The notes below the pieces were generated by a model, which was not told the DNA's origin, made no database searches, and was given only the letters and a program-made list of their open reading frames with translations. A stretch of 42,039 bases of DNA, taken from contig CACLQI010000008.1 of assembly GCA_902608975.1 (NCBI GenBank), positions 1 through 42,039 on the forward strand. The letters run 5' to 3'. Positions 1 through 42,039 of the stretch are shown here, piece after piece. How positions within the stretch are numbered: the stretch's first letter is position 1; each line of letters begins with the position of its first letter. The position numbers and the translations under genes were made by a program. Origin of the DNA: an uncultured Pelagibacteraceae bacterium. GTDB taxonomy: Bacteria; Pseudomonadota; Alphaproteobacteria; Pelagibacterales; Pelagibacteraceae.

Positions 1-1048
1 TATTTAATGAAAATTTGAATAAAATATAAAGTTTAAAAAATCTGATTCCTGAACTTGTTGAAAAAAAAGATCCTCCAATTATAACCAAAATTAAAAAAAT
101 AAATGATAAATTTTTTGGAGCATTCTCTAATGAAAAACCAATATTAGAAATACTACTTGCTATTGAAAAAAATAGTAAACTGAAGTCATATTCAAAATTT
201 AAAAATGAAAAAAAAATAAATATCAACGAAAGTAGATAAAAAAATAAATATATATCTTCATAAAAAAAATTAATATTTCTATTTTTTAGGAAAACTAAAT
301 TATAACTCAAAAAAATACTAAAAAATGAGACTAGCATTAATATCGAAAAAATTACTTCTTTTGGATTGCTATTTAAAACTAATGATAGATTGTTAAATGG
401 TAAAAAGCCACCAGAAGAAATTAAAGTCATTGATAAATTGAATGAATCAAAAGTTCTAAAATCGAAAATTTTTAAAGATATAAATATTAAAAATGTAAGG
501 ACGGTATAAAGAATTAAAATTTTGAATGATTGCTTTAATGTTTCGCTAGTATCAAAGGTTATAAAATTAGTAAGAGATTTTTTTAAATTATTATCAAAGA
601 TATCAATAAGTAAAATAATAGAAAATAAAAAATATAATCCTCCAATCCATTGTGTAGAAGATCTCCATAGAATTAAACTTTGATCTAAATGTTTAATGTT
701 TTCAAAAATTGTGAAACCTGTTGATGTAAATCCAGATATTGTTTCAAAATATGAGTCTAAAAAAGTAATATTATAAATGCTTAAATAAAAAGGTATTGAT
801 AAAATCAGTGGTAATAAAAAATAGCCCAAAATTACAGTTAAAATTTTATGATAAATATTAATTTTATAATTATCTTTTTTTTTAAATAAAAATATTAATC
901 CAAATAGTAAAGAAAAAACCAATGAATATAAATAACTATCAATACTTAAATATAAATTGAAATAGTATGAATAAATAATATTAAAAAAAGATAAAACAGA
1001 AATTATTAATGAAAAAATACCTAAATAAATTAAACTAAAATAACTCAT
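1..1048 (-). CDS. trkH: Trk potassium uptake membrane subunit TrkH (partial, C-terminus beyond left edge)
   Basis: The minus strand is open from ATG at 1048-1046 to the window edge (349 codons). The product is very hydrophobic and has TrkH-type pore loops. P1 is SGFTSTGFT at about residues 105-113, followed by SSTQWIGG; P2 contains ISSGGF; P3 contains SNIGFS; P4 is GGSFFSTSSGIR near the visible end. Each loop keeps its filter glycine. TrkH is the inner-membrane K+ channel-like subunit that pairs with the cytosolic NAD-binding regulator TrkA. The start lies 7 bases after the trkA stop, so the two are surely co-transcribed. The last helices and stop are outside the window. KtrB is a related alternative, but pairing with a duplicated-domain TrkA favours TrkH. 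Confidence 0.88.
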   Translation of the reverse strand, partial: MSYFSLIYLGIFSLIISVLSFFNIIYSYYFNLYLSIDSYLYSLVFSLLFGLIFLFKKKDNYKINIYHKILTVILGYFLLPLILSIPFYLSIYNITFLDSYFETISGFTSTGFTIFENIKHLDQSLILWRSSTQWIGGLYFLFSIILLIDIFDNNLKKSLTNFITFDTSETLKQSFKILILYTVLTFLIFISLKIFDFRTFDSFNLSMTLISSGGFLPFNNLSLVLNSNPKEVIFSILMLVSFFSIFLSYNLVFLKNRNINFFYEDIYLFFYLLSLIFIFFSFLNFEYDFSLLFFSIASSISNIGFSLENAPKNLSFIFLILVIIGGSFFSTSSGIRFFKLYILFKFSLN

Positions 1049-1054
1049 TGAAGA

Positions 1055-2428
1055 TTAAATTGAGCTAATTCGAAACATATTTTCAACAAGAGGTAGTTGA
1101 TTTATTTTTGCAAGAAATACAACAACATCTTTTTTTTGAAAAATAAAATTAGATCTTGGAATAATAATTTCTTCTCCTCTCAAAATTGCGCCTATTCTTA
1201 TTTCCTCAGGAAGATTTGAATTTTTAAGTTCTTTATTTATTAATTCTGATGTTTCAATTATTTCTGCTTCTATGACTTCATACTCACCATTTAAAATACT
1301 GTAAGCATTTTCAATAGAACCCTTATGAACATGCTTTAATATACTTGATACAGTGTTCATTCTGGGATCTATTAAGTCATCAATTTTTAAAGAAGATTGT
1401 AATAAGGAATAGTTAGGTTTATTAATTAATGCCATTGTTCTTTTATCTTTTGAAAATTTTTCTACAAGAACACTGACCATCAAATTATCTTCGTCATCAT
1501 TTGTTAAAGCAAGTACAGTCTCGACTTCGTTTAAATTAGCTTCAGTTAAAACATCTTCGTCCAACCCATTACCATTTATAATAATTGAATTATTTAATTC
1601 TTTTGCAATAAATTCTGCTCTGCTTTTATCTTTTTCTATTATTTTTATTCTTGCATCCTCGAAAGATTTTTCGATATTTTTTGCTAAATTAAATCCAATA
1701 TTTCCACCTCCAATAATTAATATTTTATTTGAAATTTTTTCGTTATGACCAAAGGCTGACAATGTTTGTTCCATCTGTATTGAATTAATAACTACATATG
1801 CCTTATCATTTTCTTCAATTACATCACTTTTTTTTAAAATTATAAATTTTTCTTTTCTAATTACACCAAGTATATGAGCTTCTAACTTGGGAAATTTTTT
1901 AGTTAATTCATTAAGCTTTATTTTTATTAAAGGACAATTTTTTTCTATACTTATTTCAAGAAGCCTAATTTTATTATCAGCAAAAGGTATATTATCTAGA
2001 GCTCCTGGTGCTTCAAGTTTTCTTTGTATAGATTTAGCAATTTCTAGTTCTGGAGAAATAATTACATCAATTGGAAGATTGTCTTTGCTATAAACTTTTG
2101 AAAATTTAGGATTTAAATAATCTTGAGATCTAATTCTTGCAATTTTTTTTGATATATTAAATACAGTATAAGCAATCTGGCAAATAAGCATGTTAATTTC
2201 ATCATTTTTAGTTACAGCTATAATCATATCTGCATTTGTGGCTTCTGCTTTTTCTAAAATTGAAGGATAAGTTGCTTTTCCCACTATACCCTTAACATCA
2301 AGTGAATCGTTAATTTTTTTAATATCATCACTTGATTGATCTATAACTGTGATTGAATGATTTTGCTCACTCAACAATTTTGCAATTGTAAAACCTACCC
2401 TACCTGCACCACAAATAATTATATTCAT
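1055..2428 (-). CDS. trkA: Trk potassium uptake regulatory protein TrkA
   Basis: The 457-residue cytosolic protein is the usual TrkA length. It begins with the Rossmann dinucleotide-binding motif IICGAGRVG. A second Rossmann repeat starts at about residue 237 (ILIIGGGNIG), giving the double RCK_N/RCK_C arrangement of TrkA (TrkA-N, TrkA-C, TrkA-N, TrkA-C). TrkA binds NAD(H)/ATP and gates TrkH, controlling K+ uptake. The gene directly follows ntrX, with no gap between the ntrX start-side reading and its own ATG, and is followed by trkH after 7 bases. The ntrYX-trkA order is common in alphaproteobacteria. Nothing looks truncated. Confidence 0.95.
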   Translation of the reverse strand: MNIIICGAGRVGFTIAKLLSEQNHSITVIDQSSDDIKKINDSLDVKGIVGKATYPSILEKAEATNADMIIAVTKNDEINMLICQIAYTVFNISKKIARIRSQDYLNPKFSKVYSKDNLPIDVIISPELEIAKSIQRKLEAPGALDNIPFADNKIRLLEISIEKNCPLIKIKLNELTKKFPKLEAHILGVIRKEKFIILKKSDVIEENDKAYVVINSIQMEQTLSAFGHNEKISNKILIIGGGNIGFNLAKNIEKSFEDARIKIIEKDKSRAEFIAKELNNSIIINGNGLDEDVLTEANLNEVETVLALTNDDEDNLMVSVLVEKFSKDKRTMALINKPNYSLLQSSLKIDDLIDPRMNTVSSILKHVHKGSIENAYSILNGEYEVIEAEIIETSELINKELKNSNLPEEIRIGAILRGEEIIIPRSNFIFQKKDVVVFLAKINQLPLVENMFRISSI

Positions 2429-3784
2429 CTAATTTAAATCTTTTACGCCTAGTAGTTTTAATTTTCTATGTAAAGCAGACCTTTCCATACCAACAAAATC
2501 AGCAGTTTTTGATATATTTCCACCAAATTTTTTTAGTTGAGTTGTCAGATATTCTTTTTCAAAATTTTCTCTGGCTTCCTTTAAAGGAATAGATAAAGTA
2601 TTTTCAATTTTATAATTTTCTCCACTCGATTTTTTTAATGACTCCTTAATAATGCTTGAGACTTTTTCAGTATTATCTGCACCTAAAATGGCTATTCTCT
2701 CTATTAAATTTCTTAATTCTCTTACATTGCCTGGCCAGTCATAATTGATTAAATAATGATTATTTGTATCAATATTAAATTTTTTCAAATTATAACTTTG
2801 AGATATTTTTTCAGAAAAATATTTAATTAATAGTGGTATATCTTCAGTTCTATTTTTTAAATGCTCAATATTAATTTGAAATACATTGAGTCTGTGAAAC
2901 AAGTCCTCTCTAAAATTGCCTAGCTTAATTTCGTTATTAATATCTTTGCTAGAAGAACATATAATTCTAACATTTACTTTAATATCATGATGGCCATTTA
3001 TTCTTTTAAATTTTTGATCTGTTAATACTCTTAAAATTTTGGATTGTGTTTCCAAAGGTATCTCAGAAACTTCGTCAATTAACAATATACCTTTAGATGC
3101 TTTTTCTAATGCGCCATAAGATATTGAGCCATTATTTTTTTCTTCACCAAATAATTCTAATTCATATTTTTTAACATCCAAAAGTGCACCATTTAAGATT
3201 ACAAAAGGTTCATTTGATCGTTTTGATTGTTTGTGAATTTTCCTAGCAATTAATTCCTTTCCTGATCCCGTAGGTCCGTTTATAAAAATCCTGCTATCAG
3301 ATGAAGAGAGTTTTAAAATTTGATCCTTGATTTTTTCTATGTTTTGGCTTGAGCCAACTAATTCAAATGAATGAAACAACTTTGTTGACAATTCCTTATT
3401 TTGATTTTTGAGATAAAAATTTTCAACAGCTCTCTTAATAAAATTCATTAGTCTTTCTTGATCAAAAGGTTTTTGAATAAATTCAAATGCACCAGATTTT
3501 AAAGATTTAACTGCCATCTCTATATTTGCATGGCCAGAAATTATTATAACAGGTATATCCTTATTTTTTTTTTTAATGTGAGACAAAAGCTCAATACCGT
3601 CATTGTCACCTTTATCAAGTTTCACATCTATAATTGCAACATCAGGTAATTTTTTATCAATTTCAGCTAAAGCTTGATTGTAGTTTGCTGCAACCCTAGT
3701 CTTATAACCTTCGTCTGAAATAAGATCATTTAAAATATTTCTTATATCAGGATTGTCATCAATGATAAGTATTTCAGTTGCCAT
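2429..3784 (-). CDS. ntrX: Response regulator NtrX (AAA+ type, GAFTGA motif absent)
   Basis: 451 residues in three parts. The receiver domain has acidic pair D9/D10, phospho-acceptor D53, S83 and K105. The AAA+ domain has Walker A GPTGSGKE at 170-177 and Walker B ILLIDE at 233-238. The C-terminal Fis-type helix-turn-helix is NISKTADFVGMERSALHRKL. After ELFG (210-213) the sigma-54-contacting GAFTGA loop is missing and reads EEKNNGSISYGA instead. NtrX of other alphaproteobacteria is also known to be atypical here, so it probably regulates sigma-70 promoters. It is the partner of the NtrY kinase, whose gene overlaps it by 11 bases. The family is linked to nitrogen metabolism, redox and envelope control; the exact regulon cannot be read from sequence. 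Confidence 0.93.
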   Translation of the reverse strand: MATEILIIDDNPDIRNILNDLISDEGYKTRVAANYNQALAEIDKKLPDVAIIDVKLDKGDNDGIELLSHIKKKNKDIPVIIISGHANIEMAVKSLKSGAFEFIQKPFDQERLMNFIKRAVENFYLKNQNKELSTKLFHSFELVGSSQNIEKIKDQILKLSSSDSRIFINGPTGSGKELIARKIHKQSKRSNEPFVILNGALLDVKKYELELFGEEKNNGSISYGALEKASKGILLIDEVSEIPLETQSKILRVLTDQKFKRINGHHDIKVNVRIICSSSKDINNEIKLGNFREDLFHRLNVFQINIEHLKNRTEDIPLLIKYFSEKISQSYNLKKFNIDTNNHYLINYDWPGNVRELRNLIERIAILGADNTEKVSSIIKESLKKSSGENYKIENTLSIPLKEARENFEKEYLTTQLKKFGGNISKTADFVGMERSALHRKLKLLGVKDLN

Positions 3785-5558
3785 TTCTTGAAAAATTTAT
3801 AACGATCTTTGCACCAATTTTTTGTTTTATAAAGTTAATTTTACTATTATGATCATTTAGTATTTTGTTAACAATTGATAATCCTAGTCCTGTTCCTTTT
3901 TCTTTAGTTGTAAAATAAGGTTTTAAAATATTACTCAAATTTTCTTCAGCAAAACCAATTCCATTGTCTGTAATAACAAGGTTTATATAATCACTTTTGT
4001 TCTCAATTACTATATCAATTTTCTTTGATAAATTAGGAGTTTTGGAAGCATTCTCTTGAACACTTTCAATAGAATTTTTTACTAGGTTAAAAATGACTCT
4101 ACTTATCTGTTCACTATCACAAACCATCCAGTACTCATTTTCATTACTTGAAAAATTAATCTTAATAGTTTTGTCAATTTCATTTAATAGATTAAGGTTT
4201 TCTTTAACTATATTTAATAAGTTAGTTTTTTTTAAAATAGGTTTTGGCATTCTTGCAAAGTCAGAAAATTCATTTACCAAATTTTCAATTTGTGAAATCT
4301 GTTTATGTATAGTTTTTAAATGATCATTAAAATTTTCTTTTTCTTTTGGATTGACAATTTCTGAATATTTATTTTTAAGCCTGTCTATAGTTAGCTGTAT
4401 AGGTGTTAACGGATTCTTTATTTCGTGTGCTAACTTTCTTGCGATTGTGCTCCAAGCTTCATGTCTTTCCTGCATTATGAGTTTTTCTTGTTGTTCTTTA
4501 AGTTGGTCAATCATAAAATTAAAATTTTTGTTCAAAATCTCTAATTCTTTGTCGGTTTTAATTTCTGGAACTTTTATTTCAAGATTTCCTTGTCCAATTT
4601 TATGTGAAGCAAATATAAGATTTGATATTGATCTAAAAAATCTTGATGAAAATTTAATTGCAATAGAAATTGATAAAAATAAAAGCAAAGAAACAACTAC
4701 AATGTAAATAAGTATAAAAGATATTTTAATTCCAGTTCTTTTGTCTTCAACTCTATAATAAAAATTTATAGCTTCTTCAGACTCAGTTAAATAATTTGAT
4801 ATTTCTTCGTCCAAGAATTTTACAATATATACATAGGTATCTATATATGCTGATAATTTTTGTAATGCAGAAGATTGGTTTTCTATAGCATTAATAATTT
4901 TTAAGGGACGCTCATCATTAAATACCATCTCTAAAGCTTTTTCATTGGGTGGAGTAAATGTTTGATTGTTATCATTTGTTGTTGCTATTAAATTTCCCGA
5001 GCTATCAATTAAATGTATCTCATCTACATCTCTAATATATTTTTGTGTTATAAGTAAATTTTTGAATCTAGAGGGGTTGTCATAAAAAATATTAACATTT
5101 TTATTTAAATCTATAGCCACTAGCACAATATCAGACTCGATCTTATTTCTTACGTCATCAACATAATTTTTTGCTATTTCATATGAGTTATTAACTGCTG
5201 TTGTAATTTTTTTATCAAAATACTTTTCCAATGCAAATGAAAATAAAAATAATGAAAAAACAGAAATAAGTATTGATGGAATTAAAGTGAACAAAGAAAA
5301 GAAGGCAATATATTTTCTATTAGCTTTTGAACCGTCAACATTAATATCATCTTTTAAAGAATTTTTTATTTCTAGAAAGATTAAGACAAAGAAAATTAAT
5401 AACAAAACAACATTTGATATAAGCAATGATTGTAGTGTAGTTTGATTAAGTTCTAAAAAACTTTTATTAATAAACGTTAAAAACGTCAAAAAGCCAACGG
5501 AAAGTGTAATTATAAAAATCACACATATGAAAATATTTTTTTTGATAAAATCAAACAT
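3774..5558 (-). CDS. ntrY: Sensor histidine kinase NtrY
   Basis: 594-residue membrane kinase. Transmembrane segments lie at about 8-30, 45-64, 84-110 and 279-303, with a periplasmic sensor region of about 170 residues before the last one. A HAMP linker (about 304-358) follows, then the H-box ARKLAHEIKNPLTPIQL with phospho-His H378. The ATPase part has N-box NLVKNSIES, G1 DNGIGF and G2 GTGLGLSIV. This four-helix amino end is the NtrY architecture. HAMP runs almost directly into the H-box, so the PAS domain usual in NtrY seems to be missing, and the protein is shorter than the usual 700-plus residues. The gene overlaps ntrX by 11 bases and is divergent from ispDF over only 34 bases. Confidence 0.93.
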   Translation of the reverse strand: MFDFIKKNIFICVIFIITLSVGFLTFLTFINKSFLELNQTTLQSLLISNVVLLLIFFVLIFLEIKNSLKDDINVDGSKANRKYIAFFSLFTLIPSILISVFSLFLFSFALEKYFDKKITTAVNNSYEIAKNYVDDVRNKIESDIVLVAIDLNKNVNIFYDNPSRFKNLLITQKYIRDVDEIHLIDSSGNLIATTNDNNQTFTPPNEKALEMVFNDERPLKIINAIENQSSALQKLSAYIDTYVYIVKFLDEEISNYLTESEEAINFYYRVEDKRTGIKISFILIYIVVVSLLLFLSISIAIKFSSRFFRSISNLIFASHKIGQGNLEIKVPEIKTDKELEILNKNFNFMIDQLKEQQEKLIMQERHEAWSTIARKLAHEIKNPLTPIQLTIDRLKNKYSEIVNPKEKENFNDHLKTIHKQISQIENLVNEFSDFARMPKPILKKTNLLNIVKENLNLLNEIDKTIKINFSSNENEYWMVCDSEQISRVIFNLVKNSIESVQENASKTPNLSKKIDIVIENKSDYINLVITDNGIGFAEENLSNILKPYFTTKEKGTGLGLSIVNKILNDHNSKINFIKQKIGAKIVINFSRNGN

Positions 5559-5592
5559 TATGCAATAAATAAACTAAATATATAATTTATAC
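5559..5592. promoter_or_regulatory. Short divergent intergenic region ntrY/ispDF
   Basis: Only 34 bases separate two divergent start codons, so both promoters must sit here or extend into the coding ends. A perfect TATAAT occurs at 5581-5586 on the plus strand, 6 bases before the ispDF ATG at 5593. If used, transcription would begin at or very near the start codon (leaderless or nearly so). No convincing -35 box is seen, and in sequence this A+T-rich a TATAAT can occur by chance. Confidence 0.3.
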
Positions 5593-6708
5593 ATGAGTAA
5601 TTATTTTATAATACTAGCAGCTGGCAAAAGTGAAAGATTTAATTCTAATATTCCTAAACCCTACGTTATTTATAAGGGAAAACCGGTAGTTCAACACTCA
5701 ATAGATAAAGCAAAAAAGTGTAAAAAAATAGAAAAAATATTATTGGTGATAAATAAAAACCATAAAAATTTTATAAAAAAACTAAATACAAAAAAAATTA
5801 AAATAATTTTTGGTGGAAAGACAAGGTCAGAATCTTCCCTTTTAGCTTTGCAGAACATCAGAAGAAAGAGAGTTAAAAATATTCTAATCCATGATGCAGC
5901 AAGACCGAATTTTTCATTAAAATTATTAAATAAATTGATAAATGAATTAAAGAAAAACAAATCTGTAATACCTACAATTAAAACAAAGGATTCTGTAAAA
6001 TTTAAGAATAAAAATCTAATTATAAATATAGATCGTGATTACATTTATTTAACACAAACACCACAAGCTTTTGATTATAAAGAATTATACAAATTGAAAA
6101 ATAATAAAAGTTCAAAAATTACTGATGATGCAAATCTTTTTATAAGAGCTAATAAAAAAATAAAATTTATTAGTGGAGAATCTAGCAATAAAAAAATTAC
6201 TAGCTTGACAGATATTAATAACGATCAACAAATTAAATATGGAATAGGGTTTGACATACACAGATTGGTACTTAAAAGAAAACTATACTTAGGGGGAATT
6301 AAAATTAAATCTAAATTTGGAACTCTTGGACATTCAGATGGTGATCCTGTTTTACACGCAATTACTGATGCTATTCTTGGAGCGTGTAAAATGGGAGATA
6401 TTGGTCAAAAATTTTCAGATAAAAATAAAAAATTTAAAAATATAAGATCTACAATACTTTTAAAAAAAGTTATTAATGAAATGAAACAAAATAATTATTT
6501 CATAAATAATATTGATATTAACATTATTACTCAAACACCTAAAATTTCAAAGTATAAAAATAAAATGATAAAAACTATTGCAAAGATTTGTGGAATATCC
6601 ACTACCCAAATAAATATAAAGGGGAAAACAACTGAAAAATTAGGTTTAATAGGAAAAGAAAAAGCTATTGCCTGTGAAGTAATAAGCTCTGTTACAAAAT
6701 ATGATTAA
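5593..6708 (+). CDS. ispDF: Bifunctional IspD/IspF (MEP pathway)
   Basis: 371-residue fusion of two MEP-pathway enzymes. The N-terminal part (about 1-210) is IspD, 2-C-methyl-D-erythritol 4-phosphate cytidylyltransferase, with the nucleotide-binding LAAGKSERF (8-16) and IHDAARP (99-105). The C-terminal part (about 216-371) is IspF, 2-C-methyl-D-erythritol 2,4-cyclodiphosphate synthase, with metal ligands D221 and H223 in DIHR, H247 in GHSDGD, and the downstream GKTTEKLG-type motif. Such fusions are typical of alphaproteobacteria. Dxr, the enzyme of the preceding pathway step, is encoded at 28525-29694. The gene overlaps pgpA by 8 bases and starts a three-gene plus-strand cluster. Confidence 0.96.
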   Translation: MSNYFIILAAGKSERFNSNIPKPYVIYKGKPVVQHSIDKAKKCKKIEKILLVINKNHKNFIKKLNTKKIKIIFGGKTRSESSLLALQNIRRKRVKNILIHDAARPNFSLKLLNKLINELKKNKSVIPTIKTKDSVKFKNKNLIINIDRDYIYLTQTPQAFDYKELYKLKNNKSSKITDDANLFIRANKKIKFISGESSNKKITSLTDINNDQQIKYGIGFDIHRLVLKRKLYLGGIKIKSKFGTLGHSDGDPVLHAITDAILGACKMGDIGQKFSDKNKKFKNIRSTILLKKVINEMKQNNYFINNIDINIITQTPKISKYKNKMIKTIAKICGISTTQINIKGKTTEKLGLIGKEKAIACEVISSVTKYD

Positions 6709-7195
6709 AAAAATTAATTTTTTATTTGTTACCCTTTTTGGTATTGGAAAAATTGACAAAATACCTGGTAGTATTGCATCTTTAATAACAACAATATTTT
6801 TATTTTTTTTATTTCATATTTTAAAAATTTCTCCAAATTTTGTTTTAACATTTGTAATTATAATTTTTTTTATATCGCTTTATGCAGTCAATATATTCAT
6901 AAAAGATTTTGACAATAAGGACCCAAAAGAAGTTGTTATTGATGAATTTATAGGACAATCAATTCCAATATGTCTTTATGAAATTGCTCATGAAGGAACA
7001 AAAGAAACTAGCCAAGTATTAACATTTTATTTCTTAATGTTTATATTATTTAGAATATTTGACATCGCTAAACCTTACCCCGTAAGTTATTATGATAAAA
7101 ATTTTAAGAACAGTTTTGGAGTAATAATGGATGATGTTGCGGCTGGATTATATGTTGTTGCTGTTCTTGTTTTATACATGGTAATTACTACATGA
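6701..7195 (+). CDS. pgpA: Phosphatidylglycerophosphatase A
   Basis: 164-residue inner-membrane phosphatase that removes the phosphate from phosphatidylglycerol phosphate to give phosphatidylglycerol. Visible family motifs are FGIGKIDKIPGSIASL near the start, VVIDEFIGQ in the middle, and RIFDIAKPYPV with GVIMDDVAAG near the end; the acidic residues in these are the metal and catalytic ones. Several hydrophobic segments fit a small polytopic enzyme. It overlaps ispDF by 8 bases and pncC by 4 bases (ATGA), indicating translational coupling. It shares a theme with cdsA at 29699-30319, which makes CDP-diacylglycerol, the substrate of the pathway. Confidence 0.93.
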   Translation: MIKKINFLFVTLFGIGKIDKIPGSIASLITTIFLFFLFHILKISPNFVLTFVIIIFFISLYAVNIFIKDFDNKDPKEVVIDEFIGQSIPICLYEIAHEGTKETSQVLTFYFLMFILFRIFDIAKPYPVSYYDKNFKNSFGVIMDDVAAGLYVVAVLVLYMVITT

Positions 7196-7665
7196 AAAAA
7201 CTTTCTCAAAAATTAGTTAAATTATTAAGAAAAAAAAAAATTAAAATTTCTTTTGCAGAATCTTGTACTGGTGGTTTGCTTGCAAGCACAATAACTTCAA
7301 TTAGCGGTTCTTCTAAGGTTTTTACCCTCGGGTTTGTCACCTATTCTAATCAATCTAAAATAAACACATTAAAAGTTCCAAAAAAAATAATAATGAAACA
7401 TGGTGCTGTGAGCTATGAAACCTGTTTATCTATGGCAAAAAATATAAATAAAATTAGTAAAACTAATATTTCAGTATCTATAACTGGAATTGCAGGACCC
7501 AAAGGTGGCACTAAACAAAAACCAGTTGGTTTAGTATTTATTGGTATTAAAAAAGGCAATAAAACATTAGTTAAAAAGTACTTATTTAAAAATAAAAAAA
7601 GATCCTCATTTCAAAAAGCTACTGTTAATAAGGCTTTAAATCTAATTTTAAGTTTTGTTAAATAG
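7192..7665 (+). CDS. pncC: Nicotinamide-nucleotide amidohydrolase (CinA C-terminal domain family)
   Basis: 157 residues matching only the C-terminal deamidase domain of CinA. Motifs are ISFAESCTGGLL near residue 20, ITSISGSSKVF, and SITGIAGPKGGTKQKPVG. The enzyme converts NMN to nicotinate mononucleotide plus ammonia in pyridine nucleotide recycling. The CinA N-terminal COG1058 domain is absent, as in E. coli PncC. A run of 11 adenines at 7230-7240 sits in the KKKK segment, so an indel there would destroy the frame. The 3' end overlaps the convergent ratA gene by 18 bases, leaving no room for a conventional terminator. Confidence 0.92.
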   Translation: MKKLSQKLVKLLRKKKIKISFAESCTGGLLASTITSISGSSKVFTLGFVTYSNQSKINTLKVPKKIIMKHGAVSYETCLSMAKNINKISKTNISVSITGIAGPKGGTKQKPVGLVFIGIKKGNKTLVKKYLFKNKKRSSFQKATVNKALNLILSFVK

Positions 7666-8097
7666 TTCTTCTGCTCTCTTTTGAAAAGCATCAGCAATTT
7701 TATCTAGACCAAATTGAAATGATTTAGTCATAACTATATTTAAAAATCGATTTTTTAATTCAAAATCAACTTCGAATGAGATTTCTGTAATTTTATTATT
7801 TTCTTTAAATTGCCATTTATTTTCTAAATACTTTAAAGGTCCATCAAGATTAGTTACATAAATAGAGTCTTCTTTTTTATTAAATTTAACATCACTTTTA
7901 TAGGTGTCTTTAAAAGGTCCTTTTCCGATGGTTAAATCTGCAACTATTAATAAAAAATTATCCTGCTTTTTTTTTTCATGTATTTTTGCATCTAAACAAA
8001 ACGGAACAAAAATCGGATATTTTTCAATATCAAGAACTAAATCAATTAATTGATTTTTGGAACACTCAATAGATCTTTTAACTGATGCTTTTGGCAC
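7648..8097 (-). CDS. RatA/Coq10-type START-domain protein
   Basis: 149-residue protein of the polyketide cyclase/dehydrase (START-like) superfamily, of the RatA/Coq10 type. It begins [32 protein letters not shown], the typical ligand-cavity start; the mid-section has a FKDTYKSDV strand and the end has a long amphipathic helix ending AEELFNK. Alphaproteobacterial members are usually annotated as ubiquinone-binding/coenzyme Q10-type proteins and lie beside lipA, as here. The E. coli name RatA implies a toxin activity that should not be assumed for this protein. It overlaps lipA by 20 bases upstream and the convergent pncC by 18 bases. Confidence 0.85.
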
Positions 8098-9016
8098 TGG
8101 TTTGGTTTATTCTATTTTTCTGAAGTTTAGCAAAGTCTTCATCTGCATGGTAAGAAGATCTTGTTAAAGGAGAAGAAGAAACTAATAAAAAACCTTTTGA
8201 CTTAGCAATGATTTCTAATTCCCCAAATTCTTCTGGAGCATAATATCTATCTAAAGGGTGATGTTTAACAGATGGTTGTAGGTATTGTCCTATTGTTAAA
8301 AAATCAACGTCAGCAGATTTTAAATCATCCATAACTTGTAAAATTTCATCTTTATGCTCACCTAGACCAACCATCAGTCCTGATTTGGTAAAAATATTTT
8401 TATTTAATTTTTTTGCATTTTTTAAAAGTTCAAGTGAAGAAAAATATCTAGATCCTGGCCTAACTTTTCTATAAAGTCCAGGTACTGTTTCAATATTATG
8501 ATTAAAAACATCAGGTTCCGCTTCTATAACTTTTTTATATGAGTCGCCTTTCCTTAAAAAATCTGGAGTTAAAACTTCTATTGTTGTACTGGGATTAATT
8601 TTTTTTGTTTCTTTTATTACTTCGTAAAAATGATTAGCTCCTCCATCAACGAGATCGTCTCTATCTACAGAAGTAATAACCGCATGCCTTAAGTTTAATT
8701 TTTTAACAGCATTTGCAATTTTTAAAGGTTCGAGATGATCAAGAGGTTTTGGTTTTCCAGTTATAACATCACAAAAAGCGCATGCTCTAGTACATGTATC
8801 ACCCATAATTAGAAATGTTGCATGTCTCTTGCTCCAACACTCAGTAATATTTGGGCAGTTAGCTTCTTGGCAAACTGTTTTTAAGTTATATTGATTTACA
8901 ATAGTTTTTGTTAAAAAAAACTCTTGGCTATTTGTAAGTTTTGATCGTATCCAGTTTGGTTTTTTTTTAATTGGATTAATAGGTTTATTAACTTTTTCTG
9001 GATGTCTAGTTATCAT
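8078..9016 (-). CDS. lipA: Lipoyl synthase
   Basis: 312-residue radical SAM enzyme that inserts two sulfurs into octanoyl groups on lipoyl domains of 2-oxoacid dehydrogenases and the glycine cleavage H protein. The auxiliary cluster cysteines are C49, C54 and C60 (CX4CX5C), and the radical-SAM cysteines are C75, C79 and C82 (CX3CX2C). The C-terminal [13 protein letters not shown] includes the conserved RSS motif that binds the auxiliary cluster. Length is normal. In many alphaproteobacteria the pyruvate dehydrogenase and lpd genes lie between ftsB and lipA; here lipA overlaps ftsB directly by 11 bases. Confidence 0.97.
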
Positions 9017-9308
9017 TATTTTTAATTATATAAACTGTCTCGCTTTTTTTTCCTAGCAAAAATTTGTCACGTATAAGAAATTCTATATAATCTAAATCTA
9101 AATTATCAGTTAGTAACGAATTTTTTGTTTCTAACTTTTCTATTTTAGAAATAAGATCAGTTTCTTCTTTTTTTAAACTTTCTAGATAATTCTTTTTTTT
9201 TAAATACGAAAAAAAACCTCTTTCTCCACCCAAAAGACTAATCGCAAAATAAAGTATAAAAAAAATTGATATAAGTAAAAAGTAATTTTTTTTTATTTTC
9301 TCCAACAT
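9006..9308 (-). CDS. ftsB: FtsB/DivIC-type septum formation initiator
   Basis: 100-residue bitopic membrane protein. A single transmembrane helix lies at about 11-28, followed by a coiled coil at about 38-70 rich in Lys, Glu and Leu, then a short periplasmic tail with [18 protein letters not shown], the conserved end of the family. FtsB joins FtsL and FtsQ in the divisome and activates septal peptidoglycan synthesis. The position immediately downstream of eno is typical of both gamma- and alphaproteobacteria. The ATG touches the eno stop (position 9308 is shared). Low sequence conservation makes the family call rest on architecture, the tail motif and context. Confidence 0.88.
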
Positions 9309-10564
9309 TAATGAATTTTATTCATTTTAGCTTTTTTTCCTAGCTCTTCTTCTATTCTGAGTAATTGATTATATTTTGCAACTCTTTCAGATCTTGATAA
9401 GGATCCTGTTTTAATTTGACTAGAATTTGTTCCAATAGCCAAATCTGCAATAAATGTATCTTCACTGTCACCTGATCTATGAGAAATTATTGTTTGATAG
9501 CCAATTATTTGTGCAAACTTAATAACCTCTAAAGTTTCTGAAACACTGCCTATTTGGTTTAGTTTAATCAAAATAGCATTTGATGAATTATTCAAAAAAC
9601 CTTTTTTTAACCTTTCTAGGTTAGTTACGTACAAATCATCACCAACAATTTGAGTTTTTTTAATAGAATTCATTAATCTGTTCCATGACAACCAATCATT
9701 TTCAGCAAATGGGTCTTCTATTGACTTAATTTTATATTTATTAATAATTTTAACATAGTTTTTTACGGATCTTTCAACGCTTTCAAGCTTCTTTGAGTGA
9801 ATTGAATATAGATTATTTTTGAACAATTCGTTAGCAGCAACATCAAGGCAAATTGATACATCTCTACCGTTTTTAAATCCTGATCTATTTATTGCTTTTA
9901 CTATTAAATCAAGAGCGTCTTCATTTTTGCTGATCATGGGTGCAAAACCACCCTCGTCACCTACAGATGTAGACAGGCCTTTTTTTTTAATTAAGCTTCT
10001 TAAATTATTTATTACTAGAAAACATATTCTTATAGCTTCAGAAAAACTTTTTGCTTTATCTGGTCTAATCATAAATTCTTGAATTCTTAATCCGTTATTT
10101 GCGTGGGCCCCACCATTTATTATATTCATTAACGGGTAGGGTAATTTAAAATCTTTTTTTACTAAAAAAGCTTTATATAAAGGAATTCTTTTTAACTTAG
10201 CTGAAAGCTTTTTAACCGCCATTGAAACAGATAAAATAGTGTTGGCACCAAGTTTTGTTTTTTGTTTTGTTCCATCTAAATTAATCAACAACGAATCAAT
10301 TTTTTCTTGATTATGTACATTTTTGTTTTTAAGTTTTTTTGAAATTATTTTGTTTACTAAATTTACAGAATTAAGAACACTTTTACCTAAATATTTTTTA
10401 TTATTTTTATCTCTTTTTTCGAAAGCTTCGAAAGTACCAGTTGATGCACCAGAAGGACAAATAGCAGATGAACTAGTATTTTTAGAAAATACCTCAGCTT
10501 CTATTGTTGGGTTTCCTCTGCTGTCAAAAACTTGACGTGCTATAACCTTTGATATTTTGCTCAT
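9308..10564 (-). CDS. eno: Enolase
   Basis: 418-residue glycolytic enzyme interconverting 2-phosphoglycerate and phosphoenolpyruvate. Signatures in order: SRGNPTIEAEV near the start; GANTILSVSMA; NGGAHANNGLRIQEFM; SVGDEGGFAP with the catalytic Glu; metal-binding SIEDPFAEND and VGDDLYVTN; IKLNQIGSVSET with the catalytic Lys; SHRSGDSEDTFIADL; and GSLSRSERVAKYNQLLRIE. All catalytic and Mg2+ residues appear intact. It lies between kdsA and ftsB in a minus-strand cluster beginning at tpiA, so two glycolytic genes (tpiA, eno) share this cluster. Only 0-1 bases separate it from either neighbour. Confidence 0.98.
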   Translation of the reverse strand: MSKISKVIARQVFDSRGNPTIEAEVFSKNTSSSAICPSGASTGTFEAFEKRDKNNKKYLGKSVLNSVNLVNKIISKKLKNKNVHNQEKIDSLLINLDGTKQKTKLGANTILSVSMAVKKLSAKLKRIPLYKAFLVKKDFKLPYPLMNIINGGAHANNGLRIQEFMIRPDKAKSFSEAIRICFLVINNLRSLIKKKGLSTSVGDEGGFAPMISKNEDALDLIVKAINRSGFKNGRDVSICLDVAANELFKNNLYSIHSKKLESVERSVKNYVKIINKYKIKSIEDPFAENDWLSWNRLMNSIKKTQIVGDDLYVTNLERLKKGFLNNSSNAILIKLNQIGSVSETLEVIKFAQIIGYQTIISHRSGDSEDTFIADLAIGTNSSQIKTGSLSRSERVAKYNQLLRIEEELGKKAKMNKIH

Positions 10565-11389
10565 CTAATTTTTTATCAAATTATCTATTTCAGAAATTTG
10601 TTTGAGTAAATTTTCTAATTTATCTAATGGAACCATATTGGGGCCATCAGATGGAGCATTGTCTGGGTCTTGATGTGTTTCAATAAAAACTCCAGCAACT
10701 CCAACTGCAACTGCAGCTCTTGCTAAGTATTCGACAAATTCTCTTTGTCCACCACTTTTTTCTCCAAGTCCACCTGGTTGTTGAACAGAATGTGTTGCAT
10801 CAAAAATAACTGGGTAACCATTTTTTGCCATTATAGGTAGTGAGCGCATATCAGATACCAATGCATTGTATCCAAAACTTGCACCTCTTTCTGTGACTAA
10901 AATATTGTTATTTCCAGAATCAGAAATTTTTTTGGTTACATTTACCATGTCCCATGGCGCTAAAAACTGTCCTTTTTTTACATTTATAATTTTATTAGTT
11001 TTTGCTGCCGCAATTAATAAATCGGTTTGTCTACAAAGAAATGCTGGGATTTGTAAAATATCTACATGTCCTGCTACAACTGAACATTGATCTATATTAT
11101 GAATATCAGTTAAGATTGGCACTTCTAATTCTTTTTTAATCTTATCAAAAACAGGTAAAGATTTGTCAAGGCCCGCTCCTCTTTTTCCCTTAAGACTAGT
11201 CCTATTTGCTTTATCAAAGGAAGTTTTATAAATAAAACCCATATTAAATTTTGAAGTAATTTCTTTAATCTTTCCAGCCATATCCATTGCGTGTTGTTCA
11301 GTTTCTAGTTGGCAAGGTCCAGCTATTAAGCAAACTTTTTTATTATTTGAAATTTCAATATTGTTACAATTTACAGTAATGCTTTTCAT
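10565..11389 (-). CDS. kdsA: 3-deoxy-D-manno-octulosonate 8-phosphate synthase
   Basis: 274-residue TIM-barrel enzyme condensing arabinose 5-phosphate with phosphoenolpyruvate to Kdo-8-phosphate, the precursor of the LPS inner core. Motifs include [10 protein letters not shown] near residues 21-30, [49 protein letters not shown] and [12 protein letters not shown]. Cys26 in the GPC motif stands where E. coli KdsA has Asn, which by known family rules marks the metal-dependent class (Aquifex type). It overlaps pyrG by 4 bases. Substrate supply to LPS links it with lpxA, lpxD, lpxI and lpxB at 21568-25249. Confidence 0.97.
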
Positions 11390-13002
11390 TTATGATTTTT
11401 TGCAGCTTTGATAAATGATGAGAATAATGGATGTGGAGCTAAAGGTCTAGATTTAAATTCAGGGTGAAATTGAACTCCTATAAACCAAGGATGATTTTTA
11501 AGCTCAATGATTTCAGGTAGTTTTTTGTCGGGTGATAAGGCTGAAAAAATCATGCCTTTTTTCTCAAATTTATCTTTATAATTAATATTTACTTCGTATC
11601 TATGTCTATGTCTCTCTTTAATAGATTTTGAATTGTATATTTTTTTTATTAAAGAATTATCTTTCAATCTTGCCTCATAAAGACCAAGTCTCATGGTTCC
11701 ACCTAATTCTTTATTGGTTCCTTTAATCATTACACCATCTTTATTCCATTCGTTTATTAACCCTATAATTGCATTTCCACCAGGTCCAAACTCACTTGAA
11801 GTTGCTTTTTTAATATTTAATTGATTTCTGGCAAACTCAATAATTGCCATTTGCATTCCAAAACAAATACCTAAAAAAGGAATTTTATTTTTTCTTGCAT
11901 AGTTAATTGCTGCAATTTTTCCTTCGGTGCCTCTTTTACCAAAACCACCTGGTATAAGTATGCCAGAAATGTTTTTTAATTTTTTTTTAATATCCAAAAC
12001 TTTTAATTTATCAGATTCTATTCTTACAAGATTAACCTTTATATTGTTTGCTATTCCACCATGAGTTAATGCTTCATCGAGTGATTTGTATGCATCTTTC
12101 AAATTTACGTACTTACCAATAATTGCTATATCGACAAATTTTTTATTATTTAAAACGTTTTTAGTTATTTTTTTCCATGGATTTAAATTAACATTATTTC
12201 TAGATTTTATTTTGAAGTAATCAAGAACTTGTCTATCAAGTTTTTCTTTATAAAAACTAATTGGTGCCTCATATATGGTTTTAACATCTACTGTTTCAAT
12301 TACATTTTTAATATCAACATTGCAGAATAATGATATTTTTTTCCTTTGTTCGTAAGGAATTGGTCTTTCTGATCTACAAATAATTATATCTGGTTGTATA
12401 CCAATACTTCTAAGTTCCTTTACTGAATGTTGAGTAGGTTTAGTTTTTATTTCATCAGATGCTTTCATATATGGTACTAAAGTTAAATGAATAAACATTG
12501 TATTTTTTTTACCAACATCATTTGAAAATTGTCTAATTGCCTCGACGAATGGCAAACTTTCAATATCTCCAATGGTTCCACCTATTTCACAAATTACAAA
12601 ATCTTCTTTAGAAACATCATCTTTTATAAATTCTTTAATTCTGTCTGTTATATGTGGAATAACTTGAACGGTTTTTCCAAGGTATTTACCTTTACGTTCT
12701 TTCTTCAAAACGTCATTGTAAATTCTACCTGTGGTAATATTATCAGATTTTTTTGCTGATATTCCAGAAAACCTCTCGTAGTGTCCAAGATCTAGATCAG
12801 TTTCTGCACCATCATCAGTCACAAATACTTCTCCATGTTGGAACGGACTCATTGTGCCGGGGTCTACATTTAGATATGGATCAAGTTTTCTAATTCTAAC
12901 TTTAAAACCTCTAGATTGAAGAAGATACGCTAGAGAAGCCGAAGAGAGACCTTTTCCTAGTGATGAGACCACGCCGCCAGTGACAAATATATATCGCGCC
13001 AT
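11386..13002 (-). CDS. pyrG: CTP synthase
   Basis: 538 residues, normal length. The N-terminal amidoligase domain opens with [19 protein letters not shown] and contains [20 protein letters not shown]. The C-terminal class I glutamine amidotransferase domain has the oxyanion PGGFGKRG, the nucleophile Cys in GICFGMQ (the usual motif is GICLGMQ), and the His-Glu pair in [12 protein letters not shown]. It converts UTP plus glutamine and ATP to CTP. The ATG is preceded by a 40-base gap after secG, the largest gap inside this cluster, in which I see no clear structure. The kdsA start overlaps its stop by 4 bases. Confidence 0.98.
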
Positions 13003-13042
13003 GGAATTATGTTATAACCGATATAATTAAAATTTAAAACTG

Positions 13043-13345
13043 TTAATTATTGTTTTCTGGTATTTCTGGCGTATCTCCAGTGTTTTCCTCAATTTTATCA
13101 ATGACTGAAGTTGACGATACAATGTTTTCTCTTGAAATAATTGTTAGAGACAAACTACAAAGGATAAATAATGTTGCTACTATAGCTGTAGCCTTGGTAA
13201 AAAAATCACCAGCTGATCTTGAAAACATAAAACTATCTTGAGAGATTCCTATTCCTAATGCTCCACCTTCAGATTTTTGCACTAAAACAAGTATAACTAA
13301 TACAATTGCGAAAATTATATTAAGAACAAGTAAAATATTTTCCAT
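13043..13345 (-). CDS. secG: Preprotein translocase subunit SecG
   Basis: 100-residue inner-membrane protein with two transmembrane helices at about 2-22 and 52-73 and the family loop VLVQKSEGGALGIG between them, followed by FSRSAGDFFTKATA. An acidic Asn/Glu/Pro-rich tail follows. SecG is the auxiliary subunit of SecYEG that assists SecA-driven export. The location between tpiA and pyrG is the usual alphaproteobacterial one. It starts 5 bases after the tpiA stop. Confidence 0.95.
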   Translation of the reverse strand: MENILLVLNIIFAIVLVILVLVQKSEGGALGIGISQDSFMFSRSAGDFFTKATAIVATLFILCSLSLTIISRENIVSSTSVIDKIEENTGDTPEIPENNN

Positions 13346-13350
13346 GACAG

Positions 13351-14103
13351 TTAAATAATAGTTTTTTTAACTATATCAATAAAATTTTTTGCTTTTTGTG
13401 ACGCTCCACCTACCAAAAAACCATCAATATTCTTAATAGAGGCTAAATTTTTAACATTTTTTGGATTAACAGATCCACCATATAAAACTTTAGAATTTTT
13501 TATTTTAATATTATTTTTCAAAAGATTTTTTATAAAAGTAATATTTTTTTCAAGTTCACTAAGTTTAGGGATAATACCAGTGCCAATTGACCAAACTGGT
13601 TCATAAGCGATTAAAATTTTATTTAATTTTTTAATTTTAGGTAATCCTTTTAAGATTTGATTTTTCAATATTTTATTCGTAAGTTTTTTTTTTCTTTGTT
13701 GTAATGTTTCACCTATACAAAAAATTATATTTAAACCACTTTTCATTGAAGAATTAATTTTATTTTTAATTTGAAAATCAGTTTCTCCAGTTGATCTATT
13801 TTCAGAATGTCCAATTATAACATATTTTGATCCGATAGATTTTAACATCATGGGGCTTATAGAGCCTGTGAATGGTCCACTTGAAATTTCAAAATGACAA
13901 TTTTGCGCACCAAGCTCGATTGTTGTTTTTTTAACTTTTTTTGAGAAAGCCTCCAGCAGTGTGTATGGGGGACAATAAACTATCTTAAACTTTTTATTTT
14001 TATATCTTTTTGAAAATTCAATAACTTTATTTATTGATTTAAGCGTCTTTAAATTACCATACATTTTCCAATTTGCTATAAAATACATATATTTATTTGT
14101 CAT
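13351..14103 (-). CDS. tpiA: Triosephosphate isomerase
   Basis: 250-residue TIM barrel interconverting dihydroxyacetone phosphate and glyceraldehyde 3-phosphate. Catalytic residues are visible: K13 in ANWKMYGN, H99 in IIGHSENR and E168 in AYEPVWSIGTG, plus the phosphate-binding VLYGGSVNP near the end. The start at 14103 gives five residues before Met6, an equally acceptable start. It is the first gene of the minus-strand cluster and is divergent from ppiD across a 58-base gap. Confidence 0.97.
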   Translation of the reverse strand: MTNKYMYFIANWKMYGNLKTLKSINKVIEFSKRYKNKKFKIVYCPPYTLLEAFSKKVKKTTIELGAQNCHFEISSGPFTGSISPMMLKSIGSKYVIIGHSENRSTGETDFQIKNKINSSMKSGLNIIFCIGETLQQRKKKLTNKILKNQILKGLPKIKKLNKILIAYEPVWSIGTGIIPKLSELEKNITFIKNLLKNNIKIKNSKVLYGGSVNPKNVKNLASIKNIDGFLVGGASQKAKNFIDIVKKTII

Positions 14104-14161
14104 AATGAAAAATTTAATCTATAGGTTTGTCTTTTACAGATCAATAAATTAAAAAACTGCA
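14104..14161. promoter_or_regulatory. Divergent promoter region tpiA/ppiD
   Basis: 58 bases between divergent start codons must drive both the tpiA cluster and the ppiD-trp cluster. On the plus strand TTGTCT (14127-14132) with a 17-base spacer leads to TAAAAA (14150-14155). On the minus strand TTGATC (complement of 14139-14144) with a 15-base spacer leads to TATAGA (complement of 14118-14123). Both are weak matches in A+T-rich DNA. No transcription attenuator or operator repeat is seen. Confidence 0.35.
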
Positions 14162-15592
14162 ATGTTACATAATATTAGAAAATTTTCAAAAACTTTTCTT
14201 GCAAAGATTGTTTTAGTAATAATGATCATTCCATTTGTTCTATGGGGTATGGGTGGAGTATTTAATTCAGGAAATACAAATAGCGTTGGGAAAATAAACA
14301 ATAAAAATCTTTCTACGCAAGATTTTATGAATTTTATAAGATTTTCAAACATTGAACCAGATATTGTAAGAGATAATTTAGAAAATAATATTTTAGAAGA
14401 ATTACTTTCAAATTTAGTTTCACAAAAATTACTTGAAATGGAAATTGATTATTTAGGTTTGGTAATTTCCGAAAGTTCATTAGCAAAAAATATAAAACAG
14501 AATCCAGATTTTGTTGATGATAATAATAATTTTTCAAGAATAAAATATGAAAAATTTTTATTAAGTAGCAATTTATCAGCGGCAGAATTTGAAATGAAAT
14601 TAAAAAATAACGAGTTACAAAAAAAATTATTTTATTATATAGGCGGTGGAATAAATACGCCTTTTTTTATTACAAATAAGGAATTTAAAGAACAAGAAAA
14701 TAAAATAGATCTTGAATATATAAATCTAAATAATGCATATACTAAAAAGAAAAAAATTACTGAAGAAAATATTAAAAATTTTATAAATGAAAATTCAGAG
14801 GATTTAAAAGAGGAAAATATTGATTTTTCTTATATTAAAATTTCACCTGAAAGTTTAACTGGTTCCAACGAATATAATGAGGCTTTTTTTAGCAAAATTG
14901 ATGAGATTGAAAATGAAATACTAAATGGAAATCAAATTAATGATATTTCGACTAATTATAACTTAAAAGTTATTAGTAGAAAAAATTATACTAAAGATAA
15001 TAATGAAAATAGTCCAATTGAAAAAAAAATATATGAACTTAAAGAAAACAAAATTGAATTGTTTGATAATGGTGATATTTATGTACTTTATCAGATTGAC
15101 AAAATTAATAGAGTTTTGCCAAGTGTTAATAATGAAAACTTTAAAGATAAAGTAATTGAAATTTTATACCAAAAAAATAAATACGAATTTAATAAAAAAT
15201 TAGTAGATAAAATTAATGAAAATAAATTTTCTAATGATGACTTTCAAGATTTAAGTATTAAAAATTCAATTAAAATTGAAAAAATTAAATTAAGTTCAAT
15301 TAGTGATGACAAAAAATTTACTAAAAACTCAATTAAATTAATTTACTCAATGCCTCAAAGATCATATCTTTTAGTAAATGACAATAATGACAATATATAT
15401 TTAGTTAAAATATTGAAAATAAATGAAAAAAATATATCTAAAAGTTCTGATAAATTTAAAAATTTTAAAAATCAAGGAATGATTTTGTTAAGAGATCAAA
15501 TGTATTCAACGTATGATAATTTTATAAATAATAAGTATAAAGTTAAAATCAATCAAAAAACTCTTGATAGAGTTAAAAACTATTTTAAATAA
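14162..15592 (+). CDS. PpiD-like periplasmic folding factor (SurA_N-type), parvulin domain degenerate
   Basis: 476 residues. The N-terminus has a short cytosolic segment and one membrane helix (about 14-33) whose VLWGMGGVF matches the PpiD anchor. The next region (about 35-180) resembles the SurA_N_3 chaperone domain, with VGKINNKNLSTQDFMNFI. The remainder is Lys/Asn/Glu-rich and lacks the GGDLG and hydrophobic motifs of an active parvulin domain. PpiD proteins are typically over 600 residues. The likely role is a membrane-anchored periplasmic chaperone near SecYEG; isomerase activity is doubtful. It begins the trp cluster, with the trpE ATG sharing its stop (TAATG). Rapidly diverging A+T-rich sequence could also hide the domain. 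Confidence 0.8.
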   Translation: MLHNIRKFSKTFLAKIVLVIMIIPFVLWGMGGVFNSGNTNSVGKINNKNLSTQDFMNFIRFSNIEPDIVRDNLENNILEELLSNLVSQKLLEMEIDYLGLVISESSLAKNIKQNPDFVDDNNNFSRIKYEKFLLSSNLSAAEFEMKLKNNELQKKLFYYIGGGINTPFFITNKEFKEQENKIDLEYINLNNAYTKKKKITEENIKNFINENSEDLKEENIDFSYIKISPESLTGSNEYNEAFFSKIDEIENEILNGNQINDISTNYNLKVISRKNYTKDNNENSPIEKKIYELKENKIELFDNGDIYVLYQIDKINRVLPSVNNENFKDKVIEILYQKNKYEFNKKLVDKINENKFSNDDFQDLSIKNSIKIEKIKLSSISDDKKFTKNSIKLIYSMPQRSYLLVNDNNDNIYLVKILKINEKNISKSSDKFKNFKNQGMILLRDQMYSTYDNFINNKYKVKINQKTLDRVKNYFK

Positions 15593-17052
15593 TGATCAAT
15601 AGAAACTTTAAAGATTTTAAGTTTCAACATAAAAGAAAACAAAATCAAGTATTGTTTATTTCTAAAAAAATAAAGAATGATAAAGAAATTCTTAATCTAA
15701 TAAATAATTTTTTAAAAGAAAAAAATAGTTTTATATTTGAGTCTGTTGAAAAAGGAGTAATTAAAGGAAGGTATACAATTTTCGGAAAAAAACCTGATAA
15801 AATATGGGAATTCAATAACAACAATGCTTACAATGTTAATAAATTTAATAAAAAAAAGGTTATTAAAGGAGACCCTAAAAAAATTCTTGAAAAACTAATT
15901 GAAAATTTTAAATTTAAAACTCCTAAAAAATTACCACCAATATGCTCACTTTTATCAGGTTATTTTTCTTACGATATAATTAGATATATCGAAAAAATTC
16001 CTAATACCTGTAAAGATGATCTAAAATTGCCCGATGTAAGATTGATGAGACCTAAAATATTAATAATACACGATAATTATAATAAGAAAATATTTTTCAT
16101 TATTAATGTTTTTAAGGATGAAAAAATCAGTAATTATAAAAAAAAATACGATGAAATTAAAAGTGAACTTAATAATTTAATTATTCAATCTCAAATAAAA
16201 AATGATGAAAAATTAATAAACAACAAACCAAAAAAAAATATTATCAAATCCAATACATCTAAAAATAAGTTTATTAACATGGTAAAAAAAGCCAAGAAGT
16301 ACATTAAAATAGGTGATATTTTTCAAGTTGTTTTAAGTCAAAGATTTGAAGCTAAACTTACAAAAAAACCCCTCGATATTTATAAAAAATTACGTGTTAC
16401 AAACCCATCTCCATTCATGTTTTTTTTTAATTTTCATGACTTTCAAATTATTGGTGCTAGTCCTGAGATATTAGTTAGGTTAAGAGATAACAAAATTACA
16501 ATAAGACCTATCGCTGGTACAAGACCAAGGGGTATAAATAAGAGTCAAGATAAATTTTATATGAAAGATTTGCTAAATGATCGAAAGGAATTAGCAGAAC
16601 ATTTAATGCTTTTAGATTTAGGTAGAAATGACGCTGGAAAAGTTTCAAATATTAATACTGTTAAAGTTACTGAAAAATTTATTATAGAGAAATATTCACA
16701 TGTAATGCATATAGTTTCTAATGTTATTGGAGTTTTTAATAAAAAATACTCTAAATTCAAATCTTTACTCGCAGGATTTCCTGCTGGAACTGTTTCGGGT
16801 GCACCCAAAATACGTGCTATGGAAATTATAGATGACTTAGAATCTTCTAAAAGAAAAGTTTATGCTGGAGGAATTGGCTATTTTTCAGCTAATGGTGAAT
16901 TTGATACCTGCATTGCTTTAAGAACAGCTATAGCAAAAAATAATAAATTTTATGTACAAGCGGGAGCTGGTATTGTTGCTGATAGCAAACCATTTAAAGA
17001 GTACGATGAAACTGTAAATAAAGCTAAAGCGTTATTAAGTGCATTAAAATAA
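15592..17052 (+). CDS. trpE: Anthranilate synthase component I
   Basis: 486-residue chorismate-binding enzyme that, with TrpG, makes anthranilate from chorismate and glutamine. The Trp feedback-site region is FIFESVEKGVIKGRYT (canonical LLES). The catalytic half has IGASPEILVRL, TIRPIAGTRPRG, LDLGRNDAGKVS, GAPKIRAMEIID and the terminal AGAGIVADSKP. Start and stop overlap ppiD and trpG by one base each (TAATG), so translation is probably coupled throughout. No leader-peptide attenuator is possible at this junction, so control of the cluster must come from upstream of ppiD or from feedback inhibition of TrpE. Confidence 0.97.
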   Translation: MINRNFKDFKFQHKRKQNQVLFISKKIKNDKEILNLINNFLKEKNSFIFESVEKGVIKGRYTIFGKKPDKIWEFNNNNAYNVNKFNKKKVIKGDPKKILEKLIENFKFKTPKKLPPICSLLSGYFSYDIIRYIEKIPNTCKDDLKLPDVRLMRPKILIIHDNYNKKIFFIINVFKDEKISNYKKKYDEIKSELNNLIIQSQIKNDEKLINNKPKKNIIKSNTSKNKFINMVKKAKKYIKIGDIFQVVLSQRFEAKLTKKPLDIYKKLRVTNPSPFMFFFNFHDFQIIGASPEILVRLRDNKITIRPIAGTRPRGINKSQDKFYMKDLLNDRKELAEHLMLLDLGRNDAGKVSNINTVKVTEKFIIEKYSHVMHIVSNVIGVFNKKYSKFKSLLAGFPAGTVSGAPKIRAMEIIDDLESSKRKVYAGGIGYFSANGEFDTCIALRTAIAKNNKFYVQAGAGIVADSKPFKEYDETVNKAKALLSALK

Positions 17053-17624
17053 TGAAAATTTTATTAATAGATAATTACGATAGTTTTACTTTTAATTTAT
17101 ATCATTACATATCATCATTAAAAACTAAAGTTGATGTTGTAAGAAATGATAAAATTACAGGTAAAGAAATTATTAAAAAAAAATATCAAAGGATTGTCAT
17201 TTCTCCTGGTCCAGGTAATCCTAACCAGGCAGGTAATTGTATTAATATTGTTAAATCATTGTATAAAAAAATACCAATTCTTGGAGTATGCTTAGGTCAT
17301 CAAATAATTGGTCAAGTTTTTGGTTCAAAAATAATTCAAGCAAAAAAACTCATGCACGGAAAAATTAGTAAAATTGAGTCAAAAAGAAAAGGTATATTAA
17401 AAAATCTGCCGAATAAATTTAATGCTACAAGGTACCATAGTCTAATAATAGATAAAAAAACTTTATCAAAAAATCTTGAAATAACCTCAGAAACTGAAGA
17501 TGGTATAATTATGAGCATTCAACATAGAAAATATAATATTCATGGTCTTCAATTTCACCCTGAAAGCATCAAAACAGCTATTGGTATTAAAATATTAAAA
17601 AATTTTATAAATTATAAAAAATAA
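17052..17624 (+). CDS. trpG: Anthranilate synthase component II (glutamine amidotransferase)
   Basis: 190-residue class I amidotransferase. It starts LLIDNYDSFTFNLYHY, has the oxyanion loop SPGPGNP, nucleophile Cys in GVCLGHQ, and catalytic His/Glu in LQFHPES. It supplies ammonia to TrpE. The family cannot be told from PabA by sequence alone, and in many bacteria one protein serves both tryptophan and folate synthesis; the position between trpE and trpD supports the tryptophan role. One-base TAATG junctions occur on both sides. Confidence 0.96.
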   Translation: MKILLIDNYDSFTFNLYHYISSLKTKVDVVRNDKITGKEIIKKKYQRIVISPGPGNPNQAGNCINIVKSLYKKIPILGVCLGHQIIGQVFGSKIIQAKKLMHGKISKIESKRKGILKNLPNKFNATRYHSLIIDKKTLSKNLEITSETEDGIIMSIQHRKYNIHGLQFHPESIKTAIGIKILKNFINYKK

Positions 17625-18616
17625 TGGAAAAATTTTTAAAAAAATTAAAAAATAAAGAAAATTTATCTTTTGATGAGTCAAAGGAAGCTTTTGAAATTTT
17701 AATGGATGGTAAAGCATCTGACCAAGAAATATATGATTTTCTTATATTTCTTTCAGATAAAGGAGAAGTTTCTGATGAACTAGCCGGTGGAGTATATGTT
17801 TTAAGAGAAAAATCAAAAAGGGTTAATTTTAAAGATTGTATTGATACATGTGGAACAGGTGGTGATGGAAAAAATACATTAAATATATCTACGGCTTCAG
17901 CTTTGTTATTAGCAAGCATGGGAATTAAGGTTGCTAAACACGGAAATAAGGCTGTTTCATCGAAATGTGGTTCAGGAGATGTTTTGGAGGCTTTAAATAT
18001 TAAAATTAATTTAGAACCTAATGATATTGAAAATCAAATTAATAAAAATAATTTTGGTTTTATGTTTGCGCCAAACTATCATAGCGCAATGAAATATGTT
18101 GGTCCTACCAGAAAAAAAATTGGTAAAAGAACTATATTTAACATGATTGGACCATTAAGCAGTCCTGCTTTAGTTGAAAGACAGGTTGTTGGCGTTTTTG
18201 ATAAAAAACTACTCAAAACTTTTGCAAATAGTCTTAAAAATTTAAAAATTAAATTTGCATGGATAGTAAATAGTGAAGATGGCTTAGACGAAATTTCACC
18301 TTATGCTAAAACAAATGTTATACAATTAAAAAATGGTCAATTGTCTGAAATCTCAATTAATCCAAATGACTTAAATATAAATGCTGAAAAGTTCGAAAAC
18401 TTGCTTGGTGATGATGCGAAGTTTAACGCTAATAAATTAATTGAAATATTCACAGGTAAAGATAATGATTTTTCAAAAGCCGTTTGTTTAAATGCTGCAG
18501 CAGGTCTCATTGTATCAGAAAAACATAGTGAATTTAACGAAGCCTATAAAAATGCACGAGAACATATTTTAAGTGGTAATGCTTTTAAACATTTAACTGA
18601 TATCCAAAATGGCTGA
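17624..18616 (+). CDS. trpD: Anthranilate phosphoribosyltransferase
   Basis: 330-residue enzyme transferring phosphoribose from PRPP to anthranilate. The signature DTCGTGGDGKNTLNIST binds PRPP, and KHGNKAVSSKCGSGDVLEAL contributes to substrate binding. Later GPTRKKIGKRTIFNMIGPLSSP and VNSEDGLDEIS are conserved. Length and composition are normal for the family. It overlaps trpC by 8 bases and trpG by 1. Confidence 0.97.
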   Translation: MEKFLKKLKNKENLSFDESKEAFEILMDGKASDQEIYDFLIFLSDKGEVSDELAGGVYVLREKSKRVNFKDCIDTCGTGGDGKNTLNISTASALLLASMGIKVAKHGNKAVSSKCGSGDVLEALNIKINLEPNDIENQINKNNFGFMFAPNYHSAMKYVGPTRKKIGKRTIFNMIGPLSSPALVERQVVGVFDKKLLKTFANSLKNLKIKFAWIVNSEDGLDEISPYAKTNVIQLKNGQLSEISINPNDLNINAEKFENLLGDDAKFNANKLIEIFTGKDNDFSKAVCLNAAAGLIVSEKHSEFNEAYKNAREHILSGNAFKHLTDIQNG

Positions 18617-19400
18617 AGATATATTAAAAAAAATTATTGAAAAAAAAACCACTAAAATTGGTATTTTAAAAAAAAATATTTCAATAGATTCATTAGAAGA
18701 TAAAATTACTAAAAATAATTCATTTATTAATTTTAAAGAAAAAATAGAAAAAAATATTAAGTTAGATAAAATTTCAATTATAGCTGAAATTAAAAAAGCT
18801 AGTCCTTCTGCAGGTATTATTATTAAAGATTATGACCCTTTGAAAATTGCTGAAATATATAACTCCAACAAAGCAACTTGCTTATCTGTTTTAACAGAGG
18901 AGGACTTTTTTTTAGGTAATTTAAATCACATAAGTAAAATTAAACAAAAGATAAATTTGCCAGTTTTATGTAAAGATTTTTTTATTGACCCATTTCAAGT
19001 TCGTTTAGCAAAAAGTTATGGAGCTGATGCAATTTTAATTATTCTTGCTGGTGTAAACGATAATTTGGCAGATGAATTATATGAAGAAGCTCTTAAGTTA
19101 AAAATGTCAATAATTGTAGAAGTCCATACTGACGAAGAAGCTAAAAAGGCTCTTAGATTTAATGAAGCGTTAATTGGTATAAACAATCGCAATCTTAAAA
19201 CACTTAAAACTGAAATAAGTACAACTTATAATATTAATGATATTTTAATAAATCATTCTGGACCACTAATTTCTGAAAGTGGAATTAAGACAAAAGAAGA
19301 ACTTTTAAAAATTAGTAATAATACAAAAATAAAAACTTTTTTAATTGGTGAATCACTTTTAAAAAATCTGGATAAAAATTCAATTTTTTCTGTTCTTTAG
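18609..19400 (+). CDS. trpC: Indole-3-glycerol phosphate synthase
   Basis: 263-residue TIM barrel that closes the indole ring. Family motifs are IIAEIKKASPSAG with catalytic Lys, LPVLCKDFFIDPFQV with the second catalytic Lys, IIVEVHTDEEA, IGINNRNLKT and LISESGIK. It is a monofunctional TrpC, not a TrpC-TrpF fusion. It ends the ppiD-trpEGDC chain; trpF, trpB and trpA are not in the window. Its stop is 87 bases from the lexA start, a rare visible gap in this genome. Confidence 0.97.
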   Translation: MAEDILKKIIEKKTTKIGILKKNISIDSLEDKITKNNSFINFKEKIEKNIKLDKISIIAEIKKASPSAGIIIKDYDPLKIAEIYNSNKATCLSVLTEEDFFLGNLNHISKIKQKINLPVLCKDFFIDPFQVRLAKSYGADAILIILAGVNDNLADELYEEALKLKMSIIVEVHTDEEAKKALRFNEALIGINNRNLKTLKTEISTTYNINDILINHSGPLISESGIKTKEELLKISNNTKIKTFLIGESLLKNLDKNSIFSVL

Positions 19401-19449
19401 TTAAATTAATCCCTATTTTATTGACTTTTAAGCTATTGTTAATTTAGAA

Positions 19450-19464
19450 GAACTTTTGTAGAAC
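19450..19464 (+). promoter_or_regulatory. SOS box (LexA operator) upstream of lexA
   Basis: The sequence is GAAC, seven bases, GAAC, exactly the alphaproteobacterial SOS box (written GTTC-N7-GTTC on the other strand). It lies 23 bases before the lexA ATG at 19488, where autoregulation of lexA is expected. A TTGACT (19421-19426) a little upstream could be the -35 element, but no -10 hexamer at good spacing is clear. A perfect 11-base inverted repeat, ACAGA-T-TCTGT (19463-19473), overlaps the second half-site by two bases. Confidence 0.8.
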
Positions 19465-19487
19465 AGATTCTGTACGATATTTGTTCT

Positions 19488-20168
19488 ATGCTAACTAAAA
19501 AACAAAAAAACCTGCTTTTATTTATCAACAAGAAGTTGCGATCTTCTGGCGTTTCACCTTCTTATGAAGAAATGAAAGAATCTCTCAACTTAAGATCAAA
19601 GTCAGGAATTCATAGATTAATTAGCGCTTTAGAAGAAAGAGGTTTTATTAGAAGACTTGCTCACAAAGCAAGAGCACTAGAGGTTATTAAACTACCCGAA
19701 ACTGCTTCAGCAAATGATATATACAATAGTTTTTCTCCGAGCGTAATTAAGGGTGGTTTAGATGAAGAAAATGTTGAAAATGGAGATGCAGCTGAAGTAC
19801 CAGTATTGGGAAAAATAGCAGCCGGAACACCTGTTGAGGCTATCCAAAATGAGGTTTCTAGAATTCCTTTGCCAAGTAATTTAGAAAAAAATGGTGAATA
19901 TTTTGGTTTAAAAGTTCAAGGTGATTCAATGATAGAAGCTGGTATAAATGAAGGTGATACAGTTATTGTAAAAAAATCTGATACTGCTGAAAATGGAAAA
20001 ATTGTAGTAGCCTTGATTGATGACCATGAGGCAATGCTTAAAAGAATTAGACGAAAAGGCAAAACAGTGGCACTTGAAAGTGCTAATAAGAACTATGAAA
20101 CTAAAATTTTTGGTCCAGATAGAGTAAAGGTCCAGGGTGTTTTGGTATCTTTATATAGAAACTTCTAA
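19488..20168 (+). CDS. lexA: SOS repressor LexA
   Basis: 226 residues. The N-terminal winged helix-turn-helix begins [13 protein letters not shown] and includes [16 protein letters not shown] and [16 protein letters not shown]. The linker carries the self-cleavage Ala-Gly bond at A112-G113 (GKIAAGTP). The S24-type protease domain has nucleophile S147 in [10 protein letters not shown] and general base K185 in AMLKRI, at the expected spacing. RecA-triggered autocleavage derepresses DNA repair genes. The box at 19450-19464 indicates negative autoregulation. gltX begins 22 bases downstream and may be partly co-transcribed. In related bacteria moaC, moeA and comEC are interposed around here; they are absent. 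Confidence 0.97.
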
Positions 20169-20190
20169 AAAAATAGTCTAAACATTTCTA

Positions 20191-21591
20191 ATGTCTAAAG
20201 TAGCAACAAGATTTGCTCCATCGCCAACTGGTCCTCTTCATATAGGTGGTGTCAGAACTGCGTTGTTTAATTGGTTGTTTTCTAAAAATAAAAGTGGAAC
20301 ATTTCATTTAAGAATCGAAGATACTGATAAAGAAAGATCTAAAGATGAATACAAGAGGCAAATTGTTAAGTCTTTAAAATGGATAGGTATAGAATACGAC
20401 GGTGAAGAATATATACAATCTACAAAAATGAAAAACCATGTAGATGTTGTAAACGAATTATTAAAAAATGGAAATGCTTATAAATGCTATTGCTCAAATG
20501 AAGAAATAGAAGAACAAAAAAAAAGAGCTAAACAAAAAAAAATTCCCTATATTTATAATAGGAAATGGAGAGATATGAATGAAGCTGATGCTCCAAAAGG
20601 TATAAATCCGGTTATAAGATTTAAAAGCAAGATTGATGGATCAAGCATATTGAAAGATTTAGTACAGGGAGATATACAAATTGATAACAATACTATTGAA
20701 GATTTTGTTATTTTAAGAAACGATGGGACACCAACTTACAATCTGTCTGCATCTGTAGATGACCATCAAATGGAAATAACACACATAATTCGAGGCGATG
20801 ATCATAAAATAAATACATTTAAACAAATGCAAATATATTTGGCTATGAAGTGGAAACTTCCATCTTTTGCTCATATTCCACTAATCCACACTACAGAAGG
20901 AAAAAAACTTTCCAAAAGAGACAAAGCATCAACCTTAGATGACTACTCTAAAATTGGAATTATGCCTGAAGCTTTAAGAAATTATTTATTAAGATTAGGT
21001 TGGTCATTCAAAGATAAAGAAATATTCACTTTGGATGAAAGTATCAAATATTTTAATTTAGAAGGAATAGGTAAATCTCCATCAAAATTAGATATCAGTC
21101 GTATTTTATCAATGAATGAACACTATATTAAAAACATGAATGAAACTGATCTATATAATCAGTTAAATGAATACTGCAGCAACTACAAAGAAAAAATTGA
21201 ATTAAATAAAGAAGATAAAATCAAAAAGTCGCTATTATTTCTTAAAAATAAAGCAAAAACTTTAGAAGATATTTACAATAATTCTAAATATATAATATTA
21301 GATATTCCTAAATTTAATGATGATGATTTAAAATTAATTGATGCATCAGCCAAAAAAATAATATCAGAATTTAGCAGCAAAATTTCAAAAATTAATGAAC
21401 TTAAAAAAGAAAATTTGGAACCAATTATTAACGAACTTATTAAATCCAATAATGTAAATTTTAAAGGTGTTGGACAACCACTAAGAATAGCTTTAACTGG
21501 ATCTAAATTTGGTCCAGGAATTTATGATATAATTATATCGCTTGGTAAAGAAGAAATTATCAAACGATTAAGAAACAAGATATTTGTTTAA
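20191..21591 (+). CDS. gltX: Glutamyl-tRNA synthetase
   Basis: 466-residue class I aminoacyl-tRNA synthetase. The HIGH-type motif is in RFAPSPTGPLHIGG, HLRIEDTDKERS follows, and the KMSKS-type motif is KLSKRDKAS. A C-terminal anticodon-binding helical part ends with QPLRIALTGSKFGPGIYDII, a conserved end. It charges tRNA-Glu; in alphaproteobacteria a non-discriminating GltX also mischarges tRNA-Gln for GatCAB, but discrimination cannot be read here with certainty. Its last 24 bases overlap the convergent lpxB end. Confidence 0.97.
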   Translation: MSKVATRFAPSPTGPLHIGGVRTALFNWLFSKNKSGTFHLRIEDTDKERSKDEYKRQIVKSLKWIGIEYDGEEYIQSTKMKNHVDVVNELLKNGNAYKCYCSNEEIEEQKKRAKQKKIPYIYNRKWRDMNEADAPKGINPVIRFKSKIDGSSILKDLVQGDIQIDNNTIEDFVILRNDGTPTYNLSASVDDHQMEITHIIRGDDHKINTFKQMQIYLAMKWKLPSFAHIPLIHTTEGKKLSKRDKASTLDDYSKIGIMPEALRNYLLRLGWSFKDKEIFTLDESIKYFNLEGIGKSPSKLDISRILSMNEHYIKNMNETDLYNQLNEYCSNYKEKIELNKEDKIKKSLLFLKNKAKTLEDIYNNSKYIILDIPKFNDDDLKLIDASAKKIISEFSSKISKINELKKENLEPIINELIKSNNVNFKGVGQPLRIALTGSKFGPGIYDIIISLGKEEIIKRLRNKIFV

Positions 21592-22698
21592 AATTTTCGC
21601 TGTTTCATCGCTTGAAGAACTTTTTGATCTTATTTGATCTAAAGTTTTCATACAGACATCAACTTGTTTTTTTGCAAAATCAGGGTTTTTTAAAAAATAA
21701 ACTACTGATTTATAAATTTCTTTTGCATTACACTCATTTTGTAAAAGTTCAGGGATTATTTCTCTATTATTAATTATATTAATTATATTTACAAAATTTA
21801 CTTTAACTAAAGATTTCATAATCAAATAATTAATAAAGTTAATTTTATAAATTATAATTGATGGAACCTTTGCATTGCAAATTTCCAATGAAACAGTCCC
21901 TGATTTAGAAACTGCAAATATTGAATTCAATAACACTTGAGATTTAATATTTTTATCTGATATAATTTCAATATTATTCAAATTAGTGTTTTTTAATTTT
22001 TCATTTATTAAATTTTTATTTTCATCAGTTGCATGAAATACAAAAATATATTCTTTAAACTTTTCATTCATTAATTTAATAAAATCTATCAAAATTGGTA
22101 AAAGCACATCTGTTTCTGAAGATCTACTGCCAGCAAATATAGATATAATTTTTTTACCTTTAGAAATATTAGAAATATCAACTTTTGAATTATTTTTTTC
22201 TAATAGAGGATGTCCAACAAAAGTATTGGTGATATTCTCTTTATCAAAATATTTTTTTTCAAAATTAAATAACAATAAAAAATGATCAACAAATTTTTTA
22301 AACTTTTTAACTCTGCCCTCTCTCCATATCCAAACTTGTGGAGCTACATAATGAATTGTTTTAATATTAGGTTTTATTTTTTTAACTTTTTCAGCAACAC
22401 GTAATGTAAAATCAGGGCTATCAACGCTAAATAATATATCAGGACTAAATTTAATAATTTCTTCTACAGTTTTGTTTATTTTATTTTTAATTTTAAAAAT
22501 ATTAAAAAAAACACTTGTAAATCCAATATAAGTTATATCTTTTATATCGTAAATCGATTTTATTCCTAAATTTATTAAATTTGATCCACCTACAGACAGG
22601 TACTCTATTTCACTATTATAATTTTTAAGTTTAGAAATTACTGTTGAGGCTAATTTGTCACCTGATGCTTCTCCAGTTAATATAAATATCTTTTTCAT
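21568..22698 (-). CDS. lpxB: Lipid-A-disaccharide synthase
   Basis: 376-residue GT-B glycosyltransferase (family GT19) joining UDP-2,3-diacylglucosamine and lipid X into the tetraacyl disaccharide 1-phosphate. Motifs are FILTGEASGDKLAS at the start, VDSPDFTLRVAEKVKK, HYVAPQVWIWREGRVK and SKSGTVSLEICN. It is last in the minus-strand lipid A cluster and overlaps lpxI by 4 bases. Its 3' end overlaps the gltX 3' end on the opposite strand, so the two genes share coding sequence at their termini. Confidence 0.96.
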   Translation of the reverse strand: MKKIFILTGEASGDKLASTVISKLKNYNSEIEYLSVGGSNLINLGIKSIYDIKDITYIGFTSVFFNIFKIKNKINKTVEEIIKFSPDILFSVDSPDFTLRVAEKVKKIKPNIKTIHYVAPQVWIWREGRVKKFKKFVDHFLLLFNFEKKYFDKENITNTFVGHPLLEKNNSKVDISNISKGKKIISIFAGSRSSETDVLLPILIDFIKLMNEKFKEYIFVFHATDENKNLINEKLKNTNLNNIEIISDKNIKSQVLLNSIFAVSKSGTVSLEICNAKVPSIIIYKINFINYLIMKSLVKVNFVNIINIINNREIIPELLQNECNAKEIYKSVVYFLKNPDFAKKQVDVCMKTLDQIRSKSSSSDETAKILNKYLVS

Positions 22699-23483
22699 TT
22701 TACAGCTATAAACATTTTATTTTTGTTAGCAAAATTAATGCATGCTTTTTTATCCAGAAAAATATTTTGTTTATTCTTTAAAACTACACCTTTAAGTCCT
22801 ACCTTTTTACAATCTTTAAATGTATCTAGTCCTATTGTCGGAAGATCAGCTTTAAGATCTTGTTTTTTTTTAGGAAATTTAATCAAAATACCACTTTTAA
22901 TTTTTGTTTTTTTAATTGATTGAATTAATTTTTTTGTACCTTTATATGATTCTGTAAACACAATATTATTTTTAACGATAACTGCCTGTACATGGTCGTA
23001 TGAATTTGATTTTTGAAGAATTCTCATACCTTTTTTAATATCAATTAAATCATATTTATTTGGCCTAAATTTTGAATAATTTCCTCTTTTTAATGAAAGT
23101 TCTGGATTAAAATATGTAGAACTTATGACCTTTATTTTTTCTAATGATAAGATTTTTATTAAATCTTTTAGAATTGCTGCATCTCCTTTTTTGGCTGCTT
23201 TAATTATTCTTGGAATATAATATATCCCAGTCATATCTAATTTTAATTGAGAAAATTTAGGTTTATTTATTTTTCCAGCAAAAATAACTTTTTTGCACTT
23301 TTTGTCTCTTATTAATTTTAATATCTTTCCAAATTGACCTATGCTAATACGATAAGAATTTAGATCATTTTTAAATATATTATTTTTTGATAAATCAATA
23401 ATAAAATAACTTTTTTTCTTTTTTTTAATACTTTTTAATATTAGTTTAGGAAAGTTCGTATCCCCAAAGAATAAGCCTATCAT
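22695..23483 (-). CDS. lpxI: UDP-2,3-diacylglucosamine pyrophosphatase LpxI
   Basis: 262 residues of the LpxI family (formerly DUF1009), which hydrolyses UDP-2,3-diacylglucosamine to lipid X and UMP and replaces LpxH in alphaproteobacteria. Visible marks are the N-terminal IGLFFGDTNFPK, SYDHVQAVIVKNNIVFTES, and the conserved QDLKADLPTIGLDT with acidic catalytic residues. Its place between lpxA and lpxB is the family's standard context. The start is 1 base after the lpxA stop. It is Lys-rich compared with studied members, as expected from base composition. Confidence 0.94.
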   Translation of the reverse strand: MIGLFFGDTNFPKLILKSIKKKKKSYFIIDLSKNNIFKNDLNSYRISIGQFGKILKLIRDKKCKKVIFAGKINKPKFSQLKLDMTGIYYIPRIIKAAKKGDAAILKDLIKILSLEKIKVISSTYFNPELSLKRGNYSKFRPNKYDLIDIKKGMRILQKSNSYDHVQAVIVKNNIVFTESYKGTKKLIQSIKKTKIKSGILIKFPKKKQDLKADLPTIGLDTFKDCKKVGLKGVVLKNKQNIFLDKKACINFANKNKMFIAVK

Positions 23484-23484
23484 T

Positions 23485-24267
23485 TTATTTGCTAAATGGT
23501 GTACAAATTGGTCTTTTTTTATCTTTATTTATAAAGTTAACTACCTCTTTTACATATTCGTTATCTTTGAATTCGCCATTTAATTTACTCAAGTTGTCGT
23601 GCAAATGTTCAGTTTTAAATATTTCTTTATAGGCTTCAGTTAAAGTCAAAATCTTTTTGTTTGGAATATTTTTTCTTCGCAAGCCAATTAAATTAATTCC
23701 TGCTAAATAATTTCTATTGCCAAATGAAAGACCGTATGGAATTATATCTCTTGAAACACCAGTCATTCCACCAATCATTGCCATTTTTCCTATTCTTGCA
23801 AATTGTTGTACACCGCAATTACCACCTATTATTACATCATCTTCAATTTCGGCATGTCCTGCTATAGCGGCGTTATTAGCGATAACAACATTATTACCAA
23901 TTATACAATCATGTGCAATGTGAGTGCCAATCATTAATAAATTGCTGTCGCCGATTTTTGTAACACCTCCACCACCAGAAGTTCCTGGATTTGCTGTAAC
24001 ATACTCTCTAATCACATTATTATTACCAATCAATAATTCTGTTTTCTCTCCTTTATATTTTAAATCTTGCGGATCACTGCCAATAGATGCAAAAGGATAA
24101 ATTTTGTTATTTTTTCCAATCTTTGTATATCCAGATATGTTTACATGTGATTGAACTTTTGATCCTTCATCAATTTGAACATTAGGACCAATTATAGAAT
24201 AAGGGCCAATACTTACAGATTGAGAGATTTTTGCTTTTTTATCTATAATTGCTGTTTTGTGTATCAT
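23485..24267 (-). CDS. lpxA: UDP-N-acetylglucosamine O-acyltransferase
   Basis: 260-residue left-handed beta-helix enzyme for the first lipid A step, the addition of a 3-hydroxyacyl chain from ACP. Hexapeptide repeats run from about residue 2 to 190 (e.g. IGPYSIIGPNVQID). Catalytic His is H119 in THIAHDCIIGNN, with H116 preceding, matching E. coli H125/H122. The C-terminal helical part includes LAGINLIGLRRKNI. It is spaced 1 base from both lpxD and lpxI. Confidence 0.97.
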   Translation of the reverse strand: MIHKTAIIDKKAKISQSVSIGPYSIIGPNVQIDEGSKVQSHVNISGYTKIGKNNKIYPFASIGSDPQDLKYKGEKTELLIGNNNVIREYVTANPGTSGGGGVTKIGDSNLLMIGTHIAHDCIIGNNVVIANNAAIAGHAEIEDDVIIGGNCGVQQFARIGKMAMIGGMTGVSRDIIPYGLSFGNRNYLAGINLIGLRRKNIPNKKILTLTEAYKEIFKTEHLHDNLSKLNGEFKDNEYVKEVVNFINKDKKRPICTPFSK

Positions 24268-24268
24268 T

Positions 24269-25249
24269 CTAATTGGTTTCTTTAATAAATTTTTTTAAAT
24301 CTTTTGCTGGATAACCCATAACTTTACTATTACTTAAAACATCTCTAATTACACCGCTACCACCTCCAATTTTAATATTATTTCCAATTTTTAAATGACC
24401 AGAGATACCAGCCTGTCCACCAATCATTACGTTGTTACCAATTGTAGAGCTGCCAGCAAAACCAACTTGTCCAGCAATTATACAGTTGTCACCAATTTTA
24501 ACATTATGAGCAATATGAACTTGATTATCTAAAAAAGTATTTTTACCAATGATAGTATTTGACATTGATCCTCTATCTATTGTTGCGCCACAACCAATTT
24601 CAGAATTGTCATTTATTATGACAACTCCAATTTGTGGATAACGATAGTTTTTTTCTTTATCTGGGAAAAATCCAAAGCCCTTTTTTCCAATAACACATCC
24701 ATCTAAAATATTTACATTATTATTTATAATAGAGTTTCTAATAATTACATTGGAACCTATTGAGCAGTTATTTCCTATTGTAACATTTTTTTCAATTATT
24801 GAGTTATGTCCAAGTAAGCAATTTTTTCCAATTTTAACATTTTTTCCTATAAGAACATTTTTTCCAAACATAACTTTTTTTTTAAATTTAGTTTTAGAAA
24901 CTTCATTTACAGTCATATCAAAATCATCATTGACCGATTGAGGATAAAAAATTTCAGTAATTTTAGCTGTAGCCATTAAAACATTATCAACAATAATTTT
25001 TTTACAATTTAATGGCAAATAATTTTCAAGTGTTTTTGTAGTAATACAAAAAGAAGCTTTAGTTGTTAGAGCTTGTTTTTCATATTTTTTAGAATGAAAA
25101 AAAGTAATATCATTTTTTGTGGATGATGATAAATCACAAATATCTTTAATTTTTTTATTTTTAAAATTTTCTGAATTAGCTAAATTTGCTAATTTTAATA
25201 ATTTTTCAATTTTAAATGGACCTTTGTTTATAAAAAAAGGATTATACAT
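24269..25249 (-). CDS. lpxD: UDP-3-O-(3-hydroxyacyl)glucosamine N-acyltransferase
   Basis: 326-residue hexapeptide-repeat acyltransferase for the third lipid A step. A short N-terminal uridine-binding domain (to about residue 105) has ITFFHSKKYEKQA. The beta-helix region contains GVVIINDNSEIGCGATID, RGSMSNTIIGKNTFLDNQ and the active-site VHIAHNVKIGDNC. A 53-base gap (25250-25302) separates it from the upstream fabZ stop; two TTGATA hexamers are visible there on the minus strand but no convincing promoter. The order fabZ-lpxD-lpxA differs from the usual lpxD-fabZ-lpxA. Confidence 0.96.
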   Translation of the reverse strand: MYNPFFINKGPFKIEKLLKLANLANSENFKNKKIKDICDLSSSTKNDITFFHSKKYEKQALTTKASFCITTKTLENYLPLNCKKIIVDNVLMATAKITEIFYPQSVNDDFDMTVNEVSKTKFKKKVMFGKNVLIGKNVKIGKNCLLGHNSIIEKNVTIGNNCSIGSNVIIRNSIINNNVNILDGCVIGKKGFGFFPDKEKNYRYPQIGVVIINDNSEIGCGATIDRGSMSNTIIGKNTFLDNQVHIAHNVKIGDNCIIAGQVGFAGSSTIGNNVMIGGQAGISGHLKIGNNIKIGGGSGVIRDVLSNSKVMGYPAKDLKKFIKETN

Positions 25250-25302
25250 TGATAATTTAATATCAAAACTTACGACAAAAGCTTATCAAGATTTATTGCT
25301 AA

Positions 25303-25752
25303 TTATTTCCTATCTACAATAGTTGCCGACCATTGAGCATCAGCCATTTTTTTTTGATCAACAAAAGCCTCGCCTTTGTATTTCCAAACTTTGCCATGAG
25401 ATCTTATAGCTTCAATATTTAGCTCTAATCTACAATTTGGTATAACAGGATTCCGAAATCTGGCTTTTTCAACACTCATTAAAAAAACTAACTTGTTTTC
25501 ATATGTTGACTTATCTAAGCCATGAGCTGTCAATGCAGCGGCAGCTTGTCCAAATGCTTCAACAATTAAAACCCCAGGCATAACAGGTTCTCCAGGAAAA
25601 TGTCCCTGGACAAAAAAACTATCTTTTTTAACATTTACAATAGCTGTAGCAGAAAATAATTTTTTAATATTTAACAGTTCATCTATTAAAAGCATTGGTT
25701 CTCTGTGCGGTAATAAATTTTCTATTTCTTTTTTATTTAAAGAATCATGCAT
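25303..25752 (-). CDS. fabZ: 3-hydroxyacyl-[acyl-carrier-protein] dehydratase FabZ
   Basis: 149-residue hot-dog fold dehydratase of type II fatty acid synthesis, removing water from 3-hydroxyacyl-ACP. The start has LLPHREPMLLIDE; the active-site His is H51 in QGHFPGEPVMPG and the Glu is E65 in VEAFGQAAA. It competes with LpxA and LpxD for 3-hydroxyacyl-ACP, which explains why it is kept in the lipid A cluster. It lies 8 bases after skp. Confidence 0.97.
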   Translation of the reverse strand: MHDSLNKKEIENLLPHREPMLLIDELLNIKKLFSATAIVNVKKDSFFVQGHFPGEPVMPGVLIVEAFGQAAAALTAHGLDKSTYENKLVFLMSVEKARFRNPVIPNCRLELNIEAIRSHGKVWKYKGEAFVDQKKMADAQWSATIVDRK

Positions 25753-25760
25753 TTGTTAAA

Positions 25761-26285
25761 TTAATTTATATTAATTTTTTTAATTTTATTATTTAAAAGT
25801 TTTAGAATATCCTCTGTTAGATTTAATTCTGTCTTACCAACAATAATATATTTTTTGTCCATGACAATAGAAATGTTCTTTTCTTGTGAGTATTCAGTAA
25901 GTATAGGACTCAAAACTTTAAGTATTTTTTCCATTAATTCCAATCTTTTCTTTGTTAAGGAATTAATTTTTTCATTACGTTCAGTGTTATAATTTTTTAC
26001 GTCATTACGTAAATCTGCAATTTCTTTTTGAAAATCTTCTTTAGATAAAACATTTTTTTTTTTCAAAATTTCATTTTCTTTTTTTTTAAGATTATCTTCT
26101 TTTTGTTTAAATTCTTTTAGATTTTTTTTATGAATAATTTCAAGTTGTTTTTTTAATGACTGGCCAGCTAAAGAATTTTCCATAATATATTGAACATCGA
26201 TGAAAGCAACTGATCCTTCGGCAAATACAAAATTCGTCGGTGAAAAAAAAAATATAAATATTAAAAAAAATTTAAATTTTTTCAT
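25761..26285 (-). CDS. skp: Periplasmic chaperone Skp/OmpH family
   Basis: 174 residues with a signal peptide (Lys-Lys, then a Phe/Ile-rich core, likely cleaved after FVFA near residue 22). The mature start GSVAFIDVQYIMENSLAG is the family's conserved strand. Long Lys/Glu-rich helices form the tentacles (about 45-125), and the end has VMDKKYIIVGKTELNLTEDIL. Skp holds unfolded outer membrane proteins on the way to BamA, encoded immediately upstream with a 1-base overlap. An 11-T tract at 26053-26063 encodes a Lys run. Confidence 0.93.
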   Translation of the reverse strand: MKKFKFFLIFIFFFSPTNFVFAEGSVAFIDVQYIMENSLAGQSLKKQLEIIHKKNLKEFKQKEDNLKKKENEILKKKNVLSKEDFQKEIADLRNDVKNYNTERNEKINSLTKKRLELMEKILKVLSPILTEYSQEKNISIVMDKKYIIVGKTELNLTEDILKLLNNKIKKININ

Positions 26286-28528
26286 TAGAATGTTGTTCCA
26301 ATTTGAAACCTAAAAGTTTCAGTTTTGTCAGTACTAGCTTTTGAAATAGGTTGTGCAAGTGAAAAATTAACCGGTCCTATTATAGTAAACCAATCGATAG
26401 CAACACCAACTGAAGATCGTATTTTGTTTGAGTCGTCAATTGTATCAGAATAATCAACACCCCAAACATTTGCAGCATCTAAAAACACAACCATATCTAT
26501 AGTTTCAAGTGTTTCAAATACGTAAGGAACTGTGCTTGCAGCATTTACAGCTGAGGTATAATTACCACCGACATAATCACCTGAGTCTTTTGGTCCAATT
26601 TTTCCTTTTTCAAATCCACGTATTTTACTACTTGGTAAATAAAGTCTTTTAGAAACCCTAACATCCTCATCTTCTAATGAATTAATTGCTCTTCCGTAAT
26701 ACGACAGAGTTACTATCATATTGTCAGCAATTTCTTTATATGTATTAATTTCATATCCGTTTAATATAGGTGAGCCATCTGAAACGATAGGTAGTCTCTG
26801 AATAAATCTACTTAAATAACCACTAGTAGGCTTGTAAGGTTGATTTCTTTTGTCATAAGAAAATGAATAAAACAATGATGAGTCGAAATAACTTCCTTCT
26901 TGATTTTTTAATGTATCAGAAGCATTGTTGTCCGTTTCTAAGCTTTCATTACCAATACTTAACAATGGACTAAAAAATAAATCTTCATATTGTTCATATC
27001 TTGTACCGAGACTTACAGAGTTAATAGAACTTTTATATCCATATTCCTCTAACTTATCTGTTGTTGTACTTTCAATTGACGTTGTTAAATCTCGATCTGA
27101 GTAATTAAAATTTGGATAAGTATACGCAAAAGAACCTTTTAGTTTTTCCTCACTAAGTTCTAAACTTGCATTTAAGTTTATTCCTTTACCTCTAAAATTA
27201 TTTTCGGAAACAGCAAAACCAAAAGTAGTTCCATCGGTACCATAACCAGCGCCTGCTGATATTTCACCAGTTGGTTTTTCAGAAACAGTGATATTAATAA
27301 CTTTTTGATTATCACTTTTTTCTCCATCTTCGATATCATACTCAACATCAGAAAAAATACCCTTACTTTTTAGGGCACTAATTGATTTGTTATGTAAAAT
27401 TTTATTGAATGGATCGCCTTCATCAACTACAAGCTGATTTCTAATGAAATTTTCCTGAGTGATATGATTACCCAAAATATTTATTCTTTCTACGTAAAAT
27501 TTCTTAGACTCGTTTATTGTAAAAGTTAAATTTAATTTATTATCGTCAATAATTTCTTCTTTAACAGTTGCATCTATAAATTCATAATTTTCAAGTAGTG
27601 CAATCTCATCAATAGTATCGAGTAACTTTTCTATTTTTCTTAAAGAGTAATTTTTATTTTTTAACTTTTTAAAAGTTTTTAATATTTTAGAAAATTTTTT
27701 ATTCTCGAAATCTTCAGCGACAACTAAATTAAACTCATTAAACTTAAATTTTTTACCTGCATTTATATTATATGTTAGAGAAAAATATTTTTCATCTATA
27801 AGTTGTGAAAAAGCATTTTCAATAGTTACTTGATAAAAACCTTTGTTTAAATAAAAGTTTTTTAATAATCTCTTATCTAAGTTAATTCTTTGCTCATCTA
27901 AATATTTACCTTTAGAAATAAATTTCCAGAATCTAGCTTCTTCTGATGTAATAACGCTATGCAATTTTCTATCCTTATATTTTTTATCTCCAATAAAATT
28001 AATTTTTTTAATTAAAGCCTTTTCTCCCATATCGATATTATAAATTAGGTCAATCGTATTATTATCGTTAGACTTTTCTTGTAAATTTACTTCAACAAAA
28101 TAATAACCTGATCTCTTAAAAGTATCTTTAATATTATTTAAATCAGTTTCTAGCATTGTTTTGTTATAAGGATTTTTTTCTTTTAAAATTATATTTTCAT
28201 AAAGTTGTTTTTTAAATTTTTTTGCTTTTATTCCATCAAATGTTATGGATTGAATTATGGGGTGCTCTTTAACTTTTATTGTAAGAACACCATTATCTAA
28301 ACTTAATGAAACATCTTCAAAAAAATTTGTTTCATATATATTTTTTAAAATTTTATTAAAATTATTTAATTCAATATTAGTATTTTTTTTAACATCACTA
28401 AAACTAATAATAGTTGATTTTGAAACACGTATATTGCCTTCGACATTGATTTTTTTAACAACATCAGAAAATGCGCTACTAAAGAATAGCGCAATTAAAG
28501 CTGTGACAAATAATGTTAATCTAGTCAT
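26285..28528 (-). CDS. bamA: Outer membrane protein assembly factor BamA
   Basis: 747-residue Omp85 protein. A signal peptide ends near SSAFS (about residue 21). Five POTRA repeats (about 22-410) include VVKKINVEGNIRVSKSTI and VERINILGNHITQENF. The C-terminal 16-strand barrel begins near EISAGAGYGTDGTTFG and contains the lid-lock type SKRLYLPSSKIRGFEKGKIG (VRGF/Y motif as IRGF). The final residue is Phe in FRFQIGTTF, the usual outer membrane signal. It is the core of the BAM complex. The start overlaps the dxr stop by 4 bases; the rseP gene often found here is absent. Confidence 0.97.
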   Translation of the reverse strand: MTRLTLFVTALIALFFSSAFSDVVKKINVEGNIRVSKSTIISFSDVKKNTNIELNNFNKILKNIYETNFFEDVSLSLDNGVLTIKVKEHPIIQSITFDGIKAKKFKKQLYENIILKEKNPYNKTMLETDLNNIKDTFKRSGYYFVEVNLQEKSNDNNTIDLIYNIDMGEKALIKKINFIGDKKYKDRKLHSVITSEEARFWKFISKGKYLDEQRINLDKRLLKNFYLNKGFYQVTIENAFSQLIDEKYFSLTYNINAGKKFKFNEFNLVVAEDFENKKFSKILKTFKKLKNKNYSLRKIEKLLDTIDEIALLENYEFIDATVKEEIIDDNKLNLTFTINESKKFYVERINILGNHITQENFIRNQLVVDEGDPFNKILHNKSISALKSKGIFSDVEYDIEDGEKSDNQKVINITVSEKPTGEISAGAGYGTDGTTFGFAVSENNFRGKGINLNASLELSEEKLKGSFAYTYPNFNYSDRDLTTSIESTTTDKLEEYGYKSSINSVSLGTRYEQYEDLFFSPLLSIGNESLETDNNASDTLKNQEGSYFDSSLFYSFSYDKRNQPYKPTSGYLSRFIQRLPIVSDGSPILNGYEINTYKEIADNMIVTLSYYGRAINSLEDEDVRVSKRLYLPSSKIRGFEKGKIGPKDSGDYVGGNYTSAVNAASTVPYVFETLETIDMVVFLDAANVWGVDYSDTIDDSNKIRSSVGVAIDWFTIIGPVNFSLAQPISKASTDKTETFRFQIGTTF

Positions 28529-29694
28529 GTTGCGGATCTTATACTTAAAGTTTTAGTTTTCAATCTAACATATTCACTTAATTTGTAAATTTGTCTTATA
28601 TTATTTGGTGTTATTTGTTTGTACTTAGAAAATTCCTTCAAATTTAATATTTTTTTTAAAATTACATTAATGGACCAAAAAGTAATTTTTTTTTTAAGAA
28701 AGAGGTCAACAAGTTCATCATTGCAGCTCACTATAACTGTTTCGAATAGAGATATATTTCTTGGTAAATATTTTAAAATATTGGTTGCTGGAAATTTATT
28801 TAAATCAATTTTTTTAAAGATTAAATTATTAAGTTCCTTAGTTCCTATTTTTTTACTAGCTATTTTTTTAAGTGAATTATCATAAATTGAATTAAATATT
28901 GGTATTTTCATATTTGTATCGTGAATTAAAAGTTTGGTTAAACCATTATCAAACTTGATTATAGCATGAACTAAAGATTGTGGATGTATCAGAATTTTGA
29001 ATTTCGATCTATCGAGATTAAAAATTCTTTGAGCTTCTATAAGCTCAAAAACTTTATTCATCATAGTTGCTGAATCTACAGATATTTTTTTTCCCATTGA
29101 CCAATTTGGATGTTTGATTGCGAATTTAGGTGTAGCTTTTTTAATATTATTTATTTTCCAATTTAAAAAGGGTCCGCCTGATGCCGTTATAACTATCTCT
29201 TCAACAGTTTGAATTTTTTTATTTTTTAATAAATACCATATAGAGAAATGCTCAGAATCTACTGGGATAAATTTTGTCTTATTTTTTTTTAACTCTTTTT
29301 GAATTAAATTCCATGCACATATAATTGATTCCTTATTAGCTATAGCAATATTTTTTGTATGTTTAATTATATCTAGAGTAGGTTGTAGTCCGGACAAACC
29401 TGATATAGCAGAAATCGTATAGTCAATTTTTTTTTTAAATTTTTTAAAAAAAGAATCAAAATTATTAAATATATTTATTTTTTTATACTTTTTTTTTAAT
29501 TCTAAATAAATTTTTTTATTATTTATTACTAAATTTTTAGGTTTTAAATAATTAATTTGTTTGTTTATTTCTCTAAAATTATTATTTGCTGTTAATAAAA
29601 TTACATCAAAACTTTTTTTATCTTTTTTTATTATTTCAACTGTAGTTTTTCCTATTGAGCCTGTTGATCCAATAATTGCAATTTTTTTTTTCAT
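28525..29694 (-). CDS. dxr: 1-deoxy-D-xylulose 5-phosphate reductoisomerase
   Basis: 389-residue NADPH enzyme giving MEP, the substrate of the IspD half of ispDF at 5593-6708. It has the Rossmann IGSTGSIGKTT, IANKESIICAW, the metal site PVDSEHFSIW, TASGGPFLNW, HPNWSMGKKISVDSATMMNK and FELIEAQRIFNL. All catalytic motifs appear intact. It lies 4 bases after cdsA and overlaps bamA by 4 bases. Confidence 0.97.
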   Translation of the reverse strand: MKKKIAIIGSTGSIGKTTVEIIKKDKKSFDVILLTANNNFREINKQINYLKPKNLVINNKKIYLELKKKYKKINIFNNFDSFFKKFKKKIDYTISAISGLSGLQPTLDIIKHTKNIAIANKESIICAWNLIQKELKKNKTKFIPVDSEHFSIWYLLKNKKIQTVEEIVITASGGPFLNWKINNIKKATPKFAIKHPNWSMGKKISVDSATMMNKVFELIEAQRIFNLDRSKFKILIHPQSLVHAIIKFDNGLTKLLIHDTNMKIPIFNSIYDNSLKKIASKKIGTKELNNLIFKKIDLNKFPATNILKYLPRNISLFETVIVSCNDELVDLFLKKKITFWSINVILKKILNLKEFSKYKQITPNNIRQIYKLSEYVRLKTKTLSIRSAT

Positions 29695-29698
29695 TTAT

Positions 29699-30319
29699 TC
29701 AAAAACCCATTAATTCAACTAAGTAAAAAATTGGAAATGCAAAAATCATTCCATCAATACGATCAAGTAAACCTCCGTGTCCAGGAATAATTTTGCCCGT
29801 GTTTTTAACTTTTGATAATCTTTTAAAATAAGAAATAATTATATCACCAATCTGGCTAACAGTTGAAAGTATAAGAACTATTACAAAGTATCTAGTTGGC
29901 GTAGTTGGATAATTTATCAAATTGGTAAGCATTGTTAAGAATATCAATGATAGAAAGTACCCTCCAATCATTCCTGCGTAAGTTTTATTAGGACTTATTT
30001 TTGTTAATTTTGGACCTTTAAAGATTTTACCAAAAATATATCCACCTATATCGGTAGATACACATACAGAAATTACAAAAAATACTCCAAAAAAATTGAT
30101 TGAAGCGTAGTAAAATGTATAAAAAGATAAAGCTAAAAAAATGAATCCATAAAAATAATAAGGCTTTTTTTTCGTCATCACATGCCACTCGTAACTAGCA
30201 ACGAAAAAACAAACAGCTGTGAAAAATAACAACATAAAAGATCCATGAAGAATAAAATAAAGCGCTAGTGGTATGAGTATTATCGAACTCAATATTCTTT
30301 TAATTAACTCATTGTTCAT
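29699..30319 (-). CDS. cdsA: Phosphatidate cytidylyltransferase CdsA (signature Asp replaced by Asn)
   Basis: 206-residue polytopic membrane enzyme making CDP-diacylglycerol from phosphatidate and CTP. Conserved parts are STDIGGYIFGK, ISPNKTYAGMIGG and the family signature SYFKRLSKVKNTGKIIPGHG followed by GLLDRIDG. In the signature the residue after KR-x4-K is normally Asp (KD); here it is N173, codon AAC at 29803-29801. The other polar residues are kept. At 206 residues it is shorter than E. coli CdsA (about 285), having fewer N-terminal helices, although short forms are known. It shares one base with uppS. Confidence 0.9.
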   Translation of the reverse strand: MNNELIKRILSSIILIPLALYFILHGSFMLLFFTAVCFFVASYEWHVMTKKKPYYFYGFIFLALSFYTFYYASINFFGVFFVISVCVSTDIGGYIFGKIFKGPKLTKISPNKTYAGMIGGYFLSLIFLTMLTNLINYPTTPTRYFVIVLILSTVSQIGDIIISYFKRLSKVKNTGKIIPGHGGLLDRIDGMIFAFPIFYLVELMGF

Positions 30320-30996
30320 TAAATATTACCGTAATTTCTTTTTATTTTTTTAAATTTTTTTATTATTTTATTGTAATCATTTTCCTTGAAATCGGGCCAT
30401 AATTTCTTTTCAAAGAATATTTCAGAATACGCCATTTGCCATAATAAAAAATTACTTAATCTATTGGTATTTCCAGTCCTTATCAAAATATCAGGATCTG
30501 GAATATTTGATGTATACAAATTTTTTTCAATATTTTTAGCGTTTATATTTTGTTTATTTTTATTTATTTTTTTGAAAGCATTAATTAATTCAGACTTTGA
30601 ACCATAGTTGAGTGCTAAGTTAATTTGAAGTCTATTATTTTTTTTTGTTATATCTTCTGTTCGTTTGAGTTTTTTTTTTAATTTATTGTTTAAAACACTG
30701 ATATTTCCAATAATTTTTAATTTTATATTTTGTTTAATAAATTCACCAATTTTTTGATCTATAAATGTATCTAATAAAGTAAATAAAAAATTAATTTCAC
30801 TCTTAGGTCTTTTCCAGTTTTCTGTTGAAAAAGCATAAAGCGTTAAAAACTTAATTTTATTTTTTACTGTAGATTTAATTATTCTTTCGACTGTTCTTAA
30901 ACCTGCTCTGTGACCTGAGTTTCTAGATTTTTTATGTTTTATTCCCCATCGACCATTTCCATCCATTATTATGGCCACATGTTTTAAAGGGTTCAT
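30319..30996 (-). CDS. uppS: Undecaprenyl diphosphate synthase (cis-prenyltransferase)
   Basis: 225-residue enzyme extending farnesyl diphosphate with isopentenyl units to the C55 carrier for peptidoglycan and LPS. Motifs are HVAIIMDGNGRWG with the catalytic Asp, GHRAGLRTVERI, LTLYAFSTENWKRP, and PDILIRTGNTNRLSNFLLWQ followed by AYSEIFF with the Mg-binding Glu. The loop usually written RTGGExR reads RTGNTNR here. It is somewhat shorter than E. coli UppS (253). It overlaps frr by 4 bases. Confidence 0.95.
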   Translation of the reverse strand: MNPLKHVAIIMDGNGRWGIKHKKSRNSGHRAGLRTVERIIKSTVKNKIKFLTLYAFSTENWKRPKSEINFLFTLLDTFIDQKIGEFIKQNIKLKIIGNISVLNNKLKKKLKRTEDITKKNNRLQINLALNYGSKSELINAFKKINKNKQNINAKNIEKNLYTSNIPDPDILIRTGNTNRLSNFLLWQMAYSEIFFEKKLWPDFKENDYNKIIKKFKKIKRNYGNI

Positions 30997-31544
30997 ATAG
31001 TCATGATTTCTTTTTCTTTTGCACTTACTTTGTCATCAATTTGCTTTATATGATTGTCTGTAAAGTTTTGTACTAATTTTTGGAATTTTTTTTCATCATC
31101 TTCACTAATATCTTTATTTTTTAATAAATTTTTTAGATTATCATTAGCTTCTCTTCTTATGTTTCTCACAGAAACTTTACATTTTTCACCGATTGTTTTA
31201 ATCATTTTTTTCATTTCACTTCTTCTTTCTTCGCTTAAATCAGGAATTGGCAATCTAATTAATTGCCCATCAATTTGAGGGTTTAAACCTAAATCTGATT
31301 TTCTAATTGCTGAGTCGATTAATTGAACATTGTTTTGATCCCATACCTGAATATTAATCATTCTTGCTTCTGGTGTGGTTATGCTTCCTATTTGGTTTAT
31401 TGGCATTTTTTGTCCATAAACATCTACTTTAATAAGATCAAGCATATTTGAATTAGCTCTACCTGTTCTTAATGAACTTAGTTCCTTCGTGAAAACTTCA
31501 AAAGTTTTATCCATCTTTTGATTATAAGTTTTTTCATCAAACAT
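30993..31544 (-). CDS. frr: Ribosome recycling factor
   Basis: 183-residue tRNA-shaped factor that splits post-termination ribosomes with EF-G. Conserved parts are LRTGRANSNMLDLIKVDVYG, ITTPEARMINIQVWD, and the C-terminal helix EERRSEMKKMIKTIGEKCKV and VRNIRREANDNLK. It abuts tsf with no gap (ATG at 31544 right after the tsf stop at 31545). pyrH, normally between tsf and frr, is not present. Confidence 0.97.
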   Translation of the reverse strand: MFDEKTYNQKMDKTFEVFTKELSSLRTGRANSNMLDLIKVDVYGQKMPINQIGSITTPEARMINIQVWDQNNVQLIDSAIRKSDLGLNPQIDGQLIRLPIPDLSEERRSEMKKMIKTIGEKCKVSVRNIRREANDNLKNLLKNKDISEDDEKKFQKLVQNFTDNHIKQIDDKVSAKEKEIMTI

Positions 31545-32396
31545 TTAGTCACCAATCTTTAATCTGTAAAAATCTTTTATTTTTAAATCGTTAATACTAA
31601 GTTCCTTTAAAATATCTTGAACTTTTTTCTTTGGTTCCATAACCCATTGCTGAGTTAGTAGAGAATTTTCTTCTTTAAATTTATTAATTTTTCCTAAACT
31701 TATTTTTTTAATAATATCATCAGATTTTCCTGTATTTTTTAACTCTTCACTTATTAATGAAATTTCCTTTTCTAAAATATTATTATCTATACTGTTTGTA
31801 TCAAGTGCTAGAGGGTTCGATGCAGCAATATGCATAGACAGTTGTTTACCAAAACTTTTTAAGTTATCTGACATATCTTTAGTTTCCAATGATACCACAA
31901 CAGCTAATTTTGATAAATTGTCTTTTACTACTGTGTGTAAATAATTAAAGTTTTTTGAACCATTATGATTGAATGTTTTTGCTCTACCAATAGTAATTTT
32001 TTCACCAATTTTAGAAATTAAAGCAATTAAATTTTCATCTGCTGTTTTGTTATTTTTCATTTTGGATTTTTTTAGTTTCTCTATGTCAGAGTTATTTGAA
32101 TTATTTAACTCACTTAATTCTTTTACAAAGTTAATGAAATCTTCATTTTTAGCAACAAAATCAGTTTCGCAATTAACTTCTATTAATGACAATTTGTTTT
32201 CGTCACCACTCAAAGCAACAACGCCTTCATTTGCTACTCTTGACATTTTTTTTGAAGCTTTAGATATACCTTTGACACGTAGTATTTCTACTGCTTTATC
32301 TAAATCACCTTTTGACTCTTCTAAGGCTGCATTACAGTCTTTAAAACCCGCACCTGTAGACTTACGTAATTGCTTTACTTTTTCTATGTCGCTCAT
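31545..32396 (-). CDS. tsf: Elongation factor Ts
   Basis: 283-residue guanine-nucleotide exchange factor for EF-Tu. The N-terminal UBA-like domain has [20 protein letters not shown], and the core has the EF-Tu contacting [18 protein letters not shown]. Two core subdomains follow, with [10 protein letters not shown] and a C-terminal [20 protein letters not shown]. It follows rpsB by 7 bases in the usual rpsB-tsf order, so it will share any control exerted by the rpsB leader. Confidence 0.97.
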
Positions 32397-32403
32397 ACTT
32401 ATT

Positions 32404-33180
32404 TTAATTCAGACTTTTCTTGGGTGATTTTTTTTCTTCTTTTGAATCATTGCTTATTGTAATTTTATCAAGATTTTTTTCATTTTTTTCTGGTGAAGCT
32501 TTTTTTGCATTTTCAATTGTTTCTCTCAATAACGAACAGTATAAATCAATTGATCTTCTTGCGTCATCATTGCCTGGTATAGGAAAGTCTATTCCTTTTG
32601 GATCAGAATTCGTATCTAATATAGCAATTATAGGGATACCTAATTTAATTGATTCTTTTATTGCAAGAGATTCGTAATTGGTGTCTATTACAAAAACTAG
32701 ATCAGGAATTTTTTTCATTTCAGAAATGCCGCCTAAAGATCTTTGAAGTTTATCTCTTAACATGCTCATTTTTAATAATTCTTTTTTTGTAAAACCACGA
32801 TTTTCAGAGCTTAGATCTAAGTTTATTTTTTCAAGTTTTTTTATTGAATTTGATATTGTTCCCCAGTTAGTTAGCATTCCCCCTAACCATCTATAATTAA
32901 CAAAATATTGATCAGTACTTTTTGCAAGCTCAGCGATTGCCTCTGATGCCTGTTTTTTAGTTGAGATAAATAAAATTTTCCCGTTATTTGCCACTGTTTC
33001 ATAAACTTTTTCTAAAGCAACATTTGCCAATTCAAGTGTTTGAGTTAAATCTATTATATGAATTGAATCTCTTTTTCCAAAAATGTATTTCTTCATTTTT
33101 GGATTCCATCTAAGAGTTTTATGACCTAAATGCACTCCTGCTTCTAATAACTGTTGTATTGTTAAATTTGGTATTTTCAT
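32404..33180 (-). CDS. rpsB: 30S ribosomal protein S2
   Basis: 258 residues with the S2 signatures [20 protein letters not shown] and [17 protein letters not shown], and [13 protein letters not shown] in the middle. [18 protein letters not shown] and [14 protein letters not shown] are conserved later. A Lys/Glu/Ser-rich tail (about 225-258) extends past the core. It is preceded by a 125-base non-coding region containing an apparent structured leader at 33181-33260, which probably controls the rpsB-tsf mRNA. Confidence 0.97.
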
Positions 33181-33260
33181 ATTTATTCCCGGTTATGCCA
33201 CCACAGCTATTTCCACTAAAGGACCGGAGGTATAAAACCACAAGCTGTGTGCGTGTTAAT
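33181..33260 (-). promoter_or_regulatory. Structured 5' leader of rpsB, pseudoknot-like, covering the ribosome binding site
   Basis: On the minus strand two perfect inverted repeats interleave. CACAGCT (complement of 33243-33249) pairs with AGCTGTG (complement of 33202-33208). CCGGT (complement of 33223-33227) pairs with ACCGG (complement of 33189-33193). Interleaved stems form an H-type pseudoknot. The last strand, ACCGGG, ends 8 bases before the ATG and includes the only purine-rich Shine-Dalgarno-like bases, so pairing would hide the start site. The segment is visibly richer in G and C than its surroundings. S2 is known to repress its own operon in E. coli. To my recollection a candidate structured RNA before the S2 gene has been reported in 'Candidatus Pelagibacter'. 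Confidence 0.72.
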
Positions 33261-33269
33261 TTAGATGGT

Positions 33270-33298
33270 TATTTACAAATTATTTTGCAAATAAACAA
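33270..33298 (-). promoter_or_regulatory. Candidate promoter for rpsB-tsf
   Basis: On the minus strand TTGTTT (complement of 33293-33298), a 17-base spacer and TAAATA (complement of 33270-33275) are placed so that transcription would start just before the leader's first stem. The -10 is a poor match and the region is A+T-rich, so this is a positional suggestion. Read-through from dnaE, whose stop is at 33306, is the alternative. Confidence 0.3.
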
Positions 33299-33305
33299 GT
33301 AGTTT

Positions 33306-36300
33306 TTAATAAATTGTTGTTAAAATATCTTGATTTTTGATGATATTTATCAATTTTCTATCAACAAATCTTTTGTTTTTTAACTTTAATGTGAATTCTT
33401 CTTTACCATTGTTAAACTTAATTTTTACATCAGTCTTTCCAGTATTTTTTATTAATTTTGAAATTTCCTTTATTTGATCATGTTTTTTAATTTCAAATTC
33501 AATTTCAGATATAGGCTTATTATATAAATCTTTTAATGATAAAATTTTTTTAACGTTTATTCTTTTAAATCTATTCTCATCATCAATATGATTTTTACTT
33601 AAAGTCATTATTAATGAATTGCCTTCAACTAATATATTTCTATTTAATTCTAAAATATCCGAAAAAATAAACAATTCAAATACGCTGGTTAAATCTGTAA
33701 GTTTAATAACAGCATATGAGTTACCTTTACTGGTTTTTTTTTCTTGTACTTTTAAAAGTGTTGCCGCAACAATACTTTCTTTAATTTCGTTTTTAAACTT
33801 AAAAGTATTAAAATCAATAATTTTATAATCAGCAAAAATATCTTTGAATTGGTTCAAAGGATGATTTGAAATATAAAAACCTACAGCTTCAAATTCTTTT
33901 GTTAATCTTTCTTCAAATTTCCAATCTTGCTTTGTTATAAGTAAATTTTCTTGACTTGATTCATCTGTCTTAAAAAGATCAATTTGATTGGCAATTTTGT
34001 TATCATAGATATTTTTTGATTTTTGAATTAATTTAGGAATTGAATCAAAAAGGGATTGCCTATTGTTATTTATTGAATCAAAACTTCCAGCTTTAACCAA
34101 ACCTTCTAATTGCAATTTATTTAAATCCTTGGGTCTAACTCTGTTGATAAAATCATTAATCGATAAAAACTCTCCATTTTTCTCTCTTTCTCTGACTATG
34201 TTTGAAACTGCCTCAAACCCGACATTTTTAATTCCTCCTAATGCATAATAAAAACATTGATTTGTAGATCTAAAATCGGCAAAACACTTGTTTATATCGG
34301 GTCTTATAATTTTTATATTTAATCTTTTTAGCTCCTCATAAAATTCACTTAATTTATTTTGATTTGATATATCCATGGTCATTGAAGCAGAGAAAAACTC
34401 ATTTGGGTAATGAGTTTTTAAATATGCTGTTTGATATGAAATAATTCCGTATGCAGCAGCATGACTTTTATTAAAACCATATTCAGCAAATGGTTCAATT
34501 TTTAAAAATATACCAGCAGCTACATCTTTTTTAATTCCATTTTTTACTGCTCCTTCAATAAATTTTTCTTTTTGTTTTTCTAATTCAGCTCTTTTCTTTT
34601 TTCCCATTGCTTTTCTTAAAATATCAGCTTGCCCAGCTGTAAAACCCGAAAGTTTTTGTGCTATTTGCATTACTTGCTCTTGATAGATAATTACACCGTA
34701 GGTTGGTTTTAATATTTCCTCTAAATATGGATGCAAATAATCAGGTTTTTGAATTCCGTGTTTGCAGTCATTGTATATCGGGATGTTACTCATAGGCCCA
34801 GGTCTATATAGAGCTACAAGAGCAATAATGTCTTCCAAATGATTAGGCTTCATTTTAATCAAAGCTTCTCTCATGCCTGCACTTTCAAGTTGGAATATTC
34901 CTACAGTATTTCCTTTTGATAATAATTCGAAAACATTTTGATCATTAAATTCAATGTTTTCTATTTTAAAATTTTTATTTTTTTTATTAATTAGTTTTTG
35001 TGTTTTGTTTATAACTGTTAATGTTTTTAAGCCTAAAAAATCGAATTTTATCAATCCTGCTTTTTCTGCTGAGTACATATCAAATTGAGTGGATGGTAAT
35101 AATAAATTAGCTGAAGAGTCTTTATACAAGGGGACCTCTTCGGTTAGATTTTTATCAGCTATAACTACTCCTGCTGCATGAGTGGCTACATTTCTATTTA
35201 AACCTTCTAATTTAAGTGAAAGATCGGTCAATTTTTTTACTCTAGGGTCTTCTTTAATTAATTTTTGTAATCTCGGTTCGTTGCTAATACACTGTGATAA
35301 ATTTTGGGGCCTTGAAGGGTCAAAAGGTATCATTTTAGAAATACTATCAACAAAACCATAAGGCAAACCTATAACTCTACCGACATCTCTTATAACCATA
35401 CGAGCCTTTAATTTTCCAAAAGTAATTATATGAGCTACTCCATTTTTATATTTTGATGTTAAATACTTAAAAACTAAATCTCTTTTTTCTTCGCAAAAAT
35501 CTATATCAAAATCTGGCATCGATATACGATCTGGATTCAAAAATCTCTCAAAAATTAAATTGAATTTTATTGGGTCTACATCCGTAATAGACAAACACCA
35601 AGCTACTAATGATCCAGCACCAGATCCTCTTCCTGGTCCAACAGGTATATCGTTATTCTTAGCCCATTTTATATAATCTGCTACGATTAAAAAATAACTA
35701 GCATATTTCATTTCAATTATAATTTTTAATTCATGCTGTAATCTTTTTTTATATATTAAAAAATTTTGATCATTATTTAAATTAACCTCGTCTATATTAA
35801 ATACTTTTAAAAATTTTTCTTTTAACCCTTCCTCTGAATCTTTTAATAAAATTTCATCAGCCTCACCTCCTTTTTCTGAACTTATGTTAGGTAAAATTGG
35901 TTCAGAAATTTGAGGTCTAAAACTGCATCGGAAAGGTAAATTATAATTATTTTGTAAAGCTTCTGGTATATCAAAAAACAATTTTGACATTTCTTCAGTA
36001 GATTTAAAATAATGTTGATCAGTATATTTGAAACGATTTTTATCGTTAATGTAAGACTTGTTACCTATGCACATCAAAGCGTCATGAGCATCATGCATAT
36101 CTTTATGAATATAAAATACTTCATTAGTTGCTATTATTGGAATTTTTAAATCATTAGACTGTTTGAGGTTGTATTTTTCAAAACTAAGCTCATTATTGTC
36201 ACCATGTCTTTGTATTTCTAGATAAAATCTATTACCCATTATGGAAGATAACTTTTTGTACAATTTTCTAATATCTTCAAATTTTCCTTTATGAAACAAT

Positions 36301-36746
36301 TTACCAAAGAGACCATTTATAGTTCCAGAAAAAGCTACTACTCCCTCTATGTTCTTAAATAATTCTGAAATATCTAAATTTGGATCTGATAATGTATCAT
36401 TCTGTAAATAAGATTGAGATGATAATTCTAGTATTCTTTTATATCCAACTTTATTTAAAGCTATAAGAGGTAAAAGACCTGTTGTGTTTTCATGTGTAAA
36501 ATTGATTTGTGTTCCAATTATTGGTTGTGAACCAACTTTTGAAATATTTTCAGAGAATTCTAATGAACCACATAAATTAGAAGTGTCGGATAAACCAACT
36601 GAATTTATTTTATTCTCCTTACAAAAATCTTTTAAGTCATCAATTTTAATTGCTCCTTCACAAATTGAATATTCTGTGTGAACTTTTAAATGATTAAATT
36701 TTTGACTATTTGATTCTTGCATTGATAGTTTTAATATTACCATCAA
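33306..36746 (-). CDS. dnaE: DNA polymerase III alpha subunit
   Basis: About 1,140 residues, normal for DnaE1. The N-terminal PHP domain begins FNHLKVHTEYSICEGA, with degenerate metal ligands as in E. coli. The polymerase core has PVGPGRGSGAGSLVAW, the catalytic aspartates in PDFDIDFCEEKRD, and the third Asp in LIKFDFLGLKTLTVI. FAEYGFNKSHAAAYG, tandem HhH and an OB-fold region follow, then a C-terminal tau-binding part. It is the replicative polymerase. The longest frame starts MMVILKLSM; the ATG at 36722-36720 (MQESNSQ) is the more natural start, leaving a 17-base rather than 41-base overlap with lolD. Confidence 0.97.
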   Translation of the reverse strand: MMVILKLSMQESNSQKFNHLKVHTEYSICEGAIKIDDLKDFCKENKINSVGLSDTSNLCGSLEFSENISKVGSQPIIGTQINFTHENTTGLLPLIALNKVGYKRILELSSQSYLQNDTLSDPNLDISELFKNIEGVVAFSGTINGLFGKLFHKGKFEDIRKLYKKLSSIMGNRFYLEIQRHGDNNELSFEKYNLKQSNDLKIPIIATNEVFYIHKDMHDAHDALMCIGNKSYINDKNRFKYTDQHYFKSTEEMSKLFFDIPEALQNNYNLPFRCSFRPQISEPILPNISSEKGGEADEILLKDSEEGLKEKFLKVFNIDEVNLNNDQNFLIYKKRLQHELKIIIEMKYASYFLIVADYIKWAKNNDIPVGPGRGSGAGSLVAWCLSITDVDPIKFNLIFERFLNPDRISMPDFDIDFCEEKRDLVFKYLTSKYKNGVAHIITFGKLKARMVIRDVGRVIGLPYGFVDSISKMIPFDPSRPQNLSQCISNEPRLQKLIKEDPRVKKLTDLSLKLEGLNRNVATHAAGVVIADKNLTEEVPLYKDSSANLLLPSTQFDMYSAEKAGLIKFDFLGLKTLTVINKTQKLINKKNKNFKIENIEFNDQNVFELLSKGNTVGIFQLESAGMREALIKMKPNHLEDIIALVALYRPGPMSNIPIYNDCKHGIQKPDYLHPYLEEILKPTYGVIIYQEQVMQIAQKLSGFTAGQADILRKAMGKKKRAELEKQKEKFIEGAVKNGIKKDVAAGIFLKIEPFAEYGFNKSHAAAYGIISYQTAYLKTHYPNEFFSASMTMDISNQNKLSEFYEELKRLNIKIIRPDINKCFADFRSTNQCFYYALGGIKNVGFEAVSNIVREREKNGEFLSINDFINRVRPKDLNKLQLEGLVKAGSFDSINNNRQSLFDSIPKLIQKSKNIYDNKIANQIDLFKTDESSQENLLITKQDWKFEERLTKEFEAVGFYISNHPLNQFKDIFADYKIIDFNTFKFKNEIKESIVAATLLKVQEKKTSKGNSYAVIKLTDLTSVFELFIFSDILELNRNILVEGNSLIMTLSKNHIDDENRFKRINVKKILSLKDLYNKPISEIEFEIKKHDQIKEISKLIKNTGKTDVKIKFNNGKEEFTLKLKNKRFVDRKLINIIKNQDILTTIY

Positions 36747-37392
36747 TCATTTCTACTTTGCAATCGGCCTTATTAGCAAAATATCTATTATGAGTTGCAT
36801 AAATAATTATTCTCTTAGAATTTTTAAGTTTGTACAAAACATCAAAAACTTCTTTTGCCGTACTTTGATCTAAGCTTCCAGTAGGTTCATCAGCAAGTAT
36901 TATTTCTGGTTCATTAATTAAAGCTCTTGCAATAGCAATTCTTTGAGATTCTCCACCTGATAACTCTGAAGGGTAATGATTAATTCTGTCAATTAAACCC
37001 ATCTTTTTAATTATTTTTTTTGCTACATCGATAGCTTTTTTTTTATTGTTAGTTAAAGATAATCTGGCAAGGTAAACATTTTCTAAAGCTGTAAAATCTG
37101 AAAGCAAATTATTTTGCTGATAAACAATTCCAATTTTTTTTGCTCTAATTTTGTCATTCTCAGATGAGTTAAAAAAATTTATATTATTTTCATTAATTTT
37201 GAGTGATCCAGATGTTGGTTTATCTATCAATGACAAAATATTCAATAAAGTTGATTTGCCAGATCCAGATGGACCTACAATTGAATAAACTTTACCTAAA
37301 TTAAATTTAAAATTAATTCTCTTTAAAACTGATATTTTTTTGCTAGTCAAAAAAGATTTAGAAATTTTATTGAGAGTAATTAAATTATTCAT
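36706..37392 (-). CDS. lolD: Lipoprotein-releasing ABC transporter ATPase LolD
   Basis: 228-residue ABC ATPase. Walker A is GPSGSGKS, Q-loop VYQQNNLLSDF, signature LSGGESQRIAIARAL, Walker B IILADEP with GSLD, and H-loop ATHNRYF. It belongs to the LolD/MacB/FtsE type, and its pairing with the permease gene lolC (8-base overlap) fixes the LolCDE role of extracting lipoproteins from the inner membrane for LolA. The 3' end overlaps dnaE. Confidence 0.95.
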   Translation of the reverse strand: MNNLITLNKISKSFLTSKKISVLKRINFKFNLGKVYSIVGPSGSGKSTLLNILSLIDKPTSGSLKINENNINFFNSSENDKIRAKKIGIVYQQNNLLSDFTALENVYLARLSLTNNKKKAIDVAKKIIKKMGLIDRINHYPSELSGGESQRIAIARALINEPEIILADEPTGSLDQSTAKEVFDVLYKLKNSKRIIIYATHNRYFANKADCKVEMIDGNIKTINARIK

Positions 37393-38617
37393 ATTTTAGT
37401 GATTTAACTGGATCAAGTTTTGATGCTTTAATTGCAGGAAATATAGAAACTATAATTGTAATTATTATAGAACAAATTGCTATGATAAAAATTGAAACAA
37501 AATTAATTTCTGATGGCATTTTACTTAAAAAATAAATTTCTTCAGGAAATAACCTTATATTGAAAATAGTACTTAAAAAAATTCTAACTTTTTCTATGTA
37601 TATAGAAAATGTTACGCCTAAAATGATTCCAAACAAAGTCGCAGATGATCCAATTATAACACCAACTAAAAAGAAGATTTTTGTAATAGATTTATTTAAT
37701 ACACCAATTGATTTTAAAATTGCAATTTCACGCGTTTTATTTTTTACAAGTATTGTTAAGCCAGATATAATGTTGAATGCAGCAACAATTATTATTAACG
37801 ATAAAATTATAAACATTACATTTCTTTCAACTTTTAAAGCAGAAAACAACGAACTATTCATATCTGACCATGTATAAATGAATTGGTCATTAAAAATAGA
37901 CTGAACTATATTTTTACTATTTTCAATTTCTGAAGGATTTTTTAAATACACTTCTAAATTTCTACTCTTTTCATCAATGTCAAAAAAATCTTCTAGATAT
38001 TCCAAATTAATAAATGCTACGTTGTGATCGAATTCTGAAAAACCACTATCAAATATTGAGTTAACAATGAAAGTTTGTTGTTTAGGTAAGTTACCAATTA
38101 TAGTTTCAATTCCAGTGGAAGACATAACTGAAACTTTGTCACCAATTTTTAAATCTAATGAAAAACTTAATTCTTTACCTATAGAAATATTATTATTTAC
38201 TAAGTTGTTTTTATCTCCGATAAAACTTTTGTTATTGATTATTTTAAGTTTTAAAAAATCTTCTTTTTTGTAACCTCTTAAAATTATACCTTTAGTAAAA
38301 TCCTTGTTTAATAAAACAGCCTCTCCATTGCTGCTAAATATTAATTCATTTGATATTAATTGTAATTTTTCATCTTTTAGTTTTGATTTGTCAATCTGTC
38401 TTTCGTAAGGATCAACTATCACATGTGCATTAAAACCGACTATTTTATCTATCAACTCATTTCTAAAACCATTCATCACTGACATTACTATTATTAAAAC
38501 TGCAACACCTAGGCTTATTCCTATAAATGAAAAGATTGAAATAACATTCAAAAAACCATCTTTCTTTCTGGTTTTCAAAAATCTAAAGGTAATCTCTTTT
38601 TCTAGTACAGAAATCAA
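37385..38617 (-). CDS. lolC: Lipoprotein-releasing ABC transporter permease LolC/LolE
   Basis: 410-residue permease with four transmembrane helices: one at about 23-47, then three in the last third (about 270-295, 315-340, 370-395). A large periplasmic domain lies between the first and second helices. VISIFSFIGISLGVAVLIIV and MNGFRNELIDKI after the first helix are LolC/E hallmarks, as is the terminal IFPAIKASKLDPVKSLKYE. Only one permease gene is present, so as in other alphaproteobacteria it may act as a homodimer in place of LolC plus LolE. It overlaps proS by 4 bases. Confidence 0.95.
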   Translation of the reverse strand: MISVLEKEITFRFLKTRKKDGFLNVISIFSFIGISLGVAVLIIVMSVMNGFRNELIDKIVGFNAHVIVDPYERQIDKSKLKDEKLQLISNELIFSSNGEAVLLNKDFTKGIILRGYKKEDFLKLKIINNKSFIGDKNNLVNNNISIGKELSFSLDLKIGDKVSVMSSTGIETIIGNLPKQQTFIVNSIFDSGFSEFDHNVAFINLEYLEDFFDIDEKSRNLEVYLKNPSEIENSKNIVQSIFNDQFIYTWSDMNSSLFSALKVERNVMFIILSLIIIVAAFNIISGLTILVKNKTREIAILKSIGVLNKSITKIFFLVGVIIGSSATLFGIILGVTFSIYIEKVRIFLSTIFNIRLFPEEIYFLSKMPSEINFVSIFIIAICSIIITIIVSIFPAIKASKLDPVKSLKYE

Positions 38618-39948
38618 ATTTTTTCTTTTTGTTTATTTATTTGTTCAGATATTTGATCAAGTGATAAATTCTGAGTTTCTTTTCCAATTTCTTTGAACTC
38701 AAACAAATCACCTTCTGATTTTTTTCCAATAATGATTTGATATGGTACACCAATTAAATTAAATTTTTTCATTTTTGAAGAAAAGTTTTCATCAGTATCA
38801 TCAATAATTGTGTCAATTTTTTTACTTTCTAAAAATTTGTATATTTTTTCTGCTTTTTTTAAATTAGATTTGTCATTTTTAGTAACCATTGGAATAATTG
38901 CTACCTCGTAAGGAGCAACACTTAAAGGCCATTTCATTGTTTCTTCTTTCTCATCATATTTTGCTTCAATTATAGCTCCTACCAATCTTGAAACACCAAC
39001 ACCATACGATCCCATTTTAACATAATCTTTTTTACCACCAGGAAGATCAACTGCCGCATTTAATGGTTTAGAATATTTATCTCCAAAATAAAAAATATGT
39101 CCTACTTCAATTCCTTTCGTTATAAGTCTGTTTTCAGATGAAACTTTTTTTTCAAAATCATTTTTGTTAAATTTTTCGTCTGTAACAGCATAAAAAGTTT
39201 CATATTTTTTTCTTAAATCATCTAATGATTTTTTTTCTAGAATAGTTTTATCATAAACTACTTCGAAAATTCTTTTATCCGTAAAAATTTTACTTTCTCC
39301 AGTTTCTGCTAAAATAACAAATTCATGTGAAAGATTTCCTCCAATTGGACCGGTATCTGCTGCCATTGGTATAGCGGTTAGATCTAATCTTTTAAATGTT
39401 TTTAAATATGAGAGAAAAAATTTATTATATGAATACAAAGCTTCTTCATCATTTACATCAAATGAATAAGCATCTTTCATATAAAATTCTCTACAACGCA
39501 TTATTCCAAATCTTGGCCTTAGCTCATCTCTAAATTTCCATTGAATATGATAAAGAAGTTGTGGTAAAGATTTATAGGATTTAATATTAGATCTAAATAT
39601 ATCAGTTATTAATTCTTCATTTGTTGGGCCATATAGCATTTCTCTATTTTGTCGATCTTTAATTCTGAGCATTTCATCACCGTAATCATCATAACGACCA
39701 CTTTCTTTCCAAATTTCACTTGATTGAATTGTTGGCATCAAAATTTCTTGTGCACCTATTTTGTTTTGTTCTTCTCTAACGATTTTTTCAATTTTTTTCA
39801 TGACTTTAAAGCCTAAAGGTAACCATGAATAAATACCTGCGGAGGATTGTTTTATCATGCCTACTCTAAGCATTAATTTGTGGGACTTTATTTTTGCTTC
39901 AGTAGGGTTATTTTTTAAAATTGGTATAAAAGCTTTAGATATATACAT
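38614..39948 (-). CDS. proS: Prolyl-tRNA synthetase (short type without editing insertion)
   Basis: 444-residue class II synthetase. Motif 1 region is SSAGIYSWLPLGFKVMKKIE, motif 2 is in QWKFRDELRPRFGIMRCREF, and motif 3 is in MGSYGVGVSRLVGAI. The C-terminal anticodon-binding domain has VAIIPMVTKNDKS and DTDENFSSKMKKFNLIGVPY. E. coli ProS is about 570 residues because of the INS editing domain between motifs 2 and 3; that domain is missing here, the known alphaproteobacterial form. Misacylated Ala-tRNA-Pro is then expected to be cleared by a separate ProXp/YbaK-type protein outside the window. Confidence 0.97.
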   Translation of the reverse strand: MYISKAFIPILKNNPTEAKIKSHKLMLRVGMIKQSSAGIYSWLPLGFKVMKKIEKIVREEQNKIGAQEILMPTIQSSEIWKESGRYDDYGDEMLRIKDRQNREMLYGPTNEELITDIFRSNIKSYKSLPQLLYHIQWKFRDELRPRFGIMRCREFYMKDAYSFDVNDEEALYSYNKFFLSYLKTFKRLDLTAIPMAADTGPIGGNLSHEFVILAETGESKIFTDKRIFEVVYDKTILEKKSLDDLRKKYETFYAVTDEKFNKNDFEKKVSSENRLITKGIEVGHIFYFGDKYSKPLNAAVDLPGGKKDYVKMGSYGVGVSRLVGAIIEAKYDEKEETMKWPLSVAPYEVAIIPMVTKNDKSNLKKAEKIYKFLESKKIDTIIDDTDENFSSKMKKFNLIGVPYQIIIGKKSEGDLFEFKEIGKETQNLSLDQISEQINKQKEKI

Positions 39949-39984
39949 TTGAACTTATTATGTTTTTTAAATCAAAATATTCAA

Positions 39985-41643
39985 TTAAATTCTTACCAAG
40001 TTGATGTTTGTAAAAGGTTTTTTACCTGTTTTTTCTTTAGAATATTTTCTACATACTATTTTTAAAGCATCTACTAGATTTGATTCTTGTTTTTTGCTGT
40101 TTAATGAGTATGTTTTTGTTGTATTTTCAATTTCATCTTCTAAACCATTTATAAACTCATCTGCTTGCAATATGGGTAATCCTTTAAAAGTCAAAATTGG
40201 TCTTTGATGGATGTTTCCTTTGGGGGTAACCATTATTGTTACTTCAATATATCCATTGTTACTTAAATTTTTTCTATCTTTTATAGATTGTGAATCCTCA
40301 TCAACACTTACATTGCCATCAAGATAAAGTCTTCCACTTGGTGCTTTATCATAAACCTCGGGTTTGTTACCTGGTGATAATTTAACTATATCACCATTTT
40401 CAACTTGAATTGGAAAAGGTACCTGCATTTCCTTAGCAAAATTTATATGTTCAATCATATGCCTATGTTCACCATGAACTGGAATAACACATTTTGGTTT
40501 TATCCAATTATACATATCCTTTAAATCTTCTCTATTTGGATGTCCTGAGACATGAACAAATTCGCTATCTTCTGAAATAACTTCAATTCCATCTTTTACT
40601 AACTGGTTATGGAGTTTGTATAATTTTTTTTCATTTCCAGGAATAATCTTAGATGAAAAAATTACAGCATCATCTTTTTCAATAGTTACATCTGGGTGCA
40701 TAGAATTTGAAATCCTCATCATAGCACCCATTGGCTCGCCTTGGCTGCCTGTGCATAAATATACAATTTTTTCTCTAGGAAAATTTTTTGCCTCTCTTGA
40801 GTCTATTGGCTCAATTACATTTTTTAAATATCCACATTGTTTAGCGGCTTTATATATTCTATGCATTGATCTTCCAATTAAAGAAATTTGTCTTCCAATT
40901 TTTTCTGCACAATAAAAAATTGTTTCCATACGTGCTACGTTTGATGCAAATGATGTAACTATGATTCTTTTCTTAAGACTACTCATTATATTATATATGC
41001 TTTTTCTTACATCTAATTCAGAACCTGATCTACCTATGCTAAAGACATTTGTAGAGTCACAAATCATTGCTAAGACACCCTCTTTTCCAATTTCTTTTAA
41101 TCTTTCAGAATTAATTTTTCCTCCTATAAGAGGGTTAGGATCCACTTTCCAATCACCAGTATGAAGTATAACACCTGATGGAGTTTTAATTCTTAATCCA
41201 TTAGGTTCTAAAATTGAATGAGTTAAAGTAATATATTCAATTTCAAAAGGTTCTAAATTTACAGTACCATTTAGATCTACTATATTAAGATGTTTAGTTA
41301 TATCTATATTTTTTTCTCTAAATTTTTCCTTGATCAGAACAGCAGTAAAAGGTGTTGCAAAAATTTTGCATTTTAATTTTGGCCATAAATGAGCAATAGC
41401 ACCAATATGATCTTCATGTGCATGGGTCAAAACAATTCCTAAAAGATTTTCTCTTCTATCAACAATGAAACCTGGATCTGCATAGATTAAATCAATACCT
41501 GGTAAACTGTCATCAGCAAATGTAACTCCTATATCAACCATTATCCATTTATGCTCACTAGGTTTTCCATAGGCAAAAAGATTCATATTCATGCCAATTT
41601 CACCTGATCCACCTAAAGGACAAAATAAAAATTCATCTTTCAT
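39985..41643 (-). CDS. rnj: Ribonuclease J
   Basis: 552-residue metallo-beta-lactamase/beta-CASP ribonuclease. The zinc motif is LTHAHEDHIGAI, further ligands lie in LHTGDWKVDPNP, and the beta-CASP part includes CDSTNVFS, CTGSQGEPMGAM, FVHVSGHPNREDL and VIPVHGEHRHM. RNase J has both 5'-3' exonuclease and endonuclease activity in mRNA and rRNA processing and is the alphaproteobacterial complement to RNase E. Its ATG overlaps the coaX stop (ATGA). A 36-base gap leads to proS. Confidence 0.96.
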   Translation of the reverse strand: MKDEFLFCPLGGSGEIGMNMNLFAYGKPSEHKWIMVDIGVTFADDSLPGIDLIYADPGFIVDRRENLLGIVLTHAHEDHIGAIAHLWPKLKCKIFATPFTAVLIKEKFREKNIDITKHLNIVDLNGTVNLEPFEIEYITLTHSILEPNGLRIKTPSGVILHTGDWKVDPNPLIGGKINSERLKEIGKEGVLAMICDSTNVFSIGRSGSELDVRKSIYNIMSSLKKRIIVTSFASNVARMETIFYCAEKIGRQISLIGRSMHRIYKAAKQCGYLKNVIEPIDSREAKNFPREKIVYLCTGSQGEPMGAMMRISNSMHPDVTIEKDDAVIFSSKIIPGNEKKLYKLHNQLVKDGIEVISEDSEFVHVSGHPNREDLKDMYNWIKPKCVIPVHGEHRHMIEHINFAKEMQVPFPIQVENGDIVKLSPGNKPEVYDKAPSGRLYLDGNVSVDEDSQSIKDRKNLSNNGYIEVTIMVTPKGNIHQRPILTFKGLPILQADEFINGLEDEIENTTKTYSLNSKKQESNLVDALKIVCRKYSKEKTGKKPFTNINLVRI

Positions 41644-42039
41644 TTCTGATATTTAATTAAATCTGTAGCTCTTATTAAACCATTAATAGTAACTTCAGTG
41701 TTCACCTTAACATTCGATTTTATTGAGTTTTTAAATAAATATGAAAATCCTCCTGTAATTACAATTTTAAAATTTTTTTTCGTTTCTTTTTTAATTAAAT
41801 GTATAATATTATCAATTAAACCATTATAGCCCCAAAAAAAACCAGATCTAACAGCAGAAACAGTATTCAGACCTATGACTTGATTTGTTTTTTTTAAACT
41901 TAATTTAGGAATTAAACTCGCTTTATCTATCAGTGTTTTCAGAGATAAATTTACACCAGGTGCAATAACACCTCCGTGATAAACATTTTTGATTAATACA
42001 TCAAAAGTTGTAGCTGTACCAAAATCTAGAATTATGTAG
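41640..42039 (-). CDS. coaX: Type III pantothenate kinase CoaX (partial, N-terminus beyond right edge)
   Basis: The minus strand is open from the right edge down to TGA at 41642-41640, giving 132 residues of the C-terminal part. The sequence has ILDFGTATTFDV (the family motif DxGTATTxD), then YHGGVIAPGVNLSL, IGLNTVSAVRSGFFWGYNG and VITGGFS, all CoaX hallmarks. It phosphorylates pantothenate, the first step of coenzyme A synthesis, and differs from CoaA in using a Pfam Pan_kinase (ASKHA) fold. The context with rnj downstream is alphaproteobacterial (usually nuoN-birA-coaX-rnj). Confidence 0.93.
   Translation of the reverse strand, partial: YIILDFGTATTFDVLIKNVYHGGVIAPGVNLSLKTLIDKASLIPKLSLKKTNQVIGLNTVSAVRSGFFWGYNGLIDNIIHLIKKETKKNFKIVITGGFSYLFKNSIKSNVKVNTEVTINGLIRATDLIKYQK

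Follow-up and report, generated by a model that had tools for sequence, protein, structure and literature searches.

The window analysed here, a stretch of 42,039 nucleotides from an uncultured Pelagibacteraceae bacterium, carries rpsB and tsf in the same direction on the minus strand (Table 1). Pfam searches of five neighbouring frames identified ribosomal protein S2, EF-Ts, ribosome recycling factor, undecaprenyl diphosphate synthase and DNA polymerase III alpha. The rpsB leader is the 125-base gap on the minus strand between the end of dnaE at 33306 and the start of rpsB at 33180.

Table 1. Genes, structural parts and upstream signals at the rpsB locus
Feature	Position	Strand	Evidence
rpsB, ribosomal protein S2 (258 aa); target of the regulation and presumed repressor	32404..33180	-	PF00318, E 7.8e-87
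tsf, elongation factor Ts; next gene, same direction	31545..32396	-	PF00889, E 3.9e-58
P1 5' strand, 10 pairs, bulged A at 33250	33243..33253	-	cmscan alignment; 7 of 10 pairs changed on both sides in 88 leaders
P1 3' strand	33199..33208	-	alignment of 88 leaders
P2, 3-pair hairpin GGU...ACC	33229..33239	-	cmscan alignment; 92.7% of cells paired, no double change
Pseudoknot strand 1, CCGGU, P2-P3 junction	33223..33227	-	repeat and 88-leader alignment
P3, 2-pair hairpin CC...GG	33213..33222	-	90.9% of cells paired, no double change; short P3 as published for P. ubique
Pseudoknot strand 2, ACCGG, -13 to -9 from AUG	33189..33193	-	99.5% of cells paired; compensatory pair in 2 of 88 leaders
8-base stretch GAATAAAT, pseudoknot to AUG, without a separate Shine-Dalgarno core	33181..33188	-	spacing count
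Promoter-like pair TTGTTT (33298-33293), 17 bases, TAAATA (33275-33270)	33270..33298	-	pattern in SAR11 leaders

At the tsf/frr border (31544-31545), no pyrH, the gene for UMP kinase, lies in between. When five genomes were searched, TIGR02075 exceeded its cut-off in one of them, G037 of the sister family, a short way past rpsB. The window's own genome, which is incomplete, and G351, G012 and G143 had only weak matches (at most 46.3 bits) inside longer frames; these are probably other amino acid kinases. PF00406 exceeded its cut-off once per genome, with in-frame stops in the own genome's copy, and these matches are probably adenylate kinase.

A sequence-only reading of this DNA had described two perfect inverted repeats that interleave like a pseudoknot in a G+C-rich rpsB leader. 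We found both on the minus strand, in the interleaved order described: CACAGCT (33249-33243) with AGCTGTG (33208-33202), and CCGGT (33227-33223) with ACCGG (33193-33189). The first helix is longer than the seven pairs of that reading, since beyond the bulged A it continues for three pairs (33253-33251 with 33201-33199), including a G-U pair. The G+C fraction at 33180-33259 is 0.438, compared with 0.163-0.375 in the other listed 80-base steps between 32500 and 34000; that of the whole window is 0.262. An interleaved pair of repeats, one of 7 or more and one of 5 or more bases, arose in 926 of 20,000 dinucleotide shuffles of the 80-base leader, and was present in 723 of 4,196 overlapping 80-base pieces of the window. 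The folding energy of the leader was not exceptional either (z -1.09; 28 of 200 shuffles equally good). Since chance often produces such interleaving and the energy is unremarkable, one sequence by itself is weak evidence. These tests of energy and repeat count speak against the basis of the sequence-only reading, not against the structure, and the claim is therefore carried by comparison with relatives.

Relation to the published rpsB motif

At Rfam gathering thresholds there was no match in the window. In a permissive search of 401 bases (33080-33480), the rpsB family RF01815 matched 33253-33172 over the whole model with 34.4 bits (E 3.1e-5). This score misses the gathering score of 40 bits, which is an operational criterion outside the published description of the motif. 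The rpsB motif was found, pseudoknot included, in Candidatus Pelagibacter ubique HTCC1062 and, according to the available text of that paper, consists of P1, a short P2 and P3 (three and two pairs in P. ubique) and a junction pseudoknot, which has five pairs outside the Firmicutes; almost every published example precedes rpsB (Meyer et al. 2009, PMC2704228). The window element shares P1 with its bulge, the short P2 and P3, the five-pair J2-3 pseudoknot and the place before rpsB; its P2 and P3 have three and two pairs, matching the P. ubique description, and it is followed by rpsB and then tsf. As far as the P. ubique form is described in that text, we see no difference of substance. Relative to the Rfam consensus, the window element is shorter, and the AGgAg that follows the pseudoknot there is missing from it.

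The element of the complete genome G351, of the same genus, scored 33.3 bits for RF01815, also below the cut-off of 40. Its rpsB begins at 873284, directly after the published HTCC1062 dnaE-rpsB gap (873155-873283), so that G351 is almost certainly P. ubique HTCC1062. The window element differs from that of G351 at 6 of 80 bases. The S2-associated Pelagibacter RNA that the sequence-only reading had mentioned is thus a known motif, matched end to end here and published from P. ubique, as the available text states. The element is a further copy of the published rpsB motif in its SAR11 form, real and mostly known already.

Among 61 genomes (the own genome and 60 relatives), RF01815 matched at E <=0.001 in 22, a search whose filters lose weak matches, and S2 was found in 45. 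None of the 61 passed the Rfam cut-off, so annotation by cut-off would omit the element in these SAR11 genomes. All eight leaders that were searched against Rfam matched RF01815 below the cut-off, the sister-family leader L209 with only 22.4 bits (E 0.082). Across the class there were matches in 176 of 289 genomes, 75 of them above the cut-off, and in 1 of 14 control genomes. The additional genomes confirm a control element that occurs in abundant marine bacteria. The t44 family (RF00127), the E. coli rpsB leader, gave no match in 33080-33480 at E values up to 5.

Pairing and covariation in SAR11 leaders

Leaders were cut from the window and from 132 of 133 loci (L125 lacks a gene start), giving 133, many loci being the same place twice. 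The resulting alignment, A1, holds 88 distinct SAR11 leaders of 85 bases. Across the whole structure, 95.3% of the pair cells in these leaders form, against a shuffled mean of 91.2, and 8 pairs changed on both sides against a mean of 3.7. Double-changed cells numbered 64 against 16.7, and fell to 4-8 when the partners were slid. None of 500 shuffles reached any of the three values. Further pair types were not above the shuffles in the 88 leaders (17 versus 16.6; 251 of 500 shuffles).

P1 supplies seven of the eight covarying pairs, with 94.8% of its cells paired; its innermost pair fails in 37 of the 88 leaders, and its G-U pair fails in 9. Neither P2 nor P3 shows a double change in this alignment, and the P2 counts are low estimates because P2 is misaligned in A1 for L127-L133 and the sister family.

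For the pseudoknot, the 99.5% share of paired cells compares with at most 59.1% when the strands are slid, and by eye all of its unpaired cells stem from one row, L104, which is shifted by one column. One pair carries a compensatory change, in L109 and L110, perhaps a single event. That count was reached in 22 of 500 shuffles, a +2 slide gives 2 such pairs, and the covariation score of 0.022 is lower than the 0.059 of the version slid by -3. Some of the covariation measures do not exceed those of the slid versions; only its share of paired cells makes the pseudoknot stand out. By eye, L226 and L227, which belong to two further families of the class, carry a different compensatory change (CTGGT with ACCAG); in the relative L198, which reads ACCGA, the outer pair is lost. 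The covariation that the sequence-only reading had asked for in both stems is therefore strong in P1, and compensatory changes in the pseudoknot are few. The predicted pseudoknot rests on near-invariance in the right places, on these few changes and on the published motif.

These comparisons also bear on whether the repeats arose by chance in a short leader. The frequency of interleaving among shuffles and the ordinary fold energy would agree with chance, but the pairing and covariation in 88 leaders, the near-complete pairing of the pseudoknot and the RF01815 match make this explanation scarcely credible.

CCUCC in the P2-P3 junction was considered as a copy of the anti-Shine-Dalgarno sequence, but this idea was rejected. 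These bases belong to the end of P2 and the beginning of the pseudoknot strand, and they are not conserved, since L127-L133 read partly CCUCCCGGU and partly CCUACCGGU and the sister family reads CUGUCCGGU.

Upstream of the element, the pattern TTGN3-16..18-TAN4 occurred within 60 bases in 87 of 87 SAR11 leaders that were long enough, compared with a mean of 16.2 and a maximum of 26 in 200 mononucleotide shuffles; as the leaders are related, these are not 87 independent cases. Another form of the pattern was found in 82 of the 87. A stricter sigma-70 scan did not list the promoter-like pair of the window (33270-33298), which lies immediately downstream of dnaE. From this pair, a transcript would start about 10 bases before P1.

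The start region

To describe the start region we used 108 SAR11 leaders, the 88 of A1 and 20 more, of which L192, L209 and L210 repeat an 80-base leader among the 88. In every one of the 108, 6-10 bases separate the end of the last pseudoknot strand from the AUG (8 bases in 80 of them). The comparison set comprised 49 leaders of other alphaproteobacteria, namely the 30 best RF01815 matches in the class and 19 of 20 that were hand-picked to include low scores and small genomes. Here the distance is 14-23 bases, except for one leader at 9. L227 was left out since the script did not locate its start; by eye it reads ACCAG, 16 bases containing AGGA, and ATG. A Shine-Dalgarno core follows the pseudoknot in 4 of 108 SAR11 leaders, compared with 44 of the 49 others, the latter likely an upper estimate because selection by a model with an AGgAg consensus favours Shine-Dalgarno leaders.

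The sequence-only reading had held that the last strand covers the only Shine-Dalgarno-like bases and so can mask the start site. As a description this stands, for GGGA (33190-33187) overlaps the strand; that these bases function is doubtful, given cores near background in G351. There, cores precede 31 of 316 long frames (9.8%) against a background of 6.7% (400 kb), whereas the outgroup G155 has them before 104 of 271 (38.4%) against 7.1% (400 kb). For these counts a frame starts at the first ATG after a stop and has at least 150 aa, so true starts may lie further in. Within the window, none of 35 reading frames (overlapping frames kept) had a core, at a background of 6.4%. The 16S end of the own genome retains ACCTCCTT. 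So do four of five further genomes that were examined, and in the remaining one, G351, the sequence available reads N at this place. Use of Shine-Dalgarno cores is thus low in this SAR11 genus although the 16S end of the own genome is intact.

It could still be that the strand hides a working Shine-Dalgarno sequence, GGGA or GGAG, with the pseudoknot competing against the anti-Shine-Dalgarno, an arrangement compatible with S2 feedback. With the strand included, 91 of the 108 SAR11 leaders are predicted to pair with the 16S tail at -4 kcal/mol or better; without it, 4 of the 108 do. The retained 16S end of the own genome would allow such pairing. However, the near-background core use in G351 (whose own 16S tail is the one that reads N) and the lack of cores in the window frames argue against it, and two of the G residues are fixed by the pseudoknot anyway. 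We regard this explanation as doubtful. The loss of the Shine-Dalgarno core at rpsB agrees with its low use in the genus, which makes it more likely that the strand occupies the landing zone of the ribosome. Steric cover of the start region is therefore safer wording than masking of a true Shine-Dalgarno sequence, and the strand may block the landing zone.

A search of one literature collection, covering titles and the beginnings of abstracts, turned up nothing on how the SAR11 rpsB leader is spaced or on its Shine-Dalgarno sequence. The compact start region is a detail that we have not seen described in the available text of either Meyer et al. 2009 (PMC2704228) or the review (PMC10931766).

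Proposed feedback by S2

The observations at this locus are the family match, the conservation, the covariation, which is strong in P1 but slight in the pseudoknot, and the position before rpsB. For their role we turned to E. coli, where the available text of a review reports that S2 represses its own operon rpsB-tsf, S1 being needed for the full effect, and terms the final step of this repression unclear (PMC10931766). The SAR11 element shares with t44 the place as leader of rpsB-tsf and, in the proposal below, the repression by S2 that this text reports for E. coli (PMC10931766). By analogy, S2 is most likely the ligand and the repressor of SAR11 rpsB-tsf.

We consider it quite likely that this SAR11 form of RF01815 acts as follows. 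The transcript would start just upstream of the element, and the leader would fold into P1 with its bulged A, the short P2 and P3, and a pseudoknot of five pairs in which the P2-P3 junction joins with bases lying 3' of P1. S2 in excess over 30S subunits would then bind the leader structure and hold the pseudoknot closed 8 bases before the AUG; landing of the 30S subunit would be prevented, and the output of S2 and EF-Ts would drop together. From the geometry we infer that initiation is blocked by the closing of the pseudoknot. For E. coli, the available text reports an operator that does not include the start region (PMC10931766), so the blocking step suggested for SAR11 is not the documented one.

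Alternatively, the leader might work without S2, the pseudoknot alone setting a low basal level of initiation or serving as a temperature or growth-state switch. The spacing of 6-10 bases between strand and AUG in all 108 SAR11 leaders would suit this. We think it unlikely, since the motif sits before rpsB in nearly all examples in the published text (PMC2704228) and since E. coli is reported to have S2 feedback acting on its rpsB leader (PMC10931766, in the text available).

Returning to feedback by S2, we tentatively suggest, as a possibility that falls well short of probable, that the SAR11 lineage shortened the rpsB leader, dropped the Shine-Dalgarno sequence and turned the pseudoknot strand into a block of ribosome landing, so that S2 feedback would act directly on the start region, unlike in E. 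coli. The compact SAR11 form offers a simple case for how S2 feedback blocks initiation, a step that for E. coli the review, in its available text, calls unclear (PMC10931766).

Elsewhere in the class, the alphaproteobacterial leader L227 (positions 2-90) matched RF01815 with 31.4 bits and also, weakly, t44 (RF00127; 23.8 bits, E 0.035, cut-off 44). Perhaps these two Rfam families describe related leaders.
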